Origin: a virus | IMG/VR virus record: IMGVR_UViG_3300050021_000841 | Span: 1 to 49,611 of that record | Strand: one strand, 5' to 3' | Length of the DNA: 49,611 bases | Shown: positions 1 to 49,611 of the stretch, piece by piece | How the letters are laid out: every line of letters begins with the position of its first letter | Numbering within the stretch: the stretch's first letter is position 1 | Notes under the pieces: generated by a model | What the model was told of the DNA's origin: nothing | Database searches by the model: none | The model's input: only the letters and a program-made list of their open reading frames with translations | Program-made: the position numbers and the translations under genes

Positions 1-288
1 ATGAAACGTTGGATCACGGAATTGTGGGAGAAGTTGCGCGGGCGGCGGGCGGCGCCGCGGAGAACGTACTCGATGGCGGGATGGGTCCGCGCCGAGGATG
101 GCATCTACCGGAACGGTACCGAGGAGATCTTTCGGCGGGGGCGCACGTGGGTGAGGGTGAAGGGCGGATTCCCCGACGAATACACGGAGGAGTGTTATCC
201 GACGCTCCATGCGGCGATTAAGCAGGAGCGCATTGAACCGGAGGCTCCGCTTCTCGATCAGGGCGGACAGGAGGATCAGATTGGCTGA
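1..288 (+). CDS. hypothetical protein (95 aa), start uncertain
   Basis: Unrecognised small basic protein; the N-terminal 25 residues are rich in Arg and Lys and the rest is mixed charged/aromatic. It begins with ATG at the first base of the window, so no ribosome binding site can be seen and the true start may lie further left. Its stop overlaps the TTG start of the next gene, the translational coupling seen throughout this operon, which supports it being real. No function is proposed. Confidence 0.55.
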   Translation: MKRWITELWEKLRGRRAAPRRTYSMAGWVRAEDGIYRNGTEEIFRRGRTWVRVKGGFPDEYTEECYPTLHAAIKQERIEPEAPLLDQGGQEDQIG

Positions 289-628
289 AAAAGTGGAGAG
301 CGCGGAATTCGTTCAGGGCCTTCGAGGGTTGGCGGACTTCTATGAAGCAAACCCTCAGATGGAGGTTCCGTCGTATCGGCGGATCAACGTGAATTTCTGG
401 AAAAAGGAGGATTTCGTTGGCGCGATACGGACGATGGCACATGGCGCCACGGTCGAGAAGAAAACGGACGGCGAGAAGGAAATCATGCAGGAACATCACG
501 CCATCCGTCACTTCGGTCCGATTGAACTCGATGCCACGATCAGCAAGTCCGCCGTATGCCGGAAGGTCCGCAAGTTGGTGGAGACGGACGTGTGGGAGTG
601 TCCCGACTCACTGCTTGAGGAGGCGTGA
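281..628 (+). CDS. hypothetical protein, early operon (115 aa)
   Basis: Unrecognised soluble protein. I choose the TTG at 281, preceded by AGGAGG at 270-275 and overlapping the stop of the previous gene. A longer in-frame version from 209 would overlap that gene by 80 bp and adds only Arg-rich, shadow-like residues. The acidic C-terminus ends in GAGGAGG DNA that doubles as the ribosome binding site of the helicase. It lies between a small gene and a helicase in one operon. Confidence 0.65.
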   Translation: MAEKVESAEFVQGLRGLADFYEANPQMEVPSYRRINVNFWKKEDFVGAIRTMAHGATVEKKTDGEKEIMQEHHAIRHFGPIELDATISKSAVCRKVRKLVETDVWECPDSLLEEA

Positions 629-2226
629 TGGGGTCGATTGCGATCAACGGCTCACTCGCGGAGGTGGAGTTCTCGCGCTTCGACCTGGAGGCGTACGGGT
701 TATTTCTGCGGGCGAAGAAACTGCCGGAGTCGCAGATCAGTTACGACTGGGAGCGGGATACGTACAAGCTCTCGACGCCGGCGCGGTTCGCGTCGATGCT
801 CGGGGAGGAGGCGACGGCCGTCACGCGTGAGGAACTGGAGATCCTGTCGTTCCTGTTCGACTATCAGCAATACATCGTCAAGACGGCGCTTGCGGCGCGG
901 CGGTATGCGATCTATGCGGACTGCGGTCTAGGCAAGACGCTGATGTTCCTGGAATGGGCGCGTCATGTGATGGCGGCGACGGGCGGCCGGGTGCTGATCT
1001 TCTCGCCGAACAACGTCATCGAGCAGACGCGTGAGGAGGCGGTGCGCTGGTACGGCGAAGGCCTGCCCGTGGAGCGGATCGAGACACGGGCGGCGCTGGT
1101 GGAATGGTTGAAGCAACCGGGGCCGGGACTCGGGATCACGAACTACGAAAAGATGATCGACGGGTTACTGCCAGAGTTGCGCTACCTGGCGGGGCTGATC
1201 TGCGATGAATCCTCGATCCTGAAGGCGGGCGGCGGGGTAATCAAGTGGAACATCATCAAGAGTTCCAAGGGGATCGAATACAAGCTCTCCTGCACGGCGA
1301 CGCCGGCTCCGAACGACATCATGGAGTACGCGAGCCAGGCGGCGTTTCTGGAGAAGTTGCGCACGGAGGGGGAGATCCTATGGACGTTCTTCACGCGCGA
1401 TAAAAAGGGGAACTGGAAGATCAAGCCGCACGCGCGGGAGGGGTTCTACCGGTTCATGGCGAGCTGGTCAATCTATCTGCGCAACCCGGCGCATTACGGA
1501 TGGGCGGACAACCTCAGCAGTATTCCTCCGCCGGTATTCCATGAGCATAAGATCGCTCCGACCGAGGAGCAGATGGCCGCGGCGATGGGGCTGTTTCATG
1601 ACGCCGGGGCGGGGCTGCTCGGCGACAGTTCGCTCGGCGTGGTGCAACGCGGGAAGCTCTCGCAGATCGCGAAGGGATTCCGGTACGACGTGGCGCCGGG
1701 GGCGAAGAAAAAGCACGCGACGCCGATACGGTCGCTGAAGCCGGATGTCGTGGCGGACCTGATCTACCGGGAGGCGGCGGCCGGACTTCAGGTGCTGGTG
1801 TGGACGGTGTTCGATGAGGAGAGCAATCTCATCGCGGGCCGGCTGAAGGGGCGCGGCGTCAATTTCGCGGTGCTGGATGGCTCGCTGAAGGAGAGCGCGC
1901 GGCTGGAGATCCTGGAGCGGTTCCGGCGCGGCGAATTACAGGCGCTGATCTCTAAGGCTTCGCTGCTCGGCTTCGGGATGAACTTTCAGCACGTGGGGGC
2001 GATGATCTTCTCCGGGTGGGATGACAGTTACGAGCGCTTCTATCAGGCAATCAAGCGGGCATTCCGGTACGGGCAGACGAAATCGGTTCAGATCCACATT
2101 CCGTTTATTCCGGAGTTGGAGGGGCCGATCCTGGAGAACATCCTCCGCAAGAAAGTGAACTTCGAGGCGGACGCGGAGGAGCAGGAGCGGTATTACAAGC
2201 TGGCATTGGAAGGGATGGCGGCATGA
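628..2226 (+). CDS. SNF2-like DEAD/DEAH helicase
   Basis: Superfamily 2 ATPase/helicase, presumably a DNA translocase in replication or recombination. Visible motifs: Walker A DCGLGKT (residues 98-104), motif II DESS (193-196), motif III in CTATPAPND, motif V around GFGMNFQ, and motif VI QAIKRAFRYGQ (473-483), the QxxxRxxRxGQ form typical of SNF2/SSL2-like proteins. At 532 residues it is a compact phage version with no extra nuclease domain seen. GTG at 625 would also work, but ATG 628 has better spacing from GAGGAGG (617-623). The downstream gene starts inside its stop codon (ATGA). Confidence 0.9.
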   Translation: MGSIAINGSLAEVEFSRFDLEAYGLFLRAKKLPESQISYDWERDTYKLSTPARFASMLGEEATAVTREELEILSFLFDYQQYIVKTALAARRYAIYADCGLGKTLMFLEWARHVMAATGGRVLIFSPNNVIEQTREEAVRWYGEGLPVERIETRAALVEWLKQPGPGLGITNYEKMIDGLLPELRYLAGLICDESSILKAGGGVIKWNIIKSSKGIEYKLSCTATPAPNDIMEYASQAAFLEKLRTEGEILWTFFTRDKKGNWKIKPHAREGFYRFMASWSIYLRNPAHYGWADNLSSIPPPVFHEHKIAPTEEQMAAAMGLFHDAGAGLLGDSSLGVVQRGKLSQIAKGFRYDVAPGAKKKHATPIRSLKPDVVADLIYREAAAGLQVLVWTVFDEESNLIAGRLKGRGVNFAVLDGSLKESARLEILERFRRGELQALISKASLLGFGMNFQHVGAMIFSGWDDSYERFYQAIKRAFRYGQTKSVQIHIPFIPELEGPILENILRKKVNFEADAEEQERYYKLALEGMAA

Positions 2227-2474
2227 CGCACGTACCTGATTGTGACAAGACGCCGCGGCGGGGAAAGATGATCGCGCTCTGTGGCGAGGAGGTATCGATC
2301 CGTAAGGCGGTGACGGACTTCCCGTCGTGTCCGGGTTGCGCGCCGCATTGCACGGAGGCTGCGGATGTCCTGGCGCTGATCAGAACCATTACGGAATGGA
2401 GTGACCTGATGCTCGAACGGTGGTGCTTTATCCGAGCACAGAAGGCGCTGTCGCGTAGGCGGTGGCGGAAATGA
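2223..2474 (+). CDS. hypothetical Cys-containing protein (83 aa)
   Basis: Small protein of unknown function with five cysteines (C8, C20, C36, C39, C43); the cluster CPGCAPHC near residues 36-43 could hold a metal. It is coupled on both sides by 4-bp ATGA overlaps with the helicase and the DUF4326 gene, so it is probably translated as part of the same operon. No family is recognised. Confidence 0.65.
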   Translation: MTHVPDCDKTPRRGKMIALCGEEVSIRKAVTDFPSCPGCAPHCTEAADVLALIRTITEWSDLMLERWCFIRAQKALSRRRWRK

Positions 2475-2848
2475 TGTGCGGAACGTGGATTGTGACCGGC
2501 TGTGAGCGGGAGATCACGTGCGAGGCGTGCTGTTGTTGCGATCAGCACTGCCAGTGCAAGAAGACTCGCGTCGTGAATCGCCGGAAGGGGCCGTTCGACG
2601 TGTACATCGGGCGGCCGGGACCGTGGGGGAATCCGTTCAGTCACATGGAAGGGACACTCGCGGAGTTCAAGGTGGCGAGCAGGGCGGAGGCGGTGTCGAA
2701 GTTCCGGGAGTGGTTCCTCGGGCAACCGGCGCTGGTGGAGCGTGCGCGGCGGGAATTGCGAGGGAAGGTGCTCGGATGCTGGTGTAAGCCGGCTTCGTGT
2801 CACGGCGATGTGATCGCGGAGATTATCGATCAGGAGATGGGGCAATGA
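2471..2848 (+). CDS. DUF4326 domain protein
   Basis: Contains the hallmark pieces of DUF4326: VYIGRPGPWGNPF in the middle and LGCWCKPASCHGDV near the C-terminus, a small phage and bacterial domain of unknown function. The N-terminal 35 residues add an unusual cysteine cluster (CEACCCCDQHCQCK), probably a zinc-binding extension. ATG 2471 overlaps the preceding stop; a GTG at 2462 would lengthen it by three residues. It lies directly before a DNA methyltransferase, which starts within its stop codon. Confidence 0.85.
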   Translation: MMCGTWIVTGCEREITCEACCCCDQHCQCKKTRVVNRRKGPFDVYIGRPGPWGNPFSHMEGTLAEFKVASRAEAVSKFREWFLGQPALVERARRELRGKVLGCWCKPASCHGDVIAEIIDQEMGQ

Positions 2849-3783
2849 CGGCGAAGATCTGGAATGAAGACACGATACCGGGGATGGCGGGGCGGTTGGA
2901 GCCGGAGTCCGTTGACCTGGCGGTGACCTCGGTACCGTTCGGCGCCCTATTCATGTACAGCGGGAAGAACGCGGACATCGGCAACAACCCGGATGGGACC
3001 GATATGCGGGCGTCGCAGTTCGGCTTGCACATGCGGTTTTTTATTGAGCAACTGCTCCGGGTGATGAAGCCAGGGCGGAACGTGTGCATCCACATTCAGC
3101 AACTCCTCCGGTACAAAAATCAGCACGGGTACATGGGGCGGCGGGACTTCCGCGGGGCGATTGTAGATCTGTTCGAGACGGGCGGGTTTGAGTGGATCGG
3201 CGAGGTGTCGATTCCCAAGAATCCGCAGATCATCGCGAAGCGGCTCAACCTGCATAGCCTGATGTTCGAGACCGGGCGGCGGAACTCCACGAAGCTCGCG
3301 CCGGCGGTGAATGACTACGTGATGATCTTCACGAAGCCGGGAGATCCGGAGGTCCCGGTGAAGTGCCTGTACGATGCGGTCAAGAATCCGGCCGGATGGG
3401 TGAGCCAGGAGGAGTGGATCTCATGGGCGCACGGGGTGTGGACCGACATTCGCGAGACGGACGTGTTGGATGGGTGGAAATCGGCGCGGGAGACGAATGA
3501 GGAGAAGCACGTCTGTCCGCTCCAGTTGGAGGTAATCCGGCGGTGCGTCCGGCTGTACACGAACGCGGGAGAGCTGGTGCTCGATCCGTTCATGGGGATC
3601 GGATCAACGGCTTGCGTGGCGGTCGAACAGGGGCGGGATGCGGTGGGGTTCGAGTTGAAGGAGAGCTACCACTCGCAGGCGGAGCGGAACGTGGTGAAGT
3701 GGCTGGAAGGTCCGCAGACGGACCAGCAAGACCTGTTCGCGCCTGAGGATGAGGTTGAAGTAGAAGCCGAACAGGTGGTGTAA
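2845..3783 (+). CDS. DNA methyltransferase, beta class (N4/N6 type)
   Basis: Predicted S-adenosylmethionine-dependent N6-adenine or N4-cytosine DNA methyltransferase. Motif IV comes first as TSVPF (residues 28-32) and the AdoMet motif I comes last as LDPFMGIGST (246-255), with about 210 residues between them for target recognition; this IV-TRD-I order defines the beta class. Motif IV is unusual, TSVPF instead of (D/N/S)PPY, so activity and base specificity are uncertain. No restriction endonuclease partner is next to it, so it is an orphan that could protect phage DNA or act in regulation. It ends the first early operon. Confidence 0.88.
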   Translation: MTAKIWNEDTIPGMAGRLEPESVDLAVTSVPFGALFMYSGKNADIGNNPDGTDMRASQFGLHMRFFIEQLLRVMKPGRNVCIHIQQLLRYKNQHGYMGRRDFRGAIVDLFETGGFEWIGEVSIPKNPQIIAKRLNLHSLMFETGRRNSTKLAPAVNDYVMIFTKPGDPEVPVKCLYDAVKNPAGWVSQEEWISWAHGVWTDIRETDVLDGWKSARETNEEKHVCPLQLEVIRRCVRLYTNAGELVLDPFMGIGSTACVAVEQGRDAVGFELKESYHSQAERNVVKWLEGPQTDQQDLFAPEDEVEVEAEQVV

Positions 3784-3995
3784 GGTCGCGGTTGTCGGGT
3801 GGTTGTCGGGGCGTGGTTGTCACCGTGGTACCACCCGTGGCGGAGCTTGAAACTGGTTGCCTATACTTCAGTTGGGTGCAAGTGAATTGCTAGTTGACTT
3901 GAAGTTAACTGCCAAGTCAAACGAGGTCAACAAGCGGTTAGCTCCTATGTATATGTAGTGTCTTTGTTCTTAAGTTCCTAAAAAGGCAAAAAGCG
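3784..3995 (+). promoter_or_regulatory. 212-bp regulatory gap upstream of the sigma-factor gene
   Basis: No credible gene. The left part has three direct GGTTGTC copies (3790, 3801, 3815). The right part is AT-rich and holds a perfect 8-bp inverted repeat, TTGACTTG (3894-3901) and CAAGTCAA (3913-3920), around an inner AGTTAACT palindrome (3903-3910), with one more GTCAA half-site at 3926. It probably carries the promoter and operator for the sigma-factor operon. I cannot point to a convincing -35/-10 pair, and a regulator is only inferred. Confidence 0.6.
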
Positions 3996-4604
3996 ATGGA
4001 AACGGTAACGGCGGGAGTGTGTCTGGATTACATGGCGATCTCAAGGCGGGCCATCGGGACGCTTCAGCGGAGGGGCGTCTGTGAATGGCTGGAGCGTGAG
4101 GAACTGATCGCGGAAGGCTGCCTGGCGTTATCCACGGTACGGCCGGATTCGGAGGCGCTGGCGGTGATTGTCGCGCGGCGCGCCATGATCGACGCGGTAC
4201 GGAAGAACGAACGCCGGGAGCGCGGTCGGGTGGAAGTGCGGGGCAGTGGCACGGATGGCGCCGAGGAGGCTTCGGACGGGGATCAGTGGGACGCGACGGT
4301 CTACGGCAAACAGAAACTGCAACCCGCCAACACTCACCCGGATCTCTGGGAAGCGATGAAGGCTCTGCCAGCGCGTGAGTATCAGGCGATCACGCTGATT
4401 TACTGGGGCGGCAAGACTCAGGCGGATGTCGCGGTTGAGATGGGGGTGTCGCGTCCGCGCGTGGCTCAGATCATCGCAAGCGCAGAAAAAAAGATTCAGA
4501 ACGCTCTTACAAATCGCACTCCTCATACGATTACTCAAGTGAGGGGGAAAGAAGCTACTGCGGACCGTCCTATCGGGCGGAACGGAGGAGGCGAAGGCCG
4601 GTAA
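3996..4604 (+). CDS. sigma-70-like RNA polymerase sigma factor
   Basis: Small sigma-70-family protein of 202 residues. The N-terminal half (about 30-78) resembles a reduced region 2, with LIAEGCLAL and the basic RRAMIDAVRKNER helix. A region 4 helix-turn-helix spans about 125-172, with the recognition part GVSRPRVAQIIASAEKKI. It probably directs host RNA polymerase to a set of phage promoters, perhaps the late genes that start about 3 kb downstream. Only a weak ribosome binding site precedes ATG 3996. It is the first gene after a repeat-rich control region and starts an operon with the next two genes. Confidence 0.82.
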   Translation: METVTAGVCLDYMAISRRAIGTLQRRGVCEWLEREELIAEGCLALSTVRPDSEALAVIVARRAMIDAVRKNERRERGRVEVRGSGTDGAEEASDGDQWDATVYGKQKLQPANTHPDLWEAMKALPAREYQAITLIYWGGKTQADVAVEMGVSRPRVAQIIASAEKKIQNALTNRTPHTITQVRGKEATADRPIGRNGGGEGR

Positions 4605-4921
4605 TGAGCTTCCAATTCCCAGAACGCAAGATTCCCCCCTCGACTTCACCTTCAGGCAACACGTACCCGGCTCTACTGGTGATGCGAGAGACGGCAGAGA
4701 TTCCGACTGCGGTTGATTCGGACACGCGAGACAGGGCGGCTCGGCGGATTACGCGCAACGTGCTCGATAACTTCTGGTTGGATATCGAGGATACTTCGTC
4801 CGCTCCGTTCCTACAACTGATGGACCGCGCCGGATACAACGAGTGCGCACGTAAGAATCGGGAACGAATCGCGCGAGAGTGCAATTCCGACAACCGGCTG
4901 TTGTTTCGGAAGGTGTCGTAA
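4604..4921 (+). CDS. hypothetical protein (105 aa)
   Basis: Unrecognised protein. The N-terminal 25 residues are Pro/Ser-rich, and the rest looks helical and charged (RDRAARRITRNVLDNF). Its ATG shares a base with the sigma-factor stop (TAATG), so the two are translationally coupled. That suggests, without proving it, a role linked to the sigma factor. Confidence 0.65.
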   Translation: MSFQFPERKIPPSTSPSGNTYPALLVMRETAEIPTAVDSDTRDRAARRITRNVLDNFWLDIEDTSSAPFLQLMDRAGYNECARKNRERIARECNSDNRLLFRKVS

Positions 4922-5094
4922 TGGCGCGGAAGACGGGCGCGATATCGGTTGAGGGCGAGACGGTGCATCCGCACTTCATGGAGTTGGCGAACGCGGCTGA
5001 GGATCGGCTGATTAAGCTGATCGACGGCGGCGAGGATCTGGCGGAGTGGTACTGGCGGCCGGATCTGCGGGACGTGATGCGCGGAGACGCTTAA
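4921..5094 (+). CDS. hypothetical small acidic protein (57 aa)
   Basis: Small protein of unknown function, coupled to the previous gene by TAATG. A helical acidic stretch (residues 19-40) is followed by WYWRPDLRDVM. An in-frame upstream start at 4879 exists but lies inside the preceding gene. It is the last gene before the long structured non-coding region. Confidence 0.6.
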   Translation: MARKTGAISVEGETVHPHFMELANAAEDRLIKLIDGGEDLAEWYWRPDLRDVMRGDA

Positions 5095-5860
5095 GCAGCG
5101 GACGCGGGATCACGGGGCGTCGGGGATTTCCGGTAGCTACGACGGGATAAACTCGCAACCGGGCCATTTCGCGGTAGTGGCATGGGGTGTACGTGATACT
5201 GCATAAGCGCCATGAAGCGCAAAAGGCGTAAGGGCTGCCTGGAATGCCAAGACAGCCGGGATAGACCGGCACTGAGGGGACAACTGGCTTTACCTGATTC
5301 TAAGCAACCCCGCAAATGCGACCAATCAGGAGGTTTCTTCGCTCCCTCCGGGACGGGTATAAATAGGCCGTCTGGTTAAAGCGTGGTGACTTTTGCGGCG
5401 TTGGGTTTCAATACGAAACTCACCAAAATTCCTTGTAACCGTGGGTAGGCGAGACACGGCCGGACCGATGTACCGGGGATGGCATCGGCGCACAATGCGG
5501 CGGGGGCGAAACGTCCACCGCGCGGATTCTCATAAGAGGGGACACCTGCAAGGGGTGATGAGTGAAATCCCCGTTTCCCGTGGCGAGCCGAGACGGTAGC
5601 GAAATCCGGGCGAACTGCCAGAGATAGCAACTGCGCTTCAGCCTGTCAGTAGGCAACACCTTCGCGCGGGCATGAACATTGAAAACATTAAACCACGATG
5701 ACTGATAGCGATTGAGACCCGGTACCGCAGAGTTAAATATGCCGATCAAGCAACCCAAGGCGGGCTGCGCGGCTCCAGGTAACGGGACTAAGCGTTAAAT
5801 CTCAACCGTACAAATGCGGGGCGGTCGGACTTGAAATCCGATTCGCCCCGCGCCGGTATT
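5095..5860 (+). ncRNA. candidate large structured non-coding RNA (about 770 nt)
   Basis: No ORF here looks like a protein, and base composition differs from the flanking genes. Perfect or near-perfect helices follow one another: 5233-5237/5253-5257; 5293-5299/5324-5330 enclosing 5311-5313/5318-5320; 5384-5389/5420-5425 enclosing 5405-5409/5415-5419; 5439-5443/5455-5459; 5465-5470/5483-5488; 5497-5500/5518-5521 enclosing 5504-5508/5512-5516; 5524-5533/5558-5570 (10 bp, 3-nt bulge) enclosing 5543-5546/5554-5557; 5595-5599/5615-5619; 5641-5644/5651-5654; and a strong 3' hairpin. Two helices use G-U pairs (5506-5514, 5597-5617) that would be A-C mismatches on the other strand, favouring + transcription. 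Large phage RNAs such as GOLLD and ROOL have similar size and context, but I cannot match either consensus. Group I and II intron cores and tRNA arms were looked for and not seen. Ends are approximate. Confidence 0.6.
5816..5851 (+). terminator. strong hairpin at the 3' end of the non-coding region
   Basis: GCGGGGCG (5816-5823) pairs perfectly with CGCCCCGC (5844-5851). An inner TCGGA/TCCGA helix (5825-5829/5837-5841) closes a 7-base loop CTTGAAA. No T-run follows. It probably closes or terminates the preceding RNA. The inner arm happens to look like a tRNA-Ser(UGA) anticodon arm, but no D or T arm is present. Confidence 0.6.
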
Positions 5861-5864
5861 TCCG

Positions 5865-6140
5865 ATGGCTCATTGCTTCGACATAGTAATGCGGTGGGTC
5901 GGATGGACGGTGGATGCCGACGTGGTTGACGCGTGCCATTTCCTCGAAGAGCGCGGGTATGAGTACCTGATCGACTTCGGGATAGAGAATGCTCACCGAT
6001 TGGCGGGCGAAGTGATTTTCGGATATGCCGAAGCGCCCTACTCCAGTATTCCGCGGCCGGATCGAGCAGGGGCGCATCGGCCTGGAACGCCGAGAGGACT
6101 TCGCCGCACTGATCGCAAGGTTAGAGGGCACCGAGATTGA
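5865..6140 (+). CDS. doubtful hypothetical protein (91 aa) overlapping the NinB-like gene
   Basis: The first 55 or so residues look protein-like (alternating hydrophobic and acidic), but the C-terminal third, which overlaps the NinB-like gene by 116 bp, reads like an out-of-frame shadow rich in Pro, Arg and Gly. No clear ribosome binding site precedes ATG 5865. It may be a short real gene, a gene whose end was lost by a frameshift, or chance. Confidence 0.35.
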   Translation: MAHCFDIVMRWVGWTVDADVVDACHFLEERGYEYLIDFGIENAHRLAGEVIFGYAEAPYSSIPRPDRAGAHRPGTPRGLRRTDRKVRGHRD

Positions 6141-6423
6141 CCTCCGGCTGAGCAAGCATCGCAACGCGCGGTCGATCAGCCAGAACGCCTACTACTGGGC
6201 GGTGGTGATTCCGCTACTCGCTGAGCACTGCGGGTACGAGGATGAGGAGATGCACGCGGCGCTCAAGTGGCGCTTCTTGCAGAAGCATGACGGCGGGCCA
6301 TTGCCCACGGTAAAGAGCACGGCGAGCCTGAGCACGGCAGAGTTCACGGATTACATCGAGCGGGTGAGGATGCTGGCGGCTGAGATGGGTTGCTCGATAC
6401 CGGGGCCGGGACAAGCGGAATGA
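6025..6423 (+). CDS. NinB-like recombination protein
   Basis: Resembles phage NinB (Orf) proteins, ssDNA-binding mediators that help recombinases in lambdoid phages. The N-terminus VFRGRIEQGRIGL followed by RSISQNAYYWAVVIPLL and a helical C-terminal half (EEMHAALKWRFL) is the usual pattern, and 132 residues is near the normal length. It is followed by coupled genes including an HNH nuclease, matching the 'nin' style of recombination cluster. Confidence 0.7.
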   Translation: MPKRPTPVFRGRIEQGRIGLERREDFAALIARLEGTEIDLRLSKHRNARSISQNAYYWAVVIPLLAEHCGYEDEEMHAALKWRFLQKHDGGPLPTVKSTASLSTAEFTDYIERVRMLAAEMGCSIPGPGQAE

Positions 6424-6635
6424 GCCAAAGAATAGAGATCAAGCTCGACAAGGGCCAATCGATTGAGGTGTACGCGCCGTACGGCGGAGGCATCCAACTG
6501 TCCCTGACGGCTACCGGGGATGGACTGAAGGTAGTCTCCCACGCGTCACGGCTGAGGATCGCTGAGCGGCGTACCGAGTACAGCCGTGAATGGACGCTCT
6601 CAAGGGACGAAGAGCACGGCTTCGACCGAACGTGA
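6420..6635 (+). CDS. hypothetical protein (71 aa)
   Basis: Unrecognised small protein. The first half predicts beta-strands (IEIKLDKGQSIEVY, IQLSLTAT) and the end is charged. I use ATG 6420, which overlaps the NinB-like stop (ATGA); an in-frame ATG at 6390 lies inside that gene. The HNH gene begins at or inside its end. Confidence 0.6.
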   Translation: MSQRIEIKLDKGQSIEVYAPYGGGIQLSLTATGDGLKVVSHASRLRIAERRTEYSREWTLSRDEEHGFDRT

Positions 6636-6928
6636 CGGTGGGGCGTGACGGGCGGTACCTGGCGTGGATACGGACGCTTCCCTGTCTGGTGTGCGGTAGA
6701 GCATCGGAGGCGCATCACACGGGGCCGCATGGACTCGGCAAGAAGGCGGACGATTCGACGGCGATCCCGCTATGTACCGAGCACCACACGATGGGGCAGT
6801 CTGCATACCACAGGATAGGGCGGGTACGGTTCGAGCAGCGGTTCGGGGTGGTGATCGCGGATGTTGTGCGTCGGTTGAACCTCCGATGGAGGGAGCGGTT
6901 ACAGGAAGGCTCATGCCTCAGGGGGTAG
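6632..6928 (+). CDS. HNH-type nuclease, YbcO/DUF968/Ref-like
   Basis: Small zinc-dependent nuclease-like protein. Near the N-terminus it has YLAWIRTLPCLVCGRASEAHH and then PLCTEHHTMGQ: paired Cys (CLVC, plus one C) and HH motifs, the beta-beta-alpha metal finger of YbcO, DUF968 and P1 Ref proteins, which act in phage recombination. I prefer GTG 6632, which overlaps the preceding stop (GTGA) and gives a normal N-terminus; ATG 6590 would add 14 Arg-rich residues. Neither has a good ribosome binding site. Confidence 0.75.
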   Translation: MTVGRDGRYLAWIRTLPCLVCGRASEAHHTGPHGLGKKADDSTAIPLCTEHHTMGQSAYHRIGRVRFEQRFGVVIADVVRRLNLRWRERLQEGSCLRG

Positions 6929-7046
6929 GGGGGTGCATGGGTCCTTCCCGGCAGGTGACCGGGTGCGGGTTAATTAATGGCGCTGTTTTCCTAGCGACAA
7001 CTAATTCTGGTGGGTTGTCGGGTTGTCACTTTAAGGTTGTCACGCT
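6929..7046 (+). promoter_or_regulatory. candidate packaging (cos/pac) or control site upstream of small terminase
   Basis: This gap holds three direct GGTTGTC copies (7013-7019, 7021-7027, 7035-7041) and one inverted GACAAC (6996-7001), next to an AT-rich TTAATTAA tract (6969-6976). Two more inverted GACAACC copies lie within the start of the terminase gene (7130-7136, 7170-7176). In lambda, repeated small-terminase binding sites (cosB) and an IHF site lie just before Nu1. By that analogy this may be the packaging site; a transcription operator is the alternative, because the same motif trio occurs at 3790-3821. Confidence 0.5.
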
Positions 7047-7592
7047 ATGTTACTGAGCCTACGGGCATATGCCAAGCATCGCGGTGTGAGCCTGACGGCG
7101 GTTCAGAAGGCAATCAAGTCCGGAAGGGTGACAACCACGGCGGACGGCAAGATTGACCCGAGTATCGCTGACAACCAGTGGAAATCCCGCACCGATCCTG
7201 CCAAGCAAGGGCGAAAGCCTAAGGCCAAGGTCAAGACAGAGACAGAGGCGGCGCCGAGGGTTGAGGCGGACCGTGAACCGGAGACGGACGGCGGCGCCGA
7301 ACCGGAGGCGAGTCCCGATGACTACTGGAAGTCGCGAGCGGCTCGCGAGTATTGGGAGTCGGAACTCTCGCGGCTGAAGGCCGGACGGGAAAAGGGGAAC
7401 CTGATCGTTCGGGAGGCGGCGGAGAAGGCGTGGGGCGGGATGGTTGTCGCCACTCGGACGAAGGCGCTATACCTGCCGGCGCAACTAGCGAACCGCCTGG
7501 CGGCGGAGTCGGACCCGATTGAAGTCGAGCAGATCCTGAAGGACGCGATTTACCGACTCCTCTCGGAGTTGAGTGAATACCAGCCTGACTGA
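7047..7592 (+). CDS. terminase small subunit (Nu1-like)
   Basis: DNA-recognition subunit of the packaging motor. The N-terminal 30 residues form a helix-turn-helix (LRAYAKHRGVSLTAVQKAIKSG), then a long charged Pro/Glu/Lys linker (about 50-95), then a helical domain (YWESELSRLKAGREKGNLI) that resembles Nu1/terminase-small proteins binding the large subunit. Length (181) equals lambda Nu1. It lies directly before the large subunit, sharing a base at the TGATGG junction, and just after a motif cluster that could be its binding site. Confidence 0.85.
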   Translation: MLLSLRAYAKHRGVSLTAVQKAIKSGRVTTTADGKIDPSIADNQWKSRTDPAKQGRKPKAKVKTETEAAPRVEADREPETDGGAEPEASPDDYWKSRAAREYWESELSRLKAGREKGNLIVREAAEKAWGGMVVATRTKALYLPAQLANRLAAESDPIEVEQILKDAIYRLLSELSEYQPD

Positions 7593-9547
7593 TGGACCCT
7601 ACCACACAAACCATTCTCGCGGCGGTGAAGCTCTGGGAGCCTCCGCCGCGGCTTACGTTGTCGCAGTGGGCGGACAAGTATCGCCACACGAGCGGTGAGG
7701 CGAGCAGCGAGATCGGCGAGTGGATCACGCGACCGTATCAGGTCGAACCGATGAACGCCTTCACCGATCCGCATGTGCGGAACATCGTGATCCAGAGCGC
7801 GGTTCAGATGCTCAAGACTGAGTTCATCTTGAACGCCATCGGGTACGTGATCCATCTCGATCAGGGTCCGGTGTTAGTGCTTCAGTTCCGCGACACGGAT
7901 TGCGAGATCTTCAGTAAGCGGCGGTTGGCGCCGATGCTTCGAGACACGCCGATTCTCAAAGGCCTTGTGGCGGACAGCCGGGGCCGTGACTCGAACAACA
8001 CGATCACGGACAAGACGTTCGCCGGCGGACACATCCGAATCGCGGCGAGCGCATCGCCGGGTAACCTGGCGGCGTTGCCGATCCGGTACCTGTTCTGCGA
8101 TGAGGTGGACAAGTATCCGATCTCCTCCGGCGGAGAGGGAGATCCGATTACGGTTGCTGAGGGGCGCTTAGAGGAGTTCGCGCACAGCTCGAAAGAGATC
8201 CTGACGTGCTCTCCGACGCGCTCCGGTATATCGCGCATCGAGAAAGCGTACCTCGACAGTGATCAGCGGGTGTACGAGGTTCCCTGTCCGCATTGCGGCG
8301 GGTTGCAGGAACTGTGGGGATGGTCAACCTGGATCAATCAGGTGCGGTGGGATAGCTCACTGCCGAGCCGCAAGAAACAAGCGGACTCCGCCTATTATGA
8401 ATGCCTGCACTGCAAGGCGCATTGGACGGACGCGGATCGTTGGAAAGCGGTATACGCCGGCAAGTATCGGGCAACGGCTCCGTTCAACGGTGTGGCTGGA
8501 TTCCGAATCTCCGCTCTGTGCTCACTGAAGAAACGGCTGAGTGAATACGTCGCGAAGTACCTGAAGGTCAAAGACGATCAGGAGCAGCGGAAGGTATTCG
8601 TCAACACGATCCTCGCGGAGACATGGACCGAACCGGGAGAGCAGTTGGATCACGAGACGCTGATCGAGCGTCGCGAAGATTACGCGGTCGGTACCGTGCC
8701 GGACGGCGGGTTGTTCCTGGCGGCTTCGGTGGACGTTCAGCGTGAGGACGGCGGGCGCCTGGAAGTTCGGGTGAACGCTTACGGCGAGAACCGAGAGCGA
8801 TGGGCCGTCGATTACCGAATCTTCCCCGGTGATCCCACGGATATGAAGACGTGGGAGCCTGTCGAGTCGATGTTGCGAGAGACGTGGCCTACGGTCAATG
8901 GCGCGGAGTTGCCGATTGAGCGGATGTTCGTTGACTCCGGCGACGGTGCGGTTACGCCGTTCGTTTACGAATGGGTGAAGCGGCAACCACGTCCGCGGGT
9001 GTGGGCAATCAAGGGCGACAAGCGGTCCGATACTCCGGTGGGGCAGCCGAAGTCGGTAGAGGTCACATCGAACGGCAAGAAGTTGAAGTTCGGCGTCGTG
9101 TTCAAGATCGTCAACTCCGACTACTTTAAGGCTCAGTTCTACGCGGATCTGCGAAAGCGCAAACCTACGCCGGATGAACTTGCGACGGGGATCGGATTTC
9201 CGCAGGGCTACTTTCACATACCTGCCGATCCGGTGTTCGGCGATGAGCACTGCAAACAGATATGCGCGGAGCGGCTGATCACGGTCAAGCGGCGGAACGG
9301 CCGGACTGTGAGCGAGTGGGACAAGACGCGACCGCGCAATGAGGCGCTCGATACGCAGGTGTACGCGGATGCGGCGGCGTGGGACTTCGGTGTGCATCGG
9401 TTCCAGTCGCGCCACTGGGCAGCATTGCGCGAGAAGGTCAAGTCACTGGAGCCGGCGGTGGTCGCTCCGGCGGCGCAACAACAGCAGCAACCACAACAAC
9501 AACAGCCGTTGGCACTGCGGCGGAAGGTTCAGATAAGGCTCAACTGA
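7592..9547 (+). CDS. terminase large subunit (lambda gpA family)
   Basis: ATP-driven packaging motor and nuclease of the GpA family, 651 residues (lambda gpA is 641). The ATPase part shows a Walker-A-like QSAVQMLKTE (68-77) and Walker B YLFCDEVDKYP (166-176, D170/E171). A zinc ribbon CPHCGG...CLHC follows at about 233-273, and the nuclease part contains SVDVQRE. It cuts concatemers at cos and fills proheads through the portal. The C-terminus is odd: a glutamine-rich tail with runs of CAA/CAG codons (9476-9508), which could vary in length by slippage. Confidence 0.95.
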   Translation: MDPTTQTILAAVKLWEPPPRLTLSQWADKYRHTSGEASSEIGEWITRPYQVEPMNAFTDPHVRNIVIQSAVQMLKTEFILNAIGYVIHLDQGPVLVLQFRDTDCEIFSKRRLAPMLRDTPILKGLVADSRGRDSNNTITDKTFAGGHIRIAASASPGNLAALPIRYLFCDEVDKYPISSGGEGDPITVAEGRLEEFAHSSKEILTCSPTRSGISRIEKAYLDSDQRVYEVPCPHCGGLQELWGWSTWINQVRWDSSLPSRKKQADSAYYECLHCKAHWTDADRWKAVYAGKYRATAPFNGVAGFRISALCSLKKRLSEYVAKYLKVKDDQEQRKVFVNTILAETWTEPGEQLDHETLIERREDYAVGTVPDGGLFLAASVDVQREDGGRLEVRVNAYGENRERWAVDYRIFPGDPTDMKTWEPVESMLRETWPTVNGAELPIERMFVDSGDGAVTPFVYEWVKRQPRPRVWAIKGDKRSDTPVGQPKSVEVTSNGKKLKFGVVFKIVNSDYFKAQFYADLRKRKPTPDELATGIGFPQGYFHIPADPVFGDEHCKQICAERLITVKRRNGRTVSEWDKTRPRNEALDTQVYADAAAWDFGVHRFQSRHWAALREKVKSLEPAVVAPAAQQQQQPQQQQPLALRRKVQIRLN

Positions 9548-9783
9548 TGGCATACGCAACGGCAGACATCGACGCGATCATTACGAAGCTCGAAAAGTCA
9601 CTGGCTCTCGGTACCGCCGAAGTGTCCTTCGATGGGCGCAAGTTGGTGTACCGGAGCGTCGCGGATATTCGGAGTGCTATCTCCTACTTCCAAGCGCTGT
9701 ATGACAACGCTACGGACGCTCCGCCGCTGACTCCGAAGACGCGAACGTTCTTCCTGTTCGGCGGGAAAGGAATAGGGATCTGA
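9547..9783 (+). CDS. gpW-like head-tail connector
   Basis: Small protein (78 aa) in the exact position of lambda W, between terminase and portal. Its pattern fits the gpW fold: N-terminal helix (DIDAIITKLEKSL), short beta hairpin (AEVSFDGRKLVYRSV), second helix (DIRSAISYFQAL). It would plug the portal after packaging and allow tail joining. ATG 9547 overlaps the terminase stop; upstream in-frame sequence belongs to terminase. Confidence 0.8.
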   Translation: MAYATADIDAIITKLEKSLALGTAEVSFDGRKLVYRSVADIRSAISYFQALYDNATDAPPLTPKTRTFFLFGGKGIGI

Positions 9784-11366
9784 TGGGCTACCTATCGAAT
9801 CTCGCCAGCGCGTTCATCGGGCGTCCGATGGCGGTGATACGCACGTCCGGTTACAACGCTGCTACCAGCGGGCGCCGACTGATGAATGTCGGGAACTCCA
9901 CGCGCGGCGTGAGCAGCCTGGCTCTCTCGGACGGGCCGATGCTTACGGCACGGGCGCGTAAGGCGGTGATGGACAATCCGCTAGCGGCGAACGGCGTTGC
10001 GTCATTCATCGCCGAGGTGATCGGTACCGGGATGCGACCGCATTCCAAGCATTCCGATCAGATTAAGCGGCGCAACCTGGAGCGGGAGTTCTCACTGTGG
10101 ACGGCTCAATCCAGCGCGACACGGAGACTTGGACCGGGCGGTAAGCCGGATAGCCTTCAGGACTTCTACACGCAACAGGCGCTGATCTGCCGAAACGTGG
10201 TAGAGGCTGGTGAGGCGTTCTGCCGGATGCGACCGAGGTGTGCGGCGGACCTGTCGCCTACCGGGTTGCGCGTTCCTCTTCAGTTGGACCTGATTGAGCC
10301 GGAGCAGTTGGCGTTCTGGCGGATGTCGGGAGATATGGCGTCTCCCGACAATCTCATCCGCGCAAGTATCGAGTTCAACCCGATTCATGAGCGAGTGGCA
10401 TTTCACTTCTACCGGGAGCATCCAGGAGATAGCACGATCTGGCCGAACGCGTTCGAGGTTGTGCGCGTGCCGGCGGACAGCGTGTTGCACGTGATGGAGT
10501 TCATCCGCGGGAATCAGATCCGCGGCATCACGTCGATGGCTCCGATCCTACTCCAATTGGCGGACCTGGACGATTACGACGATGCGGAGCGGATGCGGCA
10601 GAAACTCGGCGCGTACCTATTCGCGTGGAAGAAAACGCTCACGCCGGACGATCCGCAACTAAACGCGGTGTCGAGCGTTGGTACGGATCAGGCTCCGGCC
10701 GGAGCGGCGTATGTCGAATCGCAACCGGGAACGGTGACGATCCTCGATACGAACGCGGGTGAGGAGTTCGGCTTCTACAACCATCCGGGCGTATCGAACA
10801 CGTACGGCGAGTTCATGAAGGTGCAACGGCAGACTATCGCCACGATCCTCAGGAACACGTACGAGATGTTGACCGGCGACATGCACGAGGTCAATTTCAG
10901 TTCTGCTCGTGTGCGGCTGATTGCGTTGCGGCGGATCTGGCAACAGTTCCAGAAGTCGGTTATCGAGCATCAGTTCTGTAGGCCGGTGTGGAGCGCGTGG
11001 TTAGATGCGGCGGCTCTGGCGGGCAGGATAGACGCTGCCGACTACCGCAAGAATCCCGAAGAGTACCTCAATGTGGAGTGGTTGGCTCAGCCGTGGGAAT
11101 GGGTCGATCCGAAGGCGGATATCGCCGCTGTTCGGATGGAAATTGAATCCTGCCTGACAAGCCGAGAGGCTGTGGTCGCGTCGAGGGGGCGTGACGTTGA
11201 GGAAGTGGACGCGGAGATCAAACGCGATCACGACAGGGAAGCAAGGGACGGCATCATTCCGGTGTACGGCGCGTCGCGGGTAACGGAGACGGTTCCACCC
11301 GGAGACAACGGAGACTTGGCGGGTAAGGGGCCGGATAAACCGGCTCCTACGGGAGGAGGTCAATGA
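9783..11366 (+). CDS. portal protein (lambda gpB family)
   Basis: Lambda-family portal, 527 residues (lambda B is 533), which forms the dodecameric ring for DNA entry and exit. Family segments include LTARARKAVMDNPLAANGV, VIGTGMRPH, a region around LDLIEPEQL, the conserved HVMEFIRGNQIRGITSMAP, and a helical DDYDDAERMRQKLGAYLFAW. The disordered C-terminus ends in a Gly/Pro-rich tail. The gene overlaps the protease gene (ATGA), whose ribosome binding site GGGAGGAGG is inside the portal gene. Confidence 0.95.
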   Translation: MGYLSNLASAFIGRPMAVIRTSGYNAATSGRRLMNVGNSTRGVSSLALSDGPMLTARARKAVMDNPLAANGVASFIAEVIGTGMRPHSKHSDQIKRRNLEREFSLWTAQSSATRRLGPGGKPDSLQDFYTQQALICRNVVEAGEAFCRMRPRCAADLSPTGLRVPLQLDLIEPEQLAFWRMSGDMASPDNLIRASIEFNPIHERVAFHFYREHPGDSTIWPNAFEVVRVPADSVLHVMEFIRGNQIRGITSMAPILLQLADLDDYDDAERMRQKLGAYLFAWKKTLTPDDPQLNAVSSVGTDQAPAGAAYVESQPGTVTILDTNAGEEFGFYNHPGVSNTYGEFMKVQRQTIATILRNTYEMLTGDMHEVNFSSARVRLIALRRIWQQFQKSVIEHQFCRPVWSAWLDAAALAGRIDAADYRKNPEEYLNVEWLAQPWEWVDPKADIAAVRMEIESCLTSREAVVASRGRDVEEVDAEIKRDHDREARDGIIPVYGASRVTETVPPGDNGDLAGKGPDKPAPTGGGQ

Positions 11367-12553
11367 TTACATTACCGCGCGTGGCGAGTCGCATATTCGG
11401 CGAACCGCTGGCGATCTCGCGGGAAAAGCTGGATGTGATTGTAGCCGCGGTGGGACCACGGCTACAAGGCCTGTCGATGGATGAGGCGGACGTGACGGCG
11501 GGGCGTCCCGATTACCAAGTGTGCAACGGTATCGCGGTTATCGATATCTCGGGAACGCTGGTATCGAAGGCGAGCGGGATGGCGGCGATGAGCGGGCTTA
11601 CGAGCTACGCCGATATCGCGGCGGACTTCAATTCGGCGCTGAGTAATCCGATGGTGACCGGGATCGTGCTGTGCGTCGATTCTCCGGGCGGCGAAGTGAA
11701 GGGGATGTTCGACCTGGCGGACATGATGTTCCGGGCGCGCGGACAGAAGCCGGTATGCGCGGTGGTGGAATGCGGAGCATCGGCGGCTTACCTGTTGGCG
11801 AGCGCGGCGGATCATGTGGTGGTCTCACGGACCGGACTTACCGGATCGATTGGGATCATCGCTCTCCACCTGGATCAATCCGGGGCGGATGAGAAGGCGG
11901 GGCTGAAGTACACGGCGGTGTATGCGGGGGATCGAAAGAACGATGGGAATCCGCATGAGCCGTTGAGTCCCGAGGCGCGCAGCGAAATGCAAGCGCGTAT
12001 CGATCAGGTGTATGAGATGTTCGTCTCGGCTGTGGCGCGTAATCGCGATATCGACGCGGCGGCAGTGCGGCAGACCGAGGCGGCCGTATTCATGGGGCAG
12101 GACGGAGTTACCGCCGGACTGGCCGATGCGGTGGGGTCGATGGAGGATGCGGCTGGATTGCTCGCGTCCGCAATTCAATCACGAGGAGTGAAAAGCATGG
12201 CAGAAGTGAACGTGGCTCCGGCGGAAGCAAAGTCTCCGACGGCGGCCGAAATCGAAGCGATGGTGGCAAAGGCACGCGAGGCGGGTTTCGCGGAAGCCGG
12301 AGTCATCGCCGATCTGTGCGCCATTGCCGGACAGCCGGGGAAGGTCGTTCAGTTCATCAGCGAGAAAAAGAATGCGGAGCAAGTCCGCAAGGATCTGCTC
12401 GCGGCGAAGGTGGAGGAGCAGAAGGGCACGGAGTTGAATACGGCCGTGATGCCCGGTTCCGATGCGGCTGCCGCGGAAACGACTCAGGGGAAAGCAAAGC
12501 CGTGGGGCGATGTGTTGAAGGCTCTCGGCATCCGAACGAAGGAGGGTAAATAA
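11363..12553 (+). CDS. prohead protease, S49/SppA-type (lambda gpC-like)
   Basis: Head maturation serine protease fused to a scaffold-like tail. The S49 domain runs from about 50 to 275: GIVLCVDSPGGEVKG forms the oxyanion region, Ser140 in ECGASAAYLL is the likely nucleophile, and Lys192 in AGDRKNDGNPHEP is the likely general base. Residues 280-396 are Ala/Glu/Lys-rich and helical, like a scaffold. An internal in-frame start at 12197 probably makes that part alone, as lambda C makes Nu3. The protein should digest the scaffold and itself inside the prohead. Confidence 0.93.
   Translation: MITLPRVASRIFGEPLAISREKLDVIVAAVGPRLQGLSMDEADVTAGRPDYQVCNGIAVIDISGTLVSKASGMAAMSGLTSYADIAADFNSALSNPMVTGIVLCVDSPGGEVKGMFDLADMMFRARGQKPVCAVVECGASAAYLLASAADHVVVSRTGLTGSIGIIALHLDQSGADEKAGLKYTAVYAGDRKNDGNPHEPLSPEARSEMQARIDQVYEMFVSAVARNRDIDAAAVRQTEAAVFMGQDGVTAGLADAVGSMEDAAGLLASAIQSRGVKSMAEVNVAPAEAKSPTAAEIEAMVAKAREAGFAEAGVIADLCAIAGQPGKVVQFISEKKNAEQVRKDLLAAKVEEQKGTELNTAVMPGSDAAAAETTQGKAKPWGDVLKALGIRTKEGK
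12197..12553 (+). CDS. nested scaffold protein (Nu3-like internal start)
   Basis: In-frame ATG at 12197 inside the protease gene, preceded by GAGGAG (12183-12188) with 8-base spacing, a better ribosome binding site than many gene starts here. The 118-residue product is the helical, Ala/Lys/Glu-rich C-terminal part of the protease gene, matching lambda Nu3, which is read from an internal start of gene C. It would guide capsid assembly and then be degraded. This is inferred from position and start signal; the protein itself shows no diagnostic motif. Confidence 0.65.
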   Translation: MAEVNVAPAEAKSPTAAEIEAMVAKAREAGFAEAGVIADLCAIAGQPGKVVQFISEKKNAEQVRKDLLAAKVEEQKGTELNTAVMPGSDAAAAETTQGKAKPWGDVLKALGIRTKEGK

Positions 12554-12556
12554 TCC

Positions 12557-12949
12557 GTGACCATCAACGAAACCCCCAGACTGTCCGATCTGGTGATGTT
12601 CCAGGAGGGCGAAGAGGCTAACTACATCGTAGATGCGGTTACCGTGGCATCGGGTACCGCTGCCAGCGCACTCGGTCAGATCCTCGGCAAGGTCACTGCG
12701 AGCGGCAAGTATACGCAGGTGGCTCCGGCGGCTGGCGACGGGTCGCAGGTTGCCGCGGCCGTGCTGATTCAGCCGTTCACCTCGGCTCTCGGCGCGGACG
12801 GCACGTACCTGGCGATCACGCGCGGTCCGGTGATCTTCAAGGCGAACGGCCTGGCTTACACGGCTGCCATGACGGCTCCGCAGAAAGCTACCGCCGTGTC
12901 GCAGTTGCAGGCGGCTGGAATGCCGGTGAGAACCGACTACGGCGTCTAA
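12557..12949 (+). CDS. head decoration protein (lambda gpD-like)
   Basis: 130-residue protein between protease and major capsid, the place of lambda D. Its pattern fits HDPD-type decoration proteins: an N-terminal arm (TPRLSDLVMF), VTVASGTAASALGQILGKVT, and a Gly/Ala-rich beta core ending in AITRGPVIFKANGL. It should bind at capsid threefold sites and stabilise the expanded head. It starts with GTG, with GGAGG (12541-12545) about 11 bases upstream. Confidence 0.85.
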   Translation: MTINETPRLSDLVMFQEGEEANYIVDAVTVASGTAASALGQILGKVTASGKYTQVAPAAGDGSQVAAAVLIQPFTSALGADGTYLAITRGPVIFKANGLAYTAAMTAPQKATAVSQLQAAGMPVRTDYGV

Positions 12950-12973
12950 GCGCCAAAAGGAGAAACGAATTCG

Positions 12974-14038
12974 ATGGCTGTGAACATTCTTAACGTATTC
13001 AATCAGGACGCCTTCGGAGTGGTTTCGCTGACGAACGTGGTCAACGATATCACTCCGCAGTACGGCCGGCTCGGCGCTCTCGGTCTGTTTATCGATGAGG
13101 GCATCAACAACCGCACCGTGGCGGTGGACTTCGATCCGATCACGAACCAACTGTTGCCGCAGAGCCAGTGGGGCGGTCCCGGCGTCGCGAACAAGACGGC
13201 GCTCGGCAAAGTGAAGAGCTTCTCGATTCCTCACTTCCCGGTGAACGATCAGATCCTGGCGAGCGACTTGCAGGGCCGTCGCCGGCCGGGTTCGGATCAG
13301 GTTCAGGATGCTCAATACATCCTGGGCAAGAAGATGAAGGAACTCCGCCTGAAGCTGGATCAGACGCTGGAATGGATGCGTCTCGGCGTGCTGAAGAGCG
13401 GACAGGTTAAGGACGGCGCGGGCAACCTGATCCTCGACATCTATGCCGACTTCGGCATCTCGCAGGGTTCGGCGTCTTACGTTCTGGGAACCGCTACCAC
13501 GGATGTCATGGGCAAGATCGCGGCAACCAAGCGGACGATCCTAGGCGCACTGCGCGGTGAACTGATGTCCGGTTTCGTGGCGATGTGCTCGGACGGCTTC
13601 TACGATGCGTTCGTGTCGCATCCCAACGTGAAGGCGGCCTTCCAGTACTTCCAGAATCCCATCGGTCAGACTCTCGCGGGCGACTACAGCGGAGCGAACG
13701 CGGCTCCGAACGCCTCCGGGCTGGTGAACCTCGGACTGAACGGGTTCTACTTCGGCGGCGTCACTTGGGTGAACTATACCGGTTCCGTGACCGATTCGAC
13801 CGGCGCCTCTCAGCCGTTGATCGACGCCAATTCCGCTTACCTATTCCCGCTGGGAACGAGCGTGTTCAAGACCTTCTATTCGCCTGCCGATTACATGGAG
13901 ACGGTGAACACCGAAGGCCTTCCGTTCTACGCCAAACAGCGGATGCTCGAATACGACAAGGGCGTCGAGGTGGAATGTCAGAGCAATCCTCTGCCGATCT
14001 GCCTGAAGCCGGCTGTCATTCAGAAGCTCACCACCTAG
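12974..14038 (+). CDS. major capsid protein (lambda gpE family)
   Basis: 354 residues (lambda E is 341), with the family pattern of an N-terminal VFNQDAFGVVSLTNVVND, central SFSIPHFPVNDQILASDLQG, and C-terminal ADYMETVNTEGLPFYAKQ. It adopts the HK97 fold by family knowledge and builds the icosahedral shell. AAGGAG (12957-12962) precedes the ATG. A perfect 11-bp hairpin follows the gene within 20 bp and may protect or end the abundant capsid transcript. Confidence 0.95.
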   Translation: MAVNILNVFNQDAFGVVSLTNVVNDITPQYGRLGALGLFIDEGINNRTVAVDFDPITNQLLPQSQWGGPGVANKTALGKVKSFSIPHFPVNDQILASDLQGRRRPGSDQVQDAQYILGKKMKELRLKLDQTLEWMRLGVLKSGQVKDGAGNLILDIYADFGISQGSASYVLGTATTDVMGKIAATKRTILGALRGELMSGFVAMCSDGFYDAFVSHPNVKAAFQYFQNPIGQTLAGDYSGANAAPNASGLVNLGLNGFYFGGVTWVNYTGSVTDSTGASQPLIDANSAYLFPLGTSVFKTFYSPADYMETVNTEGLPFYAKQRMLEYDKGVEVECQSNPLPICLKPAVIQKLTT

Positions 14039-14054
14039 TAGTTGGCGGGCGGGT

Positions 14055-14084
14055 GTACGGGGCGGTCAGTGGTCCGCCCCGTAC
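14055..14084 (+). terminator. perfect 11-bp hairpin after the major capsid gene
   Basis: GTACGGGGCGG (14055-14065) and CCGCCCCGTAC (14074-14084) are exact inverted repeats around an 8-base loop. No T-run follows, so it is either a U-less terminator or a stability/processing hairpin that sets capsid mRNA above downstream tail mRNA. Confidence 0.65.
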
Positions 14085-14104
14085 GGTTCATCTGGAGGGT
14101 TCTC

Positions 14105-14425
14105 ATGTCGTTGTGGTCTGACCTTACGGAGAGTGCGAACAGCGCGGTTATCGATGCCTTCGGTATGCCGGCGACGCTGCAACCTCAGGACGGCTCGGCG
14201 GCGGTGCCGATTGTTGGAGTGATTCAGACGCCGGCGATGCCGGAGGAGTTCTCTCCGGGTGGGGTTCAGGGCGTTAGTGTCGTGAGGTTCTTCGTGAACT
14301 ATTCGGACATTCAGCCGGCGCCTCAGCGGGGGGATACGGTGACGCTGAACGGTGTCGTGTACGTAATTGCGGAGGCGGCGGTGGATACGAATGGGGCGGC
14401 GGTTCTGAAGTTGAGGGTTACGTAA
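14105..14425 (+). CDS. head-tail joining protein (lambda FII-like)
   Basis: 106-residue beta-rich protein between capsid and tail genes. The region GVQGVSVVRFFVNYSDIQPAPQRGDTVTLNGVVYVIAE matches the general layout of FII/attachment proteins (a rigid 'RGDTVTLNG' turn followed by a beta-hairpin). It would form the neck surface where the tail docks. I use ATG 14105 after GGAGGG (14095-14100). In-frame sequence upstream to 14042 lies across the capsid hairpin and is not credible. Confidence 0.72.
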   Translation: MSLWSDLTESANSAVIDAFGMPATLQPQDGSAAVPIVGVIQTPAMPEEFSPGGVQGVSVVRFFVNYSDIQPAPQRGDTVTLNGVVYVIAEAAVDTNGAAVLKLRVT

Positions 14426-14913
14426 TGCTGAATCCGGAACTCATCACCGATGCGGTTGTGGGTAAGCTGATCGCGATTCCCGAGTTGGCGGCGGCGATGA
14501 CGGTAACTTCGGGCGGAAACGCAAGCGTCAGAATCTCGGCGTTTCACTTCCGGCTCGGGGCGGAACATCGGCTCGCCGAGGCTATCTACAAGATGCCGGC
14601 TCCTTCGATTCTGGTGGCGTGGGAGGGAACGCAGGGCGGGAACTTCAACGGCTATCAGATATGGAAGCATCGCATCGCCGTGTACCTCCGGATGGCGAAC
14701 GCGGCCGGAAACACAGACCCGGTGGGCTACGAGGATCTGTGGTGGACGATCTGTAACCGTCCGCCTGGCGGGGCTGGAGCGAATATCCGGTACATCAACA
14801 TACTGCCGGAGTTGGACATCATGGACACGCCGAGCATAGCTCACCTGCTCGATGAGGAACAAATTGACATCTTCCGCGGGGAGTTCGTTCTCCCTGAGAT
14901 TGGAGACAACTAA
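14425..14913 (+). CDS. probable tail terminator / tail completion protein
   Basis: 162-residue protein in the lambda Z/U position, after the head-tail joining gene and before the tail tube. It has a helical start (ITDAVVGKLIAIPELAAAMTV) and an alpha/beta middle with PSILVAWEGTQGG. No diagnostic motif is recognised; the role is from gene order only. Its ATG overlaps the preceding stop and it is coupled to the next tiny gene by TAATG. Confidence 0.6.
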   Translation: MLNPELITDAVVGKLIAIPELAAAMTVTSGGNASVRISAFHFRLGAEHRLAEAIYKMPAPSILVAWEGTQGGNFNGYQIWKHRIAVYLRMANAAGNTDPVGYEDLWWTICNRPPGGAGANIRYINILPELDIMDTPSIAHLLDEEQIDIFRGEFVLPEIGDN

Positions 14914-15059
14914 TGGACGGCAAGACCATCGAGAAGGTTGAACTTCGCCATCCGCACACAGGGGAAACGGTTGAGGTCGATGCGACTCCCGCGGAACTGG
15001 TGCCGTATATGGTGCGCGGATTTCAGCAAGTGCCGGTAACCCCGGCGGAGGAAAAATAA
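14913..15059 (+). CDS. small tail-region protein (48 aa)
   Basis: Short gene reading MDGKTIEKVELRHPHTGETV... and ending in PVTPAEEK. ATG 14913 overlaps the preceding stop (TAATG), and its own stop lies 3 bp before the tail-tube start, so it fits tightly in the operon. Compact beta-like sequence; function unknown, perhaps a neck or tail accessory. Confidence 0.65.
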   Translation: MDGKTIEKVELRHPHTGETVEVDATPAELVPYMVRGFQQVPVTPAEEK

Positions 15060-15062
15060 CTC

Positions 15063-16076
15063 ATGCCGGCGAGAGTGCAACAGTTAATCCTCGGATTGGG
15101 CAAGGGCAAGCAGACGAACATTTCCACGGCGACGCTTGCGGCTTCGTTCCTCCGATTCAAGAAACTGAACGCGGACCTCACGACTCCGAATCCGGTTTTC
15201 GAGAATGACGCGGCGGAGATCGGCAAGGGACACGAGTTCATCACTCAGACCTTCCCGTCTCACTACGACGTGGCGAACCGCCTGGAGAAATACGCCTCGG
15301 CGGAGTTCGTGACGTGGGCGACGGCGTTCGGCCTGGGTAACGTGGTGGTGACCGGCTCCGGGCCGTACAACTACACCATCACGCCGATTGATCCGGGCAC
15401 GTCGCTGGAGTTGCCGTACTTCTCCCTGGTGGAGCAAGTCTCCGAGGGCGGCGGGAGTGCGGTTGACAACCTGTACGTCGGCAACGCGGTCGAAGACTGG
15501 CTGTACCAGTTCAACTACGGTCCGGGGCGCGCGTCCTCGAAGATGACCGTGAACTGGGTCGGGTCCGGCAAGTTCACCACTCCGAGCGCGATCACCGTTC
15601 CGGCGCTGACGGCCGAAACGAACATGCTAGCGGCGTCGATGGCGCTCAGCGTCAACGGCGTGGATTACGTCGGCACGAAGCGGATTCTGTCCGGCTCCGT
15701 GGGATGGAAAAACAACCTGCTTCTGAATGCCGGATTCTTCCCCGGCTCCGGGTTGCAGAATGGTTGCCAGGTCCGCGGGCGGATGGAGATCGGCTCTCGC
15801 GTGCCGAGCTTCCAATGCACGGTGCGCCTGGTGTCGGGATCGACCGAATACGCCACTCTCACCAATCAGACCACGGGGACGGCGGTCCTGACGGTTCAGT
15901 ACGATGCCAACAACACCGTGACGTTCACGTTCCAGAAGATGGCGTTCCAGATGGTGGAGAATGCCGAGGCGGACGGTATTGTCGCGGTGACGATTACCGG
16001 CGCTCCTCAGTACGATGCAACGAACGGCGTGCTCACGATCACCTCGAAGTGCGCTGTCGGCGGCATCGCTCAGTAG
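15063..16076 (+). CDS. major tail tube protein
   Basis: 337-residue, beta-rich, Gly/Thr/Ser-rich protein just before the frameshifted chaperone gene, the standard place of the tail tube (lambda V). Segments such as FYNYGP-like turns, KMTVNWVGSGKF and a C-terminal repeat (FTFQKMAFQMVENAEADGIV) fit tail-tube proteins. The C-terminal Ig-like part may decorate the outside. A 9-bp hairpin follows the gene, like that after the capsid gene, consistent with high expression. Confidence 0.85.
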   Translation: MPARVQQLILGLGKGKQTNISTATLAASFLRFKKLNADLTTPNPVFENDAAEIGKGHEFITQTFPSHYDVANRLEKYASAEFVTWATAFGLGNVVVTGSGPYNYTITPIDPGTSLELPYFSLVEQVSEGGGSAVDNLYVGNAVEDWLYQFNYGPGRASSKMTVNWVGSGKFTTPSAITVPALTAETNMLAASMALSVNGVDYVGTKRILSGSVGWKNNLLLNAGFFPGSGLQNGCQVRGRMEIGSRVPSFQCTVRLVSGSTEYATLTNQTTGTAVLTVQYDANNTVTFTFQKMAFQMVENAEADGIVAVTITGAPQYDATNGVLTITSKCAVGGIAQ

Positions 16077-16108
16077 TTTGCAGCAACAACGATAGGCTGA
16101 TAAAGCCC

Positions 16109-16152
16109 GCGCCGGACTGGAGGCATCCTCCGTGCCGATGAAGGTCCGGCGC
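16109..16152 (+). terminator. two-storey hairpin after the tail tube gene
   Basis: GCGCCGGAC (16109-16117) pairs exactly with GTCCGGCGC (16144-16152). An inner GGAGG/CCTCC hairpin (16119-16123/16127-16131) has a 3-base loop. A T-rich stretch TTCTGTTT (16153-16160) follows, so partial intrinsic termination after the tail tube gene is plausible. Confidence 0.65.
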
Positions 16153-16188
16153 TTCTGTTTCAGATCAAAACCAGAGAGGAAAAACGAA

Positions 16189-16827
16189 ATGCTCTACGGA
16201 GAATTGCCCGAAGTTACAGTCGGTGACGTGACGATGCGCGGTGTTACCGTGAAGGTCGCCAATCCCCCCAAGACGGCCGTCCTGGGGTTGCCTACCAATC
16301 AACAGATGCTGGATCGGCTGAACCAGCAGAAATCCATCCGGCGCACGATTGGACGGCGCAAGTCGCAGACGGAGTTCTGCCCGAATCCGAAAGCGGACCT
16401 GGATCTCTTCAATGCGATCCGACAGGACAAGGGGCCGGAGTTCGATGAATACGAAGCCGGGAACGCCGTGTCGAAGTTGACCTACTGCGAGGTCACAGAC
16501 TGCCAGCGCGCCGGCGATGAGTACCGGATCACGCTGAAGACTCCGTTCGGCGTCACGGTGCATTCGCTCGGCATCCCGACGCAACGCGATATCACGGTCT
16601 ACCGCCGCACGGTTGTGTCCGCCACGGACCTCCCGCACGGACAGGAGGAGTTGAAGTACCGCATCGAGCCGGCGGTGTCGGTGTACGATTCGGTGGTCTC
16701 GAAGATCGAAGGATACACTCCGGGCTTCAAGGCGACGGACGTTCCTCCGCATCACAAGTCGGCACTTGTGGTGGAGTTGGTTCAGGCTATCGATGACCTC
16801 GATCCGGCACTTGACCCAAACTTCTAG
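16189..16827 (+). CDS. tail assembly chaperone (gpG-like), frameshift donor
   Basis: 212-residue protein between tail tube and tape measure, the place of lambda G. It has no motif I can name but fits by position, size and, above all, by a slippery CCCAAAC (16815-16821) in the correct frame, two codons before its TAG stop. The product should coat the tape measure during tail assembly. ATG 16189 follows AGAGAGGA (16172-16179); in-frame sequence upstream runs through the tail-tube hairpin and is not used. Confidence 0.82.
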   Translation: MLYGELPEVTVGDVTMRGVTVKVANPPKTAVLGLPTNQQMLDRLNQQKSIRRTIGRRKSQTEFCPNPKADLDLFNAIRQDKGPEFDEYEAGNAVSKLTYCEVTDCQRAGDEYRITLKTPFGVTVHSLGIPTQRDITVYRRTVVSATDLPHGQEELKYRIEPAVSVYDSVVSKIEGYTPGFKATDVPPHHKSALVVELVQAIDDLDPALDPNF

Positions 16828-17279
16828 CGCCGGATGAGTGGCCGCATCCAGTCCCTCTCCGGTTGCTGATTTACCGTAGCGTGCGCTCGCACGAACTGTG
16901 CGATGGCGGTGAGGACGGGCCGCGCGGTTGTCCTGAAGCGAATGACGTTACCTGTTTGAAGTGCGGTACCCGGCGCGAAGTGGAAGACACCTCCGTGCCG
17001 GGTGAGTGTCCGCAGTGCGGGGATCGTCAGTTCGTAGTCAACCGGTGCGAGCGCTGTCCCATGAATGAGCTGGAGTATGTGCGCACGCACTCCAGCGCGG
17101 GCAGGCTGTTCGAGCGCGTGTTGGACCTGGAGTTCGATTGCGCCAATTTCGCCGTCCCCTGGAGTGAGGTTACGGCGGAGGAGGTGAAGGGGCTTCAGGT
17201 GCTGAAAGAGGAACGCGACCGCTATCAGCGAGAACAGCAAAAGCAGAACCAATCCTATCCCAATGGCTTTCCAGACTAA
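16821..17279 (+). CDS. tail chaperone C-terminal extension (gpGT-like, made by -1 frameshift)
   Basis: This frame is closed by a TGA at 16812-16814 and opens exactly at the slippery heptamer CCCAAAC (16815-16821), so a -1 slip there gives a 363-residue fusion: 211 residues of G plus 152 here. It has no start with a ribosome binding site of its own (only a bare TTG at 16863). The extension carries two pairs and a third set of cysteines (CLKC, CPQC, CERC; about residues 38-75 of the extension), a probable zinc ribbon, followed by a charged Gln-rich coil. By lambda analogy it recruits the tail tube to the tape measure. Confidence 0.78.
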   Translation, partial: LLAPDEWPHPVPLRLLIYRSVRSHELCDGGEDGPRGCPEANDVTCLKCGTRREVEDTSVPGECPQCGDRQFVVNRCERCPMNELEYVRTHSSAGRLFERVLDLEFDCANFAVPWSEVTAEEVKGLQVLKEERDRYQREQQKQNQSYPNGFPD

Positions 17280-17712
17280 AGTATCGCGAGCCAGGTTCGT
17301 GCTCGGGCCGTTCACGGCGGAGCAAATGCAAACCGTCGGCAACGTCATGCTCGACACGATCTCTTCACGGATACGGAGAGGTATCAACTGCAACGACGCT
17401 CCGGCTAAACCGCTCAAGCCGGGGCGTAACGGGAAGCGCGGGTATCCCGACTTCAAGGGGGCGCGCGGACTGCAACCGATCCGCGATTGGTTCTGTCGAG
17501 GGCGGACTATGCGGTCCCTGGCGGTGAAGTCGGCGAGTGAGAATCGCGTGGTGATCGGGTTTAGCGATCCTCAGGCGGATCTGATCGCGCACGTCAACAA
17601 CCTCCGGGAGAAGCAGTTCGGCGTGTCACCGAAGGATCGAAGTGTGCTCACGAAGGTCGTTCTGGCTCTGTTGAGGCAGGTGAACGCAATCCGGGTAAAA
17701 AAGGCGGCGTAA
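17263..17712 (+). CDS. putative virion morphogenesis / tail completion protein
   Basis: 149-residue basic protein. The segment GYPDFKGARGLQPIRDW...RSLAVKSASENRVVIGF followed by HVNNLREKQFGVSPKDR resembles phage virion morphogenesis (Mu G/P2 S-like) proteins, so a tail or neck completion role is likely. Its position after, rather than before, the tail chaperone is unusual for lambda-like order. ATG 17263 overlaps the frameshift extension by 17 bp; the ribosome binding site is weak, suggesting coupling. Confidence 0.65.
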   Translation: MAFQTKVSRARFVLGPFTAEQMQTVGNVMLDTISSRIRRGINCNDAPAKPLKPGRNGKRGYPDFKGARGLQPIRDWFCRGRTMRSLAVKSASENRVVIGFSDPQADLIAHVNNLREKQFGVSPKDRSVLTKVVLALLRQVNAIRVKKAA

Positions 17713-20700
17713 ATGGATCAGGAATCGGTAACGCTAGAAGTCGATCCCCGAAGTGTGCTCGCTGCGATCAAGCAGGCGAATCAAGCCGTTGAGGGGTGGG
17801 AGAAGGGCACCGTCAAAGCCGGCGACTCGATGCAAAAGTCGCTGGAGCGCATGGCGGACATGCTGCTCAAGGTGAATGACAAGTCGCGGACCTCGATGGA
17901 GCGGCTCACTCAGTCCATTGAGAAGCAGGCGGCGGCGTACGGAAAGACTGGCGTTGAGCGGATGATTGCCGAGCGGGATCGGCTAATTAAGAAACTCGGC
18001 GATGAACAGGGGATGGTTGACCGGGTGACGGCGGCCTACTCCAAAATGATCGCGGCGGAGAGCGGCAATGGGACGGGCGGCGGCTTCGAGGCGATGGGCC
18101 GCAATATTCAGGGCTTCATCCGCGATCCGCTGAACGGCGCCAAGGAAGCGGCGGGCGGGCTACTCGAAAAGATCGGTCCAATTGGGACCGGCGTGGGGAT
18201 CGGGGCCGCGGCGCTTACGGCGTTCGCCGTGGCGGGATGGGAAGCGGCGAAGAGCCTGGCGAGCTACGGGCTGGAGATCAAGAATGTCGAGTTGCGGACC
18301 GGATTGACCTCGAAGGAGGTCGGACAGTTCGGCTTCGCGGCGCGAATGGCGGGACAGGATGTCTCGATCTTCGAGCGCATGATGAAGGGCTTGGTTTCGG
18401 CATCCGAGGAGGGCGGCGGAAAGGTCAGTAAGGCATCCGAGGCGCTTCAGCGGATGGGAATCGAACTTCGGACGGCTACCGGCGAGATGAAGCCTACGTC
18501 TCAGCTCCTCCTGGAGATCTCCGGGGGATTGGGCAAGCTGCCTGAAGGCCTGCAACGCGACGCCGCGGCGATGGACCTGTTCAAAAAGGTTGGCGTCGAG
18601 GCGATTCCGGTTATCTCGGGGTTGGTGGATAACGTCAAGCGAGCGAAGGAAATGGGACTCGGCGCCACGGAGGAGGATCTCCGGCGGTGGGAGAAGTATC
18701 ACGAGAAGGTGACCGAGGCTGAGGTCCTGTGGGAGAAGTTCACGCGGAAGATCAAAGAGCCGTTAGCGGCCGTGATTACATTCTTCCTGAAGGATGAAGA
18801 GGGGCATCACTACACGCTGGAGGATCTGGCGAAGCGCGGGGTGAACCTCGGCAAGTACGCTCCTCGGACTCGGGCCGGTGACCTGGCGGCAGCGAAGGCG
18901 GCCGGATTCGGAAATCCCGAGGCGGAGCAGTGGGAGCGCAACATCGCTCAGAGTTCGTTGGAGAGTTACCTCGATAAGGTTGGCGCACGTCAGAAGGGCG
19001 ACGCGGCGGTGAGGTCGTTCGAGGCGTCGCAGGGACTCGCAGGGCAACTGAAGAGGGCGGAGGAATCGCTCTCCGGGATGACGAAACCGACCATCGGGGT
19101 AAGTTCGATTGCGGACGTGAATTCGTATTCGGCGGCGGAAAAGCAGGTTCAGAGCCTCAAAAATCAGATTGAGGCGGGCAAACAGGCGGCGGAGAAGGTT
19201 CAGCAGTTCCATCGGGCGGCGGCGGAGTTCTCGAAGCACGGCGACGAAGCCGAGATGTCTGCAATCGAGAAGATCTATTACCAGCGGGATCAACTCATCA
19301 AGCAAGCCGAGCACATGAAGGGCGTAGAGGCGGACATCGCGGCGATTCGGAAATCGGCGAACGAGCAGGCGGGCGCCGTCGCTAAGAAGGATTGGGAGAA
19401 GTTCGATGCGTACGCTCAAGAGCAACAAGAGAAGCGCAATCGACAGATGCTCCTGATGATGGGGCCTTCCAAGGAGCAGTTGAAGGAATGGGAGGAGGGG
19501 TTCGCGGCGCAAGACCGGATCGCGGGCATCAATCTCCAGTCTCAAAAGGATACGTTGAACCGAAACGCCGGGAAAGCACAGCAGATGGTGGGGCTGAGCG
19601 GACTGACGGGGACAGATGCGATCAACGCAACGTATCAGATCCGGATCGACCTGGCGAAGCAGTTGGCGGTTGTCGAGGCGAACCGGATCTCCCAACAGGA
19701 GAAGAGCGCACTTCAGGCGGTTGAAATCGCTACGGCTCAAAAGGACCTGCAAAAGGCCATATCCGAGGCTCAAGAAGAGTCTCAGATGAAGATGCTGGAG
19801 TTGGAGAAACAGCGAACCGACATGCTCAAGAAGGAGTCGGAGGGGCTGTGGAATACGCTGCTGACTCATCCGACTCAGTTCGGTAAGCAACTCGCCGGCA
19901 CGGTCCATTCGGCGGTGCTGAAGCCGATCACGGAAGGCTTGGCGGGGATGACGGCGAACGTACTCAAGCCTGTCATCTACGGCTCGGACGGTCAGAGCGG
20001 CATCGCCGGATTCTTCAAGGGGATGTTCGGTGGGGCGAAGCAAGACCCGATGAAGATGGCGACGGACATGAATACGGCCGTCACGGCGCAAAACTCGGCG
20101 GCTCTCTCCGTGCTCACTGCGATTCTGGCGGGCGCGATGGGGATGGCGGCTCCGGCGATTGCGGCTCCGGCCGGGATCGGTGGGCTATCGCTACCTTCGA
20201 TCTCCGCTCCGGCGGTGTCTACTCCGGGAGGGATCGGCGGGATGTCACTGCCATCGTTCTCCATTCCGGCTATGGCGGGTGGAGGCGGCGGTGGTGTGGT
20301 CTCCGCCGGCGGAGGTAATCCGCTCTCGATGATCATGGGTGGCGGCGGTGGCGGCGGACAGGCTACCGCGGCGGGTGGATCGGGCGGCGGCGGATTCGCG
20401 GGCATTCCCAATATGCTCCGAAACTTCAAGGGCATCAATTGGGGCGGCTTGACGCGGACGCCGGACCGGTACCGGATCAACGATGTCGGTGGAGATCCCG
20501 AGCTAATCAAGGCGGGGCACATCAACGGCGTTAACGGAGTGGCGGGCGCCGCACTCTTCGCGGGCGGTTCGATGCTCGCGCAACAGGGGCTACTCGGATC
20601 GAGCCGCGGTACTTGGGGCGGCGTGGCGATGGGCGGTCTCGGCGGTGCTGCTATCGGATTCCAGATGGGCGGTCCGCTTGGGGCGCTGATCGGCGGCGCG

Positions 20701-21276
20701 GCGGGTGCTCTCATCGGTATCGGAGAGAAGATCGCGGGTGTCGAGACGCCGGAGAATGAGGCGAAGCGGCTCGTAAAGCAGATCTACTCTCTGAACATCG
20801 ATAACGCGACGGCTAAGCAAATCGCGGCTATCGCGAAACAGAGCTACGGCGGACACGTCAGTTCGGCGGTGCGGAGTCCCGAGGTTCGGCAGTTGCTTCA
20901 GTTGGTGGCTGAATCGACGGGGCAAAAGAGCAACCTGTTCCTGAACGATCCGCACGGCGTGAACCTTACGCAGTCGGGCGGCAATCTGTATCAATCGGCG
21001 GTATACAACAACGGGACGCCGTACACCTATTCGTCCAACCTTCCGGTGATGGGTCCGGCCGGATCTACGATCCCGACCGGTAATCCGTACGCGGGGGGTG
21101 TGACGGTGATGGTTTCTCCCGAGCAGACCACGAACCTGTGGTCTACTGGCGTGGCTGCTGGCATCGCCGGCAGTCCGCGCCAGGTAGCAGCCTCGGCGGT
21201 GAACGGGGGGATGGCAAGTTCCTCCCGTGTCGCCGGGGCAATCATGACGCTTGCACCGAATCAGGTCCCATTCTAA
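17713..21276 (+). CDS. tail tape measure protein
   Basis: Longest helical protein of the window, 1187 residues, setting tail length and probably passing into the host envelope during DNA ejection. The first 120 residues are coiled-coil; hydrophobic segments around 155-178 (GVGIGAAALTAFAVAGW) follow, then a long charged helical middle (to about 720). The C-terminal third has hydrophobic Gly/Ala stretches, two copies of a GIGG(L/M)SLPS(I/F)S element (about 818-850), and glycine runs (about 855-895). The gene follows the frameshift chaperone pair as expected. Confidence 0.93.
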   Translation: MDQESVTLEVDPRSVLAAIKQANQAVEGWEKGTVKAGDSMQKSLERMADMLLKVNDKSRTSMERLTQSIEKQAAAYGKTGVERMIAERDRLIKKLGDEQGMVDRVTAAYSKMIAAESGNGTGGGFEAMGRNIQGFIRDPLNGAKEAAGGLLEKIGPIGTGVGIGAAALTAFAVAGWEAAKSLASYGLEIKNVELRTGLTSKEVGQFGFAARMAGQDVSIFERMMKGLVSASEEGGGKVSKASEALQRMGIELRTATGEMKPTSQLLLEISGGLGKLPEGLQRDAAAMDLFKKVGVEAIPVISGLVDNVKRAKEMGLGATEEDLRRWEKYHEKVTEAEVLWEKFTRKIKEPLAAVITFFLKDEEGHHYTLEDLAKRGVNLGKYAPRTRAGDLAAAKAAGFGNPEAEQWERNIAQSSLESYLDKVGARQKGDAAVRSFEASQGLAGQLKRAEESLSGMTKPTIGVSSIADVNSYSAAEKQVQSLKNQIEAGKQAAEKVQQFHRAAAEFSKHGDEAEMSAIEKIYYQRDQLIKQAEHMKGVEADIAAIRKSANEQAGAVAKKDWEKFDAYAQEQQEKRNRQMLLMMGPSKEQLKEWEEGFAAQDRIAGINLQSQKDTLNRNAGKAQQMVGLSGLTGTDAINATYQIRIDLAKQLAVVEANRISQQEKSALQAVEIATAQKDLQKAISEAQEESQMKMLELEKQRTDMLKKESEGLWNTLLTHPTQFGKQLAGTVHSAVLKPITEGLAGMTANVLKPVIYGSDGQSGIAGFFKGMFGGAKQDPMKMATDMNTAVTAQNSAALSVLTAILAGAMGMAAPAIAAPAGIGGLSLPSISAPAVSTPGGIGGMSLPSFSIPAMAGGGGGGVVSAGGGNPLSMIMGGGGGGGQATAAGGSGGGGFAGIPNMLRNFKGINWGGLTRTPDRYRINDVGGDPELIKAGHINGVNGVAGAALFAGGSMLAQQGLLGSSRGTWGGVAMGGLGGAAIGFQMGGPLGALIGGAAGALIGIGEKIAGVETPENEAKRLVKQIYSLNIDNATAKQIAAIAKQSYGGHVSSAVRSPEVRQLLQLVAESTGQKSNLFLNDPHGVNLTQSGGNLYQSAVYNNGTPYTYSSNLPVMGPAGSTIPTGNPYAGGVTVMVSPEQTTNLWSTGVAAGIAGSPRQVAASAVNGGMASSSRVAGAIMTLAPNQVPF

Positions 21277-21684
21277 ATGCCTGCATCAGTCAATAACGCC
21301 GCACCTGTCGGGGTGCTACCGCAATCGCTCTGCACGGCGTTCAGCGAGAGGCGGGAATGGGCTTCTCGCGTGAATGAGTACCACGACGGCGCGCGGCAAA
21401 TGGCGGCGCTGGTGAGCACGAGCAGACGGTCATGGTCGATCCGCAAGCGCCTGAAGCCTACGGTACTTCAGGCGCTGTGGACCTTCTGGGCGGCGAATCA
21501 GCATACGGCGTTCTATTTCTACAACCCCAAAGACGTTCTGTCGGGCTATGCTGTCGGCTCCAATTACGATGCCACTGGCGTATCGACGCAGGGCAGGTAC
21601 ACGGTCCGCTTCAACGGGGACTGGAACCAATCGACTTACATTCCACGGGCGGATTGCACGCTAGAACTGATCGAGGTGGCGTAA
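21277..21684 (+). CDS. minor tail protein (lambda M-like position)
   Basis: 135-residue beta-rich protein directly after the tape measure and before the hub gene. It contains SRRSWSIRKRLKP and a TFWAANQHTAFYFYNPKDVL stretch similar to distal tail/DUF2460-type domains; the next protein begins with a related pattern (NPARKNLRDFFESVKGTNVPFYY), so the two may be paralogous. It probably sits at the tail tip. Confidence 0.7.
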   Translation: MPASVNNAAPVGVLPQSLCTAFSERREWASRVNEYHDGARQMAALVSTSRRSWSIRKRLKPTVLQALWTFWAANQHTAFYFYNPKDVLSGYAVGSNYDATGVSTQGRYTVRFNGDWNQSTYIPRADCTLELIEVA

Positions 21685-21687
21685 CTT

Positions 21688-24600
21688 ATGAGCGATACTA
21701 TCGGACGGATTACGGTACCTTCGGCTGCTCCGGCGTCAACGTTCCCGCTGGTGACCGACTATGCGCACGGCAAGGCGCGCAAGCGGCAAGTGATTACGCA
21801 TACCTTCGGGGCGGCGAACGCCAAGATCGAGCAGCGGTATCACTACGGAGATCCGTCCATCCGGTACCAGTTCCATCGGCAGGGGATAAGCAACCCGGCG
21901 CGGAAGAACCTCCGAGATTTCTTCGAGAGCGTGAAGGGGACGAACGTTCCGTTCTACTACAACGCTCCGAATGAGGACGGCACAACCACGTCGAAAGTGG
22001 TGTGTTTCGATAACGCTCCGCTGACTCTCGATGACCTGACGAACGCTATCTGCTCGGTGGGACTGACGTTCGTTGAGATCCCGACTTCGGGACCGACCTA
22101 TACCGTCAATGACACGGTGACGCGGTTCCCTAGCACAACTCTCGCTACGGCATTGCAGAATCAGGCACAGGAGATCATTCCGCTCGTGCGGATTCGCGTG
22201 CTCGATTCGAGCGTGCCGGATATCCTGCTCTCCGACAGGCGGGTGACCATCGGCACTCAGTTGTATCTGCCGCGGTTGCTCCGCATGAATGAGCCGGGAG
22301 GGGACGCAATTGTAACGCAGAGCATCGACGGCTCGACGGATGACGTAACGCTGACCTTCGGCAACGCGGATCGGGTGATGGTTCAGGTTGCGAACGACAC
22401 GCAACTGCGATGGGCGCGGGTGGAGTTGTCGCTGTTTCATGTCGATGATCCGGTGGCGCTGACTGGCACGGTCCTGCAACTGTGGGCCGGGTACGTGATC
22501 GACTGGCATTCCGACGCGGGGCCGGAGTTCGTGCTCAAGGCGAGCGATATCCTCTCGGCGTTGACGCTCTCCTGTCCGGTGGGTTCGGTGTCGCGGAGCT
22601 GCTGGAGGCGGTACAAGAAGGATGGGTGTCCGGCGACGGGCGCTATCGATTCGACGCACTTCCCGAGCGCTAGCGCGTTGACGTGCGACCTCGGATTCAA
22701 TACGCCGAACGGCTGCATGGCGCATCAGGCAACTCCGTCGTACGGCGCGACGTACTGCTCCTCGCAGAGCGTGTTGTTGCGGAGCGGCGGGATCGGGTGG
22801 AGTCCTGGGTTCAACAACGGATTGGGGTTCATCAATCCGGCCGGCTGGTTCATTGGATCGACTTCCACGTGGTATCCGCGGACCTCACTTATCGAGGACA
22901 GCATCTTCGGCGGTCCGATACCGGAGATCTGGCACAACGATGACGGGTTGGCTCAGTATGGGTTGCCCGTGGCGTGCAAGATCGCGGCGGGGCGGGATGA
23001 GGATCAGTTCTACATCGCTCTCGGGATCGTGGGGCGCGGCCCTCTCGGGGCGTTCACTTCTCCTCAGATGTGGACCTCCTACGGAGCGGCGCATCCGGAT
23101 ACGTTCCTCGGCAGCACGCTCGACGGGCAGCCGAACCACGGCTTCCAGGTGGACAGCAACGGGAACCTGAAGTCCGGCGCACAGCCTCTGTATGGACTCC
23201 GCCAGACTCTCGGGGCAGATCCGGCGGGATCGAGCGACTACTTCTCGCTCGGTCGCGTGGCGACTACGGCGCTCGGCTGGTATACGCAGGCGTCCGATGG
23301 AAGCCTGATGCAAGAGGTGATCGGCGGCGGGAGCGCTTATAACAAAATCTTCTCAGCGGGGACGGCATTCTGTGAGATCCGGCGCACGAAGCCGAATTCC
23401 GATCCACTGACGGCTCCGAGTCAACATGTCATGATCGCGGTAGTCTCGCAGGGGCTTCAGGGATTGACGTGGAGTGCTCCGGGTTCGCGTTCCAGTGTCT
23501 CTGGTTGCGTCAATCCGTTCTGGGTGGCCGTGAATACCTTCTTTCGCTCCATCGGCATCCTGGGGGAGACGGCGGGCACTCAAGAGACCTACTTCGATGC
23601 TGCCGCGGCGGTTGCGGCGGCGGCTATCGCGGATACGTCGGTCGCGGAGGTCATCGGTACCGGATCGGAGACGCAATTCCGATTCAAGGGCGTGGTTTCG
23701 GACTGCAAGCCTACGCGCGACTGGTTACAGGCGATTCTCAACAGCGCGTGCGGCTTCTATACCTGGAGTTTCGGGCGGCTGAAGGTGGGTTGCCGGGTGA
23801 ACGCATCCTCGGTGAGTTCCTACACCTCGGGGAATATCCTGTTCAACTCGCTGCAACTGACTCCGATCAGTCCCAAGTTCGAGAAGTTGACGGTTCAGTT
23901 CTCAGATCAGGAGTATCAATTTCAGAGCAACACCGTCGATTACGTCGATCAGGACCTGGCGGCGCGGAACAACCGGATTCAGAATCCGCTCTCCTCGCAG
24001 TTCGCGGTGAGCGGCTGCCCTACGAAGTCTCAGGCGGCGCGGCTGGCAATCGCCAGGGCGCGAGAAGAGATGGGCGGCGTGAATCAGGCGGAGCAGGATA
24101 CGGCTCGCGTCGCGACTTGGCGGAGTACGATCCTGGCTCTCGATACCGAGGCGGGATCGGTGGTGAGTATCGCGGACCCGGATGTTCCGGGCGGAACGAT
24201 GAACTTCCGGGTACAGTCGATGCGGATCAACCGGGATTGGTCCGTCGATCTGATAGGCAAGACGGTTACGGCAAGCATGTACGATGTGACCGTGGGGCCG
24301 AAACCTGCGGATGTTCAGCCGGCTCCTGTGCCAACGGAATCGGTACGGGATTCGGATGTTCCTCCTCAGCCGTTCTTCGGCGCCAACCCTCCCAACTATG
24401 CGCCTGCCGGATACCTGGAGTTGGTTGGGCTGTCGTTTCCGGATGTGGTGAATACGAAGTACATCTACTCCGGCACGTTCTCAGTGTTCTATGTCGAGGG
24501 GAACGCGGATGCGCACCTGGCGGCGGCGATGTCCTCCGGCGATACCACGATGACGGTTGATGCGTGGGGTTCTATCGCGACGGGAGACATGCTGGAGGTC

Positions 24601-25293
24601 GATGGCGAGATTATCCTCATCGGAACCAAGACGGGGACCTTGGCATCGGTGACGCGCGCTCAGAAGTGGGATGGCGTGTCGTCGGCTGGCGCGCCGGCGG
24701 CTCACTCCTCGGGAGCGGAACTCCGGAAGGTGGAGACGATCACGCGAAACGAGAACTTCCCCTCCGGGTTCTTCGATGGGATCGGCACGCCGGACGTAAA
24801 TCCGCTGCTGATCAATTGGACGCTAGATATCCCGCTACCTGGTACGCGAGCGCTTGCGGCGGATGCTGTCGTGATGAATCCTTACGGGCCTTCGCCTACG
24901 GGTACGGCCAACTGGACACACACGACAGATAACGGGATCGTGATCGGCAGTGCGGGCGGCTCGCTCGGCGCGACGTTGCAGGTAGACGGAACGCTGGCGA
25001 TAGGCAGCAACATGGCTCCGATTGCGGCATTGAGCGCGGACTCGACGGCGAACGGCGTGGCGGTATACCTGAAGACCGCTCCGACCGGGGCCGGGTTGAC
25101 GCTTAACATCAAGCTCGGCGGGGCGCTGTGGATGGCGCTTACGGTCCCGGCGGGCAATACGACGGTGGTGGCAACAACCGCGCAACTCGCGGCGGCCGGA
25201 CAGTTGACGGCGAATACAAGCATCACGCTGGATATCACCGCTGTCGGGACAACGGTTCCGGGGTCGGATCTCTCAGTGTTCCTCTACCTCTAA
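21688..25293 (+). CDS. tail tip hub protein, DUF2460/gpL/gpJ-type fusion
   Basis: 1201-residue multi-domain tail-tip protein. The N-terminal 115 residues resemble the preceding minor tail protein (RDFFESVKGTNVPFYYN). Residues about 290-360 are Cys-rich (SCPVGSVSRSCWRRYKKDGC), as in gpL-type proteins that bind an iron-sulphur cluster. A middle domain with a Trp/Gly-rich loop region is followed at about 725-870 by a J/hub-like domain (FEKLTVQF, ARLAIARAREEMGG, VVSIADPDVPGG). The C-terminus is beta-rich, Gly/Thr-rich, likely exposed. In lambda these functions are on separate M, L and J genes, so this looks like a fusion. Confidence 0.78.
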   Translation: MSDTIGRITVPSAAPASTFPLVTDYAHGKARKRQVITHTFGAANAKIEQRYHYGDPSIRYQFHRQGISNPARKNLRDFFESVKGTNVPFYYNAPNEDGTTTSKVVCFDNAPLTLDDLTNAICSVGLTFVEIPTSGPTYTVNDTVTRFPSTTLATALQNQAQEIIPLVRIRVLDSSVPDILLSDRRVTIGTQLYLPRLLRMNEPGGDAIVTQSIDGSTDDVTLTFGNADRVMVQVANDTQLRWARVELSLFHVDDPVALTGTVLQLWAGYVIDWHSDAGPEFVLKASDILSALTLSCPVGSVSRSCWRRYKKDGCPATGAIDSTHFPSASALTCDLGFNTPNGCMAHQATPSYGATYCSSQSVLLRSGGIGWSPGFNNGLGFINPAGWFIGSTSTWYPRTSLIEDSIFGGPIPEIWHNDDGLAQYGLPVACKIAAGRDEDQFYIALGIVGRGPLGAFTSPQMWTSYGAAHPDTFLGSTLDGQPNHGFQVDSNGNLKSGAQPLYGLRQTLGADPAGSSDYFSLGRVATTALGWYTQASDGSLMQEVIGGGSAYNKIFSAGTAFCEIRRTKPNSDPLTAPSQHVMIAVVSQGLQGLTWSAPGSRSSVSGCVNPFWVAVNTFFRSIGILGETAGTQETYFDAAAAVAAAAIADTSVAEVIGTGSETQFRFKGVVSDCKPTRDWLQAILNSACGFYTWSFGRLKVGCRVNASSVSSYTSGNILFNSLQLTPISPKFEKLTVQFSDQEYQFQSNTVDYVDQDLAARNNRIQNPLSSQFAVSGCPTKSQAARLAIARAREEMGGVNQAEQDTARVATWRSTILALDTEAGSVVSIADPDVPGGTMNFRVQSMRINRDWSVDLIGKTVTASMYDVTVGPKPADVQPAPVPTESVRDSDVPPQPFFGANPPNYAPAGYLELVGLSFPDVVNTKYIYSGTFSVFYVEGNADAHLAAAMSSGDTTMTVDAWGSIATGDMLEVDGEIILIGTKTGTLASVTRAQKWDGVSSAGAPAAHSSGAELRKVETITRNENFPSGFFDGIGTPDVNPLLINWTLDIPLPGTRALAADAVVMNPYGPSPTGTANWTHTTDNGIVIGSAGGSLGATLQVDGTLAIGSNMAPIAALSADSTANGVAVYLKTAPTGAGLTLNIKLGGALWMALTVPAGNTTVVATTAQLAAAGQLTANTSITLDITAVGTTVPGSDLSVFLYL

Positions 25294-28200
25294 TGGCAAC
25301 CATTCACAAACTGGAGCCGCACAGAACGATGTCTCTGCGCGGCTTCGACCGTCGCGGAGCTGCGGCGTCGCTTCATCACGCATCGGCTAATGGGTTCACT
25401 GTGAGCGGATGCTGGAGCGATCAGGCGGACTTCGCGATAGCCACGCTGTTCGATGCGGACGATCAGTTCGGGCACCTGTACACCTCACGGTACCTGCCGG
25501 ACTTCTCACTCTCGGGAGTGACGCTCGACTTCGACCTGGCGCTGACGGGTTGTCAGAATCCGGTGAGCACGCGGTATGCGTCCGTGCCGTGGGGATCATT
25601 GGGGTATATCACGCGGACGGTGAGCGGAGGGACGGTGACGGAGGTACAGAATACCGTTCCACTGAACATCACGGCGACTTCGGGCGGATCGCCTGCTACG
25701 GCTTCATTTACGATTGCAGGGACTCCGACCACCTATGACCGGCTGTACATCGTGTATCTCGGTAACGTTGTGCTCGATACGAGTGCGGGCGGGGCTTATT
25801 CAATCACGACGGGCGATACGCTGGCGATGGTTGCGGCGAAGGTGGCGGCGCTCATTAACTCAGTGACATCGAGCACGTGTCCGCTCCAGGCGGGGAGTAC
25901 CGGCGCGACGGTGACGATCAATTACCTGTCGATTGGGCAGGACGGCAACGGCGTGGAACTGCTCTCGATGTACAAGACGGCGGGGACTACGCAGATCTAT
26001 CCGACCGCGAGCGGATCGACGGCAAGCGGGCAGGCTGTCCAGTTGACGGGCGGAGCCGATCCGACCTCGATTCACGTACACATCGACTTCTCGGCGTTGG
26101 GCCTGTCGAGCGTTCGGCAGTTATGGTTGACGCTCGCTCCGGCACTGAATTACGCAGGTACTCCGGGCGCATCGCTTATGCCTTACGTGGGGCGCGAATG
26201 GTCCGCGGTGTTCTCCAGTTGGACGGTTGCCGATTCAGGAGGAGTGACGCCTCTGAAGGTCGCGGGGCCGGGATCGGTGACGATCCAGTCAGGGGACACG
26301 TGGGCAAAGCGGGCGGGGACCGGATGGGGACAGGTCGGCGGGTGGTATATCGGCGGCTTCGCCTGGCAGAGTGCGCACGCCGGCGATGCGGTGACGATCA
26401 CCTACAATTGCCAGTACACGCACAACCTGTACCTCGGCACGGCGGTATCGACTGCCGGCGGAACGTTCAGCGCGAAGGTTGACGGCGCGGCGGTCAACCC
26501 GGTGAGTGCGTATTCGCTGCAATCCTCGGCGAGTCCGACCTCGGGACGGAGGCTGATCGCGTCGGGAGTGGCGGCGGGACAGCATACGGTGGTGTTGACC
26601 GTGGCGAGTGGGACTTGTCTGTTCGATTACCTTCAAGCGGCCGTACTCAGTGATCCGGTGGCGCCATCGGCTAGCTACTCCGGGGTGAGTTGCGCGTGCG
26701 ACTTCGACACGGGGCAGACGTATCAGATCCCGCCTACTCGACTGCTCTGGATTCTGGGGCAGGCGGGATTCAACGGGGACATCGACTTCTACTCCGGCGT
26801 GTTCTTCGCTTATAAGAGAGTGCGGAGCGGCGGGAAGTTCCGACAGGCGACGGTCACGCTCTCCGGCTCAGTCGGAGTATCGGACATCGTGTGGGTGACG
26901 GTGGGAGGAGCGACTGGGCACGGCACGTCGATCAGCGGGGATACCTCGACAGGTGGAAATCCGACAGGTAGCGGAATCCTCGGCGGTACGGTGTTCGGCG
27001 TGGCGGCATTTCCGGCTGACACGCTGGCGACGTTCGCTCAGCGGATTGCGGATGCGATCAACGGTCTATTCGTCGGGATCTGCGCGGCTCCGACCTCGAC
27101 TCCGGGGCAACTGACGGTTACCGTGTTGAGTCCGATCAACGGATTCAGTTTGGATGTTTCCGTGGCGGCCGGATCATCGGTTTCACTGGCGGTGACGGGG
27201 GACATCGGGGTTAGCGCGGCAGGCGGGAACGAGGGTACGTGGGCAGTGGACCCGACTCAGGCGCTACCGCTGAATCGGGCGTTCACGGATTACCTGGCGG
27301 ATCTGAGCGCTCTCGTTCATGCGGCCGGACGGACTATGACGGTCGCGTTCAGTCAGGAACTGCTCGGCGCTCCGGATTCCAACGATCCCGCGCCGGCGTC
27401 GGTGACGTTCGGGTTCTTCAATTACTTGGGGACCGGGTACGCTCACACGATCACCATCGGGAGCAAGACCTACACTCATATTCAACTTGCGGGCGATGGA
27501 TCGGGGGACCTGGCTATCGCTCTCGCGGGTCTGATCAATGCGGGGAACGGGGATCAGAACGCCGTCGCCTCGGTGAGCGCGAACAATGTGACGCTTACGC
27601 CGAGGGGAACGGGGGATATCGTCTGCTCGGCGTCGGATGGCAACGGGCCGGGAACGCTGAAGTCCGGCGCATGGTCGCAACGGTTCGCGAACGGATCTCC
27701 GGTTCTGACCTCGACGGGGTTCGGATCGTGGGGGGCGGGAGTGGTTGAGGCGGTGAGCGGATCGGGTCCGCAGACCGTTCAGCAGACGGGGCACGGGTAC
27801 ATTACCGGGAATACGGTGCATGTCGCGCAAGGCTCCAGCGGGGCGGTGTGGGCCGTCACGGTGACGGACGCGGATCACTACCAGTTGACCTCATTGGTGT
27901 CAGGGACGGCGTTCAGCGTGGCGGTGGGGGCTACTACCCTGGCAGATCTCCAGACCACGCAATGCAATTTCAACCCGGCGACGGTGACGGCGTACCTGAA
28001 GGCCTGCTACTTACAGGTGGCAGGAATCCTCAATACGGCGGGGATGGTTCCGTGGCTCCAGTTCGGTGAGGTGGGTTGGTGGTTCTATGCGAGGGTGAAC
28101 GGGCTGGCGATTGGATATGCCAGCTACACGGCTCCTATCTCCATCGGCACGCCGGCGAATCACGGACTGAGCACGGGACAGCGGGTGATCGATTGCGGGG

Positions 28201-28916
28201 TAAAGGGCAACGCCGCGGCGAACGGCGACTTCTCGATTGCGGTTACGGACTCGACTCACTTCACGTTGACCGGATCGAGCGGGAACGGCACTTACTCCGG
28301 CGGCGGGACGGTGAGCGGCGGAGGGATGGCGTATTACGATGCGCACACGCTCTCCGGCCGGACGCTCGGCAACTGGTATACGCAGGATGACGATCCGAGC
28401 GCGGGGAGCTATGGCGACGCCAACTACCTCCGGGGGTTGGTGTACGCTCACATGCACGCCATCGCTCAAGCGGTGAAGACGGCTTACTCGGCGGCTAAGT
28501 TCGAGTGGCTGCTACCGACAGACGTGAATAACCCATCGGTCTACTGGAATGCTGGGTATCCGTATCCGCAGGGCGGCCGGATGAACAATTACGTCAATAT
28601 CCCGTCGCAATACATGGCGCCGAACGCGGACATTGACCGGGTGAAGCTGGAGTCTCTCTCCTGGGGGGCGTCCTACCTGAATCTCGATCTCGCTAAGGCG
28701 TCGATGACTTACGCATCTTCCGTGCTGAGTTATCCGAAGTCCGCGACGGCATACCTGATCCCGTGGTTTAACGGGGCGTGCGCATGGGGCGCACAGTACC
28801 TGGCGGCGGCGAATGCGGGGTTGCCGTTGATCTGCTTCTGGGCGTTCGACCATCTCTGTCTGTTGAGTTGGACGCTTCCCCTGCCTGTCAATAAGCGGCG
28901 CGCTCGGGTGTTCTGA
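25293..28916 (+). CDS. receptor-binding / spike protein with decorated TIM-barrel-like domain
   Basis: 1207-residue protein at the end of the tail operon. The N-terminus probably docks to the tail tip. From about 480 on, segments like those of a TIM-barrel glycosidase (LLWILGQAGFNGDIDFYSG, about 483-501; RTMTVAFSQELL, about 681-692; VPWLQFGEVGWWFY with a possible acidic E) are interrupted by beta-modules: tail repeats (about 124-250, 512-640, 703-786) and two FCCH-like repeats (HGYITGNTVHVAQG, about 832; NHGLSTGQRV, about 955). The barrel seems to finish at 1012-1207 (YLIPWFNGACAWG, ICFWAF). Likely a host-polysaccharide binder or hydrolase; catalytic residues are not certain. Confidence 0.75.
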   Translation: MATIHKLEPHRTMSLRGFDRRGAAASLHHASANGFTVSGCWSDQADFAIATLFDADDQFGHLYTSRYLPDFSLSGVTLDFDLALTGCQNPVSTRYASVPWGSLGYITRTVSGGTVTEVQNTVPLNITATSGGSPATASFTIAGTPTTYDRLYIVYLGNVVLDTSAGGAYSITTGDTLAMVAAKVAALINSVTSSTCPLQAGSTGATVTINYLSIGQDGNGVELLSMYKTAGTTQIYPTASGSTASGQAVQLTGGADPTSIHVHIDFSALGLSSVRQLWLTLAPALNYAGTPGASLMPYVGREWSAVFSSWTVADSGGVTPLKVAGPGSVTIQSGDTWAKRAGTGWGQVGGWYIGGFAWQSAHAGDAVTITYNCQYTHNLYLGTAVSTAGGTFSAKVDGAAVNPVSAYSLQSSASPTSGRRLIASGVAAGQHTVVLTVASGTCLFDYLQAAVLSDPVAPSASYSGVSCACDFDTGQTYQIPPTRLLWILGQAGFNGDIDFYSGVFFAYKRVRSGGKFRQATVTLSGSVGVSDIVWVTVGGATGHGTSISGDTSTGGNPTGSGILGGTVFGVAAFPADTLATFAQRIADAINGLFVGICAAPTSTPGQLTVTVLSPINGFSLDVSVAAGSSVSLAVTGDIGVSAAGGNEGTWAVDPTQALPLNRAFTDYLADLSALVHAAGRTMTVAFSQELLGAPDSNDPAPASVTFGFFNYLGTGYAHTITIGSKTYTHIQLAGDGSGDLAIALAGLINAGNGDQNAVASVSANNVTLTPRGTGDIVCSASDGNGPGTLKSGAWSQRFANGSPVLTSTGFGSWGAGVVEAVSGSGPQTVQQTGHGYITGNTVHVAQGSSGAVWAVTVTDADHYQLTSLVSGTAFSVAVGATTLADLQTTQCNFNPATVTAYLKACYLQVAGILNTAGMVPWLQFGEVGWWFYARVNGLAIGYASYTAPISIGTPANHGLSTGQRVIDCGVKGNAAANGDFSIAVTDSTHFTLTGSSGNGTYSGGGTVSGGGMAYYDAHTLSGRTLGNWYTQDDDPSAGSYGDANYLRGLVYAHMHAIAQAVKTAYSAAKFEWLLPTDVNNPSVYWNAGYPYPQGGRMNNYVNIPSQYMAPNADIDRVKLESLSWGASYLNLDLAKASMTYASSVLSYPKSATAYLIPWFNGACAWGAQYLAAANAGLPLICFWAFDHLCLLSWTLPLPVNKRRARVF

Positions 28917-28917
28917 G

Positions 28918-28944
28918 CGCTCCGCGCAATCTCTTCAAGGAGCG
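28918..28944 (+). promoter_or_regulatory. inverted repeat that covers a ribosome binding site
   Basis: CGCTCC (28918-28923) pairs with GGAGCG (28939-28944), which contains the AAGGAG ribosome binding site of the gene starting at 28947. If formed, the hairpin would mask translation of that membrane protein until unfolded or until ribosomes arrive from upstream. This is a prediction from sequence only. Confidence 0.35.
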
Positions 28945-28946
28945 AA

Positions 28947-29678
28947 ATGAAAACTGTACGCAATATCTTTGCCTGTGCGCTCCTGGCCGTGCTTATCGCG
29001 GCGGGAGTGTACGGAATCCTTTTCATCCGGGCGGCGACGGCCGTGGTTGCCGCGGTTCCGGGGCAGATCAGCGATACGCGCGCGGCGCTGACTGCCGAGG
29101 TTCAGGCGACGCGGCGGGATCTCATGGGGCAGGTGGCGGCGGCTCGAAAGGACGCCACGGGACAATTGACGGCGCTACAGGGCAACGTCTTCTCGCAGGT
29201 TACGGAGACACGGGCGATGCTCGACAGGCGCACTGGAGACCTCCTGGCGCTCTCGGATAGGCGATTAGGAGACACGCTGGCGCGTGCGGATTCGGCACTG
29301 GCGGAGGTTCACGGGTTGAGGTCGGACCTGCAACCGACGCTTACGAATACCGCGGCTCTGACGGCGGACGCAAAAGACTCCTGGGACGATCTGTACTTCG
29401 ATGTCAAGGCGTCGGTGGGATCGGTGACGGTGGCGGCGAACCAGTTCGGACAGGCGTCGATGGACTTCCGCGCGGCTGTGCCGGGGGCTATCAAGACCTG
29501 GCAATCGATTGGGGGCAATGTAGACGGGATCACGGCGAACGTGAACCGGTTGACGAAGCCGAAATGGTATGACCGGCTGCTCGGGTACGGGTTCACCGGG
29601 GCGGCGATTTATCGGGACCTGAATCCGGCGGCCAACGTCGTTACCGGGATTACTCGGGTGATGACTACGCAGCACTGA
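28947..29678 (+). CDS. membrane-anchored coiled-coil protein
   Basis: 243 residues: a single N-terminal transmembrane segment (about 8-30, FACALLAVLIAAGVYGILFI), then a long coiled-coil (about 45-130) with repeated ATRRDL/ARKDATGQL/DRRTGDLL pieces. The C-terminal part has GNVDGITANVNRLTKP, typical of MlaD-like or methyl-accepting-like stalks. Probably a periplasmic or cell-surface phage protein; whether it is virion, lysis or lysogenic-conversion protein cannot be told. It follows the spike gene, with its ribosome binding site in a small hairpin. Confidence 0.7.
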   Translation: MKTVRNIFACALLAVLIAAGVYGILFIRAATAVVAAVPGQISDTRAALTAEVQATRRDLMGQVAAARKDATGQLTALQGNVFSQVTETRAMLDRRTGDLLALSDRRLGDTLARADSALAEVHGLRSDLQPTLTNTAALTADAKDSWDDLYFDVKASVGSVTVAANQFGQASMDFRAAVPGAIKTWQSIGGNVDGITANVNRLTKPKWYDRLLGYGFTGAAIYRDLNPAANVVTGITRVMTTQH

Positions 29679-29687
29679 GGAGGGGAC

Positions 29688-29918
29688 GTGGAAGGGGTCG
29701 ATGTTCAGGCGATTGGGCAACTGCCGTTCTGGTATATGCCCAATTCGCATGAGGAGGTGTGCTCGGAGCTGGTGACCGAGCTACTGGTAGCGGGCGGGCT
29801 GCCGGGGCTGAAGCCGTACCAGTCGCCTCCGCAGGTGGTCGCGGAACTGAAGATTTACGCGGGATGTCAGCAACTGCTCGGCAAGCCTGCCGTGATTCGC
29901 AACTTCAACAGCAAGTAA
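29688..29918 (+). CDS. hypothetical protein (76 aa)
   Basis: Unrecognised soluble protein with a GTG start after GAGGAGGGG (29678-29685). It reads as two helices (EEVCSELVTELLVAGG and VVAELKIYAGCQQLLG) flanked by polar residues. It sits between two exported or membrane proteins and may belong to the lysis or host-interaction block. Confidence 0.6.
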   Translation: MEGVDVQAIGQLPFWYMPNSHEEVCSELVTELLVAGGLPGLKPYQSPPQVVAELKIYAGCQQLLGKPAVIRNFNSK

Positions 29919-29928
29919 AGGAGACACA

Positions 29929-30519
29929 GTGAAGAGAAACGTTTTCACGCTTGTAATTATCGGTGTGCTCATGGCCGCGATGGCCGTCGCGCAGACGGCT
30001 CCGGCTCAGCCTGCCGCAACCACAACCACCACTCCGGCCGCGGGCGGTACTCCGCTGGCCAGCGTGACGCTGCCGACGTACATCATGGGCGGCATCAGTT
30101 TTAACCAACTTACCGGGGCCGCGGGCTTCGTGAGCGCGATTATCCCGGAGAGTAACTCGGTGGGGCTGTACGGCAGTGCGACTACGGACCTGGTTCCGCT
30201 GAAAACGACTGTCAACGGGAAGTCGATTTATCTGCTGAGCGGTTCGGCGCGCGCCGGCGAGCACAAGGTGGTTTATCAGGACTCCAAGAATGCGGTGCTG
30301 ATCGGCGGCGACGTTGGCGCATCGTTCAGTAACAGCGCTGGAACTTCGGGGGTGACTCTGGGAGTCGCGGGGAGCTTCACGCTTACCTACGTGCGGCAAC
30401 TCAGCGCTCATTGGGCCGTGGGCGTGCCGATCCGGATGCTCTATATGAGCAACGTCGGACCGAACGGCGCCGGAGCCTGGAATCCGGTGGTCGAAGCCGG
30501 AGTCATCTGGAAGCCGTAG
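29929..30519 (+). CDS. exported protein, possibly outer-membrane-like
   Basis: 196 residues with a clear signal peptide (VFTLVIIGVLMAAMAVAQ, cleavage near 22), a short Thr/Pro-rich linker (about 25-42), and an alternating beta pattern through the end (TLGVAGSFTLTYVRQL). It ends in an aromatic-like EAGVIWKP. The pattern suggests a small beta-barrel or periplasmic beta protein that might change the cell surface of lysogens or block other phages, as Lom-type proteins do. That role is only inferred. AAGGAGA precedes the ATG. Confidence 0.65.
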   Translation: MKRNVFTLVIIGVLMAAMAVAQTAPAQPAATTTTTPAAGGTPLASVTLPTYIMGGISFNQLTGAAGFVSAIIPESNSVGLYGSATTDLVPLKTTVNGKSIYLLSGSARAGEHKVVYQDSKNAVLIGGDVGASFSNSAGTSGVTLGVAGSFTLTYVRQLSAHWAVGVPIRMLYMSNVGPNGAGAWNPVVEAGVIWKP

Positions 30520-30565
30520 GGCGATGCGCGTCGTTGTGAGGTTGACGCGACCACGGGTAGACACG

Positions 30566-30748
30566 ATGAAACTGGCGGAGTTTATCGAACGGGAGGCCGG
30601 CCACGTTGTAGTCGGTCTCCTTTTGATTTTTACGGGCGCTGTGCTGTGGAAGGCGGGCGTACCGAAGGCGGAAGATCTCGTACCGTTCGCGCTCGGCGTG
30701 ATCGCGCGGAGCATGATCGGCGAGAGAAAGGCGAAACCGGATGCTTGA
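30566..30748 (+). CDS. holin-like membrane protein
   Basis: About 60 residues with one clear transmembrane segment (HVVVGLLLIFTGAVLWK) and a possible second weak one (LVPFALGVIARSM), ending in a charged tail. It overlaps the lysozyme gene by 8 bp, the usual place of a holin, which would let the lysozyme reach the cell wall. ATG 30524 in the same frame would add 14 charged residues; either start is possible. Confidence 0.6.
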   Translation: MKLAEFIEREAGHVVVGLLLIFTGAVLWKAGVPKAEDLVPFALGVIARSMIGERKAKPDA

Positions 30749-31292
30749 AGGACTAAAGCAGAGACTACGGGAGCATGAGGGCGTGATTCCGCATCTGTAC
30801 CTGGACACGTTGGGCCTGGTGACGTGCGGGGTGGGCCACATGGTTCCGACGCCAGGGGCGATGGCGGGAATCGAGATGGTGTGCGGCTCTGGCCTGACGG
30901 CGACTCAGGCACAGAAGGAGGCGGAGTTCGCGCACGTCAAGGGGCTGGAGGCGAGCAAACTTCCGGCGTACTACGCGCAGCGGACCATACTGCGCATGTC
31001 GCCGGCGGCTATCGACGCGCTCCAGGAGAGCGACGTGGCGGCGTTCGACGCGGCGTTGCGGGGATTGATCTGGGGATTCGAGAATCTTCCGGAGCCGGCG
31101 CGAGAGGCGCTGCTCGACATGGCGTTTCAGTTGGGCGCGGGCGGCCTGGTATCGAAGTTTCCGCACCTGATGGCCGCGGTGAAGGCTCGGGACTGGAACG
31201 CTTGCGCGGAGAACTGCCATCGCGCCGGTATCCAGGAGTGGCGGAACACGGCGACGGCCGATCTGTTTCGCAAGGCGATTTCGGTCGCGTAG
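30741..31292 (+). CDS. endolysin, T4-type lysozyme (GH24)
   Basis: 183-residue muramidase. The catalytic E-x8-D-x5-T pattern of T4 lysozyme is visible as E13, D22 and T28 in EGVIPHLYLDTLGLVTCGVGH-type sequence, followed by GVGH. The C-terminal half keeps the helical lobe (LDMAFQLGAGG, about 130-140) and ends with RNTATADLFRKAI. No signal or anchor peptide is seen, so export should depend on the holin next door. Confidence 0.92.
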   Translation: MLEGLKQRLREHEGVIPHLYLDTLGLVTCGVGHMVPTPGAMAGIEMVCGSGLTATQAQKEAEFAHVKGLEASKLPAYYAQRTILRMSPAAIDALQESDVAAFDAALRGLIWGFENLPEPAREALLDMAFQLGAGGLVSKFPHLMAAVKARDWNACAENCHRAGIQEWRNTATADLFRKAISVA

Positions 31293-31315
31293 TTCGGGCG
31301 ACTTGTTGTACGCCG

Positions 31316-31352
31316 GCTACGCGGGCGGGGCTGCTCAAATCCAAATCGTAGC
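31316..31352 (+). repeat. 6-bp inverted repeat in the gap after the lysozyme gene
   Basis: GCTACG (31316-31321) and CGTAGC (31347-31352) can pair across a 25-base loop in the 77-bp gap between lysozyme and the spanin-like gene. No T-run follows. A weak candidate for a transcript end or processing site; nothing else is seen in the gap. Confidence 0.3.
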
Positions 31353-31369
31353 GGCGGGTTGGGTGACGG

Positions 31370-31666
31370 ATGACACCAGAATGGTTGGCCGCGATTGCGG
31401 CCGTTGTATCGCTCATCGGCAGTCTTTTGGTGGGGGCGATTGCGTGGGCGGCGAAGGCGGAAGTCGCAACGTTGCGCGCTGAGATGGCCTTGTCGAGTGC
31501 CAGGTTGGAAACGATCCGGGCTGAGGTGCGAGCGTCGATTGCCGAGGCTGTAAACGAGTTCTACGTGCGAGTGAACGGGAACTACGTGAAGAAAGACGTT
31601 TGCAAGGTCGCCATGTCGGGCATGGAAGACCGGATCACACAAATCAGAGAACAGGCGGAGGGGTGA
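31370..31666 (+). CDS. spanin-like membrane coiled-coil protein
   Basis: 98 residues: N-terminal transmembrane helix (about 5-28, WLAAIAAVVSLIGSLLVGAI), then a periplasmic coiled-coil (about 29-60, ATLRAEMALSSARLETIRAEV) and a short charged tail. This layout after a lysozyme gene is typical for an inner-membrane spanin (Rz-like); no separate outer-membrane lipoprotein Rz1 was found nested in it. A second holin is the main alternative. Confidence 0.6.
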   Translation: MTPEWLAAIAAVVSLIGSLLVGAIAWAAKAEVATLRAEMALSSARLETIRAEVRASIAEAVNEFYVRVNGNYVKKDVCKVAMSGMEDRITQIREQAEG

Positions 31667-32808
31667 TGGCGGAGAACCTAAGTCAACATCGGCTGGAAAC
31701 CCGGAAGTGTCCGGTGTGCAAGAAAAAGAAGACGTATCCGGCGCGCAACGAAACCTGCTCGTTCGAGTGCGGGCGAAAGGCGGAGGCGGAGCGGAGACAG
31801 CCGGCTCCGGTGGAGATCGCGGATGCGGATCTCGATGCGGCGGTGCTGGAGGCGGTCAAGAAGGCGCGCGGGCGGGCGACGGTGCGGATGGTGTCCGAGG
31901 CTCTGAACAAGAGCGAGCGGACGATTCTGGATACGGTCGCAAAGCTGCGGGACGCCGGGCATAACGTGAGCGTACGGAGCGATGGGATCTGCGATATCTC
32001 CGGCGACGTGAAGCCTGGCAACGCGGTGAAGATCGTTCACGACATCTCGGAATACAACTCGCGGGTGAGGCGGTTCGGCGTCACATCGGACAATCACCTC
32101 GGGAGTAAGCATGAACGGCTGGATGTCCTGAACGCGCTGTACGACCTATACGAGTCGGAAGGAATCACCGAAGTCTACAACGCGGGCAACTGGATCGAGG
32201 GTGAGGCGCGGTTCAACAAGTACGACATCAACGTCTACGGCATGGACCGACAGGTGGATTACTGGATCGAGAATTACCCGCGGCGGAAGGGCATCGTCAC
32301 GCGCTATGTGGCCGGCGACGATCACGAGGGGTGGTATCAGCAACGCGAGCAAGTGGAGATCGGGAAGTACGCCGAGCTTCGAGCGCGCGCGGCGGGCCGG
32401 GAGGATCTGATCTATCTCGGGTATGTCGAGGCTGACATCGAACTGAAGGCGGAGCGCGGATCGCGGATTTTGCGCGTGATGCATCCGGGCGGCGGTTCGG
32501 CGTACGCGCTGAGTTACTCCATGCAAAAGATGGTGGAGAGCTTCCAGGGCGGCGAGAAGCCTTGCATCATCCTGGCCGGGCATTACCACAAGTTCGACTA
32601 CAACTACTACCGGGAAGTGTTCACGGTCCAGACCGGATGCACCTGCGATCAGTCGATTTTCATGCGCAAGAACAAGATTCAGGCGCATGTGGGCGGCTCG
32701 ATTGTGGAGTTCAATCAGGCGCCGGATGGGACGATCAACCGGTTCAAAGTGGAGTGGCTTCCGTTCTACGACCGGGGCTTCTACGCCGGGAAGTCGCGGA
32801 GGTTCTGA
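31666..32808 (+). CDS. calcineurin-like metallophosphoesterase
   Basis: 380 residues in three parts: a zinc ribbon (C15, C18, C31, C35), a winged-helix-like segment (about 55-110, VRMVSEALNKSERTILDTV), and a metallophosphoesterase domain (137-375). Metal ligands visible: D142 and H144 (SDNH), N175 (GNW in place of GD), D219/H220/E221 (GDDHEG), H273, and H306/H308 (GHYHK). The normal GD motif is changed to GN, yet other ligands are present, so activity is likely. The DNA-binding front suggests a nuclease or a nucleic-acid phosphatase. ATG 31666 overlaps the preceding stop. Confidence 0.85.
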   Translation: MAENLSQHRLETRKCPVCKKKKTYPARNETCSFECGRKAEAERRQPAPVEIADADLDAAVLEAVKKARGRATVRMVSEALNKSERTILDTVAKLRDAGHNVSVRSDGICDISGDVKPGNAVKIVHDISEYNSRVRRFGVTSDNHLGSKHERLDVLNALYDLYESEGITEVYNAGNWIEGEARFNKYDINVYGMDRQVDYWIENYPRRKGIVTRYVAGDDHEGWYQQREQVEIGKYAELRARAAGREDLIYLGYVEADIELKAERGSRILRVMHPGGGSAYALSYSMQKMVESFQGGEKPCIILAGHYHKFDYNYYREVFTVQTGCTCDQSIFMRKNKIQAHVGGSIVEFNQAPDGTINRFKVEWLPFYDRGFYAGKSRRF

Positions 32809-32910
32809 ATGAAGCGCCTGATTGATGTGATTGTGGCGTGCTATGTGACGATGGCCGCCGGCATCAACGGGTACCTGGCGGTCCGGTTCTGGAGGGCATT
32901 GTTCAAATGA
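32809..32910 (+). CDS. tiny membrane protein (33 aa)
   Basis: 33-residue ORF reading MKRLIDVIVACYVTMAAGIN..., one transmembrane helix of about 20 residues, ending RALFK. ATG 32809 follows the stop of the metallophosphoesterase gene directly and has GGAGG (32799-32803) 5-6 bases upstream; its end overlaps the next gene (ATGA). Tight fit and good start signal support it; function unknown. Confidence 0.55.
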   Translation: MKRLIDVIVACYVTMAAGINGYLAVRFWRALFK

Positions 32911-33275
32911 ACCTCGTACGGCAGCCGGACGGCTCCAGTTACTGCGGTCAGGCTTGCGTGGCGATGATTGCCGGGGTGTCTCTGGAGGATGCGGTAGCGG
33001 CTTGCAAGCCGCATCCTCGCGGCGGTGGGACGGATACACCGGAGGTTGTGGCGGCGTTGCGCAAGCTCGGGGTACGGTGCGCGGACAAGCGGTGCCGTCG
33101 TGTGTCGCGGGAGAAGCCGGCGTTACCGGCGCGAGCGCTGATCTCGATCATGCGGCCGAAGGGCAACCGGTGGCACTGGATGGTGACTTGGGATGGCGTG
33201 ATCTACGATCCGGCGGACCGATGGCCGGATTACGAGGGATGGCGGATCACGAGTTACCTGGAGATTCTCGGATGA
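32907..33275 (+). CDS. C39-like cysteine peptidase
   Basis: 122-residue papain-like protein. The start QPDGSSYCGQACVAMIAG gives the C39 oxyanion Gln (Q6) and nucleophile Cys (C13); His (H90 in NRWHWMVT) and Asp (D101 in IYDPADRW) complete the likely triad. C39 peptidases usually cut leader peptides at double-Gly sites or cleave other small peptides. This is a stand-alone phage version without ABC transporter; the substrate is unknown. Coupled on both sides (ATGA). Confidence 0.75.
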   Translation: MNLVRQPDGSSYCGQACVAMIAGVSLEDAVAACKPHPRGGGTDTPEVVAALRKLGVRCADKRCRRVSREKPALPARALISIMRPKGNRWHWMVTWDGVIYDPADRWPDYEGWRITSYLEILG

Positions 33276-33415
33276 CTCTACGGGAAGTGAACACCTACAT
33301 ACAGGATGGTCTGACCACGGCCATCCTGTTTCTGTTTGCGATTGAGGCGGTGGCGCGGATCGGGGCGAACGTGTGGGAGGCTATCCGGCGCGCGTGGGGA
33401 GAAGGGGGAAAATGA
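33272..33415 (+). CDS. small membrane protein (47 aa)
   Basis: 47-residue protein with one transmembrane helix (about 14-32, LTTAILFLFAIEAVARIGA) and a basic C-terminal end. It overlaps the previous and next genes by 4 bases each (ATGA), and is clearly in the operon. Function unknown. Confidence 0.6.
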   Translation: MTLREVNTYIQDGLTTAILFLFAIEAVARIGANVWEAIRRAWGEGGK

Positions 33416-33822
33416 GTAAACATATCGTGGCCGATAGCGGTAAGCGGGAATCGTTCGGCTCAGGGATGGTGCGGGACACTAGAGACGGCAAGGGGCGATT
33501 TGAGTTGATTACGCCCGTCGCGCTAAGGCGGCTCGCGCTGGTGTATGAGAAGGGCGCGGCGAAGTACACGGCGCGCAACTGGGAGAAGGGGTCTCCGCTG
33601 TCGCGGTTCGCGGATTCGGCTCAACGACACCTGAACGATTACCAGATGATCTCACTGTTCAAGCGGGAGGGGATTCCGTTGGACAAGTTGCCGGCGGATG
33701 TCAATCCGAATGAGGATCACCTGGCACAGGCGGTCTGGAACCTGTGTTGTATCATGCACCACGAAGACCTCCATCCGGAGTTGGATGACCTGTCGGTGAA
33801 GGCGAAGGAGGGGAAATCGTGA
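33412..33822 (+). CDS. dATP/dGTP diphosphohydrolase-like protein (PF18909/DUF5664)
   Basis: 136 residues matching the dATP/dGTP diphosphohydrolase N-terminal family: GKGRFELITPVALRRLALVYEKGAAKY, RNWEKG (about 55-60), RFADSAQRHL (about 65-74), and NEDHLAQAVWNLCCIMH (about 100-116), with the conserved E/D-rich helical helices that bind metal. Family members hydrolyse purine dNTPs to monophosphates and are found in phages, including some that use modified bases. Next to a deoxyribosyltransferase, it suggests phage control of the deoxynucleotide pool. ATG 33412 overlaps the previous stop. Confidence 0.75.
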   Translation: MSKHIVADSGKRESFGSGMVRDTRDGKGRFELITPVALRRLALVYEKGAAKYTARNWEKGSPLSRFADSAQRHLNDYQMISLFKREGIPLDKLPADVNPNEDHLAQAVWNLCCIMHHEDLHPELDDLSVKAKEGKS

Positions 33823-34280
33823 GCGCGCAAGAGAGAACGGTCTATCTCGCGGGGCCGATTACGGGCCTAACGTTCGACGGCGCCAACGATTGGCGGGAGG
33901 ATGTGAAGGCGAAGTTCAAGGCTCCTGTCGTGGGGCTGTCTCCGCTCCGTTGCAAGAAGTATCTGGCGGGGGTTCAGAGCAAGTTGGAATCGCTCGGTTA
34001 TTACGGGCATCCGCTGAGTACGCCTCAGGGGATCACGTCGCGAGACCGGTTCGATTGTCAACGGGCGGACGTGGTGCTCTTCAATTTCCTAGGGGCGGAC
34101 CGGGTGAGCGTGGGGACGTGTATCGAGGTCGGATGGGCGGATGCGGCGCGGCGGCCGATGGTCGCGGTGATGGAGCCGGGGAATATGCACGATCACGCGA
34201 TTGTCAGATCGTGCGTGCCGTTCATTGTGGCGACGCTCGATGAAGCGGTGGACCTGATTCACGCGATCTTGCTGGCGTAA
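33819..34280 (+). CDS. nucleoside 2-deoxyribosyltransferase-like protein
   Basis: 153 residues with the family marks YLAGPITG at the N-terminus (9-16), RADVVLFNFLGADRVSVGTCIEVGWA in the middle (82-107) with likely catalytic E103 in GTxxExG, and a helical end. Known members exchange bases on 2'-deoxynucleosides, or hydrolyse nucleoside monophosphates. GTG start overlaps the diphosphohydrolase gene by 4 bp, so the two are co-translated and may act in one pathway. It is the last rightward gene of this block and converges with the leftward gene below. Confidence 0.82.
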   Translation: MSAQERTVYLAGPITGLTFDGANDWREDVKAKFKAPVVGLSPLRCKKYLAGVQSKLESLGYYGHPLSTPQGITSRDRFDCQRADVVLFNFLGADRVSVGTCIEVGWADAARRPMVAVMEPGNMHDHAIVRSCVPFIVATLDEAVDLIHAILLA

Positions 34281-34799
34281 TCAGAGGGTGGGGTCCGGTT
34301 TGCGCTCAGCGTACCGGACCAACACCATACCGACCGAAGTCGCTTCGATCCAGGTCAACGTGATCATGGAGGATTTCACTCGCCAGATCACAGACTTGGT
34401 GACGATGGCGTTTCCGAAGGTGTTGTAATCGGTGACGGAATCGGAGGAGGTCGGACGGCCGTACTTCTCGGTGAGGGAAGACTTCAGGGACTCGAAGGCG
34501 TCGGGGCGGTTTCTGGAGGCGTCTACCGAGACCTGGACGGCTGACAGGTAGTCGCGGTCGGGAGGGAACTCGAATTCAGCCTTCGCAGGGAACGTGCCGA
34601 GTTGGACGGGGGAGGATGCGAGGCGGATGAACAGGCCGGTATCCTTCTCTGGCGGGTTAACGGCGCGTGCGGCGGGGAAGGCGGCTTGCACTTGCTGTGC
34701 GGTCATGCCCCACGTGGCGGCGGACCATCCGGTAGCATCGGGGTTCGCTTGGGCGGAGGCAACGGCGGCGACGGCCGTCAAAAGAAGCAGGGGCTTCAT
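34281..34799 (-). CDS. exported hypothetical protein, leftward
   Basis: 172 residues with an N-terminal signal peptide (LLLLTAVAAVASAQ, cleavage near 17). The mature part is mixed alpha/beta with Asp/Ser-rich loops and no known motif; it could be periplasmic or secreted. It is transcribed against the phage late genes and sits beside a regulator, as lysogenic-conversion genes often do. Its stop meets the stop of the deoxyribosyltransferase gene with no space for a terminator between them. Confidence 0.7.
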   Translation of the reverse strand: MKPLLLLTAVAAVASAQANPDATGWSAATWGMTAQQVQAAFPAARAVNPPEKDTGLFIRLASSPVQLGTFPAKAEFEFPPDRDYLSAVQVSVDASRNRPDAFESLKSSLTEKYGRPTSSDSVTDYNTFGNAIVTKSVIWRVKSSMITLTWIEATSVGMVLVRYAERKPDPTL

Positions 34800-34826
34800 C
34801 CGCTGACGGTAGCACGTGGCGCGGCG

Positions 34827-35135
34827 CTACGGTTTCACTTGCTTGCGGCAGAGATCCCGGTGAAGGCGCTCGATGAGGCGCTGAAGCTCGATTGCAGTTC
34901 TGCGGAATTCAGGTGGGCACTCGTGGAGGAACGCGATGTACCGCTCGGCAGCCTTACGCTCATTCGAGGAGAGCTTGCTGAGGGGATCGGAGGCGGACGC
35001 TCCGGGCTTGTTGAGTTTCGCGTTGAGAGCCTCGGAAATCCATACCTTCAGGCTCTTGCTCTCCGACGCCGCGCGAGCCTTGACGCTATCGTGCAACTCC
35101 TTCGTCACGTCGGCTTTCAGGACATTCACACTCAT
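34827..35135 (-). CDS. ribbon-helix-helix regulator (CopG/Arc-like)
   Basis: 102 residues. The N-terminal 45 residues have the ribbon-helix-helix pattern: a short strand (NVLKADVTKELHDSVK) followed by two helices (AASESKSLKVWISEALNAKL). The C-terminal half is charged and helical. It is leftward, with operator-like repeats less than 100 bp upstream of its start, so it may repress itself and the rightward operon. A prophage repressor or antitoxin-like role is likely; no toxin gene is adjacent. Confidence 0.72.
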   Translation of the reverse strand: MSVNVLKADVTKELHDSVKARAASESKSLKVWISEALNAKLNKPGASASDPLSKLSSNERKAAERYIAFLHECPPEFRRTAIELQRLIERLHRDLCRKQVKP

Positions 35136-35542
35136 ATCGGGGAAGCCTCAATGGTGACATGGGGCGGGACATTGGTACCTGTGCCTGTCGGCACTTTTGT
35201 ACAAAACTACATAGCACTTTAGTACAAATTTCGAGATTTTTTCTGCGGTATTCGTACTATATAGACGAAACATGGTATTCGGAACCGAAAATCCGCTTCA
35301 GTCGCGCAAGATTGCGACGCTTCAGGGAAAAAAGATCCGAATCCGACGGTACCACCCGTATCGAAAAATCAGTCTCGTTTTTATAGTTGATAGTGCAGGC
35401 GGGAAACCAAAAGGAGCCTCGGAAAAAGGCTCCTCCTGGCGGGATACCTTAACGGTGGATTCCCTTCGGACATCTCCATCTTAAGACCATCCACTCCCCC
35501 AGTCAATGCAGTGCGAATCGACCGACAGGAGAGGTGTGTCTC
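35136..35542. promoter_or_regulatory. AT-rich divergent control region with operator-like repeats
   Basis: 407 bp between the leftward regulator and the rightward early operon, with no convincing gene. Two 15-bp direct repeats, GCACTTTTGTACAAA (35191-35205) and GCACTTTAGTACAAA (35214-35228), start 23 bp apart (about two helical turns). The first carries a perfect TTTTGTACAAAA palindrome. Farther on lies TTCGT-9-ACGAA (35251-35269) around an AT-rich ACTATATAG. GTCGC/GCGAC (35301-35305/35314-35318) and the hairpin at 35412-35434 follow. Likely the switch region of the phage. Confidence 0.65.
35412..35434 (-). terminator. hairpin with a T-run on the leftward strand
   Basis: AGGAGCCT (35412-35419) pairs exactly with AGGCTCCT (35427-35434) over a 7-base loop. 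On the minus strand it is followed by TTTTGG, so it could act as a leftward terminator; on the plus strand it ends in CCTGG without T-run. It lies about 100 bp before the first rightward early gene and could also be a 5'-leader hairpin. Confidence 0.45.
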
Positions 35543-35824
35543 ATGGCTCATTGTGCGCGTTGCGGCAAGGAATCGAGCGAGTTGCGGACGTTGAGATCGC
35601 GGAGTAACGGACCTGGAAGGAACCGCGAGCGCGTCTGCGGCGAGTGCCTGACGGCGGCGCATAAGAACGTCGGTCCGACTGCCGAGCAGATCGCAGAGAG
35701 TGACGCGCGGTGGGATCGGGTGTTTGCGCGGTTTATCGATCCCGACTACTACCGGACGGCCGTACCGGTTCTGCAATCGTCATTCGGGGCCTTCGCCTCC
35801 CAGATGGAGACGCTATGCCGGTGA
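35543..35824 (+). CDS. small zinc-finger protein (93 aa)
   Basis: 93 residues with CARCG (residues 4-8) and CGEC (about 33-36), a probable zinc knuckle at the N-terminus, followed by a helical, aromatic end. It is the first gene of the second rightward early operon; GAGAGG-type ribosome binding site (35527-35534) fits ATG 35543. Possibly an early regulator. No function known. Confidence 0.6.
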   Translation: MAHCARCGKESSELRTLRSRSNGPGRNRERVCGECLTAAHKNVGPTAEQIAESDARWDRVFARFIDPDYYRTAVPVLQSSFGAFASQMETLCR

Positions 35825-35952
35825 CTGTCGCGAACGACTTGCGCTTTCAGCGATACCGGCTGGAGGTCGTGTCCCGGTGGCCCGACTCCGACCTTAAAGA
35901 GGTTACACTCCGCGCGATCCGGTACCGGATGGAGGCTCTGTCCCGTGGATAG
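35815..35952 (+). CDS. small hypothetical protein (45 aa)
   Basis: 45 residues (MPVTVANDLRFQRYRLEVVS...), helix-strand-helix in appearance and Arg-rich. ATG 35815 overlaps the previous gene by 10 bp, and its end overlaps the next gene by 8 bp. The overlap pattern supports it; nothing is known of its role. Confidence 0.5.
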   Translation: MPVTVANDLRFQRYRLEVVSRWPDSDLKEVTLRAIRYRMEALSRG

Positions 35953-36142
35953 TCCAATTGAGCCAGGTCGCGTCATTCCGCTGAGCGGGGGATTCGAGTA
36001 TCACCTCGTAGCGATGAACTCTCCCGATGGCGTTCAGGCGGTAGAGCAGAAGCTGAACGCGTGGGGAGAGAACGGGTGGAGGTTGACCGGCGTTACGGCG
36101 TGTAACGGGAATTTCGCCGTAATGGAGAGGGCACGTGCCTGA
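35945..36142 (+). CDS. DUF4177-like small protein (65 aa)
   Basis: 65 residues with the DUF4177-style pattern: a strand (FEYHLVAMN), a helix (AVEQKLNAWGENGWRL) with the conserved GxxGW, and a second strand (GNFAVMERA). These small domains are common in phages and bacteria, with no assigned function. GTG start at 35945 overlaps the previous gene. Confidence 0.6.
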   Translation: MDSPIEPGRVIPLSGGFEYHLVAMNSPDGVQAVEQKLNAWGENGWRLTGVTACNGNFAVMERARA

Positions 36143-36422
36143 AGTGTCTCCCGCGAAACGGAGCCGGATTATCCGAGAGGTCCATGCGGACCCGGAAAAG
36201 AAGTGGGCCGGCTCTATCGGGGGATATAAGGTTCAGATCAAGATTTTGAAGCCGTTCGGGGTCTGCTGGAGGGTGTGCGTATACCGCCGCTGGCATCAGG
36301 GAACCTCGGGAACGGTGTGGGATGCGCTCGTTGCGGTTGAGGGGCCGTTCGCTCCTTCTCCTACTACGGGGCGGTTGGCCTGCGAACCATCCGCCCCACT
36401 TTTTGGAGACAACGAGTGGTGA
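36135..36422 (+). CDS. hypothetical protein (95 aa)
   Basis: 95 residues, basic N-terminus, a beta-like middle (YKVQIKILKPFGVCWRVCVYRRW) and a Pro-rich end. ATG overlaps the previous gene by 8 bp. No family is recognised. Confidence 0.55.
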   Translation: MPEVSPAKRSRIIREVHADPEKKWAGSIGGYKVQIKILKPFGVCWRVCVYRRWHQGTSGTVWDALVAVEGPFAPSPTTGRLACEPSAPLFGDNEW

Positions 36423-36586
36423 AGAGTTCTGAGTTCGCCGGCACGGTTGGCCGCGCGGCGCTGTTCTGCCGGGAAGTCCACACAACCCCAAGACCGGCGT
36501 TGCTGTACCCCGCTAGCACCTCGAAGTCGCCTTCCGGCGCCGCGCGGTACCAACTGATCAAGGCGGACATGGAGACACGGTTATGA
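36416..36586 (+). CDS. small hypothetical protein (56 aa)
   Basis: ORF opening with two GTG codons (36416, 36419), reading KSSEFAGTVGRAALFCRE..., and ending in DMETRL. GGAGA (36405-36409) is a suitable ribosome binding site. It overlaps the previous gene by 7 bp and the next by 4 bp (ATGA). Fits the operon pattern, but composition is neutral; function unknown. Confidence 0.5.
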   Translation: MVKSSEFAGTVGRAALFCREVHTTPRPALLYPASTSKSPSGAARYQLIKADMETRL

Positions 36587-36867
36587 AAGACCTGATCGCG
36601 GAAAGCATCAACGCCACGCTGGAGGCGGTGGATTCGGATGAGACATGGAACATCGACGGCATGTTGCCGCACATGCGGCAGAGCGCGGAGTTTCAGAGAC
36701 TGCTCCTGGCTCACATGAGCCATTTCTTTGCAAGCGGCTCGCCGATGCCGGACCGCGTTGAGACGGTAGTGAAGCATTCGTTCTGGCTCGGCTTCGAGTG
36801 CGGAAAGCGGGCGGCGGAGTCGAACACGAAGTTGGAAGAGATGTTGTTGGGCGGAGGATCGAGATGA
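36583..36867 (+). CDS. hypothetical helical protein (94 aa)
   Basis: 94 residues, mostly helical (ESINATLEAVDSDETW, FQRLLLAHMSHFFAS), ending in Gly/Arg. Coupled by 4-bp overlaps to the preceding small gene and the nuclease gene. Found as an unnamed neighbour of a nuclease; no function assigned. Confidence 0.6.
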   Translation: MKDLIAESINATLEAVDSDETWNIDGMLPHMRQSAEFQRLLLAHMSHFFASGSPMPDRVETVVKHSFWLGFECGKRAAESNTKLEEMLLGGGSR

Positions 36868-37616
36868 CGAAGGAAATCAGGACGGTCGATGCCGAGCGCG
36901 GGGTCATGCAGATCACCACGTTCGATGAGCGGTGGTACGCGCGTCCGGTGATGGACCCGGAGACGGGCGTTCCGCGGTACGAGTTCGTTCCCTCGGTGAC
37001 CTGGATTACCGGGCACTACCCGAAGGGGATCGGCTTCTATAAGTGGCTCGCGAACCACGGATGGGACGAAGCCGAGGAGATCAAGCAGGCGGCCGGGGAC
37101 AAGGGATCGAAGGTCCACTTCGCGATTGGTGCGCTGATCGCGGGCGACAAGCTCTCGATGGATGCGAGGTTCCTGAATCCATCCACGGGCCTGCAAGAGG
37201 CGCTGTCGGTGGCGGAGTGGGAAGCGCTCATGTCCTTCGTGGATTGGTTCGGGCGGAATAAGCCGGAGGTGATTCGGTCGGAGTACACGATCTGGAATGA
37301 GGAGCACGGGTACGCGGGGACGGTGGACCTGAAATGCCGGATGGAAGGCGCGGTCTGGGGGATCGACTTCAAGACAAGCTCCGCGATCTGGCCGGCGTAC
37401 GAACTGCAACTCTCCGCCTACAAGCACGCGGACCCGGAGATCGAGAAGACGGCGGTTCTCCAGGTGGGGTACCGACTCAACAAGAAACAGAAGTTCAAGT
37501 TCACGGAAGTGCCGGATAAGTTCCGGCTGTTCCTGGCGGCGCGGGAGATCTGGAAGAACGAGACGGCGGGGATCGCGCCATTGCAGCGGGAGTATCCGTT
37601 GTCGCTGGCGCTGTAG
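36864..37616 (+). CDS. PD-(D/E)XK nuclease, RecB/Cas4-like
   Basis: 250 residues. Motifs in order: PSVTWITG (43-50), H85 in KVHFAIG, E140, D155 in AGTVDLK, IDFKT (167-171) as the D-x-K core, and QLSAY (182-186), the QxxxY helix of RecB-type nucleases. Thus the full set of catalytic residues (E140, D155, D168, K170) is visible. A phage exonuclease for recombination or end processing is likely; the closest idea is a phage RecB/PF12705-type exonuclease. ATG 36864 overlaps the previous gene. Confidence 0.85.
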   Translation: MTKEIRTVDAERGVMQITTFDERWYARPVMDPETGVPRYEFVPSVTWITGHYPKGIGFYKWLANHGWDEAEEIKQAAGDKGSKVHFAIGALIAGDKLSMDARFLNPSTGLQEALSVAEWEALMSFVDWFGRNKPEVIRSEYTIWNEEHGYAGTVDLKCRMEGAVWGIDFKTSSAIWPAYELQLSAYKHADPEIEKTAVLQVGYRLNKKQKFKFTEVPDKFRLFLAAREIWKNETAGIAPLQREYPLSLAL

Positions 37617-37626
37617 CGCTCGGACG

Positions 37627-37971
37627 ATGCCAACACCACTACTGATACCGATTCCAGACGATGCAACCTACATCCGATTACACGCAATCGCTCATGACCT
37701 CGGCGGGCCAAACGCCAACCTTCAAAGCTCCTGGCAGGGAGTCGAGGACGAATGCAGGCGATTCGCTATCTCATCCGGCGTCCACCTCCAGGACCATCGG
37801 CAACTCGGGGACAAGTGGTATCGAAAATATGCCCGTCTGGCGGGGTGGGAAGAGACGGAAGTGGCAACACACTCCGCAGATCGACGCGAAGATAAGCGCC
37901 GGGTTCAAGGATGGGCGTGGCGTGGAGAAGGCAATCTCTTCTCTGGCCGAGGAGCTGGGGTGGAACGATAA
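37627..37971 (+). CDS. hypothetical protein (114 aa), out of frame with next gene
   Basis: The first 75 residues look coding (PIPDDATYIRLHAIAHDLGG, WYRKYARLAGWEET), while the last 40 overlap the next gene in another frame and look like a shadow. A start at ATG 37627 lacks a good ribosome binding site. Either it is a short gene overlapping its neighbour by 143 bp, or a frameshift joins it to the gene starting at 37829. Confidence 0.5.
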   Translation: MPTPLLIPIPDDATYIRLHAIAHDLGGPNANLQSSWQGVEDECRRFAISSGVHLQDHRQLGDKWYRKYARLAGWEETEVATHSADRREDKRRVQGWAWRGEGNLFSGRGAGVER

Positions 37972-38770
37972 GGCGGTCCGGCGGCGCGCGAAAGAACTGC
38001 GAGTGTATCAGCCGAAAGCCGCGGAGAAAGCATGGGGAGAGGATGAACTGAAGATCCTCCAGGACTTCGAGGCGTTCTCTACCACGGTGGTCCTGAAGCG
38101 ACTGGAGGCGGAGGGGTTCATTCGAACGCGATCCTCGGTGAACTCGAAGCGGCGGGACTTGCACCTGGAGCCGAAGAATCCGCAAGCCAGGCGGAAGTAT
38201 CAGGCGACGGAGGCTATCGATGAGGCGATCCGGCAAGCCTTCGGCAAGAAGTATGACCGATTGGGGTGCATTCGGAATGCGATGAGGGCGACGGGTTGGC
38301 CGGATAACGCGGTTTCCCGGAGGGCCTGCGAGTTGGGGTTGACTCATCCGCGGAGCGATGTACCTTGGACGGATGAGGAGGAGCAGGTGCTGGCGGAGTT
38401 CGCGCATCAGTCGATTCCGTCTATCCAGTTGCACCTCAAGCAACGTCTCGGCAAACACAGGACGTTCAGTTCCATATCGGTGAAACGGACACGGATGGGC
38501 CTGCTCAAGAACCTTCACGGGATGGATCTGAGGCACCTATCGGAGGCTCTCGGATTCGGACAGGTGATGGTCCGGAGGTGGTTGGATGCGGGGAAGATTC
38601 GGGCTATTCTGCGGTTCCCCGAGTTGCAGTCGGTGGGGCGGCATATCTGGTTCTTCCCTAACGAGGAGATCCGGCGGTTCATCCTGGCGAATATCGAGGT
38701 AATCGACCTGGCGCGGGTGGAGAAATTCTGGTTCGTGGATCTGATCGCAAATGGGCAAGCACCGAAGTAA
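37829..38770 (+). CDS. tandem A-B-A-B helix-turn-helix protein (Myb/SANT-like)
   Basis: 313 residues made of repeats. Type A: residues 11-63 and 124-175 share a helix-turn-helix ending AVRRRAKELRVYQPK / AVSRRACELGLTHPR. Type B: 69-116 and 180-228 start WGEDELKILQDF / WTDEEEQVLAEF and end VNSKRRDLHL / ISVKRTRMGL, like Myb/SANT domains. A C-terminal winged helix (232-290, LSEALGFGQVMVRRWLDAGKI) resembles MerR/excisionase folds. Five DNA-binding units in a row suggest cooperative binding to a long site such as an origin or switch. I start at ATG 37829; in-frame sequence upstream to 37661 looks non-coding. No ribosome binding site is evident. Confidence 0.7.
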   Translation: MPVWRGGKRRKWQHTPQIDAKISAGFKDGRGVEKAISSLAEELGWNDKAVRRRAKELRVYQPKAAEKAWGEDELKILQDFEAFSTTVVLKRLEAEGFIRTRSSVNSKRRDLHLEPKNPQARRKYQATEAIDEAIRQAFGKKYDRLGCIRNAMRATGWPDNAVSRRACELGLTHPRSDVPWTDEEEQVLAEFAHQSIPSIQLHLKQRLGKHRTFSSISVKRTRMGLLKNLHGMDLRHLSEALGFGQVMVRRWLDAGKIRAILRFPELQSVGRHIWFFPNEEIRRFILANIEVIDLARVEKFWFVDLIANGQAPK

Positions 38771-39149
38771 ACAGGATCGGCTTGAGCAGGCTTGCGCGGA
38801 GATGCGCGAGCGTCAACGGCTCAAGAAAGAGGCGGAGAAGGCGGGAGCCGTGGCGCGCCGTGCTTCCAGTCCCGCGGGGCGGCAAGGTCGGAAGGTCTCC
38901 GATCCGGAGCGCGGCGCGGTCGCGGTTCCCGCGGTAAGCGAGACGGTTGGGTTTACCTGGGGGAAGCCGCTACCGAGGCGGACGAAAACAGAGTTGCGGC
39001 AGGTATGGAGAAAGCATCGCCGCGAGAAGGCACCTCCTCGGAATCCTCCGAAGGCGGGGTGCAGGTGCGGCGAGTGCTCCGAATGTGCGCGGCGAAAGCG
39101 ACACACGGAGCATGTGCGCAAGCGGAGGGCGGAGAAAGCGAATGGATGA
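38751..39149 (+). CDS. basic Cys-rich hypothetical protein (132 aa)
   Basis: 132 residues, strongly basic (many Arg/Lys), with a C-terminal CRCGECSECARRKRH cluster that likely binds zinc. Nucleic-acid binding is probable from charge and zinc knuckle. It overlaps the preceding gene by 20 bp and the next by 8 bp. Function unknown. Confidence 0.6.
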   Translation: MGKHRSKQDRLEQACAEMRERQRLKKEAEKAGAVARRASSPAGRQGRKVSDPERGAVAVPAVSETVGFTWGKPLPRRTKTELRQVWRKHRREKAPPRNPPKAGCRCGECSECARRKRHTEHVRKRRAEKANG

Positions 39150-39411
39150 CGCCACGAGAGCGCGGGCTGTGATGGCGGCGGCCGGGAGGGATCTCAACGA
39201 TGAGCTGACGATCCTGTTTACGAGCGTGGATGAATCGCTCAAGATGTGCGCTCCGGGAGATCCGGTGAGACATCTCCTGCTCGACATGCGGGCGGCGGCT
39301 CAGCGGTGCGCGTGGAAGGCGTCGGGAATGTTGAACTATGCGGCGCGGCGGGGCGTGGGGCGGATAGGGTGTGCGTCTCTGGAATACCTAATCGAAGGGG
39401 ATAACCTATGA
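39142..39411 (+). CDS. orphan DHp-like helical hairpin protein
   Basis: 89 residues. The stretch DLNDELTILFTSVDESLKM...AAQRCAWKASGMLNYAARRG resembles the dimerisation helix pair of histidine kinases (HisKA: LNNELT...AA.RAA.L...L..F.R) but the phospho-accepting His region is missing and there is no ATPase domain. It could be a dimeriser or interfere with host kinases; this is inference. ATG 39142 overlaps the previous gene; ATG of the next exported protein overlaps its end. Confidence 0.55.
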   Translation: MDDATRARAVMAAAGRDLNDELTILFTSVDESLKMCAPGDPVRHLLLDMRAAAQRCAWKASGMLNYAARRGVGRIGCASLEYLIEGDNL

Positions 39412-40241
39412 AACGAATTCTAGTGTTGTTACTGTTGGCATCGGCTTCGCTGTTTGCCGCAACCACGACGGTCAGTCAATCCGTTGTTCTGCCGAACGGG
39501 AGTTTAGCGAACGGAACCGCCCTGATTCGGATTACGGTCGCCTGCACGTCAGGATCGACCTACATTGGGCAACAGACGGTCGCGACGACATTCCTTGGAG
39601 GCGCATTCTCTGTCAATCTGGCTCCGAATGACACCTGCACTCCGAGGGGAACAAGTTACTCTGTCAGTTGGATGATCTGCGGTGCAGCTACCGGCGCGAC
39701 TACCGCGCATCCATGTCCCACTGGCGCCGCGAGGTCATGGAGTGAAACCTGGGTTGTACCTACCAGTTCGGACCCGGTGACAATCAGTTCCGTGCTCATT
39801 TCTGTAGCGCCGGCGGTTGTGACGACTACTCCGTTGAACGTGACGTACGCTCCGTCATGGGGAAGCCTGCCTCAGAACGGAGCATTGCCGGGGCAGGTTC
39901 CGACGTGGAACGGAACTACATGGGCGCCGTCTGCGGGGAGCGGAATGGCGTACACGGCTCCGCCATCGGACGGACAGTACGTCCGGTTCGACGCAACGCG
40001 GGGAGCCTGGCAGCCGGTTACGTTCGTGGATCAGGAGACGGTGGCGGGAACGCTCGATGGAACGAACGTGACGTTCACGGTAGCGAATGCGCCTAGTCCT
40101 GGAGCGGGGCTGGTGTTGTTCCGAAACGGACTCGCGCAGATGGCGGGGCAGGATTACACGCTCTCGGGAAATACGATTACCTTCGTGACGGATGCTACGC
40201 CGCAACCGGATGACACGCTGATCGCGTGGTACCGGTATTAA
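39408..40241 (+). CDS. exported beta-rich, fibre-like protein
   Basis: 277 residues with a signal peptide (ILVLLLLASASLFAAT, cleavage near 18), a beta-rich middle, a short PTWNGTTWAPS turn, and a C-terminal domain (about 215-277, VTFTVANAPSPGAGLVLFRNGL...DYTLSGNTI) like those at phage fibre tips. A phage-coded, exported fibre-like protein is odd: virion fibres have no signal peptide. It may be displayed on the lysogen surface. The next gene carries a paralogous C-terminal domain. Confidence 0.62.
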   Translation: MKRILVLLLLASASLFAATTTVSQSVVLPNGSLANGTALIRITVACTSGSTYIGQQTVATTFLGGAFSVNLAPNDTCTPRGTSYSVSWMICGAATGATTAHPCPTGAARSWSETWVVPTSSDPVTISSVLISVAPAVVTTTPLNVTYAPSWGSLPQNGALPGQVPTWNGTTWAPSAGSGMAYTAPPSDGQYVRFDATRGAWQPVTFVDQETVAGTLDGTNVTFTVANAPSPGAGLVLFRNGLAQMAGQDYTLSGNTITFVTDATPQPDDTLIAWYRY

Positions 40242-40252
40242 GGAGAATCAAG

Positions 40253-40483
40253 ATGACGATCACTCAGGCGGTCACCGTCAGGTCGCAAGACGATCTCTTT
40301 CAGAACAGCAGCCAGGATTACACGCTGAGCGCGACTCCGGCTGCGGGCACAACGGTTGACGTGTTCGTGAATGGGCTACTGATGACCGAGGGCCTGGATT
40401 ACGTGCTGGCTGGAACCGCATTGAAGTTCACGGGGCAGACCATCGGAGACGCTCCGGTGATTCGAGTGAGGTATTGGGTCTAA
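40253..40483 (+). CDS. small beta-domain protein, paralogue of the fibre-tip domain
   Basis: 76 residues that match the last domain of the preceding protein in layout: DYTLS, VDVFVNGLLM, DYVLAGTALKF and a final VRYWV, beside DYTLSGNTITF and AWYRY there. No signal peptide is seen on this copy. A duplicated fibre-tip domain is the simplest reading. AAGGAG (40240-40245) precedes the ATG, and the gene is coupled to the next by TAATG. Confidence 0.6.
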   Translation: MTITQAVTVRSQDDLFQNSSQDYTLSATPAAGTTVDVFVNGLLMTEGLDYVLAGTALKFTGQTIGDAPVIRVRYWV

Positions 40484-40992
40484 TGCGACGATCATTCTTA
40501 CTTCTGGCGCTGTCGGCGACGTTGTTCGCTCAGGCGTTGTCGATCACAACCACCACGCTACCGGATGCGTGGGCTTACACGGTCTATGCTCCGCAGACGC
40601 TGGTGGCGACGGGCGGGCAGGCGCCGTACACGTGGGCCGTCACGGCCGGGACGTGCGTGGTGTCCGCGCCGGCGGCATGGGATTCTGGCACGTCGTACAC
40701 GGTTGGGCAGAGCGTCACTTATGGTAATCAGATGTGGCTTGCCAGTGCGCCATCAACCGGGGTTACGCCGGGGACGGATCAGACGAAATGGGCGTTGAGT
40801 TTCGGGTTGAGGCTTTCCAGTGGTGGAGTACTGAGCGGGGCACCGACCGTTGGCGGGCCGTGCGCGTTCACGGTGACCGTTACGGACGCGCTGAGCGCTA
40901 CGGCAAGCCAAGCGTACACGATCAACGTCAAGGGGCCGGCGGTCACGATCAGCAGCGGGGTGACAATCAGCGGAGGGGTGACTATAAGGTGA
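40483..40992 (+). CDS. exported Ig-like protein with an inserted carbohydrate-binding-like module
   Basis: 169 residues: signal peptide (MRRSFLLLALSATLFAQA), then a putative Ig (He_PIG-type) fold split in two (about 23-57 with TGGQAPYTWAVTAG, and 108-149 with LSSGGVLSGAPTVGGP). Between the halves, residues 62-104 look like a CBM5/12 chitin-binding-type module (W66, Y72-x-VGQSVTYG, W85, PGTDQTKW). The nested design could display a sugar-binding module on a beta stalk. ATG 40483 overlaps the previous stop (TAATG). Confidence 0.62.
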   Translation: MRRSFLLLALSATLFAQALSITTTTLPDAWAYTVYAPQTLVATGGQAPYTWAVTAGTCVVSAPAAWDSGTSYTVGQSVTYGNQMWLASAPSTGVTPGTDQTKWALSFGLRLSSGGVLSGAPTVGGPCAFTVTVTDALSATASQAYTINVKGPAVTISSGVTISGGVTIR

Positions 40993-40997
40993 GGCGG

Positions 40998-41318
40998 ATG
41001 AAAGGTCGATATAATTCGATGGAGGCTCGCATCATGCGTACCGTGTTGGTGTTGGTTGCCGTAGCAGGCTCGATGATCGGACAGGATCTCAATCCGGACC
41101 GGATCAAGGTCGTTCAGGAACGTGAGGCGCACGAGCGCGCCGTCGCCGAACGGATCGAGTATCAGCTCGCCAAGCAGCCGAAACCGGTAGCGCAACCGGC
41201 TCCTCCTCCCCGTCACCTGTCCGCGCAAGAGATGAAAGAACTCTGCGAGGCGCTGGACCGGTACTTCCGCGAGCATCACGGGCAAGTGCCGATCCTCTGG
41301 ACGCCAACGGCTCGATAA
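40998..41318 (+). CDS. exported small helical protein (signal peptide)
   Basis: 106 residues from ATG 40998, or 94 from ATG 41034, which gives a neat signal peptide (RTVLVLVAVAGSMIGQ). The mature part is charged and helical (VVQEREAHERAVAERIEYQL), then Pro-rich (KPVAQPAPPPRHL) and helical again. The role is unknown; it closes a block of exported proteins placed before the clamp gene. Confidence 0.6.
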   Translation: MKGRYNSMEARIMRTVLVLVAVAGSMIGQDLNPDRIKVVQEREAHERAVAERIEYQLAKQPKPVAQPAPPPRHLSAQEMKELCEALDRYFREHHGQVPILWTPTAR

Positions 41319-41363
41319 CCGCCTGCAATCTCGCGGGCAATCCATAACGGCAGTTCCATACAG

Positions 41364-41380
41364 GCGGAGCGCGTCTCCGC
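41364..41380 (+). terminator. 6-bp hairpin upstream of the clamp gene
   Basis: GCGGAG (41364-41369) and CTCCGC (41375-41380) are exact inverted repeats over a 5-base loop, in the 90-bp gap between the exported-protein block and dnaN. No T-run follows. It may mark the end of the accessory transcript; a promoter for the clamp operon may follow, but no strong box was seen. Confidence 0.4.
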
Positions 41381-41408
41381 TGTCCAAATAGCATCATCAG
41401 GAGGATTT

Positions 41409-42500
41409 ATGCAGTTCACGGTGGAGAAGTCCGCCCTGTGCCAGGCTCTGTCGCTGGTTGGGCGCGTGGTGGAAAAGCGGAGCACGATTCCGATCTTGAG
41501 CAATGTGAAGTTGCAAGCCGAGGGGAACTCGCTAACGCTCACGGGCACGGACCTGGATGTCGCGCTGAGCGTGCGGATCGAGGCGAAGGTGGCGGAGCAG
41601 GGCGTGGCGACGTTGCCGAGCAAGAAGCTGTCGGATTACAGCCGGCTTTTACCGGAGGGTGAGGTCAAGGTCAAGGTGGATGCGCAGTCGTGGTGGGCAT
41701 CGATCACGGCCGGACGGTCGCGGACTCGGATTGCCGGGATGTCGCCGGAGTCGTTTCCCGAACTGCCGGCGTTTCCCGCTGACTCGATGAGCGTGCCAGT
41801 GGCTAAGTTCCTGTCGTTAGTGGACCGGGTGAAGCTCGCTATCACCACCATCGAATCGAGGTTTGCGCTCAACGGTGCGTTGTTCGACCATCACGACGGA
41901 AACCTGTACTTGGTGGCGACGGACGGACATCGGCTGGCGTATGCGTGGTCGGAACTGCCGAGCGAGCAGGCTACGAAATTCATTCTGCCGAGCGTGGCGA
42001 TTCGCAACCTGTCGCAACTGACCAACGGTGCCGAGACGTTCACTATCGGGCAGGATGACAATCACCTGTTCTTTCGCTCCGGCGAAGCGCTCCTGACGGT
42101 GCGCAAGGTGACCGGATCGTTCCCCGATTATCAGCGGGTGTTGCCAAAGGAATCGAAGATCGCGGTGACGATCAACCGGACGGACCTGGCGGGCGCCCTA
42201 TCGCGCGTGGCGCAATTCGCGGATGAGCGATCGCGCTCGGTGAAGCTGTCGCTGAAGGAGTCGGCGCTGGAGGTATTCGCGGCGACGGTGGAGTCAGGGG
42301 AAAGCTCCGAAGCGGTTCAGTGCGACTACGCCGGGGAGTTGCTGGAGATGGGTTTCAATGCGCAGTACATCTCCGAGTTCCTGAACGTGGTGGATGCGGA
42401 GCAGGTGACGTTTCACCTGAACGATGCGAAGTCGGCGGGAGAGTTCCGGGCGGCGGGAGCGGCGGACTACCGATACGTGGTCATGCCAATGAGGATCTGA
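41409..42500 (+). CDS. dnaN: DNA polymerase III sliding clamp (beta subunit)
   Basis: Full-length 363-residue sliding clamp. It begins MQFTVEKSALCQALSLVGRVVEKRSTIPILSN-style sequence, includes LTGTDLDVALSV, the middle-domain FALNGALFDHHDGNLYLVATDGHRLAY and the C-terminal end YRYVVMPMRI, all standard for DnaN. It forms a dimeric ring that holds the polymerase on DNA. Phages rarely carry their own bacterial-type clamp; here no polymerase gene is seen, so it presumably works with host Pol III or marks phage replication. AGGAGG (41400-41405) precedes the ATG. Confidence 0.96.
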   Translation: MQFTVEKSALCQALSLVGRVVEKRSTIPILSNVKLQAEGNSLTLTGTDLDVALSVRIEAKVAEQGVATLPSKKLSDYSRLLPEGEVKVKVDAQSWWASITAGRSRTRIAGMSPESFPELPAFPADSMSVPVAKFLSLVDRVKLAITTIESRFALNGALFDHHDGNLYLVATDGHRLAYAWSELPSEQATKFILPSVAIRNLSQLTNGAETFTIGQDDNHLFFRSGEALLTVRKVTGSFPDYQRVLPKESKIAVTINRTDLAGALSRVAQFADERSRSVKLSLKESALEVFAATVESGESSEAVQCDYAGELLEMGFNAQYISEFLNVVDAEQVTFHLNDAKSAGEFRAAGAADYRYVVMPMRI

Positions 42501-42502
42501 CG

Positions 42503-42733
42503 ATGGACGCGGCCGTGGAGTTGGCGAAGTGCCGGGAGGCGGCGGAGAAACTGGTTCCGACGTTCGCGGAACTGGGAACGGGAACTATCGAGGATCGGAT
42601 TGCTACGGCGCTCCTAGCGGCGCGGGCGGATGCCTTGCGCGAGTTCACGTCGGGTTGGGATGAGCCGGAGTTGTGCTACATCGCCGAGGAGTTGGAGCGG
42701 GAAGCGCAAGGGCGGAGGATGCGGGGCTTATGA
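42503..42733 (+). CDS. hypothetical helical protein (76 aa)
   Basis: 76 residues, highly helical and charged (KCREAAEKLVPTFAEL, EELEREAQGRRMRG). It starts just after the clamp gene stop and overlaps the MazG-like gene by 4 bp (ATGA). Function unknown; its neighbours are replication and nucleotide genes. Confidence 0.6.
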   Translation: MDAAVELAKCREAAEKLVPTFAELGTGTIEDRIATALLAARADALREFTSGWDEPELCYIAEELEREAQGRRMRGL

Positions 42734-42981
42734 CGGATCAGGGTGAATTGACGGCGGATGAGGTGCTGGCGGTCCATGCGGTAGTCGCCGAGTATCTGAG
42801 CGCTTCGCGAAAGCATCCGAAGTTCAACTCGGCTCACGAGGGGTACGCGGTGATCCTCGAAGAGATGGACGAACTGAAGGATGAAGTGTGGAAGCGCCAT
42901 CACGACGCGGAACTGATGCGGAAGGAGGCTGTCCAGGTCGCGGCGATGGCGTTGCGGTTCCTGACGGATGTCTGCTCATGA
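42730..42981 (+). CDS. MazG-like nucleotide pyrophosphohydrolase
   Basis: 83 residues with the MazG-superfamily metal-binding helices: EEMDELKDE (about 48-56, ExxE...) and KEAVQVAAMALRFLTD (about 66-81), as in small phage MazG-like proteins. Such enzymes hydrolyse dNTPs or alarmones such as ppGpp to prolong host activity, or clean damaged nucleotides. The gene is coupled on both sides by ATGA overlaps in the replication operon. Confidence 0.72.
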   Translation: MTDQGELTADEVLAVHAVVAEYLSASRKHPKFNSAHEGYAVILEEMDELKDEVWKRHHDAELMRKEAVQVAAMALRFLTDVCS

Positions 42982-43292
42982 GCGATCAACTGTCGATGTT
43001 CGAGGTCCCGGAGACGTTGCCGTTCCAGGCGCACTCCGGCACGTCGCGGGAGGCGGCGGGAGATATGCGGGGTATCGCCGTCTCGAAGCGGGCGGCCGTG
43101 CTAATGGTAATCGAGCAATCGACTCACGGCCGGACGGATGAGGAGATCCAGCGGATGTTGAAGCTCAACCCGAGCACGCAACGTCCGCGGCGGATCGAGC
43201 TGGTTCAAGCGGGCAAGGTGCGGGACTCCGGCCGGACGCGCAAGACGAAGGGCGGGCGGGCGGCTACGGTGTGGGAGGTAGTCCCCACGTGA
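42978..43292 (+). CDS. winged-helix DNA-binding protein (104 aa)
   Basis: 104 residues. After a flexible N-terminus (to about 35), the rest has the winged-helix pattern: helix (SKRAAVLMVIEQ), THGRTDEEIQRML, a recognition helix (NPSTQRPRRIELVQAGKV), and a beta wing (SGRTRKTKGGRAATVWEV). Likely an early regulator or replication accessory. ATGA and GTGA overlaps link it to its neighbours. Confidence 0.65.
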   Translation: MSDQLSMFEVPETLPFQAHSGTSREAAGDMRGIAVSKRAAVLMVIEQSTHGRTDEEIQRMLKLNPSTQRPRRIELVQAGKVRDSGRTRKTKGGRAATVWEVVPT

Positions 43293-43576
43293 CGGTGAGC
43301 AACGTCCATCAGGGCACGCGGGCGGAGAAGCGGTCTACGGCCGTGCTGGAGAGGGACGGGTACGTAGTGACGCGCTCGGCGGGTTCGCGGGGCGTGTGGG
43401 ACCTGATCGGCGTCCGGCGGACTGACGTGGTGCTCGTACAGGTCAAGACGCGGCGATGGCCGAAGTCTGTCGAGATGCGGAGACTGCGGGAATTCCAGTG
43501 TCCGAAGGGAGTTCGCCGGCTGATTCATCGGTGGCGGGCGAGAGTGGCGGAGCCGGACGTAAAGGTGGTGGTCTGA
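43289..43576 (+). CDS. Holliday-junction-resolvase-like PD-(D/E)XK nuclease
   Basis: 95-residue small nuclease like archaeal Hjc and VRR-NUC domains: E13 in RAEKRSTAVLERDGY, RSAGSRGVWDLIGVRR with D38, and QVKTR with K53 (Q51-V-K53). These form the E/D/QxK active site for metal-dependent cutting of branched DNA. It would resolve recombination or replication intermediates before packaging. GTG 43289 overlaps the previous stop. Confidence 0.82.
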   Translation: MTVSNVHQGTRAEKRSTAVLERDGYVVTRSAGSRGVWDLIGVRRTDVVLVQVKTRRWPKSVEMRRLREFQCPKGVRRLIHRWRARVAEPDVKVVV

Positions 43577-43578
43577 CG

Positions 43579-44382
43579 ATGGGAATCCTAACAGAGATCG
43601 GGTGGTGCGATTCGTCGGTGAATCCGCTGGTGGGGTGCGATGGCTGTGAACTCCATCGGTGCGGGGAGAAGGATAGCCACTGCTACGCGGCGGGGCTGGT
43701 GGGGCGCTACAAGGGCCTACCGGGATGGCCGGTGACGTTCGACGCTCCGCAACACTTCGCGGGGCGGTTGGAGAAAGCGATCCGATGGGCGGACCTGACG
43801 GGGAAGGACCGGCCGGAGAAGCCGTGGCTCAACGGATATCCGCGCCTGATCTTCGTGTGCGACCTGGCGGACCCGTTCACGGAGAGCGTCGATCCGGAGA
43901 CGTGGCTTACGCCGATGCTGCCGAAGATGGCGGACTCTCCGCACGTGTACATCCTGCTCACGAAGCGCGGGCGGCGGGCGCTGGAGTACTGGCGACGGCA
44001 TGACATCCCGAAGAACGTATGGCAGGGCGTGACGGTGACCGGGCCGGAGACTATCCAGCGGATCGATTACCTGCTCCAGGTTCCGGGGGCGTCGGTGCGG
44101 TTCGTATCTCTGGAGCCGCTACTGGCTCCGGTATACCTCGGGGAGCGCGTCCGGCGGATCGATTGGGTAATTGTCGGGGCGGAGTCCGGACCGAAGGCTC
44201 GGAAGTTTGATGCGGGGTGGGTTCGGAGCCTGCGCGAGCAGTGTATAAGGCGCCACACCACCATCATGCCGAATACTGCGACGTGCGCGTTCTTCTACAA
44301 GCAGGATGCGGCGGCCGGGGTGAAGATCCCGCTACCGCTGCTCGACGGGAAGCGGTGGACCGAAATGCCGAGGATCGCATGA
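43579..44382 (+). CDS. DUF5131 (phage Gp37/Gp68 family) protein
   Basis: 267 residues with the family pattern: TEIGWCDSSVNPLVGCDGC and HCYA near the start (cysteines C10, C20, C23, C28, C35), PRLIFVCDLADPF (about 90-102), ILLTKRGRRALEYW, WQGVTV, and WVIVGAESGPKARKF. The Cys cluster resembles a radical-SAM-like/Fe-S or zinc site; biochemical role unproven. Common in phages near replication genes. The downstream gene overlaps by ATGA. Confidence 0.85.
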   Translation: MGILTEIGWCDSSVNPLVGCDGCELHRCGEKDSHCYAAGLVGRYKGLPGWPVTFDAPQHFAGRLEKAIRWADLTGKDRPEKPWLNGYPRLIFVCDLADPFTESVDPETWLTPMLPKMADSPHVYILLTKRGRRALEYWRRHDIPKNVWQGVTVTGPETIQRIDYLLQVPGASVRFVSLEPLLAPVYLGERVRRIDWVIVGAESGPKARKFDAGWVRSLREQCIRRHTTIMPNTATCAFFYKQDAAAGVKIPLPLLDGKRWTEMPRIA

Positions 44383-45197
44383 GCCAACGAGACGTGCCGG
44401 AGTGGATGCCGTTGTACGTGTACGAATTCATCGCGGATCGGAATGTCCAGGCGATGGAGTTGGACGAACTGGGGGCTTACTTCCGCCTGATCCTGACTCA
44501 GTGGGTGAATGGCAGCGTGCCGGCGGACCGGCGGGAGTTGGCGCGGCTGCTCCATCGGGATACCGAGACTATGGAGCGGATCTGGTCGGCGCTGGCACCG
44601 TGCTACAAGGCGCATCCGGAACTACCTGGAGAACTGGTACAGGGGCGTGTCGAGGAGGAGCGGGAGACGGCGCTCAACCGGCTCGCCGGGAATAGCAAGG
44701 GCGGCAAGACCTCGGCGGAGCGGAGACAGGGAAAGAAACAGAGTAGACCGCAAGTCGAGTTAACGGCGACTACCGAGTTACCTAAGACTTTCCCGCAACC
44801 GATACGCAAGCCTGTTGTCGAGAACTGCGGTGTCACGCCGAAACTGAAGGCGGCGTTCGATCAGGTGGCGTCACGGTATCCGCAATGCACGGGCGTCGAT
44901 ATGGCGTTCCAGATCTGGATGGGGTACTGCGAGAGCGGATTGGTCACTGAGGCGAACGTGCATGAGGTGGCGGAGGGGTTGACGCGGTACCTGGAGTCGG
45001 AGAAGTGGGCGCGGGATGACGGGCGGTACATCGAATCGTTCGATAAGTGGATCTCCGGCAAGAAGTGGAGGGACCGTCCGGCGCCGAGCGCGGAGGCGAA
45101 GGCGAACCGGAGAGTCGAGAAGCGCTCCAGCGACGGGAGCGATCCGAATGCCGAATGGGTAGCACCGTGGGCTAAAACCGATGACTCAAAAGATTGA
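44379..45197 (+). CDS. DUF1376 replication protein
   Basis: 272 residues. The N-terminal 100 residues match DUF1376 (PEWMPLYVYEFIADRNVQAM, ELGAYFRLILTQW, ADRRELARLL), found in phage replication initiators before a helicase or its loader. A basic, Gly/Lys-rich linker (about 105-130) and a C-terminal helical domain (MAFQIWMGYCESGL) follow. It probably recruits the primase-helicase encoded next door, whose start lies inside its end (17-bp overlap). Confidence 0.8.
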   Translation: MSQRDVPEWMPLYVYEFIADRNVQAMELDELGAYFRLILTQWVNGSVPADRRELARLLHRDTETMERIWSALAPCYKAHPELPGELVQGRVEEERETALNRLAGNSKGGKTSAERRQGKKQSRPQVELTATTELPKTFPQPIRKPVVENCGVTPKLKAAFDQVASRYPQCTGVDMAFQIWMGYCESGLVTEANVHEVAEGLTRYLESEKWARDDGRYIESFDKWISGKKWRDRPAPSAEAKANRRVEKRSSDGSDPNAEWVAPWAKTDDSKD

Positions 45198-46938
45198 CGC
45201 GGAGAGGCTGAAGGAATCGGCGGATATCGAGCGGATCGTCGGGCAGTATATCGAACTGAAGCGCGGAGGGAACTCCAATGAGCGGGTGGGGTTGTGTCCG
45301 TTTCACAAGGAGGATACGCCGAGCTTCACGCTCAATACCGACAAGCAGATGTGGTATTGCTTCGGCTGCTCGGAGGGCGGAGACGTATTCAATTTCGTCT
45401 CGAAGATCGAGGGACTGAGCGCGTTCGGCGACGCGGTTACGAAGGTCGCGGAGCTGGTGAACTTCGTTCCGCCGGCGGAGGCCCCGGTGAAGGCTCCGCC
45501 GAAGAAAGCGGAGGCGGCTCCGGCTCCGGCCGGGAAGATTGTCGCGGTGTATCCGTACACCGATGAGCACGGGGAGTTGCTGTACGAGGTCTGCCGAATC
45601 GAGCCGGGGAAGAACGGGCGGGCGAAGGACTTCACGCAACGGCATTACGACGCGGGCGGGAAAGTGGTTTGGGGGATGGATGGCGTCCGGCGCGTGCTGT
45701 ACCGACTGACCGAGGTACTGAAGGCGGAGACGGTCTGGGTTGTCGAAGGGGAGAAGGACGTACACACGCTCGAAGGCGCGGGCCTGGTGGCGACTACGAA
45801 CAGTGGAGGGGCGTCGCAGAAGTGGCAGGCGGAGTGGACCGCGGCGCTCGCGGGGAAGCACGTCATCGTCATCCCGGATAACGATGAGCCAGGTAAGAAG
45901 CACGGCGCCGCGGTGGTGAAGGAGCTGACGGGCAAGGCGGCGGACGTAACGCTGGTGGAGTTGCCTGTCGGGAAGGATGTCACCGAATACTTCGCCGCGG
46001 GCAAGGGGCTGTCGGACCTGGAGGCGATGGTTTCGGAGATCCGACTGGCGAAGACGCGCGATGAACTGGAGCGGCGCGGTCTGCTCGATCCGGCGGAGAT
46101 CATCGAATGCGTCGGACTGAATGCGTTTCTGAGTCCGAAGCACGGACTAGAAACGGGGTTCGCGCGGTGGGATGAAATGACGTTGGGGATGCACGCCGGG
46201 GAGTTGATTATCCTGGCGGCGCGTCCGGCGGCCGGGAAGACGGCATTGGCGCTGAACGTGGCGTGCAACGTCGCAGCGCGGGGGAATCCGGTGGCGATCT
46301 TCTCATTGGAGATGTCGCGGGAGTCTCTGCTAACGCGGCTGGTGTGCGCGCGGGCGCGGGTGGATCAACTGAAGTTTCGTAGCGGGCGGCTGGACCGGGA
46401 GGAGCGGGCGCGGGTGAATAAGGCGCTCGGCGAAATCTGCGAGATGCCGCTGTATATCGATGACTACGCCGGTTGCACATTGGAGGGCGCGGAGCGGAAG
46501 TTGGCGGAATTGATCAAGCGGCGCGGATTGGCGCTGGTGGTGCTCGATTACCTGCAACTGATGACAGGTTCGTCGCGAGAGAGCCGGAATCAGGAGGTCA
46601 ATTCACTGTCGCGCGGTCTGAAGGTGATGGCGCGAAAGTTGGGCGTTCCGTTCCTGGTGTTGTCGCAGTTGAGCCGCGCGGTAGAGCAACGGCAGGGCGA
46701 TCATCGTCCGCAGTTGAGCGATCTAAGGGACTCGGGCGGCATCGAGCAGGACTGCGATCAGTGCGCGTTTATCTACCGGGAGGAACTGTACAAGCCGGAC
46801 CGGGAGGACTTGCGGGGCCTGGCGGAGTTAATCATCGCGAAGCAGCGCAACGGGCCTGTGGGGAGGGTGAATCTCGTATTTCTCAAGGAGCAGACGAAGT
46901 TCGAGGACCGGGCGGAGGGGGGGATGGGAGAGCCGTGA
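45181..46938 (+). CDS. primase-helicase fusion (CHC2, Toprim, DnaB-like)
   Basis: 585 residues. A CHC2 zinc-binding primase motif (C39, H42, C60, C63) is followed by a Toprim core (VVEGEKDVHTL, DNDEPGKKHG; about 182-248), then a DnaB-type helicase with Walker A RPAAGKT (348-354), Walker B VVLDYLQLM (about 455-463) and VLSQLSRAVEQRQGDHRPQLSDLRDSG-like motifs. T7 gp4 has the same order. It should prime and unwind DNA at the phage fork with the clamp and host polymerase. Overlap with the DUF1376 gene supports a joint role. Confidence 0.95.
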   Translation: MTQKIDAERLKESADIERIVGQYIELKRGGNSNERVGLCPFHKEDTPSFTLNTDKQMWYCFGCSEGGDVFNFVSKIEGLSAFGDAVTKVAELVNFVPPAEAPVKAPPKKAEAAPAPAGKIVAVYPYTDEHGELLYEVCRIEPGKNGRAKDFTQRHYDAGGKVVWGMDGVRRVLYRLTEVLKAETVWVVEGEKDVHTLEGAGLVATTNSGGASQKWQAEWTAALAGKHVIVIPDNDEPGKKHGAAVVKELTGKAADVTLVELPVGKDVTEYFAAGKGLSDLEAMVSEIRLAKTRDELERRGLLDPAEIIECVGLNAFLSPKHGLETGFARWDEMTLGMHAGELIILAARPAAGKTALALNVACNVAARGNPVAIFSLEMSRESLLTRLVCARARVDQLKFRSGRLDREERARVNKALGEICEMPLYIDDYAGCTLEGAERKLAELIKRRGLALVVLDYLQLMTGSSRESRNQEVNSLSRGLKVMARKLGVPFLVLSQLSRAVEQRQGDHRPQLSDLRDSGGIEQDCDQCAFIYREELYKPDREDLRGLAELIIAKQRNGPVGRVNLVFLKEQTKFEDRAEGGMGEP

Positions 46939-47201
46939 CGCTGATCTCCGTTTACAACTCGGAGGGGTGTGTCGGGCGATGCGATGCGCGGTGCTACGGC
47001 GCGGATCGCGGCGGTGAGTGCGATTGCGTGTGCGGCGGCCGGAATCACGGCAAGGGAGAGCGGGAGGCGCTGGAGAATACGGCGGCGCACGCGGAGCGGT
47101 GGGTTGCGGAGTTCGTCCGGCGGACGGGCGTAACGCTGAAGGTGTTCACGTTGGGAGAGGTTGTGGAGCAGATGCGGCTATTCGGTGAGGTGTCGGAGTG
47201 A
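46935..47201 (+). CDS. small Cys-rich phage protein (88 aa)
   Basis: 88 residues with a cysteine-rich start (EGCVGRCDARCYGADRGG, then CDCVCGG) that likely binds zinc, and a helical C-terminal half ending MRLFGEVSE. The GRCDARCY...CxCxCGGxNHG pattern is common among phage proteins of unknown function. GTG 46935 overlaps the primase-helicase stop. Confidence 0.65.
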   Translation: MTLISVYNSEGCVGRCDARCYGADRGGECDCVCGGRNHGKGEREALENTAAHAERWVAEFVRRTGVTLKVFTLGEVVEQMRLFGEVSE

Positions 47202-47590
47202 CGTGCGACGGGAGCGGCGTCCTGGACTGCTATTGCCAGGGCGATCACTGTGGATGCGGGTTTCCGCCGGAGTGTCCCGGTTGCGAGGAGTGCAAGCCGA
47301 AGACGGATGAGCGGACGGTGATCGAGCGTCTGTGCTCTCTGTACGATGAGCGGATCGTGGCGGCTCGCAGTGGGGCGCGGGCTGAGGCGGAGAAGCTGAG
47401 CGGATCGGAGGTGTTGCCGTCGAGAGTGCAGAAGCTCCTACACCTGCGGTGGATGCTGTCGGTGATTCCGAAACTGGAGGAGACGGACAAGGCTAACCGG
47501 TGGCTCGGGTTCGTTCAGGGAGTCATGTTCGACTTGGCGTACTACACGATTGACGAACTGCGCGCACACGTGACGGAGGCGAAGGGATGA
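47198..47590 (+). CDS. hypothetical protein with Cys-rich N-terminus (130 aa)
   Basis: 130 residues. The first 33 carry a dense cysteine/glycine cluster (CDGSGVLDCYCQGDHCGCG, CPGCEEC), likely a zinc or metal site; the rest is helical (KLLHLRWMLSVIPKLEE). GTG 47198 overlaps the previous stop, and the next gene starts inside this one. Function unknown. Confidence 0.6.
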   Translation: MTCDGSGVLDCYCQGDHCGCGFPPECPGCEECKPKTDERTVIERLCSLYDERIVAARSGARAEAEKLSGSEVLPSRVQKLLHLRWMLSVIPKLEETDKANRWLGFVQGVMFDLAYYTIDELRAHVTEAKG

Positions 47591-47796
47591 TCGAGAAGCA
47601 TTACACGATTGCGGAGTTGGCCGAAGTGCTGAGTATCAGCCTGGAGCGGACGCGTCAACTGGTGATGGACGAACCGGGCGTGCTGAAGTTCGCGCCGGAG
47701 TGCAAGGGCGGGAAGCCGGCGCGGCGGACGATGTACCGCATCCCGGAGAGTGTCGTTCAGCGGATACTGAGGCGGAGCGCGAATCCGGCGGCGTAA
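47587..47796 (+). CDS. helix-turn-helix protein, AlpA/excisionase-like
   Basis: 69 residues: a helix-turn-helix (YTIAELAEVLSISLERTRQLVMDEPGVL) followed by a basic wing (ECKGGKPARRTMYRIPESVV) and a final helix, as in small phage excisionases and AlpA regulators. It lies about 200 bp before the integrase, so an excisionase (directionality) role is plausible, although it is on the opposite strand from the integrase. Confidence 0.68.
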   Translation: MIEKHYTIAELAEVLSISLERTRQLVMDEPGVLKFAPECKGGKPARRTMYRIPESVVQRILRRSANPAA

Positions 47797-47999
47797 TGTG
47801 CGTTCACAAGCCGGGGAGGATGCAGGGGCGATACGTGATGTGCCGTTTCTGCGGGGTGGCTATCGAGTATTGTCCCTGCACGGCGCCGTACTTCCGCTCG
47901 GTGGATGCGGATTGTCCCTACTGCCGCGGCTCTATGTGGGTGGGGATCGTGAGAAGCCTGAGGAGCATGGTTGCGAGGGTGTTCGAGGATTTCGATTGA
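47796..47999 (+). CDS. small zinc-ribbon protein (67 aa)
   Basis: 67 residues with CRFCG (16-20), CPC (26-28) and CPYC (about 40-43) cysteine pairs, a probable zinc ribbon, followed by a helical tail (SLRSMVARVFEDF). Coupled to the previous gene (TAATG). It is the last gene of the long rightward operon, followed by a perfect hairpin shared with the integrase end. Confidence 0.6.
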   Translation: MCVHKPGRMQGRYVMCRFCGVAIEYCPCTAPYFRSVDADCPYCRGSMWVGIVRSLRSMVARVFEDFD

Positions 48000-48003
48000 G
48001 ACT

Positions 48004-48027
48004 CCGTGGGGGATCACTCCCCCACGG
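48004..48027. terminator. perfect 9-bp hairpin between converging operons
   Basis: CCGTGGGGG (48004-48012) and CCCCCACGG (48019-48027) are exact inverted repeats over ATCACT. It lies between the last rightward gene (stop at 47999) and the end of the leftward integrase, overlapping its last codons. No T-runs flank it on either strand, so it would be a bidirectional U-less terminator. Confidence 0.65.
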
Positions 48028-49366
48028 CTACGGGCATCGGAACAACGGGCGCTTTCCGCGCGGGGCGGCCGGGGACTGAAGGCGGCTTCACTTTCCCCTG
48101 CTTGATCCACGAATTCATGACGGACTGATTGAGGCTGGTCTGACGGGCGCGGACCCACGGCATGTAGTGTCGCTCGGTGATCTTCACAGAGGAGTGACCG
48201 AGGATGGTGGATACCTCTTCGATGCGCATCCCGGAGAGCAGGGATTCGACGGCGAAGGTATCGCGGAGCATGTGCGGGTGGCATCGCTTCGCCGATCCGT
48301 CCGGCTCCTTCAGGGCGGCGAGCTTGAAGAGTTTGCCGTAACTCCTCTGCCAGTTCGTCACGATGGTTTTCGCGTTTCCTTGTCCCGTCCAAAAGAAGTA
48401 CGTCTCGTTGGTGTTGCCCTTCTGACTCGCCGGCACCGTGAGGAGTAGTTCGGCAACGTCGGGCGGGATCGGGCAGTAGACCGGATCTCCGGTTTTCTTC
48501 TGATAGACCATGACGCTCGACATTCCGGTGCTCGGGTCAACGGAGAGGCGATTCTTCTCCAGGGTGACGGCATCACGGATGCGAAGGCCTGTCCAGCGCA
48601 TCAGTTCTGTTAGGGCGCGGATGCGGTGTCCGCCGAGGGTCATGGAGTTGTGCTTATCGACGCTCGGGCGGTCGCTGTAGATGTGCGTGGCGTCGATGAC
48701 CTTCGCGTATTCGTCCGGCTGGAAATACCCCGTCTGCGTTGCCTTCACCTGAATCTTCCCCAACCCCTTCGTCATGTCCGCCGCATGGTTGCGCGGATAC
48801 CATCCTGCTCGCTCACAAAACCACAAGAAGCCGATCATGCGTCCCTGTCTCTTCTGCCGGGAGAGGGATTCCACGTTCCAGGTGCTTCGCCATTCCCGCA
48901 GTTCGTTCAGGCCGATCTCCGCGAGAAACCGGATTCCTTTATCACGGCAGTAGCCGAGGAGGCTTGTCTTGGACGCTTTCTTTTTTTCCGTATCCTCTCC
49001 GAATTCGTTCCGGCGCTTGTATATGGTGGCTTCGGTGTTGCCGCGGTCGCGGCTGTCCGCCATGTAGGAGGCGACTGCCATCTCGACGGTGGGGCGCTCC
49101 GGCTCGGCGGCGGCGGCCGGCTCGGGGATCGGGGCGTACTCTTCGGGGCGGACGGGCTTACCGACCTGCTCCCAGAGGATTGCCAGGTCGCGGGCGGCTT
49201 CGAGGTCGCGGGCTTTATCGGGCGGGAGGTAGCGGGCGGTGGAGAGGCTGATCCGATGTTTACCGAGCATTCCCCTGATGGTGATCGGGCACTTGCACTT
49301 CGTGGCTACCTGATCCCACATGGGGCGCTTGCACGGGGCGATGTGGCGGCGTTGGGCGTTCAGCAT
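48014..49366 (-). CDS. tyrosine integrase
   Basis: 450-residue phage integrase. Catalytic set: R262 (TGLRIRD), K290 or K291 in YQKKTGD, H365-x-x-R368 (HMLRDT), H391 (LGHSS) and Y401 (RHYMPW). The N-terminal part (30-100) includes a Pro/Ala-rich stretch, and 90-190 is the core-binding helical domain (ERPTVEMAVASYMADS). It joins attP to a host attB site. The attachment site was not identified. GGGGAGG (49371-49377 on the leftward strand) precedes its ATG, which lies in the end of the next gene. Confidence 0.95.
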   Translation of the reverse strand: MLNAQRRHIAPCKRPMWDQVATKCKCPITIRGMLGKHRISLSTARYLPPDKARDLEAARDLAILWEQVGKPVRPEEYAPIPEPAAAAEPERPTVEMAVASYMADSRDRGNTEATIYKRRNEFGEDTEKKKASKTSLLGYCRDKGIRFLAEIGLNELREWRSTWNVESLSRQKRQGRMIGFLWFCERAGWYPRNHAADMTKGLGKIQVKATQTGYFQPDEYAKVIDATHIYSDRPSVDKHNSMTLGGHRIRALTELMRWTGLRIRDAVTLEKNRLSVDPSTGMSSVMVYQKKTGDPVYCPIPPDVAELLLTVPASQKGNTNETYFFWTGQGNAKTIVTNWQRSYGKLFKLAALKEPDGSAKRCHPHMLRDTFAVESLLSGMRIEEVSTILGHSSVKITERHYMPWVRARQTSLNQSVMNSWIKQGKVKPPSVPGRPARKAPVVPMPVAVGE

Positions 49367-49605
49367 GACGCCTCCCCTGGAATGTAGGAGAATCCCTGCC
49401 GGTGGCTGTGTCCGGTCCGGGGTCCGTTGCGGACAATCGAAACCCGCCCATCGGTGAGGAGATCGTTTATGCAGGCGTGCAACGCGCGCTCATCCGTGGC
49501 GGGAAACCGCTTCTGGATCTGACGGAGGGACACCGGATTCCTTCGCTCTCCGCGGAGACCGAAGACGAATCGGGCGATGTCGGACTTGAGGGCATCCATA
49601 CGCAC
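49360..49605 (-). CDS. winged-helix-like protein upstream of integrase (81 aa)
   Basis: 81 residues with a winged-helix feel: helix (DALKSDIARFVFGL), NPVSLRQIQKRFPATDERALHACINDLL, and a beta wing (GRVSIVRNGPRTGHS). It overlaps the integrase start by 7 bp, so they are co-translated, and it may be an excisionase or an integrase regulator. Its start (49605, or the ATG two codons later at 49599) is near the window edge, so its own promoter lies outside. Confidence 0.6.
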   Translation of the reverse strand: MRMDALKSDIARFVFGLRGERRNPVSLRQIQKRFPATDERALHACINDLLTDGRVSIVRNGPRTGHSHRQGFSYIPGEASC

Positions 49606-49611
49606 ATATAG

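Follow-up and report, generated by a model that had tools for sequence, protein, structure and literature searches.

A predicted modular structured RNA at the early/late junction of a phage genome and its relatives

Introduction

The late leader of lambda-type phages is arranged as pR'–6S RNA–tR' and works by Q antitermination, and RNase III processing hairpins are known in T7-like phages. Among the larger phage RNAs, GOLLD forms an RNA-only nanocage and its expression rises at lysis. GOLLD RNA (RF01998) is large, noncoding and phage-borne, with a conserved 3' domain and a more variable 5' part, and ROOL RNA is likewise large, structured and found in phages, with a function that is not known (PMC12286853).

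The region described here lies within the window (the whole 49,611-nt stretch analysed, a 49.6-kb virus record from IMG/VR), which is phage DNA. Like GOLLD, it is large, noncoding and phage-borne, with a 3' domain better conserved than the 5' part; unlike GOLLD, it gives no covariance-model match at E values up to 10, has no tRNAs nearby and is reduced to 0.2 kb in one relative. Proximity to tRNAs is common, not universal, for GOLLD; here the region does lie in a phage, but no tRNA is present in the window or in the four closest relatives. The likeness to ROOL is that of a large, apparently structured phage RNA, but there is no covariance-model match and the region is not in a tRNA island. As in a lambda-type late leader, the region is noncoding, lies 3' of a transcription-regulator gene and 5' of late genes, and has a hairpin at its end; it is, however, much longer, has covarying structure, lacks a canonical U-tract in the window and follows a regulator that is sigma-like, not Q. 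A stable hairpin a few bases 5' of a start codon also recalls the T7-like processing hairpins, in which the conserved decamer and large upstream domains found here have no counterpart.

Genomic context and coding capacity

5095–5864, + strand: noncoding region from a 57-aa gene to the following start codon, in the same position in five lineages

The 57-aa gene (4921–5094) lies directly 5' of the region and the next start codon (5865) directly 3', and the neighbouring genes are on the + strand. Upstream are genes for a helicase, a DNA methyltransferase and a sigma-70 region 4 protein (3996–4604). Downstream is the late operon, encoding NinB/Orf, an HNH nuclease, the terminase small and large subunits, portal, capsid and further structural proteins. 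The replication genes (exonuclease, processivity factor, replication initiator and DnaB) are at approximately 36–47 kb, which places the region at the early/late junction. A separate 118-base gap at 6929–7046, 5' of the terminase small-subunit gene, contains repeated TTGTC words and is a candidate packaging site.

The preliminary description saw no plausible gene in the region, and this is upheld: none of the short ORFs inside 5095–5864 is backed by relatives, among which conserved protein coding in one frame was looked for and not found. Alignment with lineage L009 contains indels that are not multiples of three and break the frame, and coding is thus excluded.

Relatives and modular organization

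With the terminase and NinB proteins as queries, IMG/VR yielded four further lineages, L004, L006, L009 and L057 (terminase identity to the window 83% in L004, 73% in L006 and 65% in L009; NinB identity 73% in L057). In all five, the region precedes the o91/NinB genes, and it follows the 57-aa gene where the contig reaches that far; the L009 contig begins at the equivalent of window position 5332. Gene order around the region is the same in L004, L006 and L057. In L057 (2761–3919), a sigma-factor-like gene, seemingly split in two frames, lies between two copies of a 105-aa gene, and in L006 a group II intron match (1760–1842, 55 bits) is located upstream of the helicase gene.

The preliminary description proposed one large RNA of about 770 nt. 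This is not borne out, as the region ranges from approximately 0.2 to 0.8 kb, being shortest in L006, and its domains are present, absent or replaced among the phages. A 5' block is common to the window, L004 and L057, a middle module to the window, L004 and L009, and the 3' domain to the window, L009 and L057, with a divergent copy in L006. As judged from these comparisons, the predicted RNA is modular. Independent presence and absence of modules in different sets of lineages might also be expected of a cluster made up of several separate small elements, either RNAs or binding sites (sponges or processed small RNAs), in place of a single molecule, and the repeated UUAAA elements between helices could be read in the same way. 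Such a cluster is unlikely, given that the order of the modules is kept and that internal terminators were not found in the region.

Parts of the region are far more similar between lineages than the adjacent genes. Window 5332–5540 is 99% identical to L009 (adjacent NinB gene, 75%) and window 5263–5337 is 96% identical to L004 (flanking genes, 75–76%). Such islands would reflect strong constraint or, alternatively, modules that were exchanged recently.

Further homologues were sought outside the five lineages. There was no match to the region among the INPHARED phages. Exact DNA patterns (CCCGCGCCGGTATTT and GTTAAATAT..CAAGCAACC) gave only unrelated matches beyond the known lineages, the sole extra contig from the pattern CTGATTCTAAGCAACCC (L138) was also unrelated, a search with the 5' block pattern returned known lineages only, and extra matches to the pattern AAGCGTTAAA..ATCC..GGAT were attributable to chance. 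A model search of 250 genomes from the order to which a Bryobacterales relative belongs, and of 396 from its phylum, gave two matches, both explained by the GC hairpin alone. These searches indicate that the RNA family is rare or that sampling of it is poor. One Bryobacterales genome (L146) contains a NinB relative, but the region is absent 5' of that gene. Its NinB relative, together with the terminase relatives in 48 of the 250 genomes of the order, makes an Acidobacteriota host plausible. The stretch upstream of a distant NinB gene, in L062, contains a tRNA-Met gene (3916–3991), and the bases 5' of it also appear rich in inverted repeats.

Helices in the single sequence

5524–5570, + strand: 10-bp helix of the preliminary description, with a TGA bulge; present, and kept in L009 by near identity

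The helix 5524–5533/5558–5570, with its 3-nt bulge, can be read directly (GGATTCTCAT with ATGAG-TGA-AATCC), as can the 4-bp helix that it was said to enclose (CACC/GGTG). It gives no covariation, because the stretch is 92–99% identical in L009. Some other local helices, such as GGTAG/CTGCC near 5594–5620, are missing in L009. The unusual helix density on which the region was originally proposed does not hold: it contains six perfect local helices of at least 6 bp compared with 10.7 ± 3.3 expected from dinucleotide shuffles, and at least as many occur in 116 of the 128 windows compared from this genome. The minimum free energy (MFE) is likewise ordinary (z scores of −1.0 and −0.2 for the + and − strands, respectively), and the stability of sliding 150-nt windows within the region is mostly unremarkable. 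The proposal of a structured phage RNA was therefore sound in its conclusion, with covariation strong in the 3' domain and moderate in the 5' half, but not in its basis of helix counts. The helices backed by covariation mostly differ from those first described, the 3' domain being the firm part. Helix counts in one sequence can miss RNAs of this kind, which covariation finds.

The 3' domain

5708–5809, + strand: core of the 3' domain, P1–P4; eight double-change pairs across three lineages, and found in L006 by model
5712–5717/5800–5805, extending to 5708/5809, + strand: P1
5718–5721/5783–5786 and 5723–5726/5778–5781, + strand: P2, around a G.A mismatch, with covariation
5741–5744/5770–5773, + strand: P3
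5750–5756/5762–5768, + strand: P4, with an A.C mismatch
5730–5737, + strand: first single-stranded element, AG-GUUAAA, 3' of the 5' strand of P2; conserved in L009, L057 and L006
5791–5800, + strand: second element, AGCGUUAAAU, 3' of the 3' strand of P2; kept in L009, and in altered form in L057 and L006

Covariation was scored for P1–P4 and the terminal hairpin on an alignment (A5) made without reference to structure. In the 3' domain (5696–5864), compensatory changes are evident in the homologues: nine of 39 pairs change on both sides yet stay paired, compared with 3.1 ± 1.4 in shuffled controls (reached in 0 of 500) and 0–1 in slid controls, although these controls somewhat flatter the result because the helices were drawn by eye from the same sequences. 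P2, for example, reads CCCG-G-TACC/GGTA-A-CGGG in the window, CCTG-G-CATC/GATG-A-CAGG in L009 and CCTGCATC/GATGCAGG in L006. The alignment fold has a z score of −5.2, and none of 500 column shuffles reaches the real value; RNAalifold covariation terms, the sign of which is not settled, were left out of the evidence. A covariance model built from three lineages found the omitted L006 with E = 1.2e-10 over 545 kb, an approximate value that owes part of its score to sequence and comes from a test that was not fully blind, L006 having been viewed while the helices were drawn.

Taken together, the comparative data argue that the 3' domain is a real structure, the firm part of a conserved structured RNA encoded by 5095–5864. 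If the region were instead conserved intergenic sequence with chance helices, helix density and MFE at chance level would be seen in the single sequence, as they are; the covariation, set against shuffled and slid controls, and the detection of a fourth lineage by the model largely refute this explanation, which is now barely credible.

TTAAA occurs five times on the + strand of the 49.6-kb window, and four of these are in the region (0.36 expected from its composition). This contrast is partly trivial because the rest is mostly coding sequence, in which TTA and TAA are disfavoured; the conservation of unpaired UUAAA positions in several lineages is not trivial. The two GUUAAA elements flank P2 nearly symmetrically, one after each strand, a layout that could accommodate a dimeric protein or serve tertiary contacts.

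The 5' half and middle of the region

5113–5162, + strand: 5' conserved block, with helix 5130–5134/5158–5162 plus 5136–5137/5155–5156, an A.A mismatch and the loop TACGAC..TAAACTC
5255–5270, + strand: small hairpin GCCGG/CCGGC, the same in L004
5293–5330, + strand: helix CCTGATT/AATCAGG enclosing CGC/GCG, near identical in L004 and hence without covariation
5348–5375, + strand: hairpin CC-GACGG/CCGTC-GG with an AU-rich loop, kept in L004 and L057
5403–5421, + strand: hairpin GGGTTTC-AATAC-GAAACTC, kept in L004 with G-U/G-C exchanged at two pairs

The helix of the 5' block is CCGGT/ACCGG in the window, GCGGT/ACCGC in L004 and GTGGT/ACCAC in L057, with two pairs changed on both sides and none broken. 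Near the equivalent of 5255–5270, L057 has another hairpin (GAGGGT/ACCCTC), the individual pairs of which do not line up with these in the alignment. The hairpin at 5348–5375 shows two double changes, several G-U changes and one broken cell in L004 and L057. All proposed helices of the 5' half together give five double changes compared with 1.6 expected (1 of 500 shuffles), and the alignment fold z scores are only −1.7 and −2.3. Support for structure here is moderate, and weaker than for the 3' domain.

The G-U pairs exchanged at 5403–5421 work on the + strand only. Over the whole region, about six cells hold G-U pairs possible on the + strand only, compared with three on the − strand only, a small difference that favours a + strand RNA. 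It bears on whether the hairpins act as DNA, in a recombination site, origin or packaging site, as helices can be drawn on the − strand too (z = −5.6). A packaging site would be expected beside the terminase small-subunit gene, which is 1.2 kb away, and no recombinase was present among the subset of proteins searched. A DNA-level role is thus highly improbable.

The 3' boundary and possible function

5816–5851, + strand: terminal GC-rich hairpin, −25 kcal/mol; perfect stems of different sequence in L057 and L006
5852–5861, + strand: invariant decamer GCCGGTATTT, identical in the window, L009, L057 and L006

The terminal hairpin ranges from −23 to −27 kcal/mol across lineages, its stems differing in sequence while remaining well paired; support from L057 is understated because A5 places its hairpin two columns out of register. 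A start codon follows 0–14 bases after GCCGGTATTT, and the first downstream gene varies among lineages. As hairpin and decamer are unchanged before different first genes, the RNA ends at a boundary in its own right, which does not belong to any single downstream gene. The hairpin tail is GCCGGUAUUU, a poor U-tract, in four lineages. A true U-tract is present in L004 only, in which a canonical terminator hairpin with TTTTT (GGGCAGG..CCTGCCCTTTTT) takes the place of the 3' domain. A similar hairpin in L004 (3190–3226, ACAAATGCGGGGCC..GGCTCCGC) precedes a gene that, by eye, resembles one for a single-strand binding protein.

The RNA probably acts either as a late-gene leader or as a free-standing phage RNA. 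A cis-acting leader of the late operon, its hairpin serving in termination or processing, is favoured, at a probability of roughly 0.45, because of the position of the region and the terminator in L004. The sigma-70 region 4 gene upstream and the NinB and terminase genes downstream keep the same order in L004, L006 and L057, and the constancy of hairpin and decamer before different first genes is also consistent with a leader. Against this, a scan of the + strand of the region revealed neither a sigma-70 promoter-like site, although a phage sigma factor could recognize a different motif, nor a standard terminator-like site. In addition, the U-tract GCCGGUAUUU is poor, 0.5–0.8 kb is long for a leader, and the single-sequence fold is no more stable than chance.

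Most of the same facts would fit the main rival, a trans-acting, GOLLD/ROOL-like RNA expressed in the lytic phase, with the terminal hairpin as its 3' end. The full length of 0.77 kb with several independent domains, the 3' end that is fixed whatever the downstream gene (and is a true terminator in L004), and the islands of up to 99% identity, well above the neighbouring genes at 75%, are in keeping with such an RNA. The lack of an Rfam match to GOLLD or ROOL, the window without tRNA, the fall in length to about 0.2 kb in L006 and the constant position before the same operon make it the less probable of the two.

If the region is a leader, a modular structured RNA would be transcribed on the + strand at the early/late junction, with transcription crossing the region and the RNA folding into separate domains. 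The very stable hairpin of the 3' domain, with GCCGGUAUUU, may then terminate, pause or be processed just 5' of the first late gene. Recognition of the unpaired GUUAAA elements by a protein of phage or host origin, or by the late transcription complex, could let the late genes be expressed, the RNA acting in cis on the late operon.

Relationship to known RNA families

The preliminary description suggested a search of Rfam. In the current study, Rfam 15 gave no covariance-model match to the region at the gathering threshold, in the window or its relatives; the families absent from it include group I and II introns, tmRNA, riboswitches, ribozymes, GOLLD and ROOL. At E values up to 10, the window region, L057 and L004 gave chance matches only. 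Inspection by eye led to tRNA halves with an intron, integron attC sites, hammerhead, RNase P and group I/II introns being dropped as candidates. Of the two origins first considered, a divergent member of GOLLD or ROOL is therefore unsupported, whereas a new class is backed by the absence of any Rfam match beyond chance. The region is placed here, from sequence comparison, as a new family of structured phage RNA. It is tentatively suggested that this is a new class of modular RNA, ranging in length from a few hundred nucleotides up to 770 nt, with exchangeable domains around repeated unpaired UUAAA, which may control the late switch or form an RNA assembly of its own.

Large structured phage RNAs are few and their functions unsettled. 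A modular family located where early genes meet late ones, close to a sigma-factor gene, and with a compact natural version of 0.2 kb, would be a tractable system, in which comparison of the natural deletions may indicate which module does what.
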